Below are positions 1 through 64,000 of a stretch of DNA of 64,000 nucleotides, in pieces (within the stretch, counting starts at the first letter, position 1; every line of letters starts with the position of its first letter). Source of the DNA: Streptomyces spororaveus (lineage in GTDB: Bacteria > Actinomycetota > Actinomycetes > Streptomycetales > Streptomycetaceae); NCBI RefSeq assembly GCF_016755875.1, contig NZ_BNED01000003.1, positions 229,136 through 293,135 of the forward strand, read 5' to 3'. The position numbers and the translations under genes are program-made. Under the pieces are notes generated by a model. The model ran no database searches. It saw nothing but the letters and a program-made list of their open reading frames with translations, and was not told the DNA's origin.

Positions 1-2
1 CC

Positions 3-293
3 TCCATGAAGGGATTGACCAGCCTGTGCGACCGGGACGGCCTGCTCAGGGACTTGTACAGCATCAGGGACGCGGAGAAGGGCGCGCTGACCGAGATCGA
101 CGGCCAGGAGGCGCTCTCGCTCAACACGATGCAAGGGGTCTTCCTGGTGGCCACCAAGGGTGAACCGTTTCTGCTCAAGGCGACCACCGGCGGCTCGGAC
201 GCGTTCGATCTCGCCTTCACCGGCATCAACCGGCCCGTACAGGTGGACGTCCCGGCCGACAAGGACGTCTACGACCCGGACGACATCGACTGA
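3..293 (+). CDS. C-terminal part of an LppX/LprG-like lipoprotein (cut by window edge)
   Basis: The frame is open to the left edge, so the first ATG at 6 is probably internal and the gene starts outside the window. About 95 residues are visible. They include a hydrophobic strand (GVFLVATKGEPFLLKAT) and an ending rich in Asp and Pro (VPADKDVYDPDDID), which resemble the last strands of the LppX/LprAFG family of mycobacterial and Streptomyces cell-surface lipoproteins. Those proteins fold into an open beta-barrel that carries lipids. The signal peptide and lipobox would lie outside the window. The family call rests on overall similarity of the C-terminus and could be wrong. Confidence 0.6.
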   Translation, partial: SMKGLTSLCDRDGLLRDLYSIRDAEKGALTEIDGQEALSLNTMQGVFLVATKGEPFLLKATTGGSDAFDLAFTGINRPVQVDVPADKDVYDPDDID

Positions 294-731
294 CGCCGAC
301 CCGCACCCGGCCGGGTCGCAGCACGCTCTCGGGGCGATCGCCCGGCGGCTGGTGCGGGGGGGGGCAGGAGCCCGGCCGGATTCCAGCGTGCCGCAGCTGT
401 CCGGCCGCGCGCCTGCGTCCGGTGAAAGTGCCATCCCCGAGAGGACCTTGGGCCGGGCCCGTCCGGCATCGACGTACGGGGCGGGCAGAGGCCGGAGCAG
501 GGGTGAGAGTGCTGGATGCTGCCGACCGGTGGTGTCGGCGACGTGTGACGGCTGCCGGGCCTGCCCGCGGCCGACAGCCCCACGAGGCTGGGTTCACCTT
601 CGTGATGTCCGATCCGACTCTGCGCCGCATTCGCGCTCGGCTCGTCCACCTCGTACGAGGTCCTCACGGCGACGAGGGCTCGACATCCCGGTGACGGACG
701 GGCGGCGGACGGCCGCACGGGCCCGTTGACC
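294..731. other. No convincing gene
   Basis: Open frames exist on both strands, but all are Arg/Pro-rich translations of GC-rich DNA without a ribosome binding site or recognisable motif. The stretch separates convergent genes. A short GC-rich hairpin soon after the lipoprotein stop could terminate transcription, but it is not distinctive. Confidence 0.5.
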
Positions 732-3700
732 TCACCGGCGGGCATCGCGAAGGTGCCGCAAATGAGACACCGTCTGTTGGCGCTTCCGCCGTCTGACCGG
801 CCGGCTCGCGACGACTCGCGGACGAGGCTGGTGGACATGGGGCGGCGCGCCCTGTGCGAACTCCTTGATCACGTCCTCGATGTGGCGCAGTTCCTCCTCC
901 ACCCGTCCCGGCTCCTCCGCATCCAGCCGGGCGAATGCCTGTCTGGCCTCCTTGTAGGCCGCCAGAACCTCAGCCCGGGGGAACCCTTGACATGCGAACG
1001 ATGTGGCGAGAACCGCTTGCGCGTGCGCCCTGTCCAGCCTGAGCTTCCAGGCACGTGGGTCTATCTCGTCGTACAGGTCCAGCGACTGACGGGCAGCTTC
1101 CCCAGCCCGTTCGAGGTTCTGCCGAGAGGCGGCGGCAGCGCGCGGATGCCGGTCGGTGTCACTGAGGTCGAGCAGAATTTCCGCCGTCAGGCAGCGCGCT
1201 GACGCCTCGTGGATACGCTTCGCCCACCTGTCCTCTTTGCACATCCGTTCGTACTGCTGCAATGCCAGCTCGACGTTCTGCAGCGCCTTGTGAAGATCTT
1301 CCAGCCTGCTCTCCGGCGGCGGCTGGGACCGGGCTCTTCCCAGGTACCCGTACGCCAGCCGCCGCAGCGCGAGTGCGTGCTGGGGCCGGACCGCTTCGCG
1401 GTACTCCCGTTCCAGGGGGTTGTAGTAGTCCTCCACGGCCCTTCTGTGCCGGTCGATGCATTCGCCCCACTGCTGCTTGGCGGCGTGCTGGGTGCCGAGC
1501 ACGTTGAGGGCTTCGGCAATGTCCCGCTTCCAACGGCCGGGAGTGCGCGAGCGTAGATCCTCGTAGATCCGAACGCTCTCGGCAGCCTTCTCCAGCGCTT
1601 GATCGACGTCCCCCTTCGCGCCGAGTTGCCAGGCCCGGCACCGCAGCACACCCGCTTTCATGCCGAGGACGTCGTCGGGTTTGTCCTCCTCGCCGTCAGA
1701 GGCTGCCGGCAGCGCCTCGATCAGCTCGCACGCCGCTGTAGCCGCTTGCATAGCCTCTCGCTGGCGACCGATGTGGTGGGCCGCCGTGGCCCGGGTGCAC
1801 AAGGCCGTCACCAGAGCGAACGCGTGTCGCCGGGTGGCGTTGCTCTGGAACAACGTCTCCAGGCGACGTATCGCCTCACCGGCACAGCTGTCGGCATCCT
1901 CGAAGCGTCCGATGTCGAAGAGTCTGTCCGCCAGGTTCCGCATAGCCTCTGCCAGACACAAGTCATGCTCCTCGGACGGCATCAGTTGTTGCAGCGCGTG
2001 GTAGGTGTCGACCGCTTGGCCCGCAACCTCGCGCGCCCGGTTGCGCATCCCTGAGCTGGCCAGGTAGAGCGACCACCGTTGCTGGGCCCGGGCCAGGCTC
2101 CTTCGATTCTCCTGAGTGGCCGGCGTCCCGTCGCGCTGGTGGTACTGCACCGCGTGTTGTGCGATGGCCGTGGCCAGCTTCAGGACGACATCCGGCGGAG
2201 ACTCGTCGAATTCCGGCAGAACCTGGGCGGCGACCTCCTGGGCCGAGTCCTCCCCCAGCGTGGAGTTCAACGCGGCAGCAAGCGACGTACCCATGGCGCT
2301 CGCGAACTGAATCTCTTTCGTCAAAGCGAGCTGGTTCACCAGTCTGACGAGCGGGACGGCATGGGCGCGCAGAGCCTCCTCCAACCTTTCGCGCGCCGTC
2401 TGCTGTGCAGTCGGCCCAGCCATGGCGTCAACGGGCGCCACCATGTCACCCGAAGGAGACTCACCGGATCCGGCGGTGAGCTGCAGGACATGGAGCACAT
2501 TGAGAATCTGGCGCGCCTGGTCGATCTCGTGTTGGGGGACGCCCGGCCCGCCTCCGGCGACATCGAGCAGCTTGGAGGCGAGATCGGGAAAAGTCGCGAT
2601 GACCTTGGCTCCGAGCCGCTCGGCAAGCCGTTGCGGCTGCAGCGAGCGCATGTAGCCGTCCCCGACGAACGCCGTGTGCTGCCAGCGGGCGAACGCGCGC
2701 CTGAGCCATTCCGGCTCGCCCGCGAGGTCGGGAACGAGCAGGAGCCGACGGGCTGCTTCCGTTTCCTTCTCTCCATCCGACTGGCCCCCGGCCACGGCCA
2801 GGCTCGAGACGGCGACGATCCGTTCGAGCAGGACCGGGTCACTCGGCAGTTTCTGCCCTTCCGCCGATACCACCCACCTTTGACGCTCCACGTCAATGGC
2901 GTAGTCGAGCAAGGCGTCGGACCGTGAGCGTGAGGGCGGGCCCGCCAAGGCCGAAGGCGCCTTGTCAAGGCCGGCCCGCGCGTCCACCAAGGCCTGGATC
3001 AGGATGAGCAAGAAGCTGCCGAAGTCGGCCTCGCCGAGTGCGGGTATGCCCGCCCCGGGACGTGGCTCTCCCTCCGCTCCCAGGACCGCACCGTCTGGCA
3101 CGGCACGGTCCTGTCGCCCCGTGCCCGTCCCCTGGTTCTGCTCGTACAGCTTGCTGAAGGCCGCGAGAGCCGCGAGGTAGACGTCTTCACGCCCGGCCTC
3201 GGGCAGGGGCTCGATCGACAGCACGTCCTCAACGTCGGCCAGTGACTCGAACCGCCGCCTGAACGCATCCCACCACAGTCCGCCGTTGTGGGCGACGGCC
3301 AGGATGCGCAGGGAATGCCGGGCTGGGTGCTCGGCGGCTGTGGTGAGAAGGGCCTCCAACTGACCCGCGCGGGCATCGGCGTCGTCAATGACCAACAGTC
3401 GTTTCTCCGCCAGGTCGCAGACGTTGGAGAAGTCGGCACACAGCGGATCGACGAACCCGGTGACCCAGTGCTTCCTGGCCATCCGGCGGCACAGCTCACG
3501 AGCGAGACGGGTCTTCCCGACGGTTCCGCCCCCGGTGATCAGCCGCATGCGCCGCCCATCAGCCTGTTGACACCAGTCGACCAGGGCGCTGAGCTCCTGC
3601 GCCCGGCCCGTGAACGGCACGACTTCGTACCGGGCCTCGAGTAGGGCCGCCTCGGACCGGAGATCGCGTAGCGGCAAAGGGCTGTAGGCCGGCTGCAGGA

Positions 3701-4424
3701 CCTCGCCACCCGCCCAGACGGGGTCCAGCAGGACGGTAGCGTCGGCCGGGAGGCTCCTGGCGGCCAGCAGGCAGGCCTTCGCCTCCTCGGAGCCGTCGTC
3801 ACCGAAAATCCGGCTGACCGGGAGGGCATGCAACCGTCCGTCGACCCTGGCCCGGTCATCCGTGATCACGCCCACGAGGTGGTCCCCGCTGAACAGAGCG
3901 GCGCCAGACATTCCGCTCCACCATGACGCGCCACGGCCTGCCCGCGGAGACCCGCTCTGGATCTGGAAGTTCACCTGCTGCACCAAGTGCCGCGCACCCG
4001 TCCGGGGAAGGATGGCCCCCCTCGCGTCCTCCACGTTCAGGAACTGCTCCGTTCCGGCCTCGTACAGCTGCGAACGCGGAAAGCCCAGCGTCTGTGCCGG
4101 AACCGCCTCCTCGCCGACCAAGCGGCCCAGCCGCACCTCTACGTACCTGTCCAAGCTCCCGGTCCCGAACGGATCGGCGGTGGTGGAGGTCAGGAGCGCA
4201 AAGTCGGTGTCCTGGGTGCCTTTGGCCACGACCGTGAACGTATGCGGCTCATCCGAGAGGTCATAACCCCCGCCACGGCGAACGTACTTGCGTACCGTGG
4301 CCGTGGAGTCCCTCATCCCCACACAGTGGCCCGCCGTGAGCACGAGATCCGGCGTCAGCAGATAGCCTGAGCCGCGTTCGTCGGCTGAAAGAGAAACCAG
4401 GCGTTCGGCGTCCAGCCCGGTCAT
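732..4424 (-). CDS. Trypsin-like protease / STAND NTPase / TPR protein
   Basis: Large three-part protein of 1230 aa. Residues 1-210 are a trypsin-like serine protease domain with a plausible catalytic triad: His33 (TAGHC), Asp74 (DTDFALL) and Ser173 (GMSGAAL). No signal peptide is visible, so it should act in the cytoplasm. From about 265 a STAND-type NTPase follows, with a P-loop GGGTVGKTR at 298-306 and Walker B LLVIDDAD near 343-350. The last ~450 residues are helical with TPR-like pairs. The start codon overlaps the stop of the upstream trypco2 gene (ATGA), so the two form an operon. This architecture belongs to predicted NTP-dependent biological-conflict systems of multicellular bacteria. 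The inferred mode is that the TPRs sense an invader signal, the NTPase switches, and the protease cuts a target. The basic C-terminal tail (residues ~1200-1230) may lie beyond the conserved part. Confidence 0.85.
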   Translation of the reverse strand: MTGLDAERLVSLSADERGSGYLLTPDLVLTAGHCVGMRDSTATVRKYVRRGGGYDLSDEPHTFTVVAKGTQDTDFALLTSTTADPFGTGSLDRYVEVRLGRLVGEEAVPAQTLGFPRSQLYEAGTEQFLNVEDARGAILPRTGARHLVQQVNFQIQSGSPRAGRGASWWSGMSGAALFSGDHLVGVITDDRARVDGRLHALPVSRIFGDDGSEEAKACLLAARSLPADATVLLDPVWAGGEVLQPAYSPLPLRDLRSEAALLEARYEVVPFTGRAQELSALVDWCQQADGRRMRLITGGGTVGKTRLARELCRRMARKHWVTGFVDPLCADFSNVCDLAEKRLLVIDDADARAGQLEALLTTAAEHPARHSLRILAVAHNGGLWWDAFRRRFESLADVEDVLSIEPLPEAGREDVYLAALAAFSKLYEQNQGTGTGRQDRAVPDGAVLGAEGEPRPGAGIPALGEADFGSFLLILIQALVDARAGLDKAPSALAGPPSRSRSDALLDYAIDVERQRWVVSAEGQKLPSDPVLLERIVAVSSLAVAGGQSDGEKETEAARRLLLVPDLAGEPEWLRRAFARWQHTAFVGDGYMRSLQPQRLAERLGAKVIATFPDLASKLLDVAGGGPGVPQHEIDQARQILNVLHVLQLTAGSGESPSGDMVAPVDAMAGPTAQQTARERLEEALRAHAVPLVRLVNQLALTKEIQFASAMGTSLAAALNSTLGEDSAQEVAAQVLPEFDESPPDVVLKLATAIAQHAVQYHQRDGTPATQENRRSLARAQQRWSLYLASSGMRNRAREVAGQAVDTYHALQQLMPSEEHDLCLAEAMRNLADRLFDIGRFEDADSCAGEAIRRLETLFQSNATRRHAFALVTALCTRATAAHHIGRQREAMQAATAACELIEALPAASDGEEDKPDDVLGMKAGVLRCRAWQLGAKGDVDQALEKAAESVRIYEDLRSRTPGRWKRDIAEALNVLGTQHAAKQQWGECIDRHRRAVEDYYNPLEREYREAVRPQHALALRRLAYGYLGRARSQPPPESRLEDLHKALQNVELALQQYERMCKEDRWAKRIHEASARCLTAEILLDLSDTDRHPRAAAASRQNLERAGEAARQSLDLYDEIDPRAWKLRLDRAHAQAVLATSFACQGFPRAEVLAAYKEARQAFARLDAEEPGRVEEELRHIEDVIKEFAQGAPPHVHQPRPRVVASRPVRRRKRQQTVSHLRHLRDARR

Positions 4425-4735
4425 TTCGGATCCTTGTTTGAGTCGCCGATGTGCGTGGTCTCGGGCAGCCTGAGGTTCAGCTTGATGCGGTGAGTGGAGG
4501 CGTTGCTCCGCGCGAACTCCCCACCGGCCTGAACCACCCAGAACTGCACTCCGGCCTTGCCCCCGCCACTCTTCGTCACCTGGACGGAGGCTTCGATTTC
4601 GACGTCTTCGACGCTGAACTTCAGCTCCTCCGCCAGCGCTCGCTGCTGTGCGACTTCCAGCTCACGGCGCAGCCCGCTGACCATGTCCGCGAGCCCCAGA
4701 TCACTGGTCTGGTTCTCCTCACGCATGTCCGTCAT
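4421..4735 (-). CDS. Trypco2 family protein (trypsin-co-occurring domain 2)
   Basis: A protein of 104 aa starting at the ATG at 4735, which has a good ribosome binding site (GAGGGAG) seven bases upstream. A longer frame reaches 4933 but its extra N-terminus is low-complexity. The sequence has an N-terminal helix (LGLADMVSGLRRELEVAQQ), a middle segment EELKFSVEDVEIEASVQVTK, and the ending GVQFWVVQAGGEFARSNAST followed by HRIKLNLRLPE. This is the typical pattern of the trypco2 domain, a small alpha/beta module found beside cytoplasmic trypsin-STAND proteins. Its stop overlaps the start of such a protein by four bases. It probably regulates or is a partner or substrate of that protease; the exact role is not known. 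Confidence 0.9.
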   Translation of the reverse strand: MTDMREENQTSDLGLADMVSGLRRELEVAQQRALAEELKFSVEDVEIEASVQVTKSGGGKAGVQFWVVQAGGEFARSNASTHRIKLNLRLPETTHIGDSNKDPK

Positions 4736-5586
4736 GGTGGCGCTCCCTCGTGTAGGAACCATGACCGTGCGCGGCTGCCTGCGGGACACCCCCGCAAGTT
4801 GTCTTCGCCTCAGGGCTGACGACCGGACCGGCGCGCGGTCGAGGCGTGGATACGTGGCCGCTGCCTCGCCATCGCGGAACTCGATGGTCGTGGGAGCCCG
4901 CGTCGAAGTAGCGAGAGAGCCTTGCGCAGACACGGCTGATTCAGCGCGACGTCTGCTATGTCAAGTCTTCAAGCTGCCGTCCGTCTGGGCAACTCGATCA
5001 CAGCCTGCGCCATCGAGTGGGGCAGTTGATGGCATCAAAGAATTGGACGGGCCGAGGAGGAGCCGAGCACCTTGTTGGGGGGTGATCGGAGCGAGTCAGC
5101 CCGGCGCCTACTCCTCCATGACCTGCGCAGACGCCTTTCACAAGACGCGCTGACCTCCGCCAGGATCTCGCCGCTTTGAGCCGTGAATCGATTTCCCGCG
5201 TAACGGCAGTCAAGGAGAGCCTCCGAAGAGCTGCGATCGTTGCTCCGTACCGTGGAGATCACCGATGACGAACGGGTTGCCGTATGCATCCCGGCCGACG
5301 GCGGTGCCCATGTTGCCGCGCGCCGGGAAGGGCCCGGCCCACACCCGCCCGCCCAGGGGCCCGGCGACGCCGTGGTGGACGATCCCTCGAACTCCGGCAG
5401 CTTCCCCGGCAGTCCGTCGTCAGCATCCTCGTCGAACGCCTTCAGCGGGCGCAGCGACCGCTCCCGGTCCGCCTCCTGGCGGGTCAAGCGCCCGGGTAGT
5501 GCGCTCGGCAAAGGCTCGCCCCGGTCGACCCCCGCCCGGCGGGACCGGCACGCCGACCGCACTGGACCAGCCTTTAGGGTTTACCC
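4736..5586. other. Intergenic region with a possible decayed minus-strand gene
   Basis: No intact gene was found. On the minus strand around 5220-5340 a frame reads GRDAYGNPFVIGDLHGTE, and around 5340-5500 a second frame reads AFDEDADDGLPGKLPEFEG. Both look more protein-like than the surrounding translations and could be pieces of one frameshifted ancestral gene, but no family was recognised. Upstream of 5587 there is no strong Shine-Dalgarno sequence for the next gene. Confidence 0.3.
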
Positions 5587-6861
5587 ATGAGTTTGACAGC
5601 GGGTCACGAGGAAGGAGCCCTGCCCGGTCCGGCGGCATCGGCGCGGGGCTGGCAGGCGCCGAGCGCGGTCGAGCGGGGGCTGTACGAGGCGAAGGCGCGC
5701 GGCGACTGGCCCGCGTACTACGACCTCGTCGCACGGGCCGACCTGTACATGATGCAGTCGCGCGCCTACGTCGACGCGAGCGGGGGCAGCACCCGCTTCC
5801 ACCCCTACTGGAACCCGCAGACCCGGACCGCGTGCCTGGCCGTCTACACCGGCGGCATGCTGCCGCCGCCCGTCGCCGACCCGGTCTACAACTGCTACGA
5901 CCTGGGCTGGTTCGCGGAGGTCTGGAACCAGAACGACCCGCCCTACCTCGTCGTCAACCCCGGCAGCCCCTGCGAGGGCGTCCTGCCGGCCGGGCCGGAG
6001 GGCCTCGCCCTGTGGCAGCGTCACTCCGCCCCGGTCGAACGGCCGGGACTGGCCCAGGACGTCGTCCACACCCTGGAGGTGGGCGGCCCCCTCACCGGCC
6101 CCGTCGCCTTCGGTCTCGCGGCCGGCGCGCACATCAACGTGCACAACGGGCGCTACTGGAACTCGATGGCCTACCACGGCTGCGGCTACCGCGACGAGAA
6201 GCGCATGCTGGAACGCTGGTGGGGCGTCACCACCCGGGAGGACTGGCAGGGCACGCAGGCTCAGTTGCTGCGCGCCGGAATGGTCAGCGGGGTCTGGGAG
6301 TCCGCCCTGCAGCTTCGGCGCGGCATGGCCCTGGACTTCGCGGGCCCCGTCGACGTCGACCACTGGCGCGAGGCCGCGGGGAACGCGGTGCGCAGGCGCG
6401 CCGAGGCCGCCGCCGAACCTCACCTGACCCCGGACGGCGTCACCCCGGGCCGTACGGTCACCGCTGCGGAGCTGGAGGGCCAGGTGACCGGCCTTCAGCG
6501 GTTGATCGGCCGCATCGCACGCTACGAGGCGCGGTTCCGCGCCGACGGCCTGCTGCCCGCGGGGGGCTTCGTCCGGAGCGTCGAAGCCTGGGACTACGGC
6601 CGGGCCTCCGGCATGGCCCGCTGGGGACTCGCCGCCCGTCTGTGCTCCCTGCAGGAGGCGGAGGCGGCCGTGGTCCAGGCCGGCCGTCTCGTGCAGCTCA
6701 ACTACCGCTCGTGGGAGGACTTCTCGGCCGCCTACATCCTGGGCCGCTGCCTCCACTTCGACGAGGAGGAGTTCGGCGAGTGGTACGAGACGGTCCTTGC
6801 GACCCACCGTGCCCTGACCGCGGACCCGGCCAGCCCGTGGCGCACGCTTGACTGGAACTGA
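5587..6861 (+). CDS. DUF1266 domain-containing protein
   Basis: A protein of 424 aa. The N-terminal half (about 20-150) resembles an SseB-like domain, with YYDLVARADLYMMQSRAY and CLAVYTGG segments. The C-terminal half matches DUF1266: WWGVTTREDW near 215, AWDYGRASGMARWGLAA near 340, and the SWEDFSAAYILGRCLHFD block near 380. DUF1266 proteins are widespread in Streptomyces and of unknown biochemical function; the domain is all-helical and cytoplasmic. The gene stands alone, with a long perfect terminator hairpin 230 bases downstream. Confidence 0.8.
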   Translation: MSLTAGHEEGALPGPAASARGWQAPSAVERGLYEAKARGDWPAYYDLVARADLYMMQSRAYVDASGGSTRFHPYWNPQTRTACLAVYTGGMLPPPVADPVYNCYDLGWFAEVWNQNDPPYLVVNPGSPCEGVLPAGPEGLALWQRHSAPVERPGLAQDVVHTLEVGGPLTGPVAFGLAAGAHINVHNGRYWNSMAYHGCGYRDEKRMLERWWGVTTREDWQGTQAQLLRAGMVSGVWESALQLRRGMALDFAGPVDVDHWREAAGNAVRRRAEAAAEPHLTPDGVTPGRTVTAAELEGQVTGLQRLIGRIARYEARFRADGLLPAGGFVRSVEAWDYGRASGMARWGLAARLCSLQEAEAAVVQAGRLVQLNYRSWEDFSAAYILGRCLHFDEEEFGEWYETVLATHRALTADPASPWRTLDWN

Positions 6862-7087
6862 GGATCCCGTTTCAGCGCTGCGGTCCGGCGCCGGCGGGCA
6901 CCTCGTCACGCCTCCCCGTCGATGCCCGCCTCGCGGGCGGCCAAGGCCCGGCGCGGGTGATCGATCCCGCCGGCGGACGGATCCCGCAGTACGGGCAGGA
7001 ACAGCCGCCCCGCTCTGGCCGACCGACCATCCCGTGCCACCACCGCTCCCCTTCGCACCTGGCAGTCCCGGGCGCGGGCGGACCGCC

Positions 7088-7158
7088 TGACGCCCCACGC
7101 ACGGCCGCAGGGGCCGGACCCGGCGGGTCCGGCCCCTGCGGCCGTGCGTGGGGCGTCA
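7088..7158. terminator. Perfect 34-bp hairpin, bidirectional terminator
   Basis: A 34-base arm (7088-7121), a 3-base loop (GGC) and a perfectly complementary arm (7125-7158). The right arm ends exactly in the stop codon of the minus-strand LppU-like gene. There is no T-run, as is usual for Streptomyces terminators. It lies between two convergent genes and can serve both. A perfect arm of this length is unusual. Confidence 0.85.
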
Positions 7159-7572
7159 GTTCTTGACGGGCTCCATGCAGAGGACGAACTTGTCCGTCTC
7201 GAGCTGCTGCGCGAGAGCGACCTCGGCCACGCCCTCGCACTTGTCGAGGTCGAAGGTGTTGTCGACGACCTTGACGACCTTGTAGAGGTCGGCCACCTTC
7301 TCCGTGCAGCCCTTGCTCTCGACCTTGGGGTCGTTCTCCGGGCCGGTGACGACGACGCAGTCCCCGGCCTCCGCGTGCACCGGGGCATCGCCTGTCAGAT
7401 GGGGAAGGCCCAGACGCCAGAACAGTGCGACCGCGATCGCCACGGCGACGCCGAGGATCTTCTTCCCCAGGCCGCTCTTCTTCTTCGCGGGCTCGGACGG
7501 CGCGACGGGGGCGTCGAACGGGCCGGGAGCGGCGGGCTGCTCAGGGGACTGCGGCGCGGGAGGCGTGGCCAT
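7156..7572 (-). CDS. LppU/SCO3897 family protein, membrane-anchored
   Basis: A protein of 138 aa from the ATG at 7572, preceded by AAGGA. It begins with a Pro/Ala-rich cytoplasmic segment, followed by KKKSGLGKK and one transmembrane helix (ILGVAVAIAVALFWRLGL, about residues 39-56). The outer domain has four cysteines (GDCVVVTG, SKGCTEK, LDKCEGV, FVLCMEP), probably two disulfides. This is the layout of the LppU/SCO3897 group of small exported actinobacterial proteins, whose role is unknown. The stop codon lies inside the downstream terminator hairpin. Confidence 0.75.
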   Translation of the reverse strand: MATPPAPQSPEQPAAPGPFDAPVAPSEPAKKKSGLGKKILGVAVAIAVALFWRLGLPHLTGDAPVHAEAGDCVVVTGPENDPKVESKGCTEKVADLYKVVKVVDNTFDLDKCEGVAEVALAQQLETDKFVLCMEPVKN

Positions 7573-7823
7573 GGAGGGTTCCTTGGGGACGTGGGCATGA
7601 TCGAACGGGCGTACGCTACCGGCTCCTGGAGTCACAAAAGGGACTCTTCCCTTCCGTTTCCTGATCGGATACGGAGTCGTGATCCTGTCGACTCGTCAGG
7701 GCCGCCCCGCCGGACCCCGGCCCGAGGCCGGCGCGGAGGACTCCTACCGGGCGTGGCCGAGGGGCGACCCCGGCGCCGTGCGGCGGTGGCTGCGCGGAAT
7801 TGCGCTCGCGAGGCGGCGAGTTG
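7573..7823. other. Intergenic, no feature seen
   Basis: About 250 bases between the 5' end of the LppU-like gene and the 3' end of the transglutaminase gene, both on the minus strand. No clear hairpin or short gene was found. The promoter of the LppU-like gene should lie here. Confidence 0.4.
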
Positions 7824-9077
7824 TTACGGCCAGCCCTGCTTCACTTTGGCGGGCGCGGTGTTCCAGCTCTTGGGTATGAAGGTGATGACGTAGGTTCCGC
7901 GGTCGAAGTCCGTGTATCCGGAGGACCAGTTGCGGAACTTGCTCTCATATACCTGCATGGGCCCCATACCACCTTCGGGCGAGTGGTAGTGGTTGGCGTG
8001 GGTCCATATGGTGTTGTCAGGGTTTGTTTCTTTTTGGTCCCCGAACCAGCCGTAGTCGAAGTTGACATAGCTTTCGCCGGGCTTGGCGGGGCTGCGTGAG
8101 CTGTTCCTGTCCTTCGACATGTCTACGAGGCCTGTGTTCTGGTTGGGGCGGAAGGCACCGGGGTCCCCGTACTTCCGCTTGTCGGAGGGACTCGAGGGGT
8201 CCTGCCCGCTCCAGAAGTGCTTCGAGTAGATGACCGCCTTCATCTTGGACGGGTCGTGGTTGCCCCCGTTCCTGTCCTTGAACGACGGGGTGTTCCTCAG
8301 GGCCGAGTAGAAGTTCGAACGGCTGTCTTCGGCGGCGAGAGCGTCGTCGTTCTTCGCGAGCTCTGCCTTGAGGTTGCTCAGGTAGGCACTCTCGTCATGG
8401 CTGCTTTCCAGGGCCTTGTTCATGACGGATGCCACATCCCGGGCCCGGTTGAATCCCTTTGTCTCGTCAAAACTCTGCTTGGCGATGCGCCCCTCGAACT
8501 CCGCCCGCGTCTCGCCCGGCCGCGGGCTGGTGTTCTCCAGAGCGTTCCGGTGCTTCTCCTCGTCGAAGGACGCAAAGGCCAGTTTGTTGGTCGGATAAGG
8601 ACCTGAATTGACCCAGGTGACGCCGACGCACCCGTAGGACAGCTGCTCCCGCTGCTGTTCGGTCATCTGCTGCACTCGTCCGTCGCGATGGCTGTAGACC
8701 TGCTGCCACTTGCGTATGTAGTTGCTGATGCCGGTAGTGGCCCTGTCTCCATGGGCCCGGTACGCGTCGGGCATGCGGTCCAGCGGCTCGGCAGGCGGCG
8801 TGACCCTGTCGCCGGCCGCTGTGGAGGCCCTGAGGGACTCGGTGGCGCTCGGCAGGTCCCCGCCGGGGGTTTTGCCCGGCCGGCCCAGGTCCAGGCCCGC
8901 TTCGTTCAGCGCGTTGATGAGCCTGACGTCATCCGCTGTCAGGCCGTTGCTGTCGGCATAGGAACCGTTCCCGTCGCCGGCACCCCCGGCTGCCTGACTG
9001 ACGGTCGGCGCGAGACCTGCGGTGCACAGCACGATGCTCACCGTGGTGAGGGCGAGGAACCCTGAACGTTTGTACAT
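7824..9077 (-). CDS. Secreted protein-glutamine gamma-glutamyltransferase (microbial transglutaminase), prepro form
   Basis: A protein of 417 aa, the usual length for the Streptomyces preproenzyme. An N-terminal signal peptide (about 1-30, MYKRSGFLALTTVSIVLCTA) is followed by an acidic propeptide (about 31-88). The mature enzyme begins near AGDRVTPPAEPLDRMP. The catalytic triad is intact: Cys150 (YGCVGVTW), Asp341 (NFDYGWFG) and His360 (IWTHANHYH). These correspond to Cys64, Asp255 and His274 of the S. mobaraensis enzyme. It forms calcium-independent isopeptide bonds between Gln and Lys side chains outside the cell, and is linked to aerial growth and cell-surface protein crosslinking in Streptomyces. 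The ribosome binding site AAGGAA precedes the ATG. In this family the zymogen is activated by extracellular metalloprotease and tripeptidyl peptidase. A snapalysin gene lies 7 kb away, but no direct link can be shown. Confidence 0.97.
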   Translation of the reverse strand: MYKRSGFLALTTVSIVLCTAGLAPTVSQAAGGAGDGNGSYADSNGLTADDVRLINALNEAGLDLGRPGKTPGGDLPSATESLRASTAAGDRVTPPAEPLDRMPDAYRAHGDRATTGISNYIRKWQQVYSHRDGRVQQMTEQQREQLSYGCVGVTWVNSGPYPTNKLAFASFDEEKHRNALENTSPRPGETRAEFEGRIAKQSFDETKGFNRARDVASVMNKALESSHDESAYLSNLKAELAKNDDALAAEDSRSNFYSALRNTPSFKDRNGGNHDPSKMKAVIYSKHFWSGQDPSSPSDKRKYGDPGAFRPNQNTGLVDMSKDRNSSRSPAKPGESYVNFDYGWFGDQKETNPDNTIWTHANHYHSPEGGMGPMQVYESKFRNWSSGYTDFDRGTYVITFIPKSWNTAPAKVKQGWP

Positions 9078-10169
9078 GAAAGCCTGGAATTCCTTTCATT
9101 GAAAAGCGACATGAGACAACGCGAAGCGTCTGCGCGACGGCAGAAGAGAGCTGCCGGATCCGGCATGCCCCCCTTGCTCCCACCTTTGTCTCGATGCGTC
9201 CGGGAGCGGCAAGAAGCCGACACCGGCCGGGATTTCACTTCTTCTGCGCCGACACCGGATGGATAGTCGGGTCGTGCGAGAAGTGATCATGTCCCGGCGC
9301 CGATTCCTCGACAACACTGCGGCTCCACATTCGGCCAGCAGGCCAATGGGGTGGTATTCGGTCATGCGGACCGGGCCCGCCCCGCGCCGGTACATGAAGC
9401 GGCGGCGTTCTCCTGACCCCTGTCGCACGATCCGTGGCGCGGCCGGGGCCGGCCGCCTCGAAAGCCCTGCGGAATGGTCTGTGGCGGCGCTGTCAGCCGC
9501 GCCGGGGAATGTCAGGCGTGGGCGGCGATACGGGCGCAAGAGCTCCGGTGGAGCGTGCGGAACTCCGGAAGGACGCGGCCCTGCACGCCGGGAGGACCGC
9601 AAGGTCTTCGCCACTCTCCCTGGCGAACCTCGGTCGGCTCACAGCCGCCCCAGCTCTGTCATGAGCCGTCGCCTTCCGTAGAACGGCCGGTAAAGCCCTC
9701 TCCGTACGGAGTTCTCGGTGAGGCCGCCGGCGGCGGCAGCGTGTGCGGTGTCCCGGGAGGACAGTGCGGGCTTCTGCGTGCGGGGTCGGCCGATACGGAC
9801 GGTGATCTCGGGGAGGGGGTTGTCGAAAGGTTCAGCTGGGGCCCGGTCAGGCCTTCTCGACGGCCTCGACGAAGGCCACGGCCTTGGGCTGCGCCGCGAC
9901 GGCCTCGTCGCGGCCGAGGTTGGGGCCGCACAGCGCGTCCGTGGTGGTCCCGGATTCCTGAGCGGCATTGAACCAGGCCGCCGCGCCCACTGTGGCAACG
10001 GCCGCTACGAGGCAGCCGCCGACCCGGGACGGCGGGCCCCGGACACCACCCCGGCTGCGTACGCGCCCGGGTGCCTTCTGGCAGCGGGGCGGGTGCTGGT
10101 GACCTCCGGGGCTGCAGGGGTGTGTCGCGCGTCGACCGCGCCCGGCTTGCGCGCCGCGCGTCTGTCATG
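9078..10169. other. Gene-poor region with a possible minus-strand gene fragment
   Basis: The first part should hold the transglutaminase promoter. No intact gene was found. On the minus strand, a frame ending with TGA at 9847 reads a hydrophobic stretch (GGCLVAAVATVGAAAWF) followed by CGPNLGRDEAVAAQPKAVAF. That looks like a short membrane-anchored or exported protein. It is open from at least 10160 but has no clear start codon, so it may be a decayed gene. Other open frames are GC artefacts. Confidence 0.35.
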
Positions 10170-11015
10170 TCAGGCGGGGGCTATGAGCGCGAGCAGTGCC
10201 CGGATCTTGCGCACCCGTTGGTGGCTGGGGTGGAGGTGGCGTTCGCATGCGGTCAGTGCCCGCTGGGCCTCTCTTCTCGCCTCGTCGTGGCGGCCCAGGC
10301 CCTTCAGGGCGACGGCAGCGGCGAGCTCGTGCGCTCCCGAGTCGGCGGGAGACGACGCGGGGTGGTGCCTGCCGGACTCGTCCAGTGCCCCCTGATGACG
10401 CCCCTGGCCCGACAGGCTGTGAAGCAACAGGAGCTGCAGACCGAACGCCAGGTGCCCCTCGGCCCGCGGCAGATGCGCGCGGGCGATCGTCTCCGCCTCC
10501 TTGTGCCGGTCCAGCGCGCACAGGACATCGCCCATGCACACCAGGGCACTCAGTTCCAGCTCCCAGACCTCGGTCACGTACATGGTCCGCGTCAGCGTCC
10601 GCAGAACGGCCTCGACCTCGGCCTCCGCCTCAGCGGGCCGGCCCTCGTCGATCAGCACCCACGCACGGAACAGCCTGGCCCGCAGCAGCATCCGCCGGCT
10701 CGCGCCGGTCAGGTGCTCCGAGCCGGCGATGAGGTCTTCGAGCTCAGCCAGCACCACCGCCCCGCGGCCGTGAAGGACCGCCGCCTGAAGGGCGGAGTAC
10801 CTGCCCGTCCAGACGACCCATGGCCGCCGATCACGCCCCCGCACACCCTCACGAGCGGCGACGACAGTCCGCGCCCGTGCCTCCGCCGCCTCGAACGAGC
10901 CCTCCCACACGAGGCGGTGGGCATCCTCGATCGCCGCTTGGTGCCACGGCGCCGCAGCACCCCTCGCCCATGCCACCCAGGAGGACACACCCCACAACCG
11001 ACTCCGCGACGTCAT
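10170..11015 (-). CDS. Tetratricopeptide-repeat hypothetical protein
   Basis: A protein of 281 aa made of helical pairs with TPR character (EGSFEAAEARARTVVAARE, GRPAEAEAEVEAVLRTL, LGRHDEARREAQRALTACE). The C-terminus, AHELAAAVALKGLGRHDEAR and onward, is typical of a TPR-like family common in Streptomyces whose function is unknown. No signal peptide is visible, and the protein is probably cytoplasmic. It stands alone and is divergent from the GntR operon. Confidence 0.7.
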   Translation of the reverse strand: MTSRSRLWGVSSWVAWARGAAAPWHQAAIEDAHRLVWEGSFEAAEARARTVVAAREGVRGRDRRPWVVWTGRYSALQAAVLHGRGAVVLAELEDLIAGSEHLTGASRRMLLRARLFRAWVLIDEGRPAEAEAEVEAVLRTLTRTMYVTEVWELELSALVCMGDVLCALDRHKEAETIARAHLPRAEGHLAFGLQLLLLHSLSGQGRHQGALDESGRHHPASSPADSGAHELAAAVALKGLGRHDEARREAQRALTACERHLHPSHQRVRKIRALLALIAPA

Positions 11016-11267
11016 GAACAGCGAGAATACGTTCCCGCCAAAGACTGGTCGCCGCCAGGTGCGTCATCCTCGAATCGGGCCGGACGTCGTATCCGGCTCC
11101 GTCCGGCGGGCATCGCCAGGGTCTTCACCACCCGGGCAGCGGCGTGCCCTTGCCGGTGCGGGCGCGGCTGTCCGAGCCCGGCGATGTTCAGGACCGTCAG
11201 GCTGCGCAGCGACGTGTGCCGGACCCCGTGGCCGGCGCCCTCTTTGACATCCACACCCCCCTTGATC

Positions 11268-11292
11268 CACTATTCACTACTCAAATAGTGAA
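11268..11292. promoter_or_regulatory. Inverted-repeat operator upstream of the GntR/ABC operon
   Basis: Two overlapping inverted repeats: TTCACTA (11273-11279) with TAGTGAA (11286-11292), spacer 6; and CACTATT (11268-11274) with AATAGTG (11284-11290), spacer 9. The AT-rich site stands out from its surroundings. It ends a few bases before the GntR gene and overlaps its ribosome-binding region. YtrA-type GntR repressors bind such sites and autoregulate their operons, so this is the likely operator. Confidence 0.7.
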
Positions 11293-11307
11293 AGGGTGTT
11301 TGCCGGG

Positions 11308-11709
11308 ATGATCGAATACCGGATCGACCGGCGCAGCGGGGTTGCCACCTACGTACAGATCGTCCAGCAGACCAAGCAGGCCTTGCGCCTGGGCCTGCTG
11401 GAGCCGGGCGACAAGCTTCCGACTGCCCGAGAGGTCGTGGAGGCCACGGCAGTCAACCCGAACACGGTGCTCAAGGCCTACCGGGAACTGGAACGCGAGG
11501 GCCTGGTCGAGGCCCGGCGAGGCCTCGGCACCTTCGTGCGCAGGTCACTCGGTGCCACACCGAGCGACTCCCCGCTGCGGGGCGAGCTCTCCGAGTGGGC
11601 GTCGCGCGCTCGGACGGCCGGCCTGGAGCGGGATGACGTGGCAGCGCTCTTCGCTGTCGTGCTGGACGAGCACTTCGATACCACCGAGAAGGGACAGGAT
11701 CACCGATGA
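11308..11709 (+). CDS. GntR family transcriptional regulator, YtrA subfamily
   Basis: A protein of 133 aa from the ATG at 11308; a GTG at 11296 adds four residues. It opens with MIEYRIDRRSGVATYVQIVQ, then a winged-helix domain (LEPGDKLPTAREVVEATAVN, NTVLKAYRELEREGLVEARRG). The C-terminal part is short, as in YtrA regulators, which lack a large ligand domain. Its stop overlaps the start of the ABC ATPase gene (ATGA), so the three genes form one operon. It probably represses the operon through the inverted repeat just upstream and may respond to a cell-wall-active compound. Confidence 0.92.
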   Translation: MIEYRIDRRSGVATYVQIVQQTKQALRLGLLEPGDKLPTAREVVEATAVNPNTVLKAYRELEREGLVEARRGLGTFVRRSLGATPSDSPLRGELSEWASRARTAGLERDDVAALFAVVLDEHFDTTEKGQDHR

Positions 11710-12716
11710 CGACCAGTGCCATCGAGGCAACCGGGCTGGGGAAAACGTTCCGGCGGCGCGGCGGATGGGCCCTGCGTGACTGCACCTTTCAGCTGCCGGC
11801 GGGACGTGTCAGTGCGCTCGTGGGGCCCAACGGCGCGGGTAAGTCGACGCTGCTCGCCCTGGCGGCGGGGCTGATCGCGCCCAGCGAGGGTTCGGTCACG
11901 GTGCTCGGCGGGCACCCGGCCCACGCGCGGCCGCGGATCGGCTTCGTCTCCCAGGACAAGCCGCTGTACCCGCAGCTCACCGTCGCCGAGACGCTCCGCA
12001 TGGGCGCCGATCTCAACCCCGACAGCTGGGACGCGGACACCGCGGAGCGGGTAGCGGCGGGCGGTGGCCTGGACCTCGGAGCCCGTGTCCGCTCACTGTC
12101 CGGCGGCCAGCGCACCCGCGTGGCGCTCGCCCTCGCCCTCGCCAAGCGGCCGGAACTGCTGCTGCTGGACGAGCCGGTGGCCGACCTCGACCCGCTGGCC
12201 CGGCACGAGCTGATGGGCACACTCATGGCCACGGCCGCGCGGTACGGCACCACCATCGTGATGTCCTCACACGTCATCGCCGAACTGGAGGATTCGTGCG
12301 ACCACTTGCTGCTGATCGGCGACGGCCGGGTGCGTCTGGCGGGTGACATCGACGACTTGCTCGCCGTGCACTCCCTGATCACCGGGCCCGCACGGGAGGT
12401 CGCCACTGGCGCCGACTTCGACCTGGCCCCGCACACCACGGTGGAATCCCGTATCACCGGTCGCCAGGTCACTGCCCTCGTCCGCCCCGCAGGGCCGCTG
12501 CCCGCCGGCTGGCAGACGATCGACCTGTCCCTGGAGACGCTGCTCCTCGCCCACCTGCGCAATCCGGCGGCGCCCCCGCTCACGCTCGGCACCGCTTCCG
12601 CTTCCGCCTCCGCCTCCGATTCTGCTTCCGCTTCCGCTTCTGATTCCACTTCTGCCTCCCCCACGTCCCAGGAGGCGACTTCCGCCTCCGCCATGCCCCA
12701 GGAGGAGTCCGCATGA
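11706..12716 (+). CDS. ABC transporter ATP-binding protein
   Basis: A protein of 336 aa. It has Walker A GPNGAGKST near 39-47, a Q-loop (FVSQDKPLYPQLTV), the signature LSGGQRTRVALALALAKRP and Walker B LLLLDEPVADLDP, followed by the H-loop (SSHVIAEL). It energises the permease encoded next in the operon. The last ~50 residues are a Ser/Ala low-complexity tail (ASASASDSASASASDS) encoded by a hexanucleotide-like repeat. Such a tail is not part of the ABC fold and may vary in length between strains. Confidence 0.95.
   Translation: MTTSAIEATGLGKTFRRRGGWALRDCTFQLPAGRVSALVGPNGAGKSTLLALAAGLIAPSEGSVTVLGGHPAHARPRIGFVSQDKPLYPQLTVAETLRMGADLNPDSWDADTAERVAAGGGLDLGARVRSLSGGQRTRVALALALAKRPELLLLDEPVADLDPLARHELMGTLMATAARYGTTIVMSSHVIAELEDSCDHLLLIGDGRVRLAGDIDDLLAVHSLITGPAREVATGADFDLAPHTTVESRITGRQVTALVRPAGPLPAGWQTIDLSLETLLLAHLRNPAAPPLTLGTASASASASDSASASASDSTSASPTSQEATSASAMPQEESA
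12593..12664 (+). repeat. Hexamer-like low-complexity repeat in the ABC ATPase gene
   Basis: Degenerate tandem units of GCTTCC, GCCTCC and GATTCC/TCT encode an Ala-Ser-Asp-Ser tail. Slippage here would change tail length in steps of two residues without a frameshift. The T-containing units make it less GC-rich than the flanking DNA. Confidence 0.75.
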
Positions 12717-13741
12717 CCGCCGTTGCCCCCACCGCTCCCGCGGCCACGCGGCATCCGTCCCCCGCGCCCCGTCTGACCCGGTGGCTGCTGCGCCTGCACC
12801 GGCCGGCGCTGTGCGTCTGGGTCGGCCTCGTGGTCCTCCTCTCGGCCGCGCTGCTGTGGCTGGGCGGCCCGCTCACCGACGCCTCCGCGGCGGCGTGGGA
12901 GCAGTACAACGCGTGCGCCGGGGCGTCGCAGTGCGCCTACGACCAGCCCGCGATCATCCGCTACAAGGAGGTCTACTCCGCCACCACCTTCGCCGTCGTC
13001 GCCCTCCCCTTCCTCGTAGCCGCCTGGGCCGGGGCCACGCTGACCAGCAGGGAAATGGAGACGGGCACCGCTCAGCTGACCTGGGCCCAGTCGGTTTCCC
13101 CCGTGCGCTGGCTCACCGCCAAACTCGCCCTGCCGGCCACCCTCGTCGTCGCAGGCACCGGAATGGTGGTCGCGCTGCACCACCTTGCCTGGTCGGCCGG
13201 GGAGGACCGCATAGACACCGCGAAGTCCTGGTCCGACTTCCCGACCTTCTACTCGGGCGGGCCGCTCACGGTCGCCCTGGCCCTCCTGGGCCTCGTCGTC
13301 GGAGTCCTGGTCGGTCTGCTCTGGCGCCGCTCCCTGCCCGCCCTCGGCACCTCCGTCGTCGCCACGACCGGCGTGTTCGCCGTCGTCCACACGGCACTGC
13401 CCTACCTGTGGCCCAGCGTGACCCAGGTACGCGACCGGGCGCAGGGCGCTCCGTCAGGCACGGGAATCGTCGTCGACGAGGGCATCCTCACCTCCACCGG
13501 CGCCCGACTGCCGGACCCCTACTGCGGCGGCGGCGTCTTCCCCGAATGCCGCGCCACGTACGACAAGCTCGACGCCGTCGGCTACTACCGCGACTTCCAC
13601 CCCCTCGCCCACTACTGGCCCCTCCAGCTCGTGGCGACGGCCCTCACCTGCGCCATCGTCGCCGTACTGGTCTTCGCCGCGTACCGCGTGCTGAAGAGCT
13701 CCACGGGCGGCACCCCGCGCGGCGCGAGCACCACCGGGTGA
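12713..13741 (+). CDS. ABC transporter permease
   Basis: A protein of 342 aa whose start overlaps the ATPase stop (ATGA). Five to six transmembrane segments are visible: about residues 36-54 (ALCVWVGLVVLLSAALLWLG), 87-105, 140-160, 180-205, 212-230 and 300-322. A large outer loop contains two cysteine pairs (NACAGASQCAYD; PYCGGGVFPECRATYD). It matches the ABC-2-like permeases that follow YtrA-type regulators in Streptomyces. The substrate is unknown; export of a toxic compound or lipid is likely. Confidence 0.88.
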   Translation: MTAVAPTAPAATRHPSPAPRLTRWLLRLHRPALCVWVGLVVLLSAALLWLGGPLTDASAAAWEQYNACAGASQCAYDQPAIIRYKEVYSATTFAVVALPFLVAAWAGATLTSREMETGTAQLTWAQSVSPVRWLTAKLALPATLVVAGTGMVVALHHLAWSAGEDRIDTAKSWSDFPTFYSGGPLTVALALLGLVVGVLVGLLWRRSLPALGTSVVATTGVFAVVHTALPYLWPSVTQVRDRAQGAPSGTGIVVDEGILTSTGARLPDPYCGGGVFPECRATYDKLDAVGYYRDFHPLAHYWPLQLVATALTCAIVAVLVFAAYRVLKSSTGGTPRGASTTG

Positions 13742-14266
13742 GCGCCGCCCTGCGGCTCGTATGCACTGCCGCGTGAGTGCCGTCGTGTGCGTGCCTGTCC
13801 ACGCCGTCCCCGGCCGCCGTCGCGAACCGGCGGGCGGTACGAAGTCCAGCGGTGCCGCCACAGCCGTCGGCCTCTCACAGAACACCCCGCGCGCCGGCAC
13901 GCAGTCGGGTTCACCGACCCGGACCCGGTGACGGGGCCGCGCCCCTGGGGACCGGCGCGATGACGGTCGCCGGAGCCCGCGCCGGAGCAGAAGCCTTACG
14001 TGCGGTGCGCGGCCTCCACACCAGGGAAGCGCGCACCGCCGTCACGGACCGGGCCACCGGAACCCGGCGCCCGGCCGTCACCGTCGTTGCCGCCGGACCC
14101 TGCCACGCCTCTCCAAGCCGTGAGGCGAACCCCTCCGGAAGCACTCCGGTACCGGCGGCACTCTCTCCCGTTTCCCTCTCACCCTCGCCCTCACCCTCAC
14201 CCCGCCCTCACTTCGTCATGCCCTCTGCCCTCATGCCCTCACCTCTTCTCCAAAGGTTGATGCCTG
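13742..14266. other. Intergenic with a pyrimidine-rich repeat
   Basis: No gene is supported. Around 14160-14245 the top strand is a CCCTC/CCCTCA-type pyrimidine repeat with one strand nearly free of purines, just before the glycosyltransferase start. It could form unusual structure or act in the 5' leader. Upstream open frames are GC artefacts. Confidence 0.45.
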
Positions 14267-15711
14267 ATGTCGCAAGCTGCTCGGAAACAGGAGCCTCGGT
14301 CTCGGTCTCGGTCTCGCTCCGCAGCCAAGCCCATCGCCGACGGACGACGGTGGGACCGGCTGGTACTGCTGGCGTGCGCGGTGTCGGCACTCGTGGTGGG
14401 GCTGGCGTCTCCCGACCACACCTCGCAGAAGGTGTGGGGCCTGGTCGGCGCGGCGGGATATGGCTGCGCGGCTCTGGTCGCGGCGCGGTCGTCCACGCCG
14501 TGGGCCCGCACTCCGGCCGTGGTCGCCGTCACCGGTGCGGCGGCCGTACCGCTGCTGTACCTGTCGGTGATCGGCAGGGCGCAGATGGAAGTGGGCGTCG
14601 TGGAACGGGCGGCCGAGCTGCTGTTCTCCACCGGAACTCCGTACAACCCCGCGCCGCACGCCGTAAGGGACTTCAATCCCTACCTTCCCGGCATGGCGCT
14701 CTTCGGGATACCGCACCTGCTGTTCGGTGACACCCCGTTCGCCGGCGCCCGCGTGTGGTTCCTCGTCGGGTTCCTCGCAGCCGTAGCGGGAGCCGTGCGG
14801 GTGCTGACCAGGGGCGGGGCCCTCGCTACGGGGCCGAGCGGCACCACGCGCGGCGCCTCCGCCGGGCTGACGGGCGCCCTGTGGCTGATCGCCTGTCCTG
14901 TCGTCGCTCTGCCCCTGAGCATCGGCGGCGTGGACCCGCCGGTCATCGGACTGCTCTGCCTGGCCCTGGCCTTCACACAGCGGGGTCATGCCGGGCGCGC
15001 GGGCCTGGTCGTGGGGGTGGCGCCGTTCTGAAGTGGACCGCCTGGCCGGCCATCCCGGTGATCGTCGCCGTACTAGCGGTACGGGGCGGGAGGCGCGCCG
15101 CGTTCAGGTGCGCGGCAGTGTCCACCGGCCTGGCCGCGCTGACCATCACCCCCGCGATGCTGGTCGACATCAGCGCCTTCTACCAGAACGTCGTCCTCTA
15201 CCCGCTGGGCCTCGGCCCCACGGCGTCTTCCGCCCAGAGTCCCCTGCTCGGGTACCTGATCGTTCTGCTGCTTCCTCACGGCAAGGCGGTGACCACGGCG
15301 CTGATCGCGTTGAGCGCGGTGGGTGTGGGGGCATCGCTGCTGCTCCGCCCGCCGCGCAGCACCGTCGCCGCCGCCGACCGGCTGGCCCTGGGGCTGCTTC
15401 TGGCGATAGCGCTGTCCCCGGCCACCCGCATCGGCTACGCCGTCTACCCCATCGTCCTGATTGCCTGGCCCCGCTTCACCGCCCGTCTGTCGGCCGACCG
15501 CCCCGCCACGCCCCATCCCGCGGGCGAACCGCCGTACCACCAACGGACCGTGGCAAGCCGCCTGTGCACCGCCAGCCCCGCCACGGCCGGCCTCCTGTCC
15601 CCGCACCGCTCCCCGGCCGGCCGCGATGCCCGCCGCCGACCGCACCGGGAGCACCACGAAACCGGCGCGCGCCACTCGGTGGGCGCAGACGATTCCCGCC
15701 GAGCCGGTTGA
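14267..15711 (+). pseudogene. Polytopic membrane glycosyltransferase (GT-C/DUF2029-like), frameshifted
   Basis: Two frames together give a membrane protein of about 430-480 aa. The first (14267-15031) reads an Arg/Ser-rich start, hydrophobic helices and the block FNPYLPGMALFGIPHLLFGD. It then stops early after GLVVGVAPF. The second frame continues with VLKWTAWPAIPVIVAVLAV and further helices. The break is near 15020, in GTGGCGCCGTTCTGAAG, where one missing G restores GVAAVLKWTAWP. The pattern of helices with an acidic/aromatic loop fits DUF2029 or GT87-type mannosyltransferases that use polyprenyl-phosphate sugars at the membrane. It may be a real frameshift or an assembly indel. Confidence 0.7.
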
Positions 15712-15988
15712 TCTCGTCACCGCAGACCCCTTCGGCAAGGAGCCGGCCACCGAAGGCGCCCGCCGCACCGCCTGCGCCGCCTTCCGGCCGAGCAGCCGAC
15801 GGGCTGGGCGGCTGGTGAAGTCCTTCGCGGCCCTTTGAAGCGACTGGTCTCGAGAAGTGAGACCCCCTAGCGCAGCAAGTCTGCTCCCCGTGCCTGGGGA
15901 TGACCCGTCCACGTGGCCCGCCGGACCGGCACGGCCGCCCTCTGGGAGTCGCTCCCCAGCCAGGCCCCGCACCGGCCCGACCCGCCGG
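15712..15988. other. Intergenic, no gene recognised
   Basis: A GC-rich stretch between convergent genes. Open frames are Arg/Pro-rich and unsupported. Confidence 0.4.
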
Positions 15989-16561
15989 TCAGGGGGCGTC
16001 GACGAGTACCCGGCCGTCGGTCGGCGCGGTTGCCGCGAGCCCGTTCGCGTACGCGTTCTGCACGCGGGACCGCTCCGTCGCGTTGGGCACGGCGTTGACG
16101 CAGGCCGTCCCGGCGCTGGACCCGGACATCAGCTGGGAACACGGCCCCGGCTTGGTGTCCGGGAGGCCCAGACTGTGGCCCAGCTCGTGCGCAGCGATGC
16201 GCGTCTTGTCGTACCCCTGGCTCACGGCCTGCGCGCCGAGTTCGACTCGGACCTGTCGCCCCGGACGGACCGGGCCGAGGGTGGCCTGCGGCCAGCCGGT
16301 GGTGGCCACGATGACGATCTCGGCCCGGGCGCCGGGCGCGGCCTCCACCAGCCGTACGTTACTGACGTTCGTGTTCCAGGAAGCGACCCCGGCCGCGATG
16401 GCCGCTTCCCAGCCACCGGCCTGACTGTCGTCGTAACGGAGTGTCACTACCGCTGCGGTAGCGCCCGGTACGGGCTCGGGTGCCGCGGCCGCGGTGGTAG
16501 CCGCCGCGAGGACCAGCGCGGCGGCGGAGGTTCCTGCTTTCAGCCAGGTGCCCAGAGACAT
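15989..16561 (-). CDS. Snapalysin-type secreted zinc metalloprotease (family M7)
   Basis: A protein of 190 aa. A signal peptide (about 1-27, MSLGTWLKAGTSAAALVLAA) ends at AAAAPEP. The active site is HELGHSLGLPD (about 125-135), the HExxHxxGxxD motif of small neutral proteases, in which two His and the Asp bind zinc and Glu is the catalytic base. The substrate-side segment CSQLMSGSSAGTACVNAVPN contains the Met-turn (LMSG) and two of the cysteines. Snapalysin genes often sit next to a divergent LysR regulator; none is present here, so this copy is regulated differently or has lost its partner. Confidence 0.93.
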   Translation of the reverse strand: MSLGTWLKAGTSAAALVLAAATTAAAAPEPVPGATAAVVTLRYDDSQAGGWEAAIAAGVASWNTNVSNVRLVEAAPGARAEIVIVATTGWPQATLGPVRPGRQVRVELGAQAVSQGYDKTRIAAHELGHSLGLPDTKPGPCSQLMSGSSAGTACVNAVPNATERSRVQNAYANGLAATAPTDGRVLVDAP

Positions 16562-17202
16562 GGTCGTCTTCCTTCACGCGTGGGGGGGGACCGGCCCCTC
16601 GGCGGAGCCGGGGCACCGGAGACGCCGCCACCGCCCGCCTGTGGTCCGCGAGTTCGGACAGCCGCCCCTCCGGAGCCCTAAGAAAATAGCCCCGCACCCC
16701 ACCAACCCGTCATGCACCTGCCAGCCAATTCCCGCAGGCGCTCCAGCCGATGCCCGGTCAGCGGGCGGCACCATCCAAGGGGGCGCTGGGCGCCGACCAC
16801 CCCGACACGCTGACCTCCCGCAGCAACCTCGCAGTCGCCTACCAGGCGGTGGGTGATCTGGGCCGGCCGGGGGTCTTTGTTCACGGGTCATGACTCTGGC
16901 TCAAGTACTGGAGTCCCAATCGGCGGGTCGGCGAGCCGTTCAACGCGGACCGCCGACCCGGCACTTCCCCCGGCTCGACGGCGGCGATGCGCCGATCGGA
17001 CCCGCCGCGCCACGGAAGGCTCCCACTTCACGCCCTCCGATGAGCGGTACCTGCGGTTCGACGTCGCCGCACAGGACGCCAACTCGGCGCACTGCGGGCA
17101 CGATCACGGGCCTTCGGGGAGCCCGCGGTAGCGCATGCCCCCGCGCCCGGCAGTGTCCTCGCCCCCGGGAAGGGAAAGGGGCCCGGCCGATCGCCGCCGT
17201 TC
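16562..17202. other. Intergenic region with a TPR gene scrap
   Basis: Only the TPR remnant at 16781-16890 is recognisable. The rest has unsupported open frames. No regulator gene is present upstream of the snapalysin gene. Confidence 0.45.
16781..16890 (+). pseudogene. Tetratricopeptide-repeat gene remnant
   Basis: A plus-strand frame reads GALGADHPDTLTSRSNLAVA then YQAVGDLGR. This is the 42-residue-type TPR unit found in NB-ARC/TPR proteins, including the one at 36-39 kb. The frame has no start and soon stops, so it is a leftover of a deleted gene. Confidence 0.75.
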
Positions 17203-17781
17203 TCACCAAGGGCTCCGCACCCTGACGCCGAGGGCCCGGACGCGCTCCTGGGCCTGCGGGTCGAGCTTCAGCAGCAGGTCCTCGCCAACGACTCCGTCGC
17301 GCCGCCAGATGGTGCAGAGGGTCTCCAGACCCGCTTCGGCGACCTCCGGCTCCGCGTCGGCCGAGGCCTGCACCAGGGCTTCGACGACCGGCCTGCCCTG
17401 CAGTCCCGCGACCGCCCGTGCCCTCCGGGCCCGCTGCTCCGCGGGGACTGCCGGCTCGGCGAGCGAGCGCAGCACGTCCGCCGTGTCGCGGGCATCCTGG
17501 CAGGACAACACCCACACCAGGTACACGATTTGCGTGCCGAGCACGATCAGGTACTGCAGTGGCACGAGCAGGGCCACCGGCAGCAGCAGGACCAGGGGCA
17601 GCACGATCAGCCAGCCGCCCCGGATCCGCGAGGGACCGCCGGTCGGCGGCTCGAACCGCCGACCGGCCAGCAGGACGAGTACGAACATGGTCACGACCGT
17701 CAGGAGCGGCACCACGATCAACCCCGCGCCCAGCCCCGCGCCGAACGACGCCCAGAAGGGGTCGTCGCCCAGCACGGGCAA
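17203..17781 (-). CDS. Membrane protein with C-terminal helical (HEAT-like) domain, unknown function
   Basis: A protein of 192 aa with a good ribosome binding site (GGAAGGAGGGAAG) just before the ATG. Two or three transmembrane helices are seen: residues about 12-38 (GAGLGAGLIVVPLLTVVTMF) and 56-90 (GGWLIVLPLVLLLPVALLVP onward). The C-terminal ~95 residues are soluble and helical, with one or two HEAT-like units (GRPVVEALVQASADAEPEVA then AGLETLCTIWR). No family was recognised. It is monocistronic. Confidence 0.7.
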   Translation of the reverse strand: MPVLGDDPFWASFGAGLGAGLIVVPLLTVVTMFVLVLLAGRRFEPPTGGPSRIRGGWLIVLPLVLLLPVALLVPLQYLIVLGTQIVYLVWVLSCQDARDTADVLRSLAEPAVPAEQRARRARAVAGLQGRPVVEALVQASADAEPEVAEAGLETLCTIWRRDGVVGEDLLLKLDPQAQERVRALGVRVRSPW

Positions 17782-17807
17782 ACTTCCCTCCTTCCAAAGA
17801 GCATGAC

Positions 17808-18071
17808 GTGGCCTACCACGAGCGATCCCTCGGCGTTCTGGAGCAGCGGTTCGGTCTCTCGTTGCCGCGCGCCGTCCTGGGCGAGGCCCGCCTGCCTGCC
17901 TATGCAGTCCGCGGCACCCCCGCCATGCGCACCGGACCAGAGCCCTACCACCAGCAGATCAAGGCATGGGCTGTCACTCTCGGCCTCACCTGGAACGACG
18001 CAGGCGGTCGCGCCCCGCGACATATTGGGCATGGGGCGTTCGGGACACGGCTCGGACTCTTTCGGCCATAG
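17808..18071 (+). CDS. Possible small protein or gene fragment
   Basis: A GTG start gives 87 aa (reading AYHERSLGVLEQRFGLSLPR, then LPAYAVRG, IKAWAVTLGLTWNDAGGR). The middle is more protein-like than neighbouring frames and the IKAW-x-GLTWNDAGGR end faintly recalls Lsr2-type DNA-binding segments. There is no strong ribosome binding site and the frame begins only 27 bases from the divergent gene. It may be a fragment. Confidence 0.3.
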   Translation: MAYHERSLGVLEQRFGLSLPRAVLGEARLPAYAVRGTPAMRTGPEPYHQQIKAWAVTLGLTWNDAGGRAPRHIGHGAFGTRLGLFRP

Positions 18072-18182
18072 TCGAAACCGACATGCCGCACTCCCCTCCC
18101 GCGGCGGCGACGCTTCTGCTGAGCCACGCCGCATTGCGATGGGTTGAGTGGATTCCCTACCGGTGAAACAGCGTCATCGGCG

Positions 18183-19073
18183 TCAGCGGGAAGCCTTACG
18201 GCGCCGGAGGAAGGCATAGCCGACGGCGCCTGATGCAGTCAGGGCCGCGGCGGCGCCGAGCAGCCAGGGAGCCGACCGCCGGACCGCGCTCGCCTGCGGT
18301 GTGACCACGGGGTCCTGGCAGCCCGGTGCGGCGGTGTCGACCACCCTGTAGCGGGCCCAGATCTTCGCCGACTTGCCCCGCTCATTCCAGCGCACGGCGT
18401 AGAGCCCGGGCTGTGCGTCGCACCGGATCTGAACGACGGCCGATACCAGTTTCGCACCGTGCATCACCACTGACCGCGTGAAGGCGGGGGATGACAGAGT
18501 GACCTCCCCGTCGCTTGCCATCGCGACGCCGTCCGAGGCCGTCATCCGCTCCCCGGCCCGCACCGTACGTACGTCCCACGGTGTCGCCGGCCATCCCGAG
18601 TCCTCGGGCCAGCGCTCTTCCTGGGACACCGGCGGCAGTTCCGCCACCCGCCGTTCGCACGCCTCCCGTTCCGCCGCTTCAACCGGTGCCACCCGCACAC
18701 TCCCCCACAACCGGTCGATCTTGGACACGTTCTCGTCGCCGACGGGCGAGCCGAACCGCACCTCGTAGGAACCGGGAGCGGCCGTGCAGGACACCGTCAC
18801 GACTGCCGTGAGGAGCCGATCGTCCATGCGCAGGATGCCGTCCGACACGAAGGCGGGCGAGACCACCCGGACACCGTTACTGGCGTCCCCGGAGACCCCT
18901 GCGTCGGTCGAAATGCTGATCCGCTCCCCCAGCGTCACAGGCAGCTCCGCACCGCTGGGCATGGGCCGGGGCGGATCCGCAGTGGGCGCCGCTAAGGCAC
19001 CACCGCCTGACGCCGCGGACAGCAGCAGCGCCAGCGAAATGGCCACACCAGCCCTCATCCAATTCACGCTCAT
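18183..19073 (-). CDS. Exported, C-terminally membrane-anchored surface protein
   Basis: A protein of 296 aa from the ATG at 19073, chosen because AAAAGGG lies six bases upstream; the frame extends further to 19136. The signal peptide is near residues 5-28 (MRAGVAISLALLLSAASGGG). The ectodomain has two similar halves, each with a beta-rich LGERISISTDAG or AGERMTASDGVAMASDGEVT segment and cysteines (VSCTAAPGSYEVRFG; IRCDAQPGLYAVRWN). A C-terminal helix (APWLLGAAAALTASGAVGYA) ends in FLRRRKASR, as in membrane-anchored or sortase-like surface proteins, but no LPXTG or LAXTG motif is seen. The role is unknown; two immunoglobulin-like repeats are possible. Confidence 0.72.
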   Translation of the reverse strand: MSVNWMRAGVAISLALLLSAASGGGALAAPTADPPRPMPSGAELPVTLGERISISTDAGVSGDASNGVRVVSPAFVSDGILRMDDRLLTAVVTVSCTAAPGSYEVRFGSPVGDENVSKIDRLWGSVRVAPVEAAEREACERRVAELPPVSQEERWPEDSGWPATPWDVRTVRAGERMTASDGVAMASDGEVTLSSPAFTRSVVMHGAKLVSAVVQIRCDAQPGLYAVRWNERGKSAKIWARYRVVDTAAPGCQDPVVTPQASAVRRSAPWLLGAAAALTASGAVGYAFLRRRKASR

Positions 19074-19209
19074 TTGAACCCTTTTCATTTCCGTTGACGA
19101 TCTTTCAAGCCGCTGCACAGTCTGCCCCCTCGCCAAACTGACGGACTATCACGCTCGTTTTCAGCGTTATCACCTCGCTCAGGAAGTAAGTTCTCTGAGA
19201 TCCGATTGG

Positions 19210-19686
19210 TTGACCACACTCGCTCTCAGCATCACGACGGTCGTGCTCGCCAGCCCTGCCGCTATGGCCTCGGGCACCCCGACCCCGACCTCTTCGATGC
19301 TGCTCTCCCCTTCCGCTTCGCCCTCCTTACCCCGGCCCCCAACGGCATCTCCACCGCGGACCACGCGATATCCCCGGCGTCGCCCTCCCGAGCCACTCCT
19401 CCGCCGGCTTCCCCCCTTCCCCCGCTGACTCCGCCGAAGAGAGGTGTGGTCGGAGCGTTCTTCTTCGACGGTCAGGCCCTGAACGGCAAGAGCACGTACT
19501 GCTCGGGGAGCGTCGTATGTTTCTGTCTCGAAGGGCTCTGTCACCGTGTGGCCTTATGAGGACGGCGACCCGCGCAAGCTCGTTCTTGACTACGCGGTTG
19601 TCGATGCGAGCAGTATTCGGCTGGAGTCCGGATATCAGAGGCCCCGTGGCCAGCATTGGTCGGCTGCCGGCCCAACAATCGACTGA
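19210..19686 (+). pseudogene. Broken gene for a secreted protein
   Basis: Three frames in succession look coding. The first is a signal peptide (TTLALSITTVVLASPAAMAS) from about 19210. The second gives VGAFFFDGQALNGKSTYCSG around 19440-19510. The third ends KGSVTVWPYEDGDPRKLVLD, then YAVVDASSIRLESGYQRPRG and a TGA at 19684. Changes of frame occur near 19330 and 19510. The middle segment resembles the first strands of secreted trypsin-like proteases, but the catalytic His region is missing. The 3' end is followed by a transposase remnant, so insertion and decay are likely. Confidence 0.6.
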
Positions 19687-19708
19687 CGATGGCTGGCCTG
19701 CCCCTGTG

Positions 19709-19960
19709 TCATCCCGTCAAGGCCAGGTTGTGCATGCGGGCAATGCCGAGCATGGCGTGGTGGACTCCGTCGCCTTTGAGTCGGCAGTCACGGAGGATTT
19801 CCAGGTCTCCATGCGGGCGACGACGTGCTCGACGGGGGCGCGAACCTGTTTGTGGGAGCGATTGCGTTCCCCCTTACAGGCCGCGAGTTCGGTCTGGCCG
19901 CACTCACGGCGGTGAGGCACGTGTCCCGTGCCCGGATAGCAGACGCTCCAAGGAGGCAGG
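19709..19960 (-). pseudogene. C-terminal remnant of an IS5-family (DDE_Tnp_4-type) transposase
   Basis: The minus strand reads GTGHVPHRRECGQTELAACK, NRSHKQVRAPVEHVVARMET and WK, then after a one-base shift ILRDCRLKGDGVHHAMLGIA and RMHNLALTG with TGA at 19709. These are the last ~80 residues of a transposase family common in Streptomyces, including the catalytic Glu (VEHVVARM). The N-terminal two thirds are gone. Confidence 0.8.
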
Positions 19961-20488
19961 TCAGTCGTCCTCATCGTCTGCGGGTTCAGGTTCGCGGACG
20001 TACCAGAGGTCGAGGGTGTACTGCTCAGGTTGCGGGTTGTCGTGCCACAGCCGCTGGATCCGTGCTGCGCTCCAGTCGTCTTCGACCTGGCGGAGCGCGT
20101 GCTCGTAGTATTCGGCAGCGGCGATCCGGCCGGCCCATGAAGCGTGTCCCTCGTAGACGCCCGGCCTCGGGAGGGACATCTCCGCCGCAGGTCCGAAGGT
20201 GAACTGGCCGATCACCAGGATCCCGGTTCCCGACTCCAGGCTGACGGCCGTAAAGCCCTCTGCCTCACCGGGCGGAGGCTGCGGTTCGTCCCACACCCGT
20301 ACGGATACTGCCACCTCCAGGTCGGACTGCAGGCTGAACAAGTAGAGGTGATAGCCGTTGCCGCCGACAACGTTGCGCTCCGCTGCGGCGATGGCCGTGC
20401 TGTCGGTCAGGTAGGCGTCCGAGTCGTAGACCTCGACCAGGCGATGGGACGGGCGGGCGAGGGTCGTGCCCTGCATGAGCAGCGTCAT
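19961..20488 (-). CDS. Hypothetical protein, beta-rich, acidic C-terminus
   Basis: A protein of 175 aa, cytoplasmic, without a signal peptide. It starts MTLLMQGTTLARPSHRLVEV, has alternating hydrophobic strands (GYHLYLFSLQSDLEVAVSVR; GTGILVIGQFTFGP) and ends EPEPADDEDD. No family was recognised. Its size, acidity and position among mobile elements are like immunity proteins of polymorphic toxins, but this is only a resemblance. Its 5' end abuts the IS5-type element at 20502, which may have removed its promoter. Confidence 0.6.
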   Translation of the reverse strand: MTLLMQGTTLARPSHRLVEVYDSDAYLTDSTAIAAAERNVVGGNGYHLYLFSLQSDLEVAVSVRVWDEPQPPPGEAEGFTAVSLESGTGILVIGQFTFGPAAEMSLPRPGVYEGHASWAGRIAAAEYYEHALRQVEDDWSAARIQRLWHDNPQPEQYTLDLWYVREPEPADDEDD

Positions 20489-20559
20489 GATTCAGGGCCT
20501 GCTAGGCCGTGTTTTAGAAGTGGGCTCGTTCCCTCGTCTCGCGCCGTGATGATCTCGGG

Positions 20560-21429
20560 GTGGGGCGAGGGGATCTTTCTGACGAGCAGTGGGCGGTGCT
20601 GGAGCCGTTGCTGCCGGTGGCGGTGGTGGGCAGGCGGTCGCTGGGTCGGCGGAAGCTGATCGACGGCATCCGGTGGCGGGCACGGACTGGTGCTCCGTGG
20701 CGGGATCTGCCACTCGAATACGGGCCGTGGCAGACGGTCTACGGACTCTTCCGCCGCTGGCAGCGCGACGGGATCTGGCACTTGCTGCTGACCCGGCTGC
20801 AGGCTCAGGCGGATGCAGCCGGGCTGATCACGTGGGAGATCAACGTCGACTCCACGATCTGCCGGGCCCATCAGCACGCCGCAGGCGCCCGCCGCGACGG
20901 ACAGGCCCAGAAGGAACCGCCTGGCGGAACCCGCACCGAGCCCGACGACCACGGCCTGGGCCGGTCCCGGGGAGGTTTCACCACCAAGATTCATCTCGCC
21001 TGCGAGCAAGGCCAACGGCCGCTGTCCTTGCTGGTCACCGCAGGTCAGCGTGGTGACAGTCCTCAGTTCGCCGCTGTCCTGGAAGGCATCCGAGTCCCTC
21101 GCACCGGACGAGGCCGTCCCCGTGTCCGGCCGTTGCGAGTGCGGGGCGACAAGGCGTACTCCTCCCGCGCCAACCGAGCCTACCTGCGGAAGCGGGGAAT
21201 CCGGTGCACGATCCCGGAGCCTGCCGACCAGGCCGCCAACCGCAAACGGCGCGGGAAGGCCGGCGGGCGGCCCCCGGCTTTCGACCGCGAGGACTACAAG
21301 GCCCGGCACGCGGTCGAGTGCGGGATCAACCGGCTCAAGCGCAACCGGGCGGTCGCCACCCGGTTCGACAAACTCGCGGTCCGCTTCGAGGCCACCGTCC
21401 TGATCGCCGCGATCGGCGAATGGCTATGA
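20560..21429 (+). CDS. IS5-family transposase (single frame)
   Basis: A protein of 289 aa from a GTG start ([19 protein letters not shown]). The N-terminal helical domain contains [20 protein letters not shown]. The DDE catalytic core is complete: Asp in [15 protein letters not shown], Asp in [12 protein letters not shown], and Glu in [19 protein letters not shown]. Unlike the neighbouring element, the two halves (orfA and orfB regions) are fused in one frame, so no frameshifting is needed. The element appears intact and may be active. Confidence 0.93.
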
Positions 21430-21500
21430 CCGCTCTGAGCTGTCGGTTCCTCATGCCATGCTGACCGCGACCCAGGTGAACAGGCGAGGGGAAGGCAACG

Positions 21501-21830
21501 ATGGGGGCTCAGTACTACGGCGCCGACAGCGAGAGCGGCGACCGCATCGACGACCCCTCCGAGGATGCGCTGTTCATGCTGATCAGCGAACTCAACGACT
21601 CCGACAACACCTTCGTGGTCGTCCAGCCCGACGAGGACGACCCTGTCTGGTTCGCCTCCGTGGCCGTCCTGGACGAAGGCGGTTACGAGATCGTCCGCCG
21701 TGACACCACGCGCAACGAGCACGAGGTCACCACGGCGACCAGCATCAACGACATCGCCCGCGACCTCACCATCTGGATGGCCGCCCGCGACTTCCCCGGA
21801 AGGCCAACCAGGCAGGTCAGCGAGTTCTAA
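21501..21830 (+). CDS. Extra gene inside the IS: small acidic protein of unknown function
   Basis: A protein of 109 aa with a strong ribosome binding site (GGGGAAGG) before the ATG. It is strongly acidic in the first half (SESGDRIDDPSEDALFMLIS; PDEDDPVWFASVAVLDEGGY) and ends WMAARDFPGRPTRQVSEF. The stop TAA is part of the right inverted repeat, so the gene ends exactly with the element. The sequence looks like Imm1-type or other small immunity-like proteins, but no firm family match can be made. It could be a captured passenger or a regulator of transposition. Confidence 0.75.
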   Translation: MGAQYYGADSESGDRIDDPSEDALFMLISELNDSDNTFVVVQPDEDDPVWFASVAVLDEGGYEIVRRDTTRNEHEVTTATSINDIARDLTIWMAARDFPGRPTRQVSEF

Positions 21831-21842
21831 AACACGGCCTAG

Positions 21843-22754
21843 AGCGTGTCTCTTTGATGGGTTGGTCAGTTGATCGGATGTGTCTGTCCGATTAGTGATC
21901 ACTGATGCGATGTGGGGCCGGATCGAGCCGCTGATGCCGGCCGATCCGGTCCGCGGCCGGCGGTGGGCCGACCACCGCCGCACCCTTGAGGCCATCGCTT
22001 GGAAGTACCGCACGAGCTCGCCCTGGCGGGACCTGCCCGACGAGCTCGGGTCGTTCCAGACCGCTCACAAACGACTGCTCAGATGGGCCGTCGACGGCAC
22101 CTGGGAGAAAATCCTCGCCTCCGTCCTGGCAGCGGCGGACGCCGACGACGACATCGACTGGACCGTGTCAGTGGACTCCACGGTCGTCCGGGCCCACCAG
22201 CACGCGGCCGGCGCACGCAAAAGGGGGCGGCCCGCTCCGGCGAGCCCTCCGATCACGCGCTCGGACGCTCACGCGGCGGGCTGAGCACCAAGGTTCACCT
22301 GGCCGCGGACGGTGGGGCACGGCCGCTGGCATTCACCGTCACCGCAGGCCAGGCCGGTGACGCACCCGCCTTCGAGACGGTGACGGCCCGCATCCGGGTG
22401 CCCCGCAGAGGCACGGGCAGGCCGCGGACCCGCCCCTTCGTCGTTCTGGCCGACCGGGCCTACTCCTCCCGAGCCATCCGCAGCCACCTGCGACGCCGGG
22501 GCATCCGCGCGGTCATCCCGCAGCCGTCCGACCAGATCGGCCACCGCCTGCGGCGAGGCCACCGAGGCGGCCGCCCGCCTGGCTTTGACCGAGAGGTCTA
22601 CAAGCAGCGGAACACGGTCGAACGCTGCATCAACCGGCTCAAGCAGTGGCGCGGCCTGGCCACACGAACCGACAAGCTCGCCATCGCCTACCAGGCCGCA
22701 CTCCACCTCGCCGGCATCCTCATCTGGACCCGACGCTGACCAAAGAGACAGAAC
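21843..22754 (+). mobile_element. Second IS5-family (IS427-like) element, inserted at the border of the first
   Basis: 912 bp between two CTAG copies (21839-21842 and 22755-22758). The ends are imperfect inverted repeats, AGCGTGTCTCTTTG on the left and the complement of GTTCTGTCTCTTTG on the right, sharing TGTCTCTTTG. Its left CTAG is also the right CTAG of the first element, so the second IS inserted into the duplicated target of the first, or the reverse. The transposase is split into two overlapping frames. Confidence 0.88.
21880..22739 (+). CDS. IS427-like transposase, two frames joined by a probable programmed -1 frameshift
   Basis: Frame A (21880-22284) encodes the N-terminal part (RLVITDAMWGRIEPLMPADP to [17 protein letters not shown]). 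Frame B runs in the -1 frame to 22739 and encodes the rest: GRSRGGLSTKVHLAADGGAR, LADRAYSSRAIRSHLRRRGI, and the Glu region NTVERCINRLKQWRGLATRT. The change of frame falls at CGCAAAAGGGGGCGG near 22220. This A/G run is a classic slippery site used by this IS group to make the full transposase. All three catalytic residues (Asp, Asp, Glu) are present in the fusion. The gene is best read as functional rather than broken. Confidence 0.88.
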
Positions 22755-22802
22755 CTAGTGGCGGTACGCCGGGCCAGAGTCGTCGTGTGAGCATTCAGAC
22801 CG

Positions 22803-23372
22803 TCACGTGGTCGGTGAGTGCAATTTTGCGAACTCGTCGGCAAGCATGCCCATCATCACGACATCGTGGTGCCGACCGGAGAGGTACGCGAGCTCACGCA
22901 GTCGGCCCTCCTCAACGAATCCGAGCTGACGGTGGAGAGCCAGAGACGCTTGGTTGTGCGCGAAGATCCGTACTTGGCACTTGTGGTACCGGTGCTCATG
23001 GAACATGAAACGAAGCAGCAAGATCGCGGCTTCTGCCGCGTAGCCCTTGCGACGATGATCAGCACCAATCGTGATGCCGTACTCGAACCAGCCGTTACGC
23101 GCATCAGCCTGGTGTGAGCCAACGGCACCGACTATCTCCCCTGTGCCGACGGCTTCAACTGCCAGCTGGAAGCGGTCGCTATCGGACTTGGCAGTCGCCC
23201 GTTCATCGGCCCAGGCGCGGTATCCCTCTGCGGACCGAGGCGGGCTGACCAGGTCCCCCAAGCCCTCCTCGTCTTCCGCGAAACGCATGAACGCAGGCCC
23301 GTCACCAGGCTCAATACCGCGCAGACGCACCCGCTTACCCACCCAAAACGATGTCATCCTGTATTGGATCAT
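22803..23372 (-). CDS. GNAT family N-acetyltransferase (RimJ/RimL-like)
   Basis: A protein of 189 aa; a second ATG at 23357 would remove five residues. The acetyl-CoA-binding motif A is clear (ITIGADHRRKGYAAEAAILL), preceded by GEIVGAVGSHQADARNGWFE. It is followed by the CQVRIFAHNQASLALHRQLG and FVEEGRLRELAYLSGRHHDV blocks typical of Acetyltransf_3 proteins, which acetylate N-termini, ribosomal proteins or small amines including antibiotics. The substrate cannot be told. It lies directly after the tandem IS elements. Confidence 0.9.
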   Translation of the reverse strand: MIQYRMTSFWVGKRVRLRGIEPGDGPAFMRFAEDEEGLGDLVSPPRSAEGYRAWADERATAKSDSDRFQLAVEAVGTGEIVGAVGSHQADARNGWFEYGITIGADHRRKGYAAEAAILLLRFMFHEHRYHKCQVRIFAHNQASLALHRQLGFVEEGRLRELAYLSGRHHDVVMMGMLADEFAKLHSPTT

Positions 23373-23513
23373 TCCAGGTGTCTCAAGTCCAGACCTTCTG
23401 GGCGCCCCCTTGGCCTGTGACCTGCACTTTTAGGTTGTCCAACACTCACTCGGCTTGTTCTCGAGCCTTGGGCTGGCCCCCTGCCACTGGCCGGCGATCG
23501 GGCCAGTGGCAGA

Positions 23514-23894
23514 GTGAGCCGGGTGATCGGACACCTGTACACCGTTGTCATCGACTGCCCCGACCCGGATGAACTCGCCGGCTTCTACGAGAAGCTGCTG
23601 TCGCTCTCACGGCAGGCCGACACCGGCGACTTCGTCGTGCTCCAGGACGCGGCAGGCACCCCGGTGGTCCTCTTCCAGCGGGTGGAGGGCTTTCGCGCGC
23701 CACGGTGGACGGATCCCGCGCGCCCTCAGCAAATGCACATCGATGTGATGGTCACAGACCTCGATACGGCTGAAGCCCAGGTGCTCGCCCTCGGCGCGAC
23801 GCTGCTGGATGGTTCGGACAAGCCGATCGGATACCGCGTCTACGAGGACCCCGTCGGCCATCCCTTCTGCCTGATCACCCCCGAGGGAGCCTGA
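23514..23894 (+). CDS. VOC family (glyoxalase/bleomycin-resistance-like) protein
   Basis: A protein of 126 aa from GTG 23514; GTG 23523 is possible. Two beta-alpha-beta-beta-beta halves are present: HLYTVVIDCPDPDELAGFYE with FVVLQDAAGTPVVLFQ, and QQMHIDVMVTDLDTAEAQVL with YRVYEDPVGHPFCLITP. It is typical of the single-domain 'glyoxalase-like' proteins frequent in Streptomyces. His in QMHIDV and Glu in YRVYEDP are in positions used for metal binding in the superfamily. The substrate is unknown. Confidence 0.9.
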   Translation: MSRVIGHLYTVVIDCPDPDELAGFYEKLLSLSRQADTGDFVVLQDAAGTPVVLFQRVEGFRAPRWTDPARPQQMHIDVMVTDLDTAEAQVLALGATLLDGSDKPIGYRVYEDPVGHPFCLITPEGA

Positions 23895-24083
23895 CCCCGC
23901 CCTTTAGAGTCCGGCGTCGAAAATGACTCGAACCGGGTCAGCCGTTCGGTTTCGCGAGGCACCGGGATGCCGTCCGTGAATGCGCGAAATGGCGCGGTCA
24001 AGGTCGTCCACGCACCTGGGTCGGCGAAGCCGCCAGGCGGAAGAGCCTTCAAACAGCCCACAGGCTCGCCGACTGAGGCATGA

Positions 24084-24407
24084 ATGAAAGGTTGCGAAGC
24101 GGTGAAGACTGTCCGCATGCCCGAGGATCCGGACGAGCTTGTTGATGCGATTGCCGTCGCCGTGCAGGCGGGAGACGACCGATGCATCGGTGTTCTTCTC
24201 GACCAGCTCAAGGAGGTCGCGGGCCTCGCCCACCTGATACGCCTGCATCACCGGTTGCTGGAGGCGAGTGGGCCGCGCGGGGTGACGGGCACCGGCGCAT
24301 CGGTCGCGGGCGCGCCGTCCGGTAAACGAGGGGACTGCTCTGACGGGACCCAGATGGCGCTTCACTCTTCAGGGGATGCCTGGAGGAGGAGGGCGATGTC
24401 GTCGTAA
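24084..24407 (+). CDS. Possible small protein
   Basis: A frame of 107 aa reads MPEDPDELVDAIAVAVQAGD and CIGVLLDQLKEVAGLAHLIR, an amphipathic helical stretch that looks coding. Starts at 24084 (ATG), 24102 (GTG) or 24117 (ATG) are possible, none with a strong ribosome binding site. The last ~35 residues overlap the opposite-strand phosphatase gene and look artefactual, so the 3' end may be truncated. No family was recognised. Confidence 0.4.
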   Translation: MKGCEAVKTVRMPEDPDELVDAIAVAVQAGDDRCIGVLLDQLKEVAGLAHLIRLHHRLLEASGPRGVTGTGASVAGAPSGKRGDCSDGTQMALHSSGDAWRRRAMSS

Positions 24408-25178
24408 CGGGGTGCGGATGCGGTGGCGTATGTGATGAGGGCGTCGGCGACGTCGTTCATCGTTCGGCCTTCGACGTCGGCGAAGTGGCGGGCGAGTTCG
24501 GCTGTTGTGTCCTCGATATCGATGCCGGGTATTTCGACGAGTCCGTCGGTGTACAGGGCGAGCACGCTGCCGGGATGCAGTGGGATCTCGGTGGTCGGAT
24601 AGTCGACGTCGGGATCGATGCCGAGCAACAGGCCCGGGGGCACGTCAAGGACTTCGGTGCGTCCGTCGGGGTGGCGCAGGATCGGTGGGGGGGTGTCCGG
24701 CCGTGGCGAGGTGCGCGCGACACTGCGCGAGATCGATCTGGGCGATCAGGCAGCTGGGGAACAGGCCGGAGTCGAGGTCGATCAGGAGGCGGTTGGTGCG
24801 GGCGAGCACTTCGCCGGGAGGCGTGCCGACGGTGGCGTGGGCATGAACGGCCGTGCGGACCTGTCCCATGAGGGCGGCGGCGGTAACGCTGTGGCCCTGG
24901 ACATCGCCGATCGCGACGGTGACCGTGGTGTCGTCGCGGCGGATGAGGTCGTAGAAGTCTCCACCGACGTCCATTCCGCGGCCGGCGGGTAGGTAGCGGG
25001 CGGCCACATCAAGACCTTCGACACGGAGCAAGGTATGCGGCAGCAGAACCGATTGCAGGGTGTGGGCGAGCCCGTGCTTGGTGTCGTAGAGGCGTGCGCG
25101 GTCCAGTGCCTGGGCGACGAGGCCCGCGAGTGAGGTCAGTACGGCGCGTTCGGCGGGCGGGAAGGCATCGGCGCCCAA
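24362..25178 (-). pseudogene. SpoIIE/PP2C-type phosphatase with GAF remnant, truncated and frameshifted
   Basis: The minus strand begins with the last helix of a GAF domain (FPPAERAVLTSLAGLVAQAL), then the SpoIIE core: LQSVLLPHTLLRVEGLDVAA, GMDVGGDFYDLIRRDDTTVT and VAIGDVQGHSVTAAALMGQV. A second frame completes it (LLLGIDPDVDYPTTEIPLHP, LALYTDGLVEIPGIDIEDTT, RYDDIALLLQA). The Asp residues of the metal-binding site (GDFYD, GDVQGH, YTDGLVE, DDIALL) are all there. The frame changes at CACCCCCCCACCG near 24690, where one extra C in a seven-C run explains it. The 5' half of the GAF domain and anything upstream is missing. Such phosphatases act on anti-anti-sigma factors. Confidence 0.82.
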
Positions 25179-25870
25179 GTGGTACCGAGCTCCCGGTCAG
25201 CCATTCCGACGGAGCGCGCCAATTGGCAGGCCAGCTCCCGTGGCGATGCGGCGGCAGCGCTCTGCCTTTCCCGAGCCACGGCAGGCGCGGGTGCGTGCCG
25301 AGCTTGCCGCCGCTGGACCTGAACATGCCGTACCTGGTCAGAGTCGACTCCCACCATCGCCTGCCGCCGTTCACGCCGGGCGCCCCAAGCCGCCTGTCTG
25401 TGTGTCGCCGCCCGGCAGTACTGCCGACCCGCTATGCCGTGACGACACCCCTCGACCGAGTCGGGCTCCTGGCCCGTCTCTGGCGGGCCTCATGACAACC
25501 CTGTAGCGAGGGTGGGATCGGCGGCCAGCGGGCAGGCCGAGGTGCGCCACGTCACGGAAGAAGCAGCCCCCCTTTCACTGAGAGTGCACACTTCGCCCGA
25601 GGCTGCAGGGACCTGGCGGAAGCCGCAGAGGACGACCCTCGCCGGGTACCGAGTGCGCGCAGGCGCGGTACGGGATGCAACGCTGAGATTGATCATGGTT
25701 GCGCCCACAGGCAGCAGTCTCGGTGTGAATGTCCGTCCATGCTTCGTTGTTCGGCCTCGCCGTCCCTGGCGACGCGTGCGGCAGCGTAGCCAGCCTGTGC
25801 AGCGGGGGTCATGCGGTACGGGGCTGCCTGCCGTCCCGGGCCGCGCAGGCGACCTGCTTGCCGCCTGCTT
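25179..25870. other. No gene recognised
   Basis: The region between the truncated phosphatase and the sigma factor gene has only GC-artefact frames. The sharp loss of the GAF domain at about 25178 suggests a deletion or rearrangement joint here. Confidence 0.45.
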
Positions 25871-26761
25871 CTATCGGCTGATCCGACGTGGGGCCGCCAC
25901 CGCGAGAAGTTTGTCCGGGTTGCGGATGGCGTAGAAGTTGATGATCTTCCCGTCGGCCATCTCGATCAGGAAGACGCCTTCCATGCGCTCGCCGTTGATG
26001 ACGATGGCGGGCGTGTTGTTGCAGTTGACCCTCTCCATCCGCAAATCCGCCAGCCGTTCCGGGCGGAACAGGCTCATGAGGACTGCGGCCACCTTCTCCG
26101 CGCCCACCACTGGTCGACGTGCCGCGGTGGACTTGCCGCCGCTGTCGGCGGTCCAGGTGACGTCCGGCGCGAGCAGCGAGAGCAGTCCGTCCAGGTCGCC
26201 GGTGGCCGCGGCGGTCAGGAACTGTTCAGTGATCCGAGCGGTATCGGCGGCGTCGAAGGGCTCGAAGCGCTTGCGCCGTGCCTGTACGTGCTCGCGGGCG
26301 CGGTGTGCCACCTGGCGGACCGTCGTCACGGATTTGCCCACCGCTGTGGCGATGTCGCGGAACCCGAAGCCGAACACTTCGCGCAGCACGAACACCGCGC
26401 GCTCATCGGGGGTCAGGGTTTCGAGGAGCACGAGCATTGCCATCGACACCGACTCGGCGAGCAGCACGTCGGCCGAGGGGTCGTTCTCGTCGATAAGCAG
26501 CGGCTCGGGCAGCCAGGGGCCGATGTAGTCCTCGCGGCGGCGCGCACTCGTCCGTAAGGAGTTGAGCGCCTGTCGGGTGACCAGCTGGGCCAGATACGAC
26601 TTGGTGTCCCGGACCGTCGCGAGGTCCACTTCGGCCCACCGCAGGTAGCTGTTTTGCAGCACGTCGTCGGATTCGGTCGCTGAGCCGAGGATCTCGTAGA
26701 CGATGGTGAACAGCAGCGGCCTCAACAGGGTGAATCGTTCAGCATGCGCCTGGGTGCTCAC
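25871..26761 (-). CDS. sigJ: RNA polymerase sigma factor SigJ-like (ECF41 group)
   Basis: A protein of 296 aa from a GTG start at 26761 that overlaps the stop of the upstream oxidoreductase gene (GTGA). Region 2 (FTIVYEILGSATESDDVLQN then SYLRW) and region 4 (VLLETLTPDERAVFVLREVF; FRDIATAVGKSVTTVRQVAH) are followed by a C-terminal SnoaL-like domain of about 100 residues (ITEQFLTAAATGDLDGLLSL; GKIINFYAIRNPDKL). This fused C-terminal domain replaces an anti-sigma factor in ECF41 proteins and tunes their activity. ECF41 sigma factors are typically encoded beside a carboxymuconolactone decarboxylase, oxidoreductase or epimerase gene, which fits the neighbour here. The symbol reflects the usual name for this group. 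Confidence 0.93.
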   Translation of the reverse strand: MSTQAHAERFTLLRPLLFTIVYEILGSATESDDVLQNSYLRWAEVDLATVRDTKSYLAQLVTRQALNSLRTSARRREDYIGPWLPEPLLIDENDPSADVLLAESVSMAMLVLLETLTPDERAVFVLREVFGFGFRDIATAVGKSVTTVRQVAHRAREHVQARRKRFEPFDAADTARITEQFLTAAATGDLDGLLSLLAPDVTWTADSGGKSTAARRPVVGAEKVAAVLMSLFRPERLADLRMERVNCNNTPAIVINGERMEGVFLIEMADGKIINFYAIRNPDKLLAVAAPRRISR

Positions 26762-27957
26762 GGGGAGGTGACCTCTTCTGTGGCGGAAACCGCCCCTGCC
26801 GGACGCGGGCCGCCCTTGGGCCAATTCATGGAACCCGGCTCGCGAGCCTCGCCACGGATCCGCTTCGCCACCACGAACTTGCAGGTCAGCTCCTTGATCG
26901 CCGCGCCCATGCGGCCGCCGATGTAGAGGTTTACCGCGGTGTCGTCCTTGCGAGCCAGCTGTCGAATGCCGGCGTGTCGACCGAGACTGACGCACGCCCC
27001 GGAGAAGGCCAGGTCGATCACCCCTGGCTCGGTTCCCGCGATACGGCTCAACACGGTGTCGGCCGCCTGCGCCCCGAGGGGCCCGGCAGCGTATCCGCTC
27101 ATCCGCAGCGGATCGCCCGACGGAGCGGCAGCGTCACCGGCCGCCATGATGCGCTGGTCGTCGATGCTGGTCAGAGTCTCGTCGGTGAGCAGCCTGCCGA
27201 TCCTGTCTGTGCGCAGCCCGCTCGCCGCCGCCAGATCCGGCACGCCGAAACCGGCAGCCCAGATGGTCAGCGGGCTCTGACGCACCTCACCAGAGGCAAG
27301 GGCGACCGCGTCCTGGCGAACCCCGCTCACCGAGACGGCTTCGAGTACGTCGACACCGTGCCGGGACAACCATCTGGCGATGTAGCGGCGACCAGCTGTG
27401 CTGAACGTCGGCGCCAGGGTGCTGCCGCACATCATCGTGACCCTGCGACCTTGCTCGGCCAGCTCGGCGGCCGTCTCGATGGCGGTCAACCCGCCGCCGA
27501 CCACGGTGACCGCAGCATCAAGGGGCAACGCTTCCAGCCTGGCCCGCAGCCGCTGCGCGGACTCCAGTTCAGCTACGTCGAAGGCGAAATCGCCCGCGCC
27601 GGGCACGGACATCGGAATCGCTGTGAGGCTGCCGACCGCATAGATCAGGTAGTCGTAGTCCAGCCCGCGTCCGGATTCGAGCTGCACCGTTCGGGCTGCG
27701 GTGTCGATGCGCGTGGCACTGTCGACGATCAGCTCGATGCCCTCGCCGAGAAGCGTGCCGTAGTCGATCGTGGCTTCACCGGTACGGGCCACAAACTGGT
27801 GGAGTCGGATGCGTTCGACGAACTCGGCTCGGGGATTGACCAGCGTGATTTCGACGTCGAGGCGTGCCCGCAGGCGGTTGGCCGCAAGCGTCCCGGCATA
27901 CCCACCGCCGATGACCACGACTTTGCTGGGATTGCTGGGATTGCTGTGTTCGCTCAT
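26758..27957 (-). CDS. FAD-dependent NAD(P)H oxidoreductase (NDH-2-like), ECF41 partner
   Basis: A protein of 399 aa from the ATG at 27957, with GAGGG just upstream. It has an N-terminal FAD-binding Rossmann motif KVVVIGGGYAGTLAANRLRA, a second dinucleotide motif AVTVVGGGLTAIETAAELAE, and the FAD C-terminal signature RIMAAGDAAAP. It is of the COG1252 type (NADH dehydrogenase II-like) without an obvious membrane-binding C-terminal helix. It forms an operon with the ECF41 sigma factor, and in this group the oxidoreductase is usually the main or only target of the sigma factor. The substrate is unknown. Confidence 0.92.
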   Translation of the reverse strand: MSEHSNPSNPSKVVVIGGGYAGTLAANRLRARLDVEITLVNPRAEFVERIRLHQFVARTGEATIDYGTLLGEGIELIVDSATRIDTAARTVQLESGRGLDYDYLIYAVGSLTAIPMSVPGAGDFAFDVAELESAQRLRARLEALPLDAAVTVVGGGLTAIETAAELAEQGRRVTMMCGSTLAPTFSTAGRRYIARWLSRHGVDVLEAVSVSGVRQDAVALASGEVRQSPLTIWAAGFGVPDLAAASGLRTDRIGRLLTDETLTSIDDQRIMAAGDAAAPSGDPLRMSGYAAGPLGAQAADTVLSRIAGTEPGVIDLAFSGACVSLGRHAGIRQLARKDDTAVNLYIGGRMGAAIKELTCKFVVAKRIRGEAREPGSMNWPKGGPRPAGAVSATEEVTSP

Positions 27958-27984
27958 GCCCTCAAGACACCGCAGGCCGAAGCA

Positions 27985-28008
27985 GACGTGACACCGCACG
28001 AAGTGACA
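27985..28008 (-). promoter_or_regulatory. Candidate ECF41-type promoter elements
   Basis: On the minus strand, two TGTCAC boxes (complement of GTGACA at 27988-27993 and 28003-28008) lie 15 bases apart, about 30-50 bases before the oxidoreductase start. A CGTC box (complement of 27985-27988) follows the upstream TGTCAC. ECF41 promoters are known to have a TGTCACA -35 box and a CGTC -10 box about 16 bases apart. Here the gap is 13-14 bases, so the match is good in sequence and imperfect in spacing. Confidence 0.5.
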
Positions 28009-28019
28009 TACGTCACCGA

Positions 28020-29109
28020 ACTCGCCGGCCCGGCCAGCAGCGTTTCCCCGAAGGCGCCGGTAGCGCGCGCTGGGTCGTACGCGCTGTCGCCGGCCGGCTG
28101 GCAGCGCCTCACGGTTCACGATGCGCGCAGCCGAGCTGACCGGCAGCAGGTGGCTGCCGCTCGCCCGTTCCTCGTCGAAGTACTCCATCGCCTCGTCAAG
28201 ATCGCCGAACCTGGTGGCGAGCTCCGGCGCGGGGCGCCGCAACTGCTTCAGGCGCCCCCACTCGGCGATCCGAGGGGAGTTCCCTCAGCGACTGATGCAG
28301 CGTCATGTGTTCGGCGGGCGTCCACAACGAGCTCTGAGAGGCGACGCGAGCCCCGCTCGGGCGCGCTCCGATCTGCACGACCGGGCCGTCGCCGCGCCCG
28401 GCGGGAGCCCGAGCTCGTCGTCGGGTACCGCGACGGCGCGTTCTCGGCGCGCTCGCCCGTGCCCCGGCGGCAGGCCTCCTGAATGCGCCGCCGCTGCCTC
28501 TTCTCCTCGTCGCCGCCCGCTGAGCCGCAAACCACCGCACCCCAGCCGCATCCCCACCTCCCGCTCCGGTGCCCCGCCAACCACTACGCTCACGCGCGCC
28601 GCCCGCCCAGTCGGGCGGACAGGAGTTGCCGCTGGAGCCGCGACTGCTGGCCGGGCGGGCTTGAACCGGGGGTGCGCCGCTTCTCAGAGCGCGAGTGCGC
28701 GCGGCAGCTCCCATCACGCCCTGGGTGTAGCGGTCGTCACCGAGCTGGTGACGACCACCTGCGCCACGGTGGTGGCGCCCACACCCTCCGCCTGATCGCG
28801 CACCCAGCTGCATCGAGGTCGCTGTCGAGGATCCCAGCCCGTCGATGCCGCGGATGCGGGCTCCCGACTTCGTCGACGGGACGCGTGGATTTGACTGGCA
28901 CATGGTCAACGACCTGTCCCTCGCCACCGTCGTCACGCCCGGGCCCGGAGGCGGCAAGACGGTCCGCGCTCTCCTCCCCCGGTAGCGCGCCGGCCCGTAG
29001 CGCGGCCCTCGTGAGCCGGGCCCTGTCGCAGCCGACCCCGTTTGCGAGAGCTCTCAGCGGCCATACGGGGTTGCGTAGGGCGTTTCCACCGAAGAGGGAG
29101 TGATCAGCT
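28020..29109. other. Gene-poor region with scraps of former genes
   Basis: No intact gene was found in over 1 kb. On the plus strand about 28860-28985 reads GFDWHMVNDLSLATVVTPGP then GGGKTVRALLPR and a stop. That looks like the last ~40 residues of a Streptomyces ATP-binding or regulatory protein. On the minus strand, 28120-28240 reads RFGDLDEAMEYFDEERASGS, also protein-like. Both lack starts. The region seems to be decayed. Confidence 0.4.
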
Positions 29110-29283
29110 GTGTCTGGTGAGCAGAAGGCCGAGGCGAAGGGCGAGCAGGCCAAGGGCAAGCTCAAGGAGACCGCCGGCCGCCTGACGGGCAACGAGCGGC
29201 TGACCGCCGAGGGCCGCGCGGAGCAGGCCAAGGGCGACGCCCGCAAGGCCAAGAAGAAGGTCAAGGATGTCTTCAAGCACTGA
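29110..29283 (+). CDS. CsbD family stress protein
   Basis: A protein of 57 aa from GTG 29110 with AGAGGGAG upstream. The whole sequence is Lys/Ala/Glu/Gly-rich with repeated AKGEQAKGKLKETAGRLTGN and AEQAKGDARKAKKKV units, typical of CsbD-like proteins. These are small, soluble, probably disordered proteins induced by general stress in the SigB/SigF regulons of Gram-positive bacteria; the molecular role is not known. A terminator follows 10 bases after the stop. A SigB-type sigma gene lies just downstream on the other strand. Confidence 0.93.
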   Translation: MSGEQKAEAKGEQAKGKLKETAGRLTGNERLTAEGRAEQAKGDARKAKKKVKDVFKH

Positions 29284-29293
29284 TCGGCATGCC

Positions 29294-29329
29294 GCAGGGC
29301 CGGGACCGCAGGAGTGGTCCCGGCCCTGC
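29294..29329. terminator. Hairpin terminator
   Basis: Perfect 14-bp stem GCAGGGCCGGGACC (29294-29307) with its complement (29316-29329) and an 8-base loop, ten bases after the csbD-like stop codon. No T-run. Confidence 0.85.
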
Positions 29330-29511
29330 AGTGTGTCCGCCTCGCCTACTTGACTGCACCCCGCGTGCCGTCCGGCCGGTGCCCGCCGCCTGATTTAGGT
29401 GGTCGCGGCGGCATGGGCCCCTGTGCCGCACGTCCCCCGGGAAGGAAGCCCAGGCCCTTGGCGTCGATGGCTCTCGTACGTGCCGGACCACGACTGCGGT
29501 GCACGGCCTGC

Positions 29512-30432
29512 CTAGGCGGTGAGCATGCCACTGCGCAGGCGGGTCAGGATGCGGGTGAGCAGGCGCGACACCTGCATCTGCGAGATGCCGAGCTCGGCAC
29601 CGATCTCGGACTGGGTCATCTCCTGGCCGAAGCGCATCCGAAGAATCTTGCGGTCGCGTTCGTCGAGTTCGCGCAAGAGCGGCGCGAGGGTGTGGAAGTC
29701 CTCAAAGAGGACCATGGCCGGGTCGACGTCACCGACCGTGTCGCTCAGCGGCCGGCTCTCGCGGCGCGCGGCCGTGCGCTCCGTGGCGCCGGTGGCCGAG
29801 TCGATGGAGTCGCTGTTGTAGCCGTTGGCGGCCACCAGTCCCTCGATGACGTCTTCCTCGGAGAGTTCGAGGTGCTCGGCGATCTCCTTGACGCTCGGTG
29901 CGCACCCGAGAGCCTCAGTGAGGGTCTCCTGGGACTTGGCGAGTTCGATGCGGAGTTCCTGCAGGCGGCGGGGGACGTGCACGGCCCAGGTGGTGTCGCG
30001 GAAGTACCGCTTGATCTCACCGGTGATGTAGGGGAGGGCGAGGGTGGAGAACTCGACCTCGCGCTCGGAGTCGAAGCGGTCGATGGCCTTGATCAGGCCG
30101 ATCGTACCGACCTGGATGACGTCGTCGAGCTCGATGCCGGCGTTGATGCGGGCGGTGAACCTGCGTGCTGCAAAGCGGACGAGGGAGATGTTCATCTCGA
30201 TCAGGGTGTTGCGCGCGTACTGGTACTCCCGGGTCCCCTCTTCCAGCTCCCGCAGCCGCACCAGGAAGAGACGCGACAGCTCACGCGCGTCCGCGGGCGC
30301 CACTTCGCGGGCGTTGTCGATCCGCGGCAGGGGCCCCGCGAGCTGCCCGGTGGCGGCTGCGGGTTCGGCACGGATGAAGGCGTCCGGGGCGGTCTCCCGG
30401 GCGGGAATGGCGGCTGTGGCGACGTGAGACAT
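29512..30432 (-). CDS. SigB/SigF/SigG subfamily RNA polymerase sigma factor
   Basis: A protein of 306 aa from the ATG at 30432, with GGAGGAA upstream. Region 2 is clear (YARNTLIEMNISLVRFAARR; DDVIQVGTIGLIKAIDRFDS; EFSTLALPYITGEIKRYFRD). Region 3 (VHVPRRLQELRIELAKSQET; CAPSVKEIAEHLELSEEDVI) and region 4 (LRELDERDRKILRMRFGQEM; SEIGAELGISQMQVSRLLTR) follow. This is the general-stress and development group, which in Streptomyces has many members controlled by anti-sigma and anti-anti-sigma cascades. No anti-sigma gene is adjacent; the truncated SpoIIE-type phosphatase 5 kb away belongs to the same kind of pathway. Likely targets include csbD-like, DUF2267 and hsp20 genes nearby. Confidence 0.95.
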   Translation of the reverse strand: MSHVATAAIPARETAPDAFIRAEPAAATGQLAGPLPRIDNAREVAPADARELSRLFLVRLRELEEGTREYQYARNTLIEMNISLVRFAARRFTARINAGIELDDVIQVGTIGLIKAIDRFDSEREVEFSTLALPYITGEIKRYFRDTTWAVHVPRRLQELRIELAKSQETLTEALGCAPSVKEIAEHLELSEEDVIEGLVAANGYNSDSIDSATGATERTAARRESRPLSDTVGDVDPAMVLFEDFHTLAPLLRELDERDRKILRMRFGQEMTQSEIGAELGISQMQVSRLLTRILTRLRSGMLTA

Positions 30433-30610
30433 GAAAGCGTTCCTCCCCTGCACGAATGGCTTGCGCGGGCGTGTGCCCACACAAGCGGAATCCCAATCAG
30501 ACGGACCTGGGTCGTGGGTCCGATCGCAGCATCACCGGCCGGGATGCACGGCGTGGCCGGCCCGCAGCGCGACCGGGCCACACCATGCATCCTGGTGCTG
30601 TGCCAAGCCC

Positions 30611-31063
30611 TCAGGCGGCTGCGGCGCGCAGCTGGGTCTGGCGCAGTTCGGCCTGGCCGAAAAGGAGGGCGTAGCCGCCGGGGAGCCGGCGGAGGATGCG
30701 GGCGAGGAGGTCGGGTCCGGCGAGGCGGGTGACGACGGCGAGGACGGCGCCGGTGTCCCAGCGGACGGTGGCCGGGGTGGCGCCGGTGCGGACAGCGAGG
30801 TCTTTGACGAAGCCCCAGCCGGTGAGGTGTTGGGTGTCGGGGATCTGGGCGGTCAGGGTGAGGGCTGCCTCGACGGGCAGGCACTGGGCGAGGTCGACGC
30901 GCTCGTCGCCGGTGAGCTGGCGGCCGAGGGCGGCCAGGACGGTGCGGACGGCTTCCTCGGCGCGTTCGCGGGTGGGATAGGCGCCTTCGTAGCGCACGCG
31001 TTCCAGCATCTGATCGAACGTCATGGCCGTCCGGGACGGGTTCGCTCGAGGCTGGTCGTACAT
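30611..31063 (-). CDS. DUF2267 domain-containing protein
   Basis: A protein of 150 aa; the conserved part starts at an internal MTFDQMLERVRYEGAYPTRE (residue 14). It includes AVRTVLAALGRQLTGDERVD and LAQCLPVEAALTLT, the core of DUF2267. The C-terminus contains LPGGYALLFGQAEL, shared with the following DUF2267 gene (LPPGYDLLFGHPRP). It is a small helical cytoplasmic protein, often encoded with stress proteins in actinobacteria. Its function is unknown. Confidence 0.88.
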   Translation of the reverse strand: MYDQPRANPSRTAMTFDQMLERVRYEGAYPTRERAEEAVRTVLAALGRQLTGDERVDLAQCLPVEAALTLTAQIPDTQHLTGWGFVKDLAVRTGATPATVRWDTGAVLAVVTRLAGPDLLARILRRLPGGYALLFGQAELRQTQLRAAAA

Positions 31064-31114
31064 GGCTGCAGTTGCCCTTTCTGTGTGAAGGATCCGGCTT
31101 TCGGAGCGTGGTGG

Positions 31115-31513
31115 TCAGGTGGGCCGGGGGTGGCCGAAGAGGAGGTCGTAACCGGGCGGGAGCTGGAGGAGGACATCTCGGGTGAGGGTGTTGCCCGCCG
31201 CGGCGGCCGCGGTGGACAGGACCGCGCCGATGTCCCACAGGGCGGTCTTCTCGGTGGCGCCCTCGATCCAGGCCGCGGTCGCGCGGACGAACCGGTCCGG
31301 CGAAAGCGGCTCCGAGGCCTGCAACGGGTTCAGCAGGATGAGGGCGTAGGTCTCGGGGAGACGGGCGGCGAGCTCGGCCCGCACGGTGCCGACCAGGTGT
31401 GCGCCCAGCAGGGCCAGGACGACGCGGGAAACGCGGTCGGCTTCTTCCGTCGTCTCGTACTCGCCGCGTTCCTGAACGTGGGCCAGGAACGTCTCCCTGC
31501 GTATCGGCATCAC
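31115..31513 (-). CDS. DUF2267 domain-containing protein (second copy)
   Basis: A protein of 132 aa, a paralogue of the neighbouring gene: RETFLAHVQERGEYETTEEA, VSRVVLALLGAHLVGTVRAE, LAARLPETYALILL, ending LPPGYDLLFGHPRPT. It lies 52 bases upstream of the first copy on the same strand, and 107 bases downstream of hsp20, so the three may share a transcript driven from the RheA-controlled promoter or from stress promoters. The biochemical role is unknown. Confidence 0.88.
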   Translation of the reverse strand: MMPIRRETFLAHVQERGEYETTEEADRVSRVVLALLGAHLVGTVRAELAARLPETYALILLNPLQASEPLSPDRFVRATAAWIEGATEKTALWDIGAVLSTAAAAAGNTLTRDVLLQLPPGYDLLFGHPRPT

Positions 31514-31619
31514 GTCACCTCCGGGGAAGGCATGAAGGGTCCAGGGGGTGCGGAGGGCGGGGTGCCGGAGGGGGATCTGGCTCCTCCCGCCCTCCTCTGC
31601 CGGCTGACGCGGGCAGGTT

Positions 31620-32054
31620 CTAGCCGGAGATCTGCTTGCGGTCCGCCGCTCCGCCGATGCTGATCTTGCGGGGCTTGGCGCGCTCGGCGATTGGGATCCG
31701 CAGGGTCAGGACACCCGCGTCGTAGTCGGCTTCGATGCGCTCGGTGTCGAGGGTGTCGGCCAGCATGATCTGGCGGGAGAAGACACCCAGGGGCCGCTCG
31801 GAGAGCTCCATCTGCACGGTGTCGCCCTTGGCGGCCGGCCGGCGCTCCGCCTTGACCGTCAGCATGTTCCGCTCGACGTCGATGTCGACCGCGTCGGGGC
31901 TCACCCCCGGAAGGTCGAAGGCGATCACGTACACGTCGCCTTCGCGGTAGGCGTCCATCGGCATGACCGACGGCTTGGACCAGGTCCCGGACGTACCCGA
32001 CAGCTGCTGGACGATCCTGTCCATCTCGCGGAACGGGTCGGTGCGCATCAACAT
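31620..32054 (-). CDS. hsp18: Hsp20/alpha-crystallin small heat-shock protein (Hsp18-like)
   Basis: A protein of 144 aa. The N-terminus MLMRTDPFREMDRIVQQLSG is typical of actinobacterial Hsp18. The alpha-crystallin domain (about 35-135) includes MDAYREGDVYVIAFDLPGVS, MLTVKAERRPA and FSRQIMLADTLDTERIEADY then DAGVLTLRIPIAERAKPRKI. It binds unfolding proteins as an oligomer without ATP. The gene is divergent from a RheA-like repressor, with RheA operators between them, the same arrangement as hsp18 in S. albus. Confidence 0.95.
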   Translation of the reverse strand: MLMRTDPFREMDRIVQQLSGTSGTWSKPSVMPMDAYREGDVYVIAFDLPGVSPDAVDIDVERNMLTVKAERRPAAKGDTVQMELSERPLGVFSRQIMLADTLDTERIEADYDAGVLTLRIPIAERAKPRKISIGGAADRKQISG

Positions 32055-32121
32055 CGCGAAACACCTCCAGTTGGTTCAGGCAGGAACTGCCAATGCGCTT
32101 CAACGTGCCACCGTTGTAGCA

Positions 32122-32166
32122 TGTCATCGAAACGATGACAAGCAGGGAGTCATCTGGAGGATGACA
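32122..32166. promoter_or_regulatory. Two RheA-type operators
   Basis: Site 1: TGTCATC (32122-32128), five bases, GATGACA (32134-32140), a perfect inverted repeat identical to the RheA operator described for S. albus hsp18. Site 2: AGTCATC (32148-32154), five bases, GATGACA (32160-32166), with one mismatch. Both lie between the divergent hsp20 and repressor genes. Site 1 is closer to hsp20; site 2 is closer to the repressor start and could serve autoregulation. Confidence 0.92.
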
Positions 32167-32183
32167 GAGCGACGGAGAGTCTC

Positions 32184-32849
32184 ATGAACGAAGCCGCCCC
32201 GCCGGCCACACCAGTCCCCTTCCTTGCCGCAGCCGCAGCGCTGGAGGACATCAACCAGTCCGTAAAGAAGGCGCAGCAATCCTCCGCGGGAACACCGGCG
32301 ACAGCACCGCCCGCGGCCGACTCCGGCCCGCACCCGGCCCTGGCCGCACTGCTGATGCTGCGCGAGGTCCGCGAGGAACTCGCCGGCTGGGAAAGTGGGC
32401 TGATCGAAACCGCCCGCCGCGAGGGTGCCAGCTGGGCCGACCTCGCCGGACCCCTCGGGGTCGCCAGCCGCCAGGCCGCCGAACGCCGCTACCTGCGCCT
32501 GCGTCCCGGCACCGCCGGAAGCACCGGCGAGGAACGCGTCCAGGCCACCCGCGACACCCGCGCCGCCGACCGCAGCGTGACCGCCTGGGCCCGCGACAAC
32601 GCTGCTGACCTCCGCCGCCTCGCAGGCCAGATCACCGCCCTCACCGACCTGCCCGCCAGCGCCAGAGACGCGGTCGGCGACCTGAACCTGGCTCTCGCCG
32701 ACAACGACGCCGCCCGCCTCGTGCGCCCCCTGACCGCCACCCGAACCCACCTGCGGCCCCAGGACGCCGACCTCGCCGAACGCATCGACGCCCTGACCCG
32801 GCACACCGACCAGCTCCGCCAGGACACCCACGACCAGCGAAGCATGTGA
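32184..32849 (+). CDS. rheA: RheA-like repressor of hsp18
   Basis: A protein of 221 aa with a GGAGAG ribosome binding site. A helix-turn-helix-like segment is visible around 95-130 (ETARREGASWADLAGPLGVA then SRQAAERRYLRLRP), followed by a helical, Arg-rich region (RSVTAWARDNAADLRRLAGQ) and an Asp/Leu-rich C-terminal helix bundle. It matches the 'HSP18 transcriptional regulator' family. RheA of S. albus is a thermosensor that loses DNA binding at high temperature and represses hsp18 and itself. The divergent hsp20 gene and the matching operators support the call. Confidence 0.87.
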   Translation: MNEAAPPATPVPFLAAAAALEDINQSVKKAQQSSAGTPATAPPAADSGPHPALAALLMLREVREELAGWESGLIETARREGASWADLAGPLGVASRQAAERRYLRLRPGTAGSTGEERVQATRDTRAADRSVTAWARDNAADLRRLAGQITALTDLPASARDAVGDLNLALADNDAARLVRPLTATRTHLRPQDADLAERIDALTRHTDQLRQDTHDQRSM

Positions 32850-33290
32850 TCCGTCACTCTCCACCACCGACGGGGCTGGCAGACACCCAGCGGGAGCATG
32901 TTGAAGCCCGTTGCGAGGAGGCTCACTTCGTGCTGGCCCGGCTTTCCCGGCGGCCCTCCTGGTGGCGACCGTTCTGGGCGGGCAGCCCGGCTCCGCCCCC
33001 GACCGGAACTCCTACGCGTCACCCGCTGATCGCAAACGTACTGCGACCCCGAACCAGAGTGCTGGGTTCGGGGCCGCAGGAAGGCAAGGCCGGGGGCCGG
33101 CCCGGGAGGTCAGCCGGCGTCGGAGCGCTGTCCGGCCAGCTGCGTGAGAAGGTCGAATGATCCGGTCCTGGTTTCGGTCGATCTTCTGGCCGAGGTTGCC
33201 GATCTGCACGCTCACTGCTGTCGCCGGACTTGATGATCCCGAAGCCGTGGTCGCGCTTGTGCGTGACCTCCGGCATCGCGGCCGTCCTGG
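32850..33290. other. No gene recognised
   Basis: Short open frames exist on both strands; one on the minus strand (MSVQIGNLGQKIDRNQDRII, about 33215-33150) looks protein-like but continues into artefact. No ribosome binding site or family was seen. Confidence 0.4.
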
Positions 33291-33665
33291 TTAGGTGGGG
33301 TCGAGAGGGTAGACGCCGGTGCCCTCGTACGCCTCGGGGGTCAGGGACAGGACGGTGACGGGCTCACCGGTCTTGGCGGCCTGCCAGGCGATGGCCGCAG
33401 GGTGAGTGACCGCCCAGTCGGTGGCGGGCCAGGAGCCGGCGTCCAGTGCGTGGGCGGTCGTGAAGGGCACAGCTTCGGCAAATCGCAGCCGGGCGGCGCG
33501 AGAGCCGGCCCCGGGGGTCGCGCGTTCGGCGGCGAGGACAGACAGTGCCGGGATCAGGACACGGCCGGTGCCCCGGGAGGATTCGATGTAGAGGCCGGTG
33601 AAGAAGGGGTCGGCCTGGTAAAGGGCGACCAGGGCGGTGTGGTCGAAGACGGCCGTCAGGCTCAC
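33291..33665 (-). CDS. PIN-like toxin of a VapBC-type module
   Basis: A protein of 124 aa starting MSLTAVFDHTALVALYQADP: the first acidic residue of the PIN active site is the Asp of FDHTALVAL. Later acidic positions (AERATPG; DAGSWPATDWAVTHPAAIAW) fit a divergent PIN fold. It overlaps the antitoxin gene by four bases (ATGA). PIN toxins are RNases, often cutting tRNA or rRNA. This one belongs to the actinobacterial branch with a reduced active site, so activity cannot be taken for granted. Confidence 0.8.
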   Translation of the reverse strand: MSLTAVFDHTALVALYQADPFFTGLYIESSRGTGRVLIPALSVLAAERATPGAGSRAARLRFAEAVPFTTAHALDAGSWPATDWAVTHPAAIAWQAAKTGEPVTVLSLTPEAYEGTGVYPLDPT

Positions 33666-33922
33666 GCGGCGGTGCCGCCCTGATGGGCGCGGATCTTGTC
33701 CCAGGCGGACTGCCCGGCCTGCTGGAGGTCCTCGGTGTACTCCAGCCCGAGTTCCGCCGCGGCCAGGCGGGCCCGCTGCTCCTGCTCCGACCGGGTCAGC
33801 CGACTCTGGGCGAGCTCCTCGAGGAGCTCGGTGATGGTCGTGCCGCGCTCTTGCGCGAGGAGGCGCAGCCGGTCGCGGGTCGCCTCGGTCGCTTTGATAC
33901 TCGTGGGCTTGCTGCTGCTCAT
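33662..33922 (-). CDS. Ribbon-helix-helix antitoxin
   Basis: A protein of 86 aa from the ATG at 33922. The N-terminal half (SSKPTSIKATEATRDRLRLL AQERG) has the beta-strand then helix-turn-helix pattern of ribbon-helix-helix DNA-binding domains. The C-terminal half (EQEQRARLAAAELGLEYTED, LQQAGQSAWDKIRAHQG) would wrap the toxin. There is no Shine-Dalgarno sequence before the ATG; a palindromic operator ends nine bases upstream. Expected to neutralise the toxin and repress the operon together with it. Confidence 0.85.
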   Translation of the reverse strand: MSSSKPTSIKATEATRDRLRLLAQERGTTITELLEELAQSRLTRSEQEQRARLAAAELGLEYTEDLQQAGQSAWDKIRAHQGGTAA

Positions 33923-33930
33923 GCAGCGGA

Positions 33931-33947
33931 TTCTACCGTTGGTAGAA
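33931..33947. promoter_or_regulatory. Palindromic operator of the toxin-antitoxin module
   Basis: Perfect inverted repeat TTCTACC (33931-33937), GTT, GGTAGAA (33941-33947). Its near edge is nine bases from the antitoxin ATG. The place and form are those of an autoregulatory operator for a ribbon-helix-helix antitoxin. The short distance to the start leaves no room for a normal ribosome binding site, which suggests a leaderless or very short leader mRNA. Confidence 0.8.
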
Positions 33948-33964
33948 CGACCTGTCAGGGAGTA

Positions 33965-34321
33965 GTGCTTCAGGAGGGCTCTCGGCGGCCTGCTGGGGGC
34001 AAGGAGGTGTCTGAGGCCCTCCACCCCCACATCGTCTCGGAGTTCGCCGTCTCCCTGGACGGCCGCGACCCCGGCCGCCCGGCCCCATCCCTCCCGTACA
34101 TCGGCGACGTCCCCGCCGACCCCGGCCTGGTCCTGGCCCTCACCACCGCCCGGGCCGCGCTGGAGGGAACCGACGAGGCCGTCGTGCTGCGCGCCGCCGG
34201 ACACGAATGGGAGCTCCACACCTCCGCCCGCCCCGCAATGTAGGCCCTAGTCTCCGGCACCCGCCTCACCTTCGGGGACCTGGCCGAGCGCTCCGGCCTC
34301 ACCGTGGAACAGGTCGCGGAC
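33965..34321 (+). pseudogene. Small HTH-type protein gene, broken; copy 1 of a repeated module
   Basis: The plus strand reads ALHPHIVSEFAVSLDGRDPG, SLPYIGDVPADPGLVLALTT and EWELHTSARPAM, then a TAG at 34241. The same frame goes on with ALVSGTRLTFGDLAERSGLT VEQVAD and passes directly into an IstB fragment at about 34322. The segment WELHTS to VEQVA is about 93% identical in DNA to 52778-52895 and similar to a third copy near 45060. The last part looks like a helix-turn-helix. This copy shows what the N-terminal half of the gene may look like. Confidence 0.7.
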
Positions 34322-34645
34322 CTCGCCGGCGGACACGCGGACCGCCCCTGGGACAAGCGGATCCGTGAACTGGTACGGCCCGACGTGCTCATCCTCGACG
34401 ACTTCGCCATGCGCCAGCTCGGCGCGGCCCAGGCCGATGGCCTCTACGAGCTGGTCAGCGAACGGCAGGGCCGGTCGCTGACCATTACCAGCAACCGGGC
34501 ACCCAGCGACTGGTATCCGCTCTTCCCCAACCCTGTCGTCGCCGAGTCCCTCCTGGACCGGCTCATCAACACCAGCCACCAGGTGATCATGAACGGACCC
34601 AGCTACCGCCCGAACAAGCGGCCAAGGAACCCCACCGAAAAATAG
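34322..34645 (+). pseudogene. IS21 helper ATPase IstB, C-terminal fragment
   Basis: The frame reads LAGGHADRPWDKRIRELVRP, DVLILDDFAMRQLGAAQADG, LYELVSERQGRSLTITSNRA and ends RLINTSHQVIMNGPSYRPNK. The Walker B motif (VLILDDF) is present; the Walker A part is missing. It is fused in frame to the preceding HTH-like fragment, so it arose by deletion or recombination. No IS21 ends or IstA gene are nearby. Confidence 0.85.
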
Positions 34646-34729
34646 GCTAAGTCCCTGATCAGCAGGGCTCACACTCGTCTCACGTAGGCCGCCGTTCCGA
34701 GGTGCGACAGGCTCCCTCAGAATGCCTGC

Positions 34730-35095
34730 ATGAAGATCCTCGACATCGACACGATTGTCGGCTCACAGACGACGGCCTACGGCAGTCAAGGTGTCCGACG
34801 TGTCCGTGTTCACGGCGGAAGCGGTTCTGCCGCCGTGAACATCATGCACCTGGCCCCAGGCGGACGCCTCGGGCGGCATGTCGCGCCAGTGCCACAGGTC
34901 CTCATCGTTACAGAAGGCCAGGGGTGGGCCTGCGGCGCAGACGGCGAACCTGAGGCCCTGATGAGGGGACAAGCTGCCTGTTGGGCCGCAGGCGAGGAGC
35001 ACGAGACCTGGACCGACACTGGCATGACAGTACTCATCGTCGAGGCCCAGTCTCCGGCTCAGGAGAGCATGCTCGGGGAAGCTGGTCGGGGATAG
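34730..35095 (+). CDS. Cupin domain protein
   Basis: A protein of 121 aa. It has a small single beta-barrel: MHLAPGGRLGRHVAPVPQVL IVTEGQGW (first cupin motif, with G-R-x5-H like spacing), and AACWAAGEEHETWTDTGMTV (second motif). It resembles cupins that bind a metal or small ligand; one of the usual metal-binding His residues is replaced, so metal binding is uncertain. No operon partner. Confidence 0.8.
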   Translation: MKILDIDTIVGSQTTAYGSQGVRRVRVHGGSGSAAVNIMHLAPGGRLGRHVAPVPQVLIVTEGQGWACGADGEPEALMRGQAACWAAGEEHETWTDTGMTVLIVEAQSPAQESMLGEAGRG

Positions 35096-35130
35096 CAGCC
35101 CCGGCTCAACGCCAGGCCCTGGGGAATTAC

Positions 35131-35550
35131 GTGAACTTGCCCCTGGAGAAATACGCGATCGTCCACAGCTTCCAGGCACTCACCGACATCGCCGACCTCG
35201 CGGCCGGGCATCCAGCGGTCTCGGCCGTTACCATGGTCCGCCGCGACGGCCAGGCCCTGCTGCGCTCCGAGCACGGCAGCACCCAGCTGGCCCGGGCGCT
35301 CGCCGGGGAGCGGGCCCGCCCCTACACCGAGGCGGAGGCAGCCGCGTTCCTGGCGCTGCACCGGGCGCTGCGCGAGGCACTGCCGCGGCACCGGCGGGAG
35401 CTGGACGAGATCGCGGGGCTGGCCCGGCCGCTGATGCCGGCCCGGATGCAGCCGCCCCGGATCGGCCGCCCCCGGCCCGAGGCGTGGCCTCTGCCCCTGC
35501 CCGCCGGGCTCTACGACTGGCCGGTAAGTCCCTTGAGCCGGGCCGAGTAG
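35131..35550 (+). CDS. Hypothetical protein
   Basis: A protein of 139 aa from a GTG with GGGGAA six bases upstream. The first 100 residues look well folded (LEKYAIVHSFQALTDIADLA; VTMVRRDGQALLRSEHGSTQ; AEAAAFLALHRALREALPRH), with the C-terminus Pro/Arg-rich. No family was recognised. Its 3' end overlaps the opposite-strand gene by 40 bases, so the true end of one of them may differ. Confidence 0.5.
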   Translation: MNLPLEKYAIVHSFQALTDIADLAAGHPAVSAVTMVRRDGQALLRSEHGSTQLARALAGERARPYTEAEAAAFLALHRALREALPRHRRELDEIAGLARPLMPARMQPPRIGRPRPEAWPLPLPAGLYDWPVSPLSRAE

Positions 35551-35885
35551 TCGGCTGCGATACGGGCGGCCTCGCCGAGGCCGGCGGTCTCCAGACGCGT
35601 CTGTTCATCGATCGCGGCCTGCCGGGCCGTCTTCAGCTGCTCAATACGCTCGTCGTCCGGCACGGGCGCCCTGCGCTCGTCGACGATCCGGGCGTTGTGG
35701 AAGGCGATGACCTCCCGCACGGCGTCGCGCGCGAGCTGGTCCTCGTCGCCATCCAAGGGCTCAAAGCTGGGAGTGTTCGGGTCCGACACGGGGACCACCC
35801 TTTCCGGAATGATCTTGACGGTAAAGGGATCATTCTCCTCCACTTCGCCTCCGGTGCCACGCTCAGCCGCCAGCAGCTGAACCAC
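35511..35885 (-). CDS. Hypothetical acidic protein
   Basis: A protein of 124 aa, acidic and helical (FEPLDGDEDQLARDAVREVI; DERIEQLKTARQAAIDEQTR; LETAGLGEAARIAADYSARL). No family was recognised. The start at 35885 is tentative, because the ATG lies inside the tail of the PIN-gene fragment upstream. It may be co-transcribed with that former PIN gene. Confidence 0.5.
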   Translation of the reverse strand: MVQLLAAERGTGGEVEENDPFTVKIIPERVVPVSDPNTPSFEPLDGDEDQLARDAVREVIAFHNARIVDERRAPVPDDERIEQLKTARQAAIDEQTRLETAGLGEAARIAADYSARLKGLTGQS

Positions 35886-36108
35886 CCTTGCGATAGTCGG
35901 CAGGAAGCCGCATGGCCTGCAGAGACAGCCCCTGAGCCCGCAGGTGCATACCGAAGTCGTCGCTGAGCACCCGGGTGCCCGCCTCCGGCTTGAGCTGGTC
36001 CAGTTCCGCAGCGACGACCAGCGGCACCACCAGGCGGACTTCCTTGGTGCGCACTCCCTCAGCCCTCAGCACCTCGGTCCACTTCACCTCGTCCGGCGGC
36101 CGCCAGTG
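35863..36108 (-). pseudogene. PIN-domain gene fragment A (internal deletion, missing N-terminus)
   Basis: The minus strand reads HWRPPDEVKWTEVLRAEGVR, TKEVRLVVPLVVAAELDQLK, then after a gap VLSDDFGMHLRAQGLSLQAM RLPADYRK. The second half is the end of a PIN domain, with the acidic pair SDDFG. The first half is 96 bp identical to PIN fragment B near 39.9 kb. The true start (YDTNMLVH) is absent and the centre of the domain is deleted. Confidence 0.8.
36013..36108 (-). repeat. 96-bp direct repeat (copy A), PIN-gene sequence
   Basis: Identical, base for base as far as read by eye, to 39838-39933 in the same orientation. The two copies bracket the STAND/two-helix gene pair and the Tn3 fragment, a 3.7-kb interval. 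Confidence 0.85.
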
Positions 36109-36276
36109 GGGGTTGCGGTAGTTCTCGCCGAGAAAGCAACGGAGTTGGGTCTGACCTGCGATGACGTGGCGAGTCTCACCAACCCCTGAGTGCATGGCAT
36201 CGGCACGTACACGGGAAGCGTTACAGAGGCGACCTGCGAAAACGTGGTGGTGGCGGAGGTGCCTCACGAACGATCG

Positions 36277-38934
36277 CTACCCGGCACTTGGGGAGTCCCC
36301 TTCTGCCTTGCCTCTCCAACAGGCGAGGTTGCTCAGGGTGACGAGGGTGAGGGGGTGGTCTTCGCCCAGCACCCGCACCTGGTCGGCGAGCAGCTCGGCG
36401 AGGTCGGCCGCAGCGCCGACCGCATCCCCCGCCTCCCCCCGCCACAAAGCGAGGTTGTTCCGGGTGGCGAGGGTGCGGGGGTGGTCTTCGCCCAGCACCC
36501 GCACGCGGTCTGCGAGCAGCGCGGCTGCGGAGGTGGCGGCGCCGACCACATCTCCCGCATTGCCCCGCCACTGGGCGAGGTTACTTCGGGTGAGGAGGGT
36601 GTCGGGGTGGTCTTCGCCCAGCACCCGCACCTGGTCGGCGAGCAGCTCGGCGAAAGCTGCCGCGGCGCCAGCCGCATCCCCCGCCTCCCCCCGCCACGCA
36701 GCGAGATTGTTCCGGGTGACGAGGGTGTCGGGGTGGTCTTCGCCCAGCACCCGCACGCGGTCGGCGAGCAGCTCGGCGAAAGCTGCCGCGGCGCCAGCCG
36801 CATCCCCCGCCTCCCCCCGCCACGCAGCGAGATTGTTCCGGGTGACGAGGGTGTCGGGGTGGTCTTCGCCCAGCACCCGCACGCGGTCGGCGAGCAGCTC
36901 GGCGAAAGCTGCCGCGGCGCCAGCCGCATCCCCCGCCTCCCCCCGCCACGCAGCGAGATTGTTCCGGGTGACGAGGGTGTCGGGGTGGTCTTCGCCCAGC
37001 ACCCGCACCTGGTCGGCGAGCAGCTCGGCGAAAGCTGCCGCGGCGCCAGCCGCATCCCCCGCCTCCCCCCGCCACGCAGCGAGTTTGTTCCGGGTGGGGA
37101 GGGTGTCGGGGTGGTCTTCGCCCAGCACCCGCACCTGGTCGGCGAGCAGCTCGGCGAAAGCTGCCGCGGCGCCAGCCGCATCCCCCGCCTCCCCCCGCCA
37201 CAAAGCGAGGTTGTACCGGGCGGCGAGGGTGTCGGGGTGGTCGGTGCCGCGGCCGTGTCGGGCGATGTCGGCGAGGTGCCGGAAGTGGTCTCGGGCGGCG
37301 GTCACCTGGCCGGCCTGGCCGTAGCTGTAGCCGGTGCGGAACAGCACTGCATGTGCGTCGGGCCGGTACAGGGCGTCTTCGGCGCAAGTGGCCAGAGCGG
37401 TGGTGTTGGCGCGCAGGGTCTGGGCGAGGGCGGTGTCGCGTTCGATTGCTGGCCAGGCGGCTCTGAGGGCGTCGGCGGCGGTGCGGGCGGTGTGGTCGTA
37501 GTGGTGGGGGGTGAGGGTGTCGCGGGTGGCGCGCTGGATGAGCTGGTGGACGCGGACGGCCTGGTTCGGGGTGGTGGGTGTGTGGTCGATGAGGCTGAGC
37601 CGGTACAGGGCCCGCAGGGCTCCCGTCGCGTCCTCGCGGGTGGCCTGTACTGAGGAGCGCTGCCGTTTGCCCGGCCACCACTTCAGCCGCCGCGCGCGTC
37701 CAGGGTCGGCCTGGGTGCGGTGTGCGGCCAGGTGGGTGAGGGCGGGGGCACTGGTCAGCACGTCGTGGGGGATGCCGTTGGCGTCGAGCATCGCGGCGAG
37801 TTGGAGCATGGGGCGGGCCAGGCCGGCCGGCCGCAAGGTGTCGGCGCGGTCGATGGACAGGGACCAGGCGGCGGCCAGGGGGCGGGCCTGGTCGTCGGGC
37901 AGGCGGTCGGGGGCGGTGTCGGCGAGCGTGGTGGCGCGGTCAGCCAGCAGTGTGCGGTAGGTGGCGATGTCGTCGCCGGAGTCGATGAGGTAGGCGACGG
38001 CCTGGGCGAGGGCCAGGGGCAGGTGTCCGAGATCGCCGGCCAGAGCGGTGAGTTGGTCTGCTGGTTCGACCCGGCCGTGCGTGGCCAGGGATGTGGTGAG
38101 GTAGGTGAGGGCTTCGTCCGTGGTGAACAGGCCGACCTCGACCGTGTGGCGGCCGTCTGCGGCGAGGGCGGCGTCACGGCGGCGGGTGGTGACCAGGGTG
38201 CGGCCGCGGGGGCCGGCGGGCGGCCACAGGCGGTGCAGGTCCGCCGGGTCGGCGACGTCGTCCAGGACGATCAGCCACCGGCACGGTATGGCTCCCGTCT
38301 TGGGGGTGAGCCAGGCCAGGAAGGATTCGGCGGCCTTCTCCGGATCACTGGGATCGGCCCGGCACAACTCGACTCCGGCCTGCGCGTATCCGCTCACGAT
38401 GGCCTCCCTGCTGCTGGCAGTGAGCCAGACCAGGACGTCCAGGCCGCCAGCCTGGCTGCCGTCCTCCCATGCGGTGCGGGCGTAGTCGGCAGCGAGCTGG
38501 GTCTTGCCCACCCCGCCCATACCGGTCAGGACCTGGCCCAGTACAGCGGTGCCGCCGCCGTCGACCGTCGCCCGCAGCCGCTCCGCCTCGGCGCGATCCT
38601 GGAAAGACCGTGCACGGGAAGGGATAACCCCGACCTGGTGCGGCCACGGGGCCGGCTCCCGGGCCGCGCTGGGTTGCACCACGGTCAGCTTCTCGACGCT
38701 CACCTGGTGGATGTAGCCGGTGTTGGCGAGCCCGCCCTCGGACGCGGCCGCATCCCCGGTCCCGGATATCCGTACTGGAGCAGCGGGGGTGCCGTCGGTT
38801 CCCGGTACCGGTCCGCGGTAGCCGCTCACCGCTGTGGCCCCCGACGCGGCCGCAGCGTTCCCGGTATCGGTCACCGCGACGTCAGCGTCGGCGGCGTCGA
38901 TGGGGCCTTGCTGGCTCTTGTCTCCTGCGGTCAC
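36277..38934 (-). CDS. NB-ARC STAND NTPase with near-identical TPR array
   Basis: 885 aa from GTG 38934, chosen for GGGGGAA upstream; an ATG at 39066 gives 929 aa but overlaps the previous gene. In the 929-aa numbering, a linker (50-130) has two copies of a Gly/Ala-rich motif (GNAAAASGATAVSGY; GDAAASEGGLANTGY). The NB-ARC domain follows: P-loop GMGGVGKTQ (182-190), Walker B WLIVLDDVAD (near 264), TLVTTRRRDAAL, the GLPLAL-like LGHLPLALAQA and VRVHQLIQ in the MHD position. The C-terminus is seven to eight 42-residue TPR units. Such proteins are sensor-switches of plant R-protein type, inferred in bacteria to act in immunity or self/non-self recognition. No effector domain is fused; the upstream two-helix membrane protein is the likely partner. 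Confidence 0.88.
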   Translation of the reverse strand: MTAGDKSQQGPIDAADADVAVTDTGNAAAASGATAVSGYRGPVPGTDGTPAAPVRISGTGDAAASEGGLANTGYIHQVSVEKLTVVQPSAAREPAPWPHQVGVIPSRARSFQDRAEAERLRATVDGGGTAVLGQVLTGMGGVGKTQLAADYARTAWEDGSQAGGLDVLVWLTASSREAIVSGYAQAGVELCRADPSDPEKAAESFLAWLTPKTGAIPCRWLIVLDDVADPADLHRLWPPAGPRGRTLVTTRRRDAALAADGRHTVEVGLFTTDEALTYLTTSLATHGRVEPADQLTALAGDLGHLPLALAQAVAYLIDSGDDIATYRTLLADRATTLADTAPDRLPDDQARPLAAAWSLSIDRADTLRPAGLARPMLQLAAMLDANGIPHDVLTSAPALTHLAAHRTQADPGRARRLKWWPGKRQRSSVQATREDATGALRALYRLSLIDHTPTTPNQAVRVHQLIQRATRDTLTPHHYDHTARTAADALRAAWPAIERDTALAQTLRANTTALATCAEDALYRPDAHAVLFRTGYSYGQAGQVTAARDHFRHLADIARHGRGTDHPDTLAARYNLALWRGEAGDAAGAAAAFAELLADQVRVLGEDHPDTLPTRNKLAAWRGEAGDAAGAAAAFAELLADQVRVLGEDHPDTLVTRNNLAAWRGEAGDAAGAAAAFAELLADRVRVLGEDHPDTLVTRNNLAAWRGEAGDAAGAAAAFAELLADRVRVLGEDHPDTLVTRNNLAAWRGEAGDAAGAAAAFAELLADQVRVLGEDHPDTLLTRSNLAQWRGNAGDVVGAATSAAALLADRVRVLGEDHPRTLATRNNLALWRGEAGDAVGAAADLAELLADQVRVLGEDHPLTLVTLSNLACWRGKAEGDSPSAG
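36280..37251 (-). repeat. 126-bp tandem repeat array encoding TPR units
   Basis: Seven full units and one partial unit of 126 bp (42 codons). Units 2-5 (36622-37125) are almost identical in DNA and encode LGEDHPDTLVTRNNLAAWRG and EAGDAAGAAAAFAELLAD, differing only at Gln/Arg before VRV and at Pro/Val. Outer units are more diverged. Synonymous positions are conserved too, so the inner units are recent duplicates and copy number should change easily by unequal recombination. Confidence 0.92.
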
Positions 38935-38980
38935 GCGACCGATTCCCCCGCTTTTTGTGTTCTGACCGGGCTGGGCGCCG

Positions 38981-39334
38981 TCAGGTGTAGTCGATGCCGC
39001 TGACGGCGTTGCTGCCGTCGCCGGTGGCGGTGGCGCCGCCGGTCCTTTCCGCCTGTGCCGAGCCACTGCCCCGGCCCTGCGGGCGCCTGACCCCCGTCAG
39101 CGCTGTTCCACCATCGTCCGCGCGGGCCGGCCCGGTGCGCACGGCCGTATCGTCCGCACGGTTTCCCGGGTGCTGAAACAACGCCCAGACCAGAGCCGCA
39201 ATACCGGCGGCGGCCTGAACGCAGGCTCCGGCCAGCTGTCCCGCATCGGGGCCGTCCAGCAGCCAGACCAATGGCGTCGAGACGACCCCGGCCACCGCCA
39301 GCACTATGACCGTGATCTTCCACCCCTGCGACAT
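38981..39334 (-). CDS. Small two-helix membrane protein upstream of the STAND gene
   Basis: A protein of 117 aa with ribosome binding site GGGGGAG. Two transmembrane helices are seen, about 7-26 (ITVIVLAVAGVVSTPLVWLL) and 33-54 (LAGACVQAAAGIAALVWALF), then a polar, disordered tail. The tail ends GGATATGDGSNAVSGIDYT, a motif that also occurs twice, in diverged form, at the N-terminus of the STAND protein encoded 46 bases downstream. Both genes are probably one transcript. The layout (membrane helices plus a short shared motif) fits an effector that the STAND protein recruits or templates. No known family name was recognised. Confidence 0.7.
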   Translation of the reverse strand: MSQGWKITVIVLAVAGVVSTPLVWLLDGPDAGQLAGACVQAAAGIAALVWALFQHPGNRADDTAVRTGPARADDGGTALTGVRRPQGRGSGSAQAERTGGATATGDGSNAVSGIDYT

Positions 39335-39381
39335 GCCCGCTCCCCCTCGCCACTACCGCCCCCGGCTGACGGTCCGCCACT

Positions 39382-39657
39382 TCATATTGCGGCAGGGCAG
39401 TTCGATTCGGAACAGGAAGCGACCCGCAGCATCCTGGTTCCAGCACACCCCAGCGCCCGGGAGGAAAGCAGCTCCGGGCACGGCAGCGTGCACAACTGCA
39501 CCGCAGCGCCCAGCACCGTCTGCGGACGCAGGAACTTCCGCAAGAACGCCACATCGGCCGGGGCCAGAGTGAAATAGCGGATCAGCTCATCCTTGCCGAT
39601 CGCCGGGAACGACCGTAGGCCCTCCAACTCCTCGTCGGAGAACACCCGCGTTGCCAT
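39382..39657 (-). pseudogene. Tn3-family transposase, N-terminal fragment (DUF4158)
   Basis: The first ~60 residues match the N-terminal DUF4158 domain of Tn3-type transposases: ATRVFSDEELEGLRSFPAIG, KDELIRYFTLAPADVAFLRK and VLGAAVQLCTLPCPE. After that the sequence is unrelated and the remaining ~900 residues are missing. No Tn3 inverted repeat was found beside it. Confidence 0.85.
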
Positions 39658-39741
39658 CCGCCCCTCCCAACACCGGACTCACTCGTTCAGCCCAACGAGC
39701 CGACGTCTCAACAGCAACGGTCCAGGTCAGGGGCTACTCCG

Positions 39742-40119
39742 TTGTTTTCTCGGCGAGTACTGCTGGGACCCCAGATACCGGAGGGCCTTCGCGGCCCGCT
39801 CGCCGGCACCAGACTTGTGCCGGTCCAGCTCATCTATGACGACCAGCGGCACCACCAGGCGGACTTCCTTGGTGCGCACTCCCTCAGCCCTCAGCACCTC
39901 GGTCCACTTCACCTCGTCCGGCGGCCGCCAGTGCACCAGCATGTTCGTGTCGTAGACGATCGGAGTGCCAGGACGCGCGGCGTACGAGCGCAGCCAGCCC
40001 AGCTCTTCCTCGGCGCGTTCGAACGCCTCGATCTGCTGCTGGAGCTCGCGGACGAGCGCGCCGTAGAAGCCCGGCGACCCGCCGGACGAGGGCCGTGCCG
40101 CGATCGACCGGCTGCGCAA
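39742..40119 (-). pseudogene. PIN-domain gene fragment B (C-terminus missing)
   Basis: The minus strand gives a helical N-terminus (FYGALVRELQQQIEAFERAE), then the PIN start TPIVYDTNMLVHWRPPDEVK, RAEGVRTKEVRLVVPLVVID and ELDRHKSGAGERAAKALRYL, and stops. The first catalytic Asp (YDTN) and the Glu of DELDRHK are present; the last acidic cluster is lost. Together with fragment A it would make a complete gene, so both derive from copies of one ancestor. The first ~30 codons overlap a plus-strand gene fragment. Confidence 0.8.
39838..39933 (-). repeat. 96-bp direct repeat (copy B), PIN-gene sequence
   Basis: Second copy of the repeat at 36013-36108, in the same orientation. Homologous recombination between the copies would delete the STAND, two-helix and Tn3-fragment genes. 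Confidence 0.85.
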
Positions 40120-40291
40120 CCATGTCCGGGGCGGTGACTACACCTACTACTACGACATCGCCCACTACATGGCCGACCTGACGCTCACCGAGGCCTCGAC
40201 CGCCCGATGGATCGACGGCGAAGAGCAGGCACGCACCGGATGGCGCGCCCTGGTCCGGGCGCGCCAGGAGCACCTGCACACCAGTACCTGA
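40066..40291 (+). pseudogene. C-terminal fragment of an unknown plus-strand gene
   Basis: The frame RAAIDRLRNHVRGGDYTYYY, DIAHYMADLTLTEASTARWI and DGEEQARTGWRALVRARQEH ends at TGA 40289. It is strongly protein-like but has no ATG or GTG start and is closed upstream by TAG. No family was recognised. It is one of several gene pieces joined here. Confidence 0.5.
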
Positions 40292-41930
40292 CCCCTGACG
40301 TACTGCGGCCCCGACGGCTTCGTTGCGCAGGACGTGTGCTGCTTGCCTGAGTCGGTCGGGGTCGGCGGTAGGTAGGGACAGGGCCACGCACTGGGGATCG
40401 GTGCCGGTGCCGATGGGGACGGCGGCGCAGACGGTGCCGAGGGTGTACTCCTGCAGGTCGAGCAGGGGCTGGCTGGGGCGGCGGTCGTCGAGTCCGTCGA
40501 AGAGGACCTCGGGGCTTGTGATGGTGTGGGGGGTGAACGGTTCCATGCGGTACCGGGTGAGGTGGTCGCGGCGTTCGTCCGGTCCGAGCTGGGCCAGGAG
40601 GGCCTTGCCGACGGCGGAGGCATGGGCGGCTTCGCCGCATCGACCCACTCGTGGACCACCGGGGTGCGGGGGCCGTCGGCGTATTGGGTGATGGATACGT
40701 CGCCCTCGGTATAGCTGGCGACGTAGACGGCTGCTCCGACCGCGTCGCGTAGGTAGCCGAGGGTGTCGCGGAGCTCGCCCATGCGGTCGCGGTCGGCGGC
40801 CGCGAGCTGCAGGGCGGAGCCGGCGGTGTATACGTCGGGGGTGATGGGGGTGGCGAGGTGGGCGCGGACGACTTGTTGGAGGGCTTGGTTGAGGTGGAGC
40901 TGTCCCAGGCCGGTCTCGCGCGCGATTTGGGTGAGGCGTACGCCGCCGGTGTGGCGGTGGACGACCTCGAGTACGCGCAGGGCCCGGTGGGCGGCGGCCA
41001 GGCTGGAGCAGGTCGGCCGGCGGTGGGCCCGGCGGGCGACCCGGGCTCCTTGCTTGGCGTCGGCGGTGAGGCCGGCCGGGGCGAGGCCGGCGCATCGTGC
41101 CAGGGCCGAGGCGAGCTGGCTGGTGGTCCGGTAGACCTCGCCGTGGGCGAGGTCCTCGCGGGGAACGAGGGCGGTCATCGCCCGGTGCAGCGGCAGGGGG
41201 AACTGGCGCAGGGCTTTGAGGTCGGTGGGCGGGTGGGGGGCCAGGTCGGTGGTGGAGATGGGGGGGCGAGGCCCAGATGACGGAGGCACCCAGGGAGGAT
41301 TCCAGGTCCTCGGGAACGGTAGGCAGGGCGGGCAGGCCGGCCTCGTCGTCGTTGGTGGTGCTGGTGGTCTGCTTCTGCCAGTGGTGAGCGATGGTGACCT
41401 CGGACCGGGACAGGTGCAGGAGGTAGAGGGCGCGGGCAGCGGTGGCCGAGCCGGCGCCCGCGGCGTACTGAAACCAGAACTGGGCGCCCTCCATCCGGCC
41501 GGACAGGTGCAGCAGGCTCGCGAACAGAAGGGCGGACGGCCGGCTGTAGGGCCAGGCGTCCGCGTCCAAAGCGATCCGGGTGAACTCCGAGCTGTCGACC
41601 AGAGCCCGGGCGAGCCGGTCGAGAGCACGGGCGCCCGCACGTGGCACGCCGCGTCCAGCACCAGCTGACGGTCGGCCCGGCTGGCCGGCACCCCCCAGCC
41701 GGTGGCTGCGGCGCTGTGCGGGACCGAGAGCAGGGCACCGCCCGTGGGGCGCGGAACCGCCACGCCCTTGCGGTGCCCGACCACGCGCTGGGCAATGCGG
41801 CGGCGTGCGGCGGTCTCGTCGTAGAAGGCGTAGTCGCCGGTGAAGACTTCGGCGGCCAGGAGAGCCTCGTTGTCCACTTCACTCGGCGATCCGGCAGGGT
41901 CGCCGGTTGTGTCGTTCTCAGGCCCTTCTC
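40270..41930 (-). pseudogene. IclR-type regulator with N-terminal extension, multiply frameshifted
   Basis: Pieces in different minus-strand frames assemble into one protein of about 500 aa. They are NEALLAAEVFTGDYAFYDET; DRLARALVDSSEFTRIALDA, MEGAQFWFQYAAGAGSATAA; then an IclR winged helix (RALRVLEVVHRHTGGVRLTQ, IARETGLGQLHLNQALQQVV) and an IclR effector-binding domain (VYVASYTEGDVSITQYADGP; AAHASAVGKALLAQLGPDER; LGTVCAAVPIGTGTDPQCVA). Frame changes occur near 41650, 41275 and 40645. Streptomyces genomes carry intact relatives beside sigma factor genes. It is either decayed or affected by sequence errors. Confidence 0.75.
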
Positions 41931-42496
41931 CTCTCCGGGAGTCCAGTCCAAGTCGATCTTTTCGGCAAGCATGCGGCGTGCGGTGTAGATGTGGGAGCGC
42001 ACCGTGGTTGTGGAGATACCCATCAGCTGCGCGACCTTTCTCCGCTCCAGGTCCAGGACGAAGGTCAGGAGTACGACGTCGTAGTGCCGCTCGGGCAGCT
42101 CGGCGATCGCCTTGTATAGGCCGAGCGTGGAAACCGGTTGAGCCTTCAGACGCCGCCGGGAGGTACGCCGCAGTGCGGCGTACTGGGCGGTCTTCACCAG
42201 CGCGACGGGAATGACCTCGGCCGCCTTGTAGCGTGCGACGTGCTCGCGCAGGTGGGACCAGGCGAACCCGGAGAGGCTGGCTTCCTACAGCGCTTCGGGC
42301 CAAACCTGCAGCAGGAACGTGAACACGTCCTCGACGACTGTCGCGGCGACCCTGGCGTCGCCGAGCTCCCCACTGCGCGTAGCGCACGAAGGCCGGGCCG
42401 TGTTGTGAGTGGAATGCAACGAACTCCACCGGAGACGCCGGCGAGCTCGACGTCGACCGCCTGCTCTCCGAACGGATCGTCCTCAGCGTCGGTCAT
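41931..42496 (-). pseudogene. Sigma-70 family sigma factor, frameshifted and with an in-frame stop
   Basis: The start MTDAEDDPFGEQAVDVELAG at 42496 is followed in shifted frames by EFVAFHSQHGPAFVRYAQWG, then ELGDARVAATVVEDVFTFLL, a TAG after WPEAL, then GFAWSHLREHVARYKAAEVI and region 4, LPERHYDVVLLTFVLDLERR, KVAQLMGISTTTVRSHIYTA, RRMLAEKID. It is the ECF-like partner of the adjacent IclR-type gene. The TAG at about 42286 is a point change rather than an indel, which favours real decay. Confidence 0.75.
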
Positions 42497-42723
42497 GAGA
42501 TCCCCCACGGCTGCTCGCCGGCGCTGTTCAGGCCGGCAGTCGGCATGTCACGCGTCCGGTCCAGGTGACCGGACCCCGGGCTGCGGCCTGCGGTGAGTTC
42601 GGCAGCGCCTACCCGCACTCCGGCGCCCAGCAGGCGACGGAGCCCTCGCGCCACGTCAGGGGCGAACACCCGCACGGCAGTTGCCCCTATCAGTGCCAGA
42701 GCGAGCGGTTCGGTGATGTCCAC
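42493..42723 (-). CDS. Small protein overlapping the sigma factor start
   Basis: A protein of 76 aa from a GTG with AAGGA 11 bases upstream. The N-terminus DITEPLALALIGATAVRVFA then PDVARGLRRLLGAG is a hydrophobic/amphipathic helix pair; the rest is polar. It overlaps the sigma factor gene by four bases (ATGA), so it was the first gene of that operon. The function is unknown. Confidence 0.5.
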   Translation of the reverse strand: MDITEPLALALIGATAVRVFAPDVARGLRRLLGAGVRVGAAELTAGRSPGSGHLDRTRDMPTAGLNSAGEQPWGIS

Positions 42724-43050
42724 GGAGCAGGAAGTCCTTCCAGGCGTACTTCAGCCGGTAGATCCAGGCGTGCCTCCCCAGTCGGCAGCCGGGGAGCCGC
42801 CACGGGGCAGCTCCTATCCCCAGCCAATCGAAACCGCCCCACGAACGTTCAGGCCGTCCCGGCAGAACTTCTGGAGCAAGCGCATCCGCTTCCTTGTGCG
42901 CCCCCACACGCCCGCGCACGCCCCTGCTCGACCACGACCTCGACCTCGCCCGTCGGACGATCGTTTCCGCAGTGAGTCCCCCACCCAGCTGGGTGAAGGA
43001 GCCGACATCGGGCTGGGCAACCGCACTTCAGACCCGCTACAACCCCGGTC
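42724..43050. other. No gene recognised
   Basis: A minus-strand frame contains RLGRHAWIYRLKYAWKDFLL near 42730-42790, which is protein-like but very short. Nothing else is supported. Confidence 0.4.
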
Positions 43051-43350
43051 GTGATCAAACTCCTTACCGCAGGCGTGCCCAACGCCCACGCCGAACCGTC
43101 CCGCGCAGATGCCCACTCAGCGGCGGCCGCACCGAGCGCCACCCGGCTTCGCGCCCCGGTCCCGCTCTTCGAGGCGATCGACCGGATCCCGGCCGCCGAC
43201 GAGCAGCGGGCCGGGTACAAGCGGGACCTGTACAAGCACCGGAATCGCGGGCTCAGCAGCTCGGACGGCTGTGACACCCGCAAGGAAGTCATCCTGAACG
43301 AAGCCGTGACCGCACCGCTGGTGGCGGCCGGCTGCAAGCTGACCCGGAGT
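43051..43350 (+). pseudogene. Secreted HNH-type (DUF1524/GmrSD-like) nuclease, fragment
   Basis: The frame reads LFEAIDRIPAADEQRAGYKR, DLYKHRNRGLSSSDGCDTRK, EVILNEAVTAPLVAAGCKLT. This is the first part of the small secreted nuclease family common in Streptomyces (RAGYxRDxFxHW, CDTRxEVL, CKI motifs). The HNH catalytic part is missing; the sequence changes at about 43345 to an Rhs gene. Confidence 0.75.
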
Positions 43351-44538
43351 GGCAAGCTTCTACTACCTGCACGACCGGCAGAACTCGATTACCTCGGTCC
43401 GGGACCTGTCGGGGGTCGAGAACTACAAGTACGCCTACGGAACCTGGGGCACCTTCACCGGAACAGCCGGCGGCGGCACACAGCAGACCAGCGTCTTCGG
43501 CTTCACAGGAAGTTTCAAAGACCAAGTATCCCGGGGAAAGATCGATCTTCCAGCCCGCGGGTACGACCCGAAGGCCGGCCGCTTCACCAGCCCGGACCCC
43601 CGTCCGGACACAGCCTCACCGACGAACTCTTCCACCTATGCCTACGCCAACAACGACCCCGTCAACCAGTCTGACCCATCCGGTGCCTGCCCCCTTTGCG
43701 TCAGCGCCGGAATCGGGGCTGCCTTCGGCGCTGTGGTGGAAGGTGGCATCTACACCTGGCACCATCGCAACGGAGGTTTCACCGCCAGCGGATTCGGCAA
43801 GGCGGCCGGAATGGGCGCTCTGGTCGGCGGCATCGCCGGCCTCCTCATGCCGGCACAGGCAGCTTCGCAGCCCGATCCCTCGGCCTGACTGGCGGACGGG
43901 CACTCGCTACATCAACAGCAGTCAACGCTGCCGTGGGTGCGGGCTTCTCCTACGCAGTCAACGAAGCGAATTGCCGCCCGACGGACCCCTGGGATCTACT
44001 TCTAGGCGCAGCCGGCGGAGGCAGCAGCAGCCTCATCGGACCCGCATTCAGCTGGATCCGTAGCCTCGCAGCCCCCCGGGCCCAAGCCTTCGCCCTCGGA
44101 TCGCCCAATGCCTTCCGGTTCTTGCGAAAGGGGGAAGGGCCTGGAGCCAGTCTTGTACGGCCAGGAGCCGACGAGTCTGTCGAGCCGTGGGAGCACGTCA
44201 TGGGCCACGCAAACTCTCCATGGATATCGGTCACGACCAGCCCCAAGACGATGTTCGACACCTACGGCAGCGGCAGCGTGACAGGATGGAAGGGAAGTGG
44301 CGAATACGGTTACGTTTCCCTCGACCTCAGCAAGACGAATTCCAGGATTTTCGACGCGGCCAAGAATCTGACTGTCCCGGAACACATGCGAGCAGTTTTC
44401 GGGGATGAATTGTCAGATAATGCCACCAGGCATAATGAACTGCTCGTGTACTTGCGCCTGGAGGCCGAAGCGATAGTTCACTACTGGCCGCCCGGCACAA
44501 CCCTGGAACAAGTCATGAAGGATATCGGTAGGAGCTAG
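43349..44538 (+). pseudogene. Orphan Rhs tip with a probable ADP-ribosyltransferase-like toxin domain
   Basis: The first frame (43349-43888) has the RHS core end: FYYLHDRQNSITSVRDLSGV, ARGYDPKAGRFTSPDPRPDT and YAYANNDPVNQSDPSG, the usual junction before a variable toxin. After a frame change near 43880 the second frame reads GFSYAVNEANCRPTDPWDLL, PWEHVMGHANSPWISVTTSP and YGYVSLDLSKTNSRIFDAAK, then TRHNELLVYLRLEAEAIVHY. The series H-x-SPWISVTTSP, YVSLDLSK and NELLVYLR fits an ART-like toxin fold. The long N-terminal Rhs shell and its export signals are missing. The first gene piece is fused to a nuclease fragment. It is an orphan cassette and probably silent unless recombined. Confidence 0.78.
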
Positions 44539-44539
44539 A

Positions 44540-44869
44540 GTGGTAAGAGAAGAAGGGAACGCCTCGCCCTCGGCTTCATGGAGGGTGTACATCGGTGGCG
44601 AGCCGGTAGGCGATCTCCACCCGCACGGCTTCGATCAGCCTTGGATCATCTGCAAGTTCGTTCCGCTGCCTGGCTGGAATTCGGAACTCGAAAGCCTCTT
44701 CGAGGCACAGAACGAGACGGCCAAGAATCGATTCCCTGCCGACCAGATGGGGCCGGTAAAAGAAATCCGCGATAGAGGCGTGGAGTTGCATCCACTACTT
44801 GCGGAAGATGAAGCAATAATCAGCCCTCTGATTCTCTATATCGAGAATGGCGAGGCGCGCTTCAGGTGA
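44540..44869 (+). CDS. Probable immunity protein for the Rhs toxin
   Basis: A protein of 109 aa, beginning one base after the Rhs stop, from a GTG start (VREEGNASPSASWRVYIGGE). It has a two-layer alpha/beta appearance (DQPWIICKFVPLPGWNSELE; SLFEAQNETAKNRFPADQMG; AIISPLILYIENGEARF). A small single gene right after an Rhs toxin tip is the usual place of the immunity gene. The codon use is less GC-rich than its surroundings (many AAT, AGA, ATA), a sign of transfer as a cassette with the toxin. Confidence 0.75.
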   Translation: MVREEGNASPSASWRVYIGGEPVGDLHPHGFDQPWIICKFVPLPGWNSELESLFEAQNETAKNRFPADQMGPVKEIRDRGVELHPLLAEDEAIISPLILYIENGEARFR

Positions 44870-45029
44870 TGATGCATTCCCTTCAGGCCGGATGAGTGCT
44901 TCCCGCCTTGGGTCCCTGCTGCCTCATTTGCGGCGGGGACCCAAGGCTTCTGAACGACGGGGAATCCTCGCTCACGACCATCAGTGTGCGGATTTCGACG
45001 AGAAGCTGGTGAAGCTGTTGCTCCACCAC

Positions 45030-45190
45030 CCCCTGCGTCCGCCCCGTACTCGAGCCCCTGATCTCAGGTGCCCGCTTCACCTTCGCGGCCCTGGCCGAGA
45101 GCTCGGGTCTCACCGTGGAACAGTCGCGGCCCTTGCCACCGAGCTGGTATCCAAGGACGCGGCCGCCCTCTCCCACCCAGGTAGGACCGC
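45030..45190 (+). pseudogene. HTH-type small gene, copy 2 of the repeated module, degenerate
   Basis: The frame reads LEPLISGARFTFAALAESSG, LTVEQ and then shifts; SWYPRTRPP is the shifted form of the ELVSKDAA ending seen in copy 3 (52740-52948). Only the 3' half is present. Confidence 0.65.
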
Positions 45191-45930
45191 CATGTTCGAC
45201 ACCCGCCCCCGCCACTGCTGACCGGATGCTGGCCGCCCAACAGCACGCCGCCGACCAGCCCAGACTGGAGGGCTCTGCGTGGTCTGCGCCGAGGCCGGCA
45301 CCGAAGGCGGCACCCTGTGGGACGGCCGCTACGCCTCCCGCACCCTCCCCGCCTCGGTGCCACGCCCCGAACTGCTCCACGTCCGCGACTAAACCACCGA
45401 GGCGTACGCCTACCGAGCCGAGCTGTATGCCCTTGCCCCGGACCCGATGGTCTCCCCGCGCCCCGTCGTCGACGAGGACCCGGGCCTGCCCGAGACGTGG
45501 TGGAAGGACATGACGGCGCCCTGGACGCCCTCGCCGATGTGCCACCGCCGGCGGACCGCGAGGCCGTCCGGGAGGAGTACCTGCGCCGCGTCATCCCCGA
45601 GTTCACCGGCCACCAGGTCGAGGACGTCACCTGGACCACCGCCCACGGCGACCTCCACTACGGCAACATCACCCGCGGCCCGCACATCCTGGACTGGGAG
45701 GGGTGGGGCCGCGCCCCGTACGGCTACGACGCGGCCACCCTGTACCTGTACGCGCCGCTGACCCCCGAGACGGCCGCCCGCATCCGGACCGAACTCGCCG
45801 CCGTCCTGGACCGGCCCGAGGCCCGAACCGGCTGCTGACCGTCTGCGCCCAGATCCTCCAAGCCCAGGACCGCATCGACTTCTACGCCGAGCTCGCCGAC
45901 CCCGTGCGCGAGCACCTGGCCCACCTGTAA
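45191..45930 (+). pseudogene. Aminoglycoside-phosphotransferase-like gene, decayed copy
   Basis: A degenerate copy of the intact gene at 52956-53759. Starts MFDTRPRHC and shifts; later frames give EEYLRRVIPEFTGHQVEDVT, WTTAHGDLHYGNITRGPHIL, DWEGWGRAPYGYDAATLYLY. It has a deletion near 45260, an in-frame TAA at 45389, a frameshift near 45520 and a final frame change near 45833. The Brenner motif (HGDLHYGN) survives. It follows copy 2 of the HTH module, as copy 3 precedes the intact gene. Confidence 0.85.
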
Positions 45931-46003
45931 CCGCGGCCGGTCGAAGGCGCGGCCGCAGACTCGGGCATGGAGGAGAGGGGCAGCGCCGTTCTCGGAGTTG
46001 CTG

Positions 46004-47368
46004 TCAGCCTCCGTGGGCCGCTGTGCGGGCCCGTACCTCCTCCGGGGTGAGGTATTGGTCGGTGTGCTCGAAGTCGCGCAGTGTCGGCGGCTTGTTCGTC
46101 TGGAATCCGGTGCGGACGAAGTCGTCGCCGGCCACCGCGTTCAGCAGCCAGTTCGTCATCACGCGGGTTTTCGCGGCGCCGGTGCGCAGTGCCGCCCAGT
46201 GGTAGCCGCGGGCCACGGCCTGGGCGGGCATCCCTCGCAGGTCGATGCCGAGCGGCCGGGAGACGCCGTCGCGGCCGCCGAGGTCCACGACAAGTCCGAG
46301 GTCCTTGTGGATGTACTGACGCAGCGGCGTGCCCCGCAGCGTGGCGACGACGTTGTCGGCGGCGACCCTGCCCTGGCGCGCGGCGTGCTGCGCGGTGGGC
46401 GGGCACACCGCATCGTCCCCGCCGCCAGCGAGGTCGGGCACGGCGGCCGCGTCACCGAGTGCGAACGCGCCGTCCGCCCCCGGGACCCGCAGGTCGGGCG
46501 TGACGACGAGCCGGCCGCTTTTGGCGGTCTCGGCGCCCAGGGTGGCGATGAGTGGGCTCGCGGCGACGCCGGCGGTCCAGATGAGGGTGCGGCAGGGCAG
46601 TACGCGCCCGTCGGTGAGGGTGACGTCCTCGGGGCCCGCCTTGGCGACGGAGGCGCCGAGGGAGACCTCGATGCCGCGGCGGCGCAGCACGTCGAGGGCT
46701 GCCCGGCCCAGCCGGTCGCCGAGTTCGGGCATCAGTTTCGGGGCCACGTCCACGAGGTGCCAGGTGATCTCCCGGCGGTCCAGGCGGGGGTAGCGGGCGA
46801 CGGCGTTCGTGGTGAGGCGTTGGAGGGAGGCGGCCGTCTCGGTACCTGCGTAGCCGCCGCCCACCACCACGAAGCCGAGCCGTGAGGCCCGCTCCGCCGA
46901 GCCGGGTGCGGCGGCATCGGCCAGGTCGAGCTGGGCGATCACGTGGTCGCGCAGGTGGGCCGCCTCCGCGAGCGACTTCATGCCGCGGCCGTGTTCCGCC
47001 AGGCCGGGGATGTCGAAGGTGCGGGTCACGCTCCCGGGTGCGAGCACCAGGTGGTCGTACGGCTGGTCCACCAGCTCCCCGGTGATCTTCCGGATGACGC
47101 AGACCTTGGCCTGGGTGTCGACGCCCACGGCCCCGCCGGGCACGATCCGGGTCCGGTGGCGGCGGCTGCGGCGCAGCGAGACCGCCACGGACTGGGGGGT
47201 GAGGACGCCGGAGGCCACCTGCGGCAGCAGGGGCAGGTAGAGCTGGTAGGAGGACGGGGTGACCAGCAGGATCTCCGCCTCCCCGGGTGACAGCGTCCGC
47301 TCCAGTCGGCGTACGCAGGAGACGCCGGCGAATCCCGCGCCGACGACCACGATCCTCGGTCGTGCCAT
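46004..47368 (-). CDS. Type II NADH dehydrogenase-like (NDH-2) FAD oxidoreductase
   Basis: A protein of 454 aa. It has an FAD-binding Rossmann motif RIVVVGAGFAGVSCVRRLER, the quinone-side segment YQLYLPLLPQVASGVLTPQS, a second dinucleotide motif GFVVVGGGYAGTETAASLQR, and FAD-closing ALGDAAAVPDLA. The C-terminal ~60 residues (KTRVMTNWLLNAVAGDDFVR) could form an amphipathic membrane-binding helix. NDH-2 enzymes move electrons from NADH to quinone without pumping protons. The gene appears monocistronic. Confidence 0.92.
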   Translation of the reverse strand: MARPRIVVVGAGFAGVSCVRRLERTLSPGEAEILLVTPSSYQLYLPLLPQVASGVLTPQSVAVSLRRSRRHRTRIVPGGAVGVDTQAKVCVIRKITGELVDQPYDHLVLAPGSVTRTFDIPGLAEHGRGMKSLAEAAHLRDHVIAQLDLADAAAPGSAERASRLGFVVVGGGYAGTETAASLQRLTTNAVARYPRLDRREITWHLVDVAPKLMPELGDRLGRAALDVLRRRGIEVSLGASVAKAGPEDVTLTDGRVLPCRTLIWTAGVAASPLIATLGAETAKSGRLVVTPDLRVPGADGAFALGDAAAVPDLAGGGDDAVCPPTAQHAARQGRVAADNVVATLRGTPLRQYIHKDLGLVVDLGGRDGVSRPLGIDLRGMPAQAVARGYHWAALRTGAAKTRVMTNWLLNAVAGDDFVRTGFQTNKPPTLRDFEHTDQYLTPEEVRARTAAHGG

Positions 47369-47628
47369 GGTGTCCGTCCCTTCTCGGGTGTACGGGTCCC
47401 CGGCACGCCTTCCCCGGCAGGACGCTCCATGAACGCGGAGAACGGGGCCGGACGGCTACGGAGGACCTGGACTGCCGCCGAACGGCCCCGGATGCCACCG
47501 GACGGCCCCGCCCCGAGGCGCGGGAGTGCCCATCAGGGCCGGCGACTGGGCGTGGCAGGAGATGAAGCTGCTGGTGACTTGCTCCAGCAGCACGCGGACC
47601 GGCTCCAGGACGGCATAGGTTTCCGGGC
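47369..47628. other. Intergenic, no gene recognised
   Basis: A GC-rich stretch with only artefact frames; it should hold the promoter of the NDH-2 gene. Confidence 0.4.
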
Positions 47629-48712
47629 TCATGGACAGCTGCGGTCCGGTGTACGACGACTGGGACGCCCCCCCCCCCCCCCGCCCTTGCTGCTGCGCTT
47701 TTCGCCGTCCGGCTTCGAGGAGGGCTGGCTGATTTCACCCGCGCGCAGCGCGACACCACCCACGCCTTCGAAACGTGCCTCCGCGGTAGCGCGGCTTTCC
47801 ACAACCCAGGCACCCTTGACTACCGGGACCTCGCCTACGGCGGGTGAGATGAGTGCGCCTTCGTCATCAGGTGAGTCAGTCCTAGGTTGTTCCTCATTCG
47901 CGAGGGATCCCTCACCAACCCACACACCCGATCCCTCACCAACCAACAGACATGCCGTCCCGTCAGGCACACCTTCCACAGGCTGCTCCGCGCCCTCCTG
48001 AACCTCCTTCAGCACCGAGTCCGCGACCGGCTCGCCGCCGCTCACGATGGCCTCGTGGGCGATGTAGCGGTGACGGCCCAGCGCGCCCGCCCGCCGCTGC
48101 ACCGTCACCCATCGCGCCGCCTCCACACCGTCGACGACCTCACCGGCCGCCGCCGTGATGGGCTGGCCGGCCTTCCTGCCCGAGCGATGGAGCAGGTATC
48201 CCGCCAGCTCCCCCTCGGTCAGCGCGATGCCCATCTTCCCCGCGAACACGATGACCGCGTACGCGCGCAGCTGCCGGGGCGTGAGGTCCTCCGAAGCCGC
48301 CACCGGCACCCACACGAACTTCTCCGTCCGCGTCATCTGCCGCACCGTCCGCAGCGCGGACTGACCTTTGCCGCCGGGCAGGGTACGACGGACCGACCGC
48401 AGCTCCACGAACCCGTCCGGCCCCGGACGGGTCAGCTCCTTCATCCCGCTCCACCGACGCCACCGACAGCCCCAGGTACGAGGCGATCCTCACCGACCGC
48501 GCCTCCCCCCTCCCCCCCCCCGGCCGAGCCGCCAGCGCCGCCACCTTCACGTACACCGACAGCGCGACGTCCGAGTAGAACGGCGACGACACCAGCCGCA
48601 TCGGGACCCGCACACGCTGCCGACGCACCGGAGCGCCGTCGGCCACCGAAGAAGACATCGACGGACGCGGGGCAGGGATCATCACAGCGGCCGGCGCCGA
48701 CACGGCGCTCAT
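47629..48712 (-). pseudogene. Helix-turn-helix protein (plasmid-replication-like family), one frameshift and a G15 tract
   Basis: The first frame (from 48712) reads VRVPMRLVSSPFYSDVALSV, YVKVAALAARP, YLGLSVASVER. After one missing G near 48440 the second frame continues MKELTRPGPDGFVELRSVRR, RTEKFVWVPVAASEDLTPRQ, LRAYAVIVFAGKMGIALTEG and ARWVTVQRRAGALGRHRYIA. This is a winged-helix-type family seen in Streptomyces accessory and plasmid regions; a role in replication or regulation is possible but unproven. The C-terminal part is low-complexity and contains a run of 15 G on the coding strand. Confidence 0.65.
47668..47682. repeat. C15/G15 homopolymer
   Basis: Fifteen consecutive C on the top strand, inside the 3' part of the HTH gene. 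Such a run is prone to slippage in cells and in sequencing. Any change other than multiples of three shifts the last ~15 codons. Confidence 0.85.
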
Positions 48713-48720
48713 CGGGCCCT

Positions 48721-51181
48721 CCGGTCAGCTCCAACAACCCGTCGGAGTACGACGCGGTGGAGGCGTTCACCGACCGCCAGCACCAGTGGGCGGTGGTCGC
48801 GGCCGCGCTCGGCGAGCACCTGCAGCACGTGGCCCGGCCCGGTTTCGACGTCGAAGACCTCGAGTCGCCCCGTACGAACCTGGTGATGTTCCACGGGGTG
48901 GGCGGGGCCGGGAGGTCCACCTTGCTCCGCAAGATCGAGGCCGCCCTGACCGCGACCGAGGACCGCCCCGCGCAGTGGGGTGAACCGGCCTGGACGCAGC
49001 GGCTCCTGCCGATCCGGATCGACCTGTCCCGTTCCGCAGGCCGGCTCGGACTACGAGCGCGTCCTGCTGACGATCCGCCTCGCGCTCGCCGGCGGACTCG
49101 GCCGAACCCTGCCGTCCTTCGACGTGGCACTGCGAAACTACTGGGAGACCGTCCACCCCGGCGAGCCCCTCGACGAATACATCCGGCGCACCGGGATCGC
49201 GGGCAAGGTCACCAACCTGCTGCCCAGCCAGCTCCAGGCCGGCGTCGGCGAGCTCGCGGCCGCCCTCCAACTGCCCGGCCTGGTCGGCTCGGCCGCAGGC
49301 CAGCTCACCTCCGCCCTGGTCACCGCCTTGCGCGAACGCCAGGAACGCGCCCAGGCCCTCGCCGGCGCCGCACGGACCGCAGCCCTGCTGGAAGCCACCC
49401 CGGACCTGGAAGCCCTGTCGTACTACCCGCACCTGCTGGCCTGGGACCTGAGCCGGCTGCCCGCGAAGAAGACGGTGACGAGGACACCGCGGACCGCCAC
49501 CGCGACCTGGAACGCCTCCTGCAGCGGCTGGTCTGGCTCATGCCGAACGTCTTCTTCGTCCTCGCCGGCCGCAGCCGCCTGCAGTGGGCCGACCCGGCCC
49601 TCTACGGCCAGCTCGACTGGACCGGCCCCACCGCCTGGCCCGGCCTCTCCACCACCCGAAGCGTCCCCGCGCCCCGGACCGACGCACCGACCGCACCTGA
49701 TCGGGGACCTGTCCCCCGAGGACTGCGAAACCCATCTCGCCCAACGGCTCACCATCGCGGGGCGGCCCCTCATCGACGCCGACATCAGGGCAGCGATCAC
49801 CCACCGCTCCCACGGCCTGCCCCTCCACCTCGACCTCGCCGTCTCCCACTTCCTGGAGATCCGCCGCACCGGCCGCACACCCGTCGCGGCGGACTTCGAC
49901 TGCTCCTTCCCCGCCCTGCTCGCCCGCACCCTCTCAGACCTCACGGCAGAGGAACGCCACCTCCTGCGCAGCGTCTCCCTCCTCGACGCCTGGGACCTGG
50001 AGCTCGCCACCCGGGCCGCCGGCCTCACCCAGCAGGCCCCCGCCCGACGCCTCACCGAACGCCCCCTGATCGCCGAGAACCCGTACGCGCTGTGGCCGTA
50101 CCACCTGCACCGGGCGATCCGCACCGCTGTGCGCGAGGACACCCACAGCGAGGACCGCTGGACGGACGCCGACTGGCAGCAGGCCGCCACCCGCGCCCTG
50201 GCCTCCCTCGGCGAGCAGTGGACGGCGGCCACCACGCTCGGCCCCAGCCGCCTGCTCCTGGTCGCCTGCCTGCGCCAGGGCCTGCGGCTGGCCCGCGACC
50301 ACAACCTCGCCGACCTCGGCTGGCTCACAGACGCCGTCTACGCCTACACCGACGATTCCGTCTGGGAGCCGCTCACCCTCCCCGCCGACACCGCCGACGC
50401 CCCGGACACACCCGCAGACGCCCTGGCAGAGCTCCTCACCGCGATCACCCGCCGCCAGCACGAACACCGCCAGCGCACCGTGGAGCGGCTGACCGAGGTG
50501 CTCGACTCCGGCCTGCTGCCCACCGAGGTCATCGAGCTGGCCCTGTACTACCGGGCCAAGGCATACACGGACCTCGACCAGGGCGCCGCCGCCCGAGCCG
50601 GGATGCGGCAGGTCGCTGACGCCGACGGGCGCCTCGCGCCGAGGGCCCGCCGCGGCCTGGCCAACCTGGCACGGCTCGCCGGCGACTTCCCCACCGCCTT
50701 GGCCGCCGTCCCCACCCTGGGCTGGAAGGGCCGCCACCACCGCGTCCTCGACGACATCCTGTGGTCCCAAGCCGACACCGCGGCCGCCGTCGCCGCCTTC
50801 GAAGCCGGCCGTGCCGAAGCCGAGCAGCACGGCGCCGTCGGCGAGCGCGCCATGATGCAGGTCCGCCTCGCCCTCGCGGTCTCCTTCGCCGACCCCGACC
50901 GAGTCGACGAGGAGCTTGCACTCGCCCACCAGCTCCTCGATGGCCTCGACCAGCGCTCCAACACCCTCCTCGCCCAGGTCGTCGCCCTGATCAAGGACGC
51001 CGGAACCAGCGGCGTCACCGACCGCGCCCAAAGCCTGAACGCCGTGATCGAGGCCGCGGGGCTCCCCTTCCTCCTCCGGTTCGTGGGGCTCGCCCTCGCC
51101 TTCCGCCACGCCGTCCGCGGCGAGGACCAGCACCTGGCCGCCACCATCGACCGACTGCGCGCGCCCACGGTCGACTATTGC
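48721..51181 (+). pseudogene. STAND-type ATPase with helical repeats, several frameshifts, 3' end replaced
   Basis: Pieces in two plus frames make a protein of about 820 aa: YDAVEAFTDRQHQWAVVAAA, LVMFHGVGGAGRSTLLRKIE (Walker A, with Arg in place of the usual Lys), SYYPHLLAWDLSRLPAK, LVWLMPNVFFVLAGRSRLQW, HLIGDLSPEDCETHLAQRLT, HRSHGLPLHLDLAVSHFLEI, then long helical repeats (ELALYYRAKAYTDLDQGAAA; GLANLARLAGDFPTALAAVP). Frame changes occur near 49040, 49475 and 49690. The C-terminus joins at about 51180 with the end of the opposite-strand gene. It resembles signalling ATPases with TPR-like sensors and may be a decayed conflict gene. The Arg in the P-loop would weaken nucleotide hydrolysis. Confidence 0.7.
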
Positions 51182-52500
51182 GCTGGATCAGCTGATGCGC
51201 CGCCGGGTTCCTCCTCGCCGAACCACTTCGCCCAGGCCGCGTCAGCGCGTGGGGTTCGTGGGGCGGCCCACCGAAGCGCGCCGAGCTGCTTGTGTGCCAG
51301 TGCGCCGTGTCTGATCTGGTCGTTCTCGCCGCAGGCAGCCAGCAACTGCTCCAGATCCTCGTCGGTGAGCAGGGCTGCGATCTGGACAATGAACCTCAGT
51401 ACGGACGCGGCGGCTTCGTATGACCAGCCACCCTTGTCCTTCGCAACCAAGCTGATCAGTGGAGCGACCAACCGGCGATCCGGCGCATCACCCAGACAAG
51501 CGGCAAGGCCGATTTTGACGTGGCGCAGGGCACCGGGCCGGGTGACGTCCTCCAGCCGGTCCAGGAGCATGTGATCGACTGGAGGGTGCGGCAGAGGGCC
51601 GTGGAAGAGCATGTGTGTCTCCGCCAGGTCCAACGGCGTCACCGTCTGGAGCAGCTCCTCCACGCGTGCCTGGGTGCCTTTGTGGAGCAGGTCCCAGGTA
51701 CCCGGGACGTAGCACAGGCCCGTGACCAGGGTGAGGAGGCCGGCATCGGTCAGCCCGTTCTGCTGACTGTCCAGGACACTGCGCAGCTGCTCCTCGAACT
51801 CGCTGGGCGCGATCTTCTGGAGCTCGCGGGCGGCTCGTGTGCACCTCCACCGGTGGCGGAGATCAAGATCGGGCTTGAGGGTTTCCTTGCAGATCACCTT
51901 GATCAAGTTGGCGCGCAGCGCTTTGGTGCTGTGGTCCATGTACCCGGCCCGCAGGTGGTCGTTGAGCCTTTGGTCGTCGCGGGGGAAGGAGTCGGAGGCG
52001 ACTTCCCGTCCGAACCTTTCGATCGCCTTGCGACCGGTAACGGCAGGGTGGGAGAGCAGCGCGTCCACTGCGGCTGTCAGGTGCGCCCGCACCAGTTCGG
52101 GCGACGGGTCGAAGAGGTCTTCACCTCCGGCGACGAAGGCGGGGTGGGCACAGAGGTTGCGGTCCTTGTAGAGGCGGGTGAGCTCATCGGCCTCACGTCG
52201 GCCGATCAGCTCAAGGTCCTCGTGCGCCGTCTTGATCAGGCTCGTCTCGAACTTCTGCAGGGCGGGGACGTCGTTGGATGCTATTGCGTTGTTCAGCGAA
52301 TCACGCAGGCTGACGGCGACGCCCTCTCCTTCGTCCGCAAGCAAGCGGATCTTGCCGATGATGTCTGCGGCCACGGCGATCCAGGTCGACATCAACGCGG
52401 AGCGGTAAGCGGACGCGCCGTACGCGGCAATCGCCTCGTCCACGTAGCGGCGGGAGGTCAGAGACCTCACCTGGTTCCTTATGTCTTCCAAGGCGCGCAC
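51175..52500 (-). CDS. HEPN-domain protein with C-terminal helical repeats
   Basis: A protein of 441 aa. The N-terminal ~150 residues have the HEPN pattern: a helix YRSALMSTWIAVAADIIGKI and the motif DRNLCAHPAF at 113-122, in which Arg114 and His119 form the Rx4H catalytic pair of HEPN RNases. The rest is helical and HEAT-like (ALRANLIKVICKETLKPDLD; RPGALRHVKIGLAACLGDAP; EAAASVLRFIVQIAALLTDE). HEPN proteins are RNases in many defence and toxin systems. This one is convergent with a decayed STAND gene and near barstar- and Mrr-like genes, so a defence role is plausible. Its exact family was not recognised. The start at 52500 is tentative. Confidence 0.68.
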   Translation of the reverse strand: MRALEDIRNQVRSLTSRRYVDEAIAAYGASAYRSALMSTWIAVAADIIGKIRLLADEGEGVAVSLRDSLNNAIASNDVPALQKFETSLIKTAHEDLELIGRREADELTRLYKDRNLCAHPAFVAGGEDLFDPSPELVRAHLTAAVDALLSHPAVTGRKAIERFGREVASDSFPRDDQRLNDHLRAGYMDHSTKALRANLIKVICKETLKPDLDLRHRWRCTRAARELQKIAPSEFEEQLRSVLDSQQNGLTDAGLLTLVTGLCYVPGTWDLLHKGTQARVEELLQTVTPLDLAETHMLFHGPLPHPPVDHMLLDRLEDVTRPGALRHVKIGLAACLGDAPDRRLVAPLISLVAKDKGGWSYEAAASVLRFIVQIAALLTDEDLEQLLAACGENDQIRHGALAHKQLGALRWAAPRTPRADAAWAKWFGEEEPGGASADPAQ

Positions 52501-52739
52501 GCAGCGACTCCCCCCATAGATGAGGATCAGAAGGGTAGCGGGGGGCGGGGCGAGTCAGGCCGCTCCCTTGTCTCCAACTGTTCCGGTCATGCTGTGGGCC
52601 TCAGCGGGGCGGCCTGCGGCAGCGTGATCGCGGCCCCGGCGCAGGGCCGCGGTTTCCGTGGCGGCGAACTCGCGGCGCCGGTGCTGAACCCTGGTGTCGA
52701 TGGGGGCTGGCTGGCCGGCAGTGTGCTCCTCCGGATCGG

Positions 52740-52948
52740 GTAAGGCCCGCTGGCTGAGCTCGCGCAGCACGCGGGCCTGCCGTTGGGAGCTCCACACCTC
52801 CGTCCGCCCCGCCTTGGAGGCCCTGGTCTCCGGCGCCCGCCTCACCTTCGGGGACCTGGCCGAGCGCTCCGGCCTCACCATGGAACAGGTCGCGGCGCTC
52901 GCCACCGAGCTGGTATCCAAGGACGCGGCAGCCGTCTCCCACAGGTAG
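52740..52948 (+). pseudogene. HTH-type small gene, copy 3 of the repeated module, 5'-truncated
   Basis: The frame ends WELHTSVRPALEALVSGARL, TFGDLAERSGLTMEQVAALA, TELVSKDAAAVSHR with TAG at 52946, seven bases before the start of the phosphotransferase gene. Compared with copy 1, the first ~70 residues are missing, replaced by unrelated sequence. The last half looks like a helix-turn-helix with the phrase LAERSGLTMEQVAAL. It may still be translated from an upstream start. It seems to be the natural operon partner of the phosphotransferase. Confidence 0.65.
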
Positions 52949-52955
52949 GACCGCC

Positions 52956-53759
52956 ATGTTCGAGGCCCCCGCCCCCGCCACCGTCGACCGGATGCTGGCC
53001 GCCCAGCAGCACGCCGCCGACCAGTTCGGCCTGCGCGCCACCGGCCGCCGGGTGTGGGGGTACCAGGGCCGCACCCTGTCGGCCGCCGGCCCGCACTGGC
53101 TCCGCGTGGTCTGCGCCGAGGCCGGCACCGAAGGCGGCATCCTGTGGAACGGCCCGTCCACCTCCCGCACCCTCCCCGCCTCGGTGCCACGCCCCGAACT
53201 GCTCCACGTCCGGGACTGGACCGACCAGGCGTACGCCTACCGGGCCGAGCCATACGCCTTCACCCCGAACCCGATCGTCTCCCCGCGCCCCGTCCTCACT
53301 GAGGACCCCAGCCTGCCCGAGACGTGGTGGAAGGAGATGACGGCCGCCCTGGACGCCCTCGCCGACGTGCCCCCGCCGGCGGACCGCGAGGCCGTACGCG
53401 AGGAGTACCTGCGCCGCGTCATCCCCGAATTCACCGGCCACCAGGTCGACGACGTCACCTGGACCACCGCCCACGGAGACCTCCACTGGGCGAACATCAC
53501 CCGCACCCCGCACATCCTGGACTGGGAGGGATGGGGCCGCGCCCCGTACGGCTACGACGCAGCCACCCTCTACGTGTACACACTGCTCACCCCCGAGACG
53601 GCAGCGCACATCCGGACCCGGCTGGCCTGCGTCCTGGACCGGCCCGAGGCCCGCACCGGCATGCTGACCGTGTGCGCCCAGGTCCTCCAGGCCCAGGACC
53701 GCATCGACTTCTACGCCGAGCTCGCCAGCGCCGTGCGACAGCACCTGACCATCCTGTAG
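52956..53759 (+). CDS. Aminoglycoside-phosphotransferase (APH) superfamily protein
   Basis: A protein of 267 aa with ribosome binding site AGGACCG region. It has the APH/choline-kinase catalytic loop TTAHGDLHWANITRTPHILD (HGDxHxxN), the metal-binding DWEGWGRAPYGYD, and an N-lobe (LRVVCAEAGTEGGILWNGPS). It is shorter than known aminoglycoside kinases and the N-lobe lacks a clear glycine loop, so the substrate is likely a different small molecule. It follows the HTH-type small gene by seven bases. A decayed copy of the pair is at 45.0-45.9 kb. Confidence 0.85.
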   Translation: MFEAPAPATVDRMLAAQQHAADQFGLRATGRRVWGYQGRTLSAAGPHWLRVVCAEAGTEGGILWNGPSTSRTLPASVPRPELLHVRDWTDQAYAYRAEPYAFTPNPIVSPRPVLTEDPSLPETWWKEMTAALDALADVPPPADREAVREEYLRRVIPEFTGHQVDDVTWTTAHGDLHWANITRTPHILDWEGWGRAPYGYDAATLYVYTLLTPETAAHIRTRLACVLDRPEARTGMLTVCAQVLQAQDRIDFYAELASAVRQHLTIL

Positions 53760-53795
53760 CCGGACCGCGATGGGGCAGGCGCGGCCCACCCTGGT

Positions 53796-54206
53796 TTACA
53801 GGTAGCGGTCGAGCGGCTCGGCGACGAAGGAGCCGTCGGCGAGCTGGACATCGGTGAGTAGGAACCGCTCCGGACGGGTCCCGAACTGCTGGATGACGAC
53901 CGCGCCGACCGGCTGGGCAGTGATGAAGTGAGCCGGGCGGCCATCAGCACCGAGAGTGCTGATGGCGGTGTAGGTGCGGGGGGTGCTAGGCATGGTTGTG
54001 CTTCCCTGGACGGATGAGGCGTCGGACGGCCTCACCTCTTCGCTCGCTCCCAGGGTTGGAACGACAGGGCTCAGTTGAGAATCAGGTCCCGCGGATCTGC
54101 TGCGAGAGCCCAGACGCGTACGAGCCCAAGTAGCTGTGGCGAGGGTGATGAAGGTTCCCACCCCGCTCAAGATCCCCGCCAGGGTGTTGGGGAAGAGGTC
54201 ATGCAT
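53796..54206 (-). CDS. Small protein with optional membrane-anchor start
   Basis: One continuous frame offers two starts. From the ATG at 54206 it has 136 aa, with a transmembrane helix (NTLAGILSGVGTFITLATAT), a polar linker, and a C-terminal domain. From the ATG at 53993, which has AGGGAAG upstream, it has only the 65-aa domain (TAISTLGADGRPAHFITAQP; VGAVVIQQFGTRPERFLLTD; VQLADGSFVAEPLDRYL). The 65-aa form has the better ribosome binding site. Neither part was assigned to a family. Confidence 0.55.
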   Translation of the reverse strand: MHDLFPNTLAGILSGVGTFITLATATWARTRLGSRSRSAGPDSQLSPVVPTLGASEEVRPSDASSVQGSTTMPSTPRTYTAISTLGADGRPAHFITAQPVGAVVIQQFGTRPERFLLTDVQLADGSFVAEPLDRYL

Positions 54207-54468
54207 AGTGCAGGCCGACGCGGACCCGTCGCGTCGTCCTCCTCCGGGCATGACAAAACTTGTAGTCGGAGTGCCAGGCAATCGTCCACGGGTCGGACGT
54301 TTGGCGGGGGACGTGGCCTGTTCGCGCCGCATTTCCAAGCGGTCACTACATGTAGGTTCTTCCACTGTCCTCAAGCCCAGCCGAGTCATTGTGTCAGCCG
54401 GATGCCTGCGGGTGGGCGAGATCGAGAGTTTCGTCCGAGGCCGGGCGTTTCATAGGTGGTGGCGACCC

Positions 54469-54816
54469 CTAGGGAGCCTCTCGGCGGCTGGCAGGAGGGA
54501 GGGCGTGCAGGAGTTCCCACAGGGGATGGGACCCGCCGGCCCATTCGGCGAGGAGATGGCGGTCGACGAGGTGAAGCCGCTGAGACTTCGCGAACTGCGC
54601 GGCGTTGGCGGTGATACGGCCGTTGGTCAACATGACCACGACATCACCGTGGTGGACCTGCCTGCCAGTGCCGTTCAGGACCTGAAGGTCAGGGCTCCCG
54701 ACGGGCTTGCCCGACCAGCCGTCCTTCCTGTGCTTGCACTGGATGACCCTTCTCTGCACTTCACTCTCACGGGCTATGGGGATCCGTGACTCGTCCAAGA
54801 GCCTCCGAAGTGTCAT
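54469..54816 (-). pseudogene. Mrr-like restriction endonuclease, C-terminal part
   Basis: A frame of 115 aa. The segments VQRRVIQCKHRKDGW, GSPDLQVLNGTGRQVHHGDV, VVMLTNGRITANAAQFAKSQ and LHLVDRHLLAEWAGG match the end of Mrr-type nuclease domains (the QxK of the catalytic core and the Gly-Ser-Pro-Asp loop). The upstream Asp-containing strand and any targeting domain are missing, so it is probably inactive. Mrr enzymes cut modified DNA. Confidence 0.7.
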
Positions 54817-54890
54817 GGGGTGGACAGGTCGGCGACCGCCTACCAGGTCACCGGGGCGCCGGTAAGATCAGCGCTCTCATGGGGAGTGCG

Positions 54891-55709
54891 ATGCGAACAT
54901 CAGGTCGGAGCGGTGAGGGGCAGGAGTACGCCCTGACCTCGGATGAGGACGACGCTGACTTCTGGGGCTTTGCTCACGAGGCCGAGGGGTTGTTCACGCC
55001 GCTGCCGGACGAAGAGGGAACACGCCGAGTGCACCTCACGGGCTGCCTCCCGCAGGGCGGCCTACTGGAGAGCGTTGGCCACGTCGGCAGTCGTCGCGCC
55101 TTGGCGGGGAATGCCTGGTTCGAGCTCCTCGACGGTGACGGTGCCACCATGGGGTCCTACTTCGTCAATGAGGTCACCGTCGTCGACGTCAAGCCCTCCG
55201 CCTGCGGGGCCGGCCTCGTCGACCTCACGATGACGCTGTGGTGCGAGAACGCCGTGGCCGGAGCGGAACGAGTATGGGACCTGATCCGCACGGGTCATCT
55301 GGACCGCACCGGTATGTGGCACGAGTTCGCCCCCGAGGACAGACGAGCATGGCTGTCGGTGACGCTGTGTTCCCAGGAGTACCAACGCCAGGGGAAGGCC
55401 GACGCTCCTGCAGGCCAGGTGTTCACCTTGGACGGTCGGCACATCGTTGACCGAGACAGCTTCTACTGCGCGATCGGTGAAGCCATCAACGGCCCCGGCG
55501 GATACTTCGGCTGGAACCTCGATGCTCTGAGCGACTGCCTGAGAGGGGGCTGGGGTGCCACTACGCCGTTCACCGTGCACTGGGATTCCTCAGCCCAGGC
55601 CAAGGCACGGCTGCAAGACCGTGTGCCCTCCGGAGAACGCGAAGTCGCGTTGTTCGACCTACTCCTGGAGATCTTCGAAGAACAGGGCGTGAGCGTCATC
55701 ATTCGGTGA
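54891..55709 (+). CDS. Barstar-domain protein with unknown N-terminal domain
   Basis: A protein of 272 aa from the ATG at 54891, with GGGGAG six bases upstream; an ATG at 54879 is possible. Residues ~185-270 are a barstar (RNase inhibitor) domain: VFTLDGRHIVDRDSFYCAIG, EAINGPGGYFGWNLDALSDC, LRGGWGATTPFTVHWDSSAQ. The Gly-Trp-Asn-Leu-Asp-Ala-Leu signature is intact. The N-terminal ~180 residues (FWGFAHEAEGLFTPLPDEEG; WFELLDGDGATMGSYFVNEV; LVDLTMTLWCENAVAGAERV) have no recognised family. Barstar proteins neutralise barnase-like toxins and may protect against a relative's toxin; no matching toxin is seen nearby. The 3' end overlaps the outer transposon's tnpB tail. Confidence 0.88.
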   Translation: MRTSGRSGEGQEYALTSDEDDADFWGFAHEAEGLFTPLPDEEGTRRVHLTGCLPQGGLLESVGHVGSRRALAGNAWFELLDGDGATMGSYFVNEVTVVDVKPSACGAGLVDLTMTLWCENAVAGAERVWDLIRTGHLDRTGMWHEFAPEDRRAWLSVTLCSQEYQRQGKADAPAGQVFTLDGRHIVDRDSFYCAIGEAINGPGGYFGWNLDALSDCLRGGWGATTPFTVHWDSSAQAKARLQDRVPSGEREVALFDLLLEIFEEQGVSVIIR

Positions 55710-55950
55710 CAGTTTGATCAGTCCTGGGGCGACGGACGTGGGGCAGGCCGAGGTGGACGGCGGTTCGTTGCTTGATCCTTTCGGCCTCAATGCGCTTGGC
55801 CCGGAGGAAGGTCAGGGTCTTGTCGATGCCGTCGATCTCTCCCAGCCATCCTTCGAGTTCGGCCCGCTTGCGCCGCAGGATTAGGTCCTTCTCCAGCTCT
55901 TCGAGCCGGGACAACATCTTGGGGTTGACCTGGAGGACCGGGCAACGGAT
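55699..55950 (-). pseudogene. 3' end of outer-transposon tnpB, separated from its body by the inner element
   Basis: The minus strand reads IRCPVLQVNPKMLSRLEELE, KDLILRRKRAELEGWLGEID, GIDKTLTFLRAKRIEAERIK, a coiled coil, and stops at 55699. Its first residue continues exactly where the tnpB body at 60824 stops (HEHAC then IRCP). The matching inner TnpB reads HEHACVRCALL at the same place. It is therefore the missing last ~80 residues of the outer TnpB. Confidence 0.85.
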
Positions 55951-56029
55951 GCCCCGTTGACTGAACGAAGCACGTTGATTGTGCAGTTCAGGGCACAGGT
56001 GAGGTTGTCGCCCAGTACGGTCTGCGGTC

Positions 56030-57274
56030 GTGATGAACGATCGTGTGCCCGAACGGGATCTGTCGAGATTGGCCGTTCCTCGGTGGGGCCGGCTGGTGGA
56101 AATCGGCGACCGGTACGAGCCCTACCGGCTCGTCGACGCCGACGGCGCGACCGTGGCACCGGTCCCAGTGTTCTTCCAGGAGCTGCTCGCAGCCGGGAAA
56201 GCGGCCGCGACCGTCCGCTCCTACGGCATGGACCTACTGCGGTGGTGGCGGTTCCTGCACGCAGTCGAGGTGCCGTGGAATCGAGCGACACGCATGGACG
56301 CTCGGGATTTCAGCTGCTGGATCCAGCTGACGGTCAAGCCGCGAGCGACGGCGGCCAAGCGGCAGCCGGCCCGCACCGTCGGCGCCCCGAGCCCGGTGAC
56401 CGGGAAAACGAGCCCTGGGCTCGGCTATGCCCCGTCGACCGTCGCCCACAGCGAGACGGTGCTGCGCCGGTTCTACGACCTGCACCGTGACGCCGGATCC
56501 GGGCCGTTGCTCAACCCGTTTCCGCTGGACCTGGCTCGTCGTTCCGGCCGCGCGCACGCGCACCACAACCCGATGGAAACCTGGGCGCCGGAGCGGACCG
56601 GCCGTTATCGGCCCACGATTCCGCGCCGGATTCCGCGCTCGATCCCGGACGAGTGGTTCAACACGCTGTTCGCGGCGCTGCCGTCGAACCGGGACCGGGC
56701 CATGATCGCGTTTTGGATCTCCAGCGGGGTCCGGGCATCGGAGTTGATCGGCGTCCGTCAGTGCGACGTCGATCCGGGACAGCAGCTGATCAGCGTTGTC
56801 CGGAAGGGCTCCCGGGCACGGCAGCAGGTGCCGGCCTCAGCGGATGCGTTCGTGTGGCTGCGGCTCTACCAGCAGGAGCTGCACGGGCTGGTGCCGCGGG
56901 GCCTGACGCGGCCAGTGTGGTGGACGCTGCGGCGTCCGTTTCAGCCGTTGACCTACCACGGCGCCCACCGGATGTTCGAGCGGCTCAACGCCAGCTTCGG
57001 CGCGGACTGGACCCTTCACGACCTTCGTCACAGCGCCGCCGTCCGCATGGTGCGCAACCCGGCGCTGACGCTGACCGACGTGCAGTGGGTCCTCGGGCAC
57101 GCGCATCTGACCACGACCGAGATCTACCTCAACCCGCGCCAGGACGAGGTCGTCGCCCAGGTGCTGGCCCACCACGCGCGGCGGGCGGACCAGCGCACCG
57201 AGCCGGTGCCCCCGCCTCCGGCCCCGGGTTACGACCCCGAGACCCTGGACGTCCTGTTCGGGCGGTCATCATGA
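56030..57274 (+). CDS. tnpA: TnpA-like tyrosine recombinase of the inner transposon
   Basis: A protein of 414 aa. A SAM-like N-terminal domain (FFQELLAAGKAAATVRSYGM; LLRWWRFLHAVEVPWNRATR) is followed by the catalytic domain: Arg in SSGVRASELIGVRQCDVDPG, LTYHGAHRMFERLN, HxxR in TLHDLRHSAAVRMVRN, His in VLGHAHLTTTEIYLN with the nucleophile Tyr in the same block. It works with TnpB in site-specific strand exchange. Its stop overlaps the tnpB start (ATGA). Confidence 0.93.
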   Translation: MMNDRVPERDLSRLAVPRWGRLVEIGDRYEPYRLVDADGATVAPVPVFFQELLAAGKAAATVRSYGMDLLRWWRFLHAVEVPWNRATRMDARDFSCWIQLTVKPRATAAKRQPARTVGAPSPVTGKTSPGLGYAPSTVAHSETVLRRFYDLHRDAGSGPLLNPFPLDLARRSGRAHAHHNPMETWAPERTGRYRPTIPRRIPRSIPDEWFNTLFAALPSNRDRAMIAFWISSGVRASELIGVRQCDVDPGQQLISVVRKGSRARQQVPASADAFVWLRLYQQELHGLVPRGLTRPVWWTLRRPFQPLTYHGAHRMFERLNASFGADWTLHDLRHSAAVRMVRNPALTLTDVQWVLGHAHLTTTEIYLNPRQDEVVAQVLAHHARRADQRTEPVPPPPAPGYDPETLDVLFGRSS

Positions 57275-59762
57275 CTATCACCAAGAAGCACTCGACTCGC
57301 CCACCGCTGCAAGCCGCGAACGCGACCGCTGAGCAGGCACGAGCGCGGAACAGCGTGCTTCGGGAACGATTCCCGCCGCGAGCCGCCGAAGTCCGCTGGC
57401 CGGCGACCAGCCGATCAGTCGAGGAGGTTGTGCGGCGGCTGACCGCGCCACCGTTCCTGCAAGCGGCCAAGGCGACCAGAGCAGGCCGTCGGCGCGGGGT
57501 TGCGAAGATGTTGGACTGGCTCTCAAGCCTCCCTAGAGATACCTGGCAAGAGAGGTGGGCACGCAGCGGCGTCGAGGATCTTCCCGGCGCGGACTGGACA
57601 GAGCTCCCTCTGCGTTTCCTGAGCCAGCAGGCAGGGTCGCCGTCGTCGTACGTCCGCGCTGACCTGTCCACCGGGTTGCTGCTGCTGATCGCCGGTGATG
57701 TGATCCGTCCCAGCCTGCCCTGGATGCTCACCCGCACCCACCGATACCTGGCCACCATCATGGCCGAGGTCCGTGACCCGGACGGGTTCGAGCACTTGGT
57801 GCAGATGGCCGCCGCGCAATCGCACTCCAGTAAAGACGCCCAGATCGCAGCGACCCGGATCGCCGTCCTCCTGGCCTGCAAAGGCGGGCTCATCCAGGAC
57901 ATCACGGTTGGGGACTGCGTGGAGCTGTTCGACACCCAACGCCGGGTCCATGTCCGCGGCGGACAGCACAAGGTCGACTTCTACCTGCGGCTTCGGACCA
58001 TGGGCGTCTTCCCTGACGATGCCCCGGCAACGATCCGGGCGTTCGGCCAGGCTCTCGGCCAGCTGAGCATCGAGGAGCTTGTGGACCGCTACCCGATCCG
58101 GTGCCGCCCGATCCGGGATCTGCTCGTGGACTACCTTCGCGAACGGCAGCCGTCATTGGACTTCGCCAGCTTGGACGCGATCTCACGATCGTTGGCGGGG
58201 CTGTTCTGGACGCGGATCGAAGCGCTGTCACCGGGCATCGACACTCTTTTGCTGCCGCCGGTGCTGGCGCGGACCTGGAAGGAAGACCTGAGCACCAAGC
58301 GGCGTACCATCACCGGCCCCGACGGGGCGACGGTCGAGATCGCCAGCCCCGGCTCAACGCCAAGGACGAGCTGATGCGGGTCCGAGCCTTCTATCTAGAC
58401 CTCGCCCACTGGGCAACGGAGGAACCGGCCCGCTGGGGACCGTGGGTCGTACGCTGCCCGATCAGCGATGACGAGATCCGCAAGGCCAAGGAGCGCAAGC
58501 ACCGCAAGGCACGGATGGATCAGCGCACCCGCGAGCGCCTTCCCGTGCTCCCCGTGCTGGTCAGCACCGCCAACCGCCGCAGGCTCGCGGCCTTCGAGTT
58601 GCTCCGGACTGCGCAGGCCACCGAGCCAGGGACGGTGATCCCCGGCACCGAGGGATCGCTTCGCCGAGCCGTCACGTCCAAGGCCGCGGGACACCTCACC
58701 TGGGCCGAGGAGACTGCCACCGGCCGACGCCGGAACCTCTCCTTCGAGGAGGAGGAAGCGTTCTGGGCGTTCGCCGCCGTCGAGGTCCTCCGCCTGACGG
58801 GCATCCGCAACGAAGAGCTCTTGGAGTTGACCCACCACAGCGTCACCCAGTACCGGCTCCCGACCACCGGCGAGATCGTTCCGTTGCTCCAGATCGCCCC
58901 GTCCAAGACCGACACCGAGCGCCTCCTGCTGGTCAGCCCGGAATTGGCGGACGTCCTGTCAGCCATCGTCCGCCGACTACGCGGTCCAGCTGGAGCGATC
59001 CCGCTGGCGCCGTTCTACGACGTCCGTGAGAAGGTCTGGAACCCGCCGATGCCGCTGCTGTTCCAGCGGCAGATCGGAACCGAGCAACGGGCCTTCACTC
59101 CCACGTTCCTGCGCACGCTGCTGATTGGCGCGATCGCGGCCACCGGGCTCATCGACTCCGCTGGCGCACCGCTCACGATCTCCCCGCACGACTTCAGGAG
59201 GATCTTCGTCACTGACGCCATCATGAACGGCCTCCCACCACACATCGCCCAAGTGATCTGCGGGCACAAGAACATCGATACAAGGATGGGCTACAAGGCC
59301 GTCTACCCGGCCGAGACGATCGAGGCGCACAGGGCGTTCATCGCCCGCCGCCGGTCCACCCGGCCCAGCGAGGAATACCGAACTCCCACCGAGGAGGAGT
59401 GGGATGCCTTCCTCGCGCACTTCGAGAAGCGCAAGGTGTCCATCGGCACCTGCGGCCGTGCATTTTCCACCCCGTGTGTTCATGAGCACGCTTGTGTCAG
59501 ATGTGCACTCCTCAGGCCGGACCCGGACCAACGCTCCCGCATCGAGGAGATCCGCGACAATCTCATCGCCCGCACCGCCGAAGCCGAACGCGAAGGCTGG
59601 CTCGGCGAGGTCGAAGGACTCAAGGTCAGCCTTGCCGGCGCCGAGGAAAAGCTCGCCCAGGTCGACGCACTCGTCAAGAGACAGTCGATCGCTGTCGAAC
59701 TCGGTATGCCGGGCGTCCGCCAGCCGGCAGGCACCACAGAGGCCACAAGAGCAACGCCGTGA
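57271..59762 (+). pseudogene. tnpB: TnpB-like tyrosine recombinase of the inner transposon, one frameshift
   Basis: About 830 aa in two frames. The first (57271-58374) reads EEVVRRLTAPPFLQAAKATR, YVRADLSTGLLLLIAGDVIR, LVDRYPIRCRPIRDLLVDYL and stops early after EIASPGSTPRTS. The second continues LNAKDELMRVRAFYLDLAHW and the catalytic domain: TGIRNEELLELTHHSVTQYR, SPHDFRRIFVTDAIMNGLPP, VICGHKNIDTRMGYKAVYPA. It ends in a Cys-rich patch (PCVHEHACVRCALL) and a coiled coil. One missing C in the CCCC run near 58352 would restore SPRLNAKDELM. It may be a sequencing error, since the rest is well conserved. Confidence 0.88.
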
Positions 59763-59785
59763 TCGAAGCAAGTGGCGACCGGAGA

Positions 59786-60061
59786 TCAAAACGGAACAGA
59801 CAACCCGGCTTCGCGCAGCCGGGCCAGGGCGGCGGACATGCACTGCTGCACGGTGCTCCCATCAGTGCGCATGTCGTGCTCCAGGGGACCTCCGCTGGCG
59901 GCGAACGTCCACGCTGGCGCGTTATCAGCCACCCCCTCCGCGTCCACCCTGATCATGGCATTCACGCCCTGCTCGCCCAGCCATTCCAGGATGAGCAGCG
60001 TCACGTCCTCGATGCCACCATCCTGGTCGATCTTTGGCCAGCGGCCCTGGTTTCGTGTCAT
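59786..60061 (-). CDS. Cargo gene of the inner transposon: small protein of unknown function
   Basis: A protein of 91 aa: TRNQGRWPKIDQDGGIEDVT, LLILEWLGEQGVNAMIRVDA, WTFAASGGPLEHDMRTDGST, QQCMSAALARLREAGL. It looks like a compact alpha/beta domain. It lies between tnpB and the DUF6000 gene on the opposite strand to the transposase genes. No family was recognised. The pair of small genes could be cargo with a protective role. Confidence 0.65.
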   Translation of the reverse strand: MTRNQGRWPKIDQDGGIEDVTLLILEWLGEQGVNAMIRVDAEGVADNAPAWTFAASGGPLEHDMRTDGSTVQQCMSAALARLREAGLSVPF

Positions 60062-60120
60062 TGCCCAGAGTCTACCGAGGGGTCCGAAGCAGTCGGCGTC
60101 CAGCGGTCAGGCCGGGAAGA

Positions 60121-60744
60121 TCAGCGCCTGGTTTCCATTCTGGCGAAGAGTTCAGCGCACTCGCTGGCGAAGGAACAGAGCCGGTCCACGACCTGCCGGT
60201 ACTCCTGCGGATCCCGCACCATGTTCGACGTGGCATCGGTCCACTGCTGCCACAGGCCACCGGCGGCAAGGTATCGGGATGCTCGCTCGGTCCCGAGGAC
60301 GGCATCGAGGTGAAGCAGTGTGCTGAGAGCAAAGGTCTGGTCCCAGACGAGGTCGGGTTGAGGCAAGTAGCGATCAAGGTAACTGCAGACCAGATCGGCG
60401 TCCGCGCTGGTGCCGAAAGTGGCAAGAGTGATGCAGTATGACCCGCCGTAGGGGCCTCCGCTGGCCAGCAGGAGTTCGCCGATGCGGCTGCGGAACTCGG
60501 TCCTGCCAGCCACGGCAACCAGCCAGGAGGCAGTCCTGCGCTCTCGCCACCCGCCCTCGAAAAGGATGCCGAGTTCAGCGGGAGTGATCTCCCCAGCAGC
60601 CTGGACCAGCTCCCTCACGAACAACTCGCGCTCAGGCCCGCTCAACCGCAACAAGCTTCCACCCAGCCGCAGGTACCGCCGGCCGGGCGTGACGAATCGT
60701 CGGACCAGGTCCATCAGCTCGGGGTCGGTGTTGGCATAGCGCAT
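60121..60744 (-). CDS. DUF6000 family protein, cargo of the inner transposon
   Basis: A protein of 207 aa from the ATG at 60744; the frame is open to 60783. It matches DUF6000: RRFVTPGRRYLRLGGSLLRL, GILFEGGWRERRTASWLVAV, FRSRIGELLLASGGPYGGSY, VCSYLDRYLPQPDLVWDQTF and LAAGGLWQQWTDATSNMVRD. DUF6000 proteins are common in Streptomyces, often near toxin-immunity or mobile genes, and have no assigned function. Here it ends the element, 80 bases from the right border. Confidence 0.82.
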   Translation of the reverse strand: MRYANTDPELMDLVRRFVTPGRRYLRLGGSLLRLSGPERELFVRELVQAAGEITPAELGILFEGGWRERRTASWLVAVAGRTEFRSRIGELLLASGGPYGGSYCITLATFGTSADADLVCSYLDRYLPQPDLVWDQTFALSTLLHLDAVLGTERASRYLAAGGLWQQWTDATSNMVRDPQEYRQVVDRLCSFASECAELFARMETRR

Positions 60745-60823
60745 GGCTGCATCTTTGCCCGGCGAGGTCCCAGCTGCCAGCAATTTACACAGAGCCTCGA
60801 GTAGCGATCGCTAGTTCAGAGAA

Positions 60824-62819
60824 GCAGGCGTGCTCGTGTTGGCATGGGGTGCCGTAAGGGCGAGCGCAGTTACCCAGCTCGACCTTGCGTTTCTCGAAGT
60901 GCTCCTCGAACTCAGCCCACTCCTGCTTGGTGACCTCGCCGTATTCGATGGCCGGCCGCAGGGACCGGCGGTTGTTCAGGAAGTGCTGGTAGTGAGCGAC
61001 GACGTCCTCGTTGAAGACCGCGACGTATCCCTGAGTGGTCTGGAGATTGAGATGGCCGAGCAACGCAGCACCGATGTGGATGGGCAGTCCGCCGTTGACG
61101 ATCTCGGTGGCGAAGAGCCGTCGGAAGTCGTGCGGGGTGAAGGTCAGTCCGGCGAAGGCTTTGTTCGTCTCGCCGATCTCTTGGCAGGTCCGGCGGAGCA
61201 TGTTGAGCATGGTGCCGGTCGCCAGGACGCTGCGGATGGTGCCGACCTGTCGCTGGAAGAGGAAGGGCATGCGGTCTGACCAGCTCTTCTCGTGCCCGTC
61301 ATAGCGGCTGACCAGCGGGATCGTCCGGCCGTCGCGGGTGTGGCGGCGGATGATCTGGGCCACGACGTGGAAGAGGTCGGCTGACATGGGGATGACTCGT
61401 TCGCGGTCGTTCTTCGACGGGGCGATCACTAGCAAGGCGATGATCTCGCCATTGGGTCGCTCGTATTGGCGAATGCTGAGGTGGGTGAGTTCTGACAGCT
61501 CTTCGATTCGGATGCCGCTGTGCCGCAGGACCTCAACCGCGGCCCACTCCCAGAACGCCGAGTCCTCAGCGAGGGTGATGTTGATCAGCTCACTGGTTTC
61601 TGCGTCATGGACGCGGACGGGGGGTTCGGCCTCGACCTTGACCAGCCCCTGGTCCTTCTTCGAGTTGCTGCGGCGGTAACGACGGGCCGTCGTACTCGAA
61701 GGGCTCGCCCAGACTGACCTGCCGCCCGGCTTCGAGCAGCCCCAGGAGTCGTTCGTGGCGTTCTTCAACGTATTTCACCAGGTCAGGCAGCAACGGCTGC
61801 CGTTGCCGGGTGCGGTCGGCCATGCGCCGGTTAATCTCGCGACGACGCTTGGAGAACCCCTTCAGATCCTGGGGAGGGTGAGGTCGGCCTGTCCGGGGCA
61901 GATCTTCTCGATCTTCGACCAGAAGGTCCCTGCTAGCAGACGGGCCAGGCCGTCCCGGGTGATGTAGTCGGTATCAGCCTGCCGGCGGACGAGGTAGTCG
62001 GTAATCACCTGCCGGACGGCCTGGCTGCGGAGCGGGTAGCGGTCGACCATCTGCTCGGGGGTGAGCTGCCCGGTGTAGATGAACTTCCGCAGCGTGGAGG
62101 GGGTGCCGGGCGGAAAGTGTCCGATCGAATGCAGGATCTCCCAGGCGCCCAGAGCCGCGAAGCGCGACTGATCACCCCTGGCCCCGTGTGTGACACCCAG
62201 ACGTCGGCACTCCAGCGAGTAGTGCAGCAGGGCCTCTGGAGTGAGGTGCTCCAAGGCGATGCCCTGGGTGGTGAGCGCGCAAGCGACGTCGAACTTGATA
62301 CGGATGCGGTAACTCAACCCCAGGTCAGGGCGGGCGTCGACGGCTGCATAAAACACGTCCAGGGCAGGATCGTGGCTGGCCGGCCCGAACCACTCGGGAT
62401 AGTCGCTGAAGGCGTTCGCGCGGAATCCACCGACCGAGGGCTGGATCACCCGCGCGCAGAACGCCAACTTTGCCGCCGGGGTCACGTCATGTCGGTCCTG
62501 GGCCCGGTCGGAGATGACGAAGGTCTTGACCGGCAGGGCCTTGTCACCGTCAACGGGCTGGCCTCCCACTTCGCCTGCCAGTCAGCTCCGGGCAGGGTTT
62601 CCAGATGAGTGAACAGCAGCCGCAGGCCGCGGCGGCGCTTCTCGTAGGTGGAGTGGGTGCGACCCGGCACGATCTGCTCGACCAGCGAGCACAGATGCTG
62701 GATCGAGGCCTGGGTCAGATCGCCGAAGGGTGGCTGGCGGGCTGTCCGGCCGAGGGCGCCGGTGCGGCCTTAACCGCGGCATCCGGGAAGCGGGTGGCGA
62801 CCGGCTCGTCGAAGTCCAT
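60824..62819 (-). pseudogene. tnpB: Outer-transposon tnpB, frameshifted and split by the inner element
   Basis: From the ATG at 62819 (DFDEPVATRFPDAA) several frames give one TnpB: VPGRTHSTYEKRRRGLRLLF, THLETLPGADWQAKWEASPL; VIQPSVGGFRANAFSDYPEW, LKFIYTG-type core ending LARLLAGTFWSKIEKICPGQ; LPDLVKYVEERHERLLGLLE; then VLRHSGIRIEELSELTHLSI, TPHDFRRLFATEIVNGGLPI, ALLGHLNLQTTQGYVAVFNE. It breaks off at CARPYGTPCQHEHAC, where the inner transposon begins; the rest is at 55699-55950. Frame changes are near 62530, 61860 and 61690. All catalytic motifs are still visible. Confidence 0.83.
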
Positions 62820-62880
62820 GCCCCGAAACAGAGTCCGGCGATTGCGGGCGGTGTAGGTCGAGGCAAGGGTGCCCTGGACG

Positions 62881-64000
62881 TTAGCCACCGAACACCGCCC
62901 GGACGTCAGCGGGGTCGTAGCCCGGAGCGAAGGACCGCTCGACGCGCGGCCGGTTGTAGTGCTCTTGGAGCTTGTCGAAGAGATCCTCGACGCGGGTCGT
63001 TAGGTAGATGCCTGTCGTGGCCAAGGCGGTGTGTCGCATGATCGCGCGTACTTCCGAGAGAGTCAGGTGGGGGTCGTTGGCCATCCGCTGAGCAGCGGTG
63101 TGCCGGAGGTCGTGGAGGGTCCAGTTGGTACCGAGCTGGGCGTTCGCCCTCTGGAGGGTGCGACGCATCGCCCAGTAGGTCAGGGGCCTCTCGGCGCCGT
63201 GACGAGTCCGCCACACCGGCTCATCGGCGGCGGGAACGCCAGCCTCGTCGAGGTAGGCGGCCAGCAGCAGGAAGCCCTGTGGGCTGGCGGGGACCGGCTC
63301 GCGAAGATTGGTGCCCTTGGTGATGACGTGCAGTTGCTGGCCGGACCAGTCGATGTCGCCCATGGTGATTCCGAGCAGTTCGCTGGCGCGGGCTCCGCTG
63401 GAGACGTAGAGCTGGAGCAGGGCTCGGTCACGGTCGTGGTTCATGGCCGCGAACAGCTCGTCCCACATCGTGTCGGGGATCGCCCGCGGCTGCTTCTGTG
63501 AGGTCCGCTGCCGCAGTCGGCCCCGGCGGTGCAACGGCGTCGGTTCGTCCGGGCTTCGATGGGCCAGGGCCCGTCGGCGCTGCACCGATTCCGGAACCGG
63601 GTTGGCCACCGGGCCGCGGCCGTAGTGCCGGTGGAAGGCGTAGAAGCCTTGATCGTGCTCGGGGCGTATCCAGCCTTCAGGTACTGCTTGCCGGTGCGGG
63701 TGTTCACCGACCCGGGCGGTGGGGCGGACGGATTGCTGCGGTGACGCTGCGGGTTCTTCGCCGTCCGGAGCCAGCCGACCATGGCGGCGGCGTCCGCCTC
63801 GGTGGCCTCCTCCCAGTCGACGTCCAGCAGCCACAGCAGCCGGAACCAACGCAGCAGATCGTAGGCGTAGCTGCGGCAGGTGGCCGGGCTGTTGTCACCG
63901 AGGGCGAGATCCTTGAGGTACGACTCGGCTGGGGCGACCAGGACGCCGGCAGCATCGACCACGGCGTACGGCGAACTTGCGAAGCAGGTGGACCACCAAA
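62881..64000 (-). pseudogene. tnpA: Outer-transposon tnpA, frameshifted, cut by the window edge
   Basis: The minus strand begins at the edge (YAVVDAAGVLVAPAESYLKD, YAYDLLRWFRLLWLLDVDWE) and shifts near 63640 with a loss of about seven codons after LKAGYAPSTI. It then reads GFYAFHRHYGRGPVANPVPE, YVSSGARASELLGITMGDID, TLHDLRHTAAQRMANDPHLT and MRHTALATTGIYLTTRVEDL. Arg, HxxR and Tyr of the recombinase are present. It is a relative of the inner TnpA, not a recent copy. The stop at 62881 is about 60 bases before the tnpB start. Confidence 0.85.

Follow-up and report, generated by a model that had tools for sequence, protein, structure and literature searches.

In the window, as we call the 64,000-nucleotide stretch of Streptomyces spororaveus DNA analysed here, a small membrane protein with two helices (2TM protein) and an NLR-type STAND ATPase are encoded by two adjoining genes, each with two copies of one short repeat; these two-plus-two repeats are conserved and diverge together across homologous loci, and heads are swapped on both sides of the pair. 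We regard it as probable that the two genes encode an amyloid-type NLR signalosome, in which homotypic repeats join the sensor to its executioner, a 2TM membrane protein in the place of Bell.

Oligomerisation of NB-ARC is established for this family. In the proposed mechanism, a trigger would be sensed by the NB-ARC/TPR protein through its re-duplicated TPR array, and NB-ARC oligomerisation would then cluster the double repeat at the N-terminus of the NLR. The clustered repeats would fold into stacked beta rungs, which may impose their fold, as a template, on the double repeat at the cytoplasmic C-terminus of the 2TM protein; clustered 2TM proteins would open a pore or disrupt the membrane, stopping or killing the cell, an outcome that probably serves anti-phage or conflict defence.

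The two genes and their repeats

The ORFs of both proteins were found where the sequence-only reading had placed them, and the C-terminal segment of the small protein and the two NLR segments that it quoted are present letter for letter in the translations. The putative executioner (P0002, 117 aa; 38981..39334, reverse strand, as are all features described here) is defined by its ORF, 55 homologues and helices predicted by AlphaFold2 (AF2). It is, as had been proposed, a two-helix membrane protein: helix 1 spans residues 3-24 (39263..39328) and helix 2 residues 31-54 (39173..39244), with hydropathy peaks at residues 7-23 and 37-53, and two hydrophobic segments are present in 50 of the 55 homologues. 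The helices are followed by a tail in which two repeats with the consensus TGxAxAxxGGxAxTG[IV] flank an Arg/Gly linker. Repeat r1, TGPARADDGGTALTGV (residues 67-82, 39089..39136), is supported by homologue alignments and the shuffle test described below, and r2, TGGATATGDGSNAVSGI (residues 98-114, 38993..39043), by homologue alignments; the earlier reading had recognised r2 and missed r1. The 2TM protein had no match in Pfam at E<=1 or in NCBIfam at E<=0.1, and a single PADLOC match of only 10 bits.

The small gene reads 39334..38981, and the longest ORF of the NLR (P0001) 39066..36277. Judged from the sequence, the likelier start is a GTG at 38934, located 46 nt past the stop of the small gene and behind a G-rich stretch, which gives an NLR at 36277..38934. 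With this start the repeats r1, TGNAAAASGATAVSGY (38818..38865), and r2, TGDAAASEGGLANTGY (38713..38760), both identified from the sequence and by profile comparison, form the N-terminus of the protein and not, as had been supposed, an internal linker before NB-ARC. They are followed by the NB-ARC nucleotide-binding domain (PF00931, residues 180-343 of P0001, 38038..38529; Pfam 8.5e-11) with the P-loop GMGGVGKT, and by the presumed sensor, a tandem TPR array (36323..37242; TPR_10, 8.3e-42) in which Tandem Repeats Finder detected 7.3 copies of a 126-bp unit with 90% match. An NB-ARC domain with a P-loop and C-terminal repeats is the architecture of an NLR/STAND protein (NB-ARC with TPR). From its own match alone, the NLR also resembles the TPR protein of the FxSxx-COOH system (NF040586; 346.5 bits, cutoff 300), although its partner is a 2TM protein; PADLOC gave no defence match for it.

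Conservation and co-divergence of the shared repeats

The likeness between the two proteins was compared with composition-preserving shuffles, using pieces of the 2TM tail against residues 45-150 of P0001. The C-terminal segment on which the sequence-only reading had relied, extended by two residues (97-117), is weak when taken alone (z 2.3; equalled by 63/2000 shuffles), but the second copy, r1 (residues 66-84 tested), is the best match to the NLR N-terminus (z 5.2; 0/2000), and the entire tail (residues 56-117) gave z 4.4 with 3/2000 shuffles equal. The likeness noticed in the sequence is real.

Across the homologous loci, both effector repeats are visible in all 55 aligned effectors and keep a fixed T-G-x-A-x-A pattern. 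Loss of the shared motif from homologous pairs had been set beforehand as a possible refutation; it is retained, the next ORF having two repeats in 43 of the 55 loci, one in 7 and no intact repeat in 5. At L041, L046, L054 and G044 the effector is present and no motif-bearing NLR was found directly downstream. In 14/55 loci both effector repeats are about 4 residues shorter, a linked shortening; 13 of these 14 loci have an NLR, and its repeats are full length (r1 of L081 is one residue shorter). More than 3/300 shuffles equalled the cognate pair in 12/50 cases, 9 of which belong to this short class.

Comparison of the tail profile with the NLR head profile gave E 3.1e-12, which is beyond chance. 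The expected co-variation of the small protein's C-terminus with the NLR N-terminus was also found: when the rest of both proteins is allowed for, tail and head divergence are correlated (partial Mantel r 0.36, p 2e-4, n=37), with phylogeny partly remaining in this value. The control correlation of TM with head, given tail and body, is positive as well (r 0.25, p 0.001). Single-repeat profiles were searched against 7524 ORFs. At E<=0.01 the r1 profile picked up 10 NLR ORFs plus 4 further matches, namely three Bell-like genes and the NLR head of L031, which is cut off; the 7 matches of the r2 profile include no NLR ORF and consist of six Bell-like genes and one apparent chance ORF; among shuffled ORFs, neither had a match at E<=0.1 and each had one at E<=1. 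Such profiles are not long enough for most NLR heads to be detected by E-value, and for this reason within-locus ranks and double-repeat profiles were used. With the five loci that lack a detected partner scored as misses, the partner ranked first in 26/55 loci and among the top four in 42/55.

In searches of 199 and 198 whole genomes, the tail and head profiles retrieved each other's genes. The tail profile found 50 places in 37/199 genomes; all 30 that were fetched are effector genes with this type of tail (25 with 2TM heads, 4 Bell-like and 1 other), and several of the remaining places are the adjoining NLR gene. The motif is therefore not a general low-complexity linker, which had been the other possible refutation set beforehand. 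Places found by this profile in G036, G213 and G226:C57 are weak.

These data bear on the explanation that Gly/Ala-rich linkers merely resemble each other by chance or low complexity. It could account for the C-terminal segment when this is taken alone, but not for the r1 shuffles, the profile-profile E-value, the Mantel correlation, the reciprocal retrieval across genomes, the fixed residue pattern or the joint shortening of both repeats; this explanation was discarded, and we consider it extremely improbable.

Predicted fold of the tail

AF2 predicted three strands per repeat, that is, two sets of three (residues 62-65, 70-73 and 77-83 for r1; 93-96, 101-104 and 109-115 for r2), with a block pLDDT of 80-95. 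AlphaFold2 was trained on the PDB. When the predicted fold was compared with the PDB at E<=10, the sole match was the HET-s prion amyloid, at a non-significant E of 1.6 and with TM-scores of 0.17/0.22; three VIA rows that ranked above HELLF are helix matches. The tail has no match among PDB sequences at E<=10, nor any Pfam family except for one weak match from 1 of 20 rows. Beta-roll adhesins, considered as kin of the tail, were supported by no search and were dropped.

A folded tail could also be a finite beta docking module, through which the NLR and the 2TM tails would pair into a complex that is closed and does not grow, rather than templating an open-ended amyloid. The tail was predicted as folded in the monomer, with a high block pLDDT, which would be unusual for a segment that stays unstructured before seeding; most pairs have two repeats in both proteins, in line with a fixed 2+2 stack, and the NLR repeats remain long where those of the effector are short. 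On the other hand, the number of copies on partner heads varies between one and two, and relatives of the Bell-like head that bears this tail have other motifs in the same position, some of them RHIM-like by eye. BASS and HET-s-type motifs, moreover, can behave as prion amyloids (PMC7889193, PMC9815663). Fixed docking is rather unlikely in our judgement, and the reading as an amyloid-type signalling pair, already put forward from the sequence, is supported by conservation, co-divergence, the predicted strands and the presence of the same tail on Bell-like domains.

Comparison with known systems

Like the fungal prion-forming proteins HET-s/HELLF, the 2TM protein has two short pseudo-repeats with a linker and predicted beta strands in each, located in the C-terminal tail of a presumed membrane-acting protein, and a copy of the motif is present on the neighbouring NLR (for the fungal side, partly PMC7889193). 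However, its repeats are Gly/Ala-rich and of 16-17 aa, whereas those of HET-s and its relatives have about 21 aa (PMC7889193); its tail lacks a PDB sequence match, the NLR mostly has two repeats, and the head, with two helices and no Pfam match, is 2TM and not HeLo.

The closest bacterial counterpart is formed by the Bell-BASS pairs, amyloid NLR signalosomes described by Dyrka et al. 2020 (PMC7889193, PMC8086366, PMC12261475, PMC9815663). In common with them, the pairs studied here occur in filamentous actinobacteria and consist of adjoining genes for an NLR/STAND protein and a small effector that share a short motif, at the effector C-terminus and the NLR N-terminus, which is retained in homologous pairs; repeated motifs on the Bell side have been reported for BASS4 (PMC8086366), and the tail type of the window is itself borne by Bell-like heads. 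The difference lies in the 2TM head, which has no evident relation to Bell, as judged by helix prediction and hydropathy. Bell does not seem to be strictly required in a BASS-type signalosome, given that CHAT and TIR are named as examples of other heads (PMC7889193).

Pfam includes SLATT models. SLATT effectors likewise are membrane proteins with two helices, for which pore formation in conflict systems has been proposed (PMC7159879), but P0002 bears a repeat tail and matches no Pfam family at E<=1. Effector-associated domains (EADs) are homotypic modules of which a core component has one copy and an effector, in many cases the product of a neighbouring gene, has another; they are, however, folded alpha or alpha+beta domains (PMC7159879), whereas the module of the window consists of two short repeats predicted as beta. 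No description of bacterial 2TM effectors with amyloid motifs was found in the literature by titles and abstract starts, which is weak evidence of absence because this covered no preprints and few subscription papers.

Exchange of heads and tails

The tail of the 2TM protein (47-57% identity) is also carried by Bell-like helical bundles, a distinct protein family, and the gene order, effector and then NLR, is common to both kinds of pairs. According to a published hypothesis, Bell is a cell-death domain that targets membranes (PMC7889193), and since the 2TM protein shares its tail with Bell-like heads, its position looks like an effector slot. This bears on the alternative that the 2TM protein recruits the STAND ATPase to the membrane, as an anchor or a sensor adaptor, and that the executioner is the ATPase or another protein. 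Pfam shows no domain in the window's 2TM protein that is known to act on membranes, and in two proteins a 2TM head is fused straight to a STAND (NACHT or NB-ARC), an arrangement that fits anchoring as well as execution; nevertheless, the shared tail and gene order, together with the lack of a separate effector domain in the window's NLR according to Pfam, make an anchor improbable.

Descriptions of bacterial amyloid signalling have so far dealt mainly with Bell heads, which are themselves hypothesised to act on membranes (PMC7889193). With a head of about 55 residues in two helices and a tail predicted as two three-strand sets, the 2TM protein would be a minimal executioner that is easily testable in laboratory strains. 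Related genomes offer ready-made specificity controls in their natural exchanges of heads and tails, with which amyloid templating and simple docking can be tested against each other as the gate of bacterial immune cell death.

The partners of the window's 2TM family are ATPases of six groups that BLAST separates, their bodies having no BLAST link at 1e-10. Other 2TM heads bear other tails, some of which are matched by the adjacent gene. Among these general 2TM pairs, 13/26 cognate combinations matched at <=1/100 shuffles, one of them (L238) involving an ORF that looks spurious, against 56/620 non-cognate ones; the other 13 showed no tail-head match at this threshold. The non-cognate baseline was computed because testing the best of several downstream ORFs inflates significance, and it omits pairs of a TG-A-A tail with a TG-A-A head; several of the 56 non-cognate matches look like the same motif type. 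The 26 pairs do not include the window's own family, L217 (degraded), L221 and L225 (fusions), L232 (a transporter), L243 (another membrane protein), L234 (no downstream ORF available), or L239 and L241 (frame or edge problems).

These related pairs suggest that executioners in the form of small 2TM membrane proteins occur repeatedly. We lean, with less conviction than for the signalosome itself, towards the view that they form a second major class of amyloid-gated executioners, a parallel to Bell in the NLR signalosomes of bacteria. Their single head family would either be fused directly to NACHT/NB-ARC ATPases or act in trans by means of exchangeable repeat tails; these would belong to about five motif types, some of them RHIM-like, each copied on the adjacent STAND sensor. 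The search for this class gave matches in 14/296 genomes, including a weak one in G325; those in G402, G085 and G266 (L189, L190, L191, L194) look like chance.

The effector-NLR pair and its shared repeats

On the minus strand, a small gene at 39334..38981 codes for a protein of 117 residues, with two membrane helices (2TM), a short hinge and a tail. Downstream on the same strand lies the NLR gene, whose longest ORF starts at 39066, within the small gene, a GTG at 38934 being the likelier start. Searched with the small protein, neither Pfam (E ≤ 1) nor NCBIfam (E ≤ 0.1) returned a family, and PADLOC gave a single match (10 bits, E 0.075); the NLR, in which Pfam detects NB-ARC and TPRs, is without any PADLOC match. 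The TPR part comprises 7.3 copies of a 126-bp unit with a 90% match, and such a sequence suggests recent re-duplication in the part of the NLR that would be the sensor. By NCBIfam the NLR (36277-38934) would be named FxSxx-COOH system TPR protein; as it is paired here with a 2TM protein, the name may be misleading at such loci.

The tail of the small protein carries two copies of the repeat TGxAxAxxGGxAx[ST]G[IV], and the N-terminus of the NLR likewise has two. The sequence-only reading had proposed an amyloid-type signalling pair from a motif common to the last 19 residues of the 2TM protein and the NLR linker. Sharing is upheld for the entire tail (z 4.4, equalled by 3 of 2000 shuffles), but the C-terminal copy on which that reading relied is weak by itself (z 2.3, 63/2000), and the better NLR match is the first copy (residues 67-82; z 5.2, 0/2000), which had been overlooked.

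Conservation of the pair

A scan of genome contigs yielded 57 loci, nearly all from Streptomyces, and also from Streptantibioticus, Embleya and Frankia; two are fragments and were left out of the comparison. In all 55 compared effectors both repeats are present, with an Arg/Gly-rich linker between them. Fourteen of the 55 have both repeats jointly shorter by about four residues, which is what pairing between the two arms of each repeat would predict; this shortening possibly stems from one lineage. The motif is also kept in the homologous partners, given that the ORF directly downstream of the effector has two copies in 43 of the 55 loci (counted by pattern) and one copy in seven, among which L074 and L080 were judged by eye. 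In L031 the double motif sits in a cut-off ORF, in L050 the motif-bearing NLR is on the opposite strand beyond a Bell-like gene, and in L041, L046 and L054 no motif-bearing ORF was found directly downstream. Nearly all of the 50 motif-bearing downstream ORFs have a P-loop; that of L084 shows none by pattern but does have a sub-cutoff NACHT match. In genome G190 (contig C1) the pair occurs at 102417 and 8003805, close to either end of a single chromosome, and presumably lies in the terminal inverted repeats.

A profile of the effector tail (A3) and one of the NLR head (A7) align over 51 columns with an E value of 3.1e-12, and A7, built without any effector, recovers the window's own 2TM tail (E 2.8e-6). 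In pairwise scoring of the 50 cognate pairs, no more than 3 of 300 shuffles did as well as the real pair in 38; nine of the 12 pairs above this value come from the loci with shortened repeats. With the best 31-32 first-look candidates scored per genome, so that the counts are lower bounds, A3 found at least 50 places in at least 37 of 199 Streptomyces-type genomes, and A7 at least 64 places in at least 37 of 198. Among the matches listed, the merged searches give 81 places, 32 of them found by both profiles, in 50 clusters, of which 30 contain at least two places close together. Each of the 30 loci retrieved for A3 matches proved to be a gene with this tail, the heads being 2TM in 25, Bell-like in four and of another kind in one. 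Across the class A3 matched 14 of 296 genomes, three through chance-looking matches and one more falling outside this check.

Divergence of tail and head is correlated once the remainder of the two proteins is allowed for (r 0.36, p 2e-4). This covers n=37 loci; from the 43 with a double motif, five whose ATPase bodies are of other kinds were omitted, as was L039, which is cut short. But the control, TM versus head given tail and body, is likewise positive (0.25, p 0.001), so shared ancestry may explain part of the correlation.

Exchange of bodies and heads

The motif is joined to exchanged ATPase bodies: the 50 bodies form six groups that BLAST does not connect at 1e-10 (43, 2, 2, 1, 1 and 1 members). 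With Pfam, the body of L051 matches NACHT, that of L043 matches nSTAND5 just under the cutoff, and those of L071 and L080 gave no family at E ≤ 0.001; some groups may be distantly akin, since the body of L060 just reaches NB-ARC too.

Heads are exchanged as well. Near 2TM loci, the second-repeat profile has as its six strongest other matches proteins some 168 residues long, in which this tail follows a helical head; in the five aligned, the tail shares 47-57% identity with that of the window. This head is called Bell-like because it fits the description of Bell in the portion of PMC7889193 consulted, the name coming from that description and not from a Bell-profile match; the same portion describes Bell heads with varied C-termini echoed in the adjoining STAND gene. 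A profile of nine such heads (A4) matched 19 of 41 genomes, and the C-termini of the relatives vary widely, several of them having an echo where the adjoining STAND gene begins; in L121, L129 and L140 the Bell-like gene ends in a motif, RHIM-like by eye, that appears again in the first part of an overlapping STAND gene. By eye, the gene after the Bell-like one has a P-loop and a single motif copy in four of six cases at 2TM loci (L032, L066, L078, L050) and in all four found separately in genomes (L102, L106, L109, L116). The former four loci are islands that combine a 2TM gene with a Bell-like gene and the latter's own STAND gene, all of one motif type; the 2TM gene of L050 is without its own STAND gene directly downstream. 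At L104 / L148 (2895-3536) the double-repeat tail bears a third kind of head, by eye likely one membrane segment plus helices, and the next ORF is short and carries a head of the NLR type.

Other tails on 2TM heads

A profile of diverse 2TM heads (A8) matched 20 of 61 Streptomyces-type genomes and 16 of 246 genomes of the class. Beyond the family to which the window's protein belongs, these heads carry other tails: GVAAGGD..GNA (L220, L227), ITGDxN (L231, L245), which may be a single type with the former, VIQGHT, RHIM-like by eye (L248, L249), FQAGRDIN (L242, L244) and VSGVxGDV (L222, L250). The VIQGHT core is repeated in the adjoining STAND N-terminus in L248, and L249 has a similar segment there. 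For the 26 general 2TM pairs with a downstream ORF at hand, scored by the best of these ORFs, no more than 1 of 100 shuffles did as well as the cognate pair in 13, and the same held for 56 of 620 non-cognate combinations; one of the 13, L238, matches a spurious-looking ORF, and L242, L249 and L250, outside the 13, reach 5, 5 and 13 of 500 shuffles. The 2TM head is directly fused to a NACHT ATPase in L221 (1501-3158; Pfam 3.9e-6) and to an NB-ARC ATPase in L225 (1018-1665; Pfam 1.1e-14). The 2TM proteins of L223, L226, L230 and L233 have one or two copies of another motif, of S-V-A-x-G-G type, and no matching ORF lies directly downstream within the stretch examined.

Proposed mechanism

Most likely, an activated NLR would cluster its double repeat, the clustered repeats would template the same predicted stacked beta fold in the 2TM tails, and the 2TM helices thus clustered would breach the membrane; we infer the trigger and a role in defence in the same way. 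The chief alternative is that these repeats serve for docking of finite size. For filamentous bacteria, effector-NLR pairs coupled through amyloid have already been put forward, and tested in part, as far as the consulted parts of PMC7889193 and PMC9815663 describe them, and the shared motif may already be a named BASS. In the portions of the literature searched we found no 2TM executioner, no STAND fusions of a 2TM head and no set of several tail types on it.

Surroundings of the pair in the window

A 139-nt direct repeat (88%) flanks the pair on both sides, at 35970-36108 and 39795-39933, and by sequence belongs to a gene for a PIN-domain protein (PIN_4, 39730-40119). A DUF4158 gene remnant, which we take to be the N-terminus of a Tn3-type transposase, lies at 39385-39657. 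The pair may have been acquired through a mobile-element event. The same genome holds a second copy of the 2TM gene on contig C2 (L147, 5112-6022), together with a truncated NLR that has the double motif in its head.
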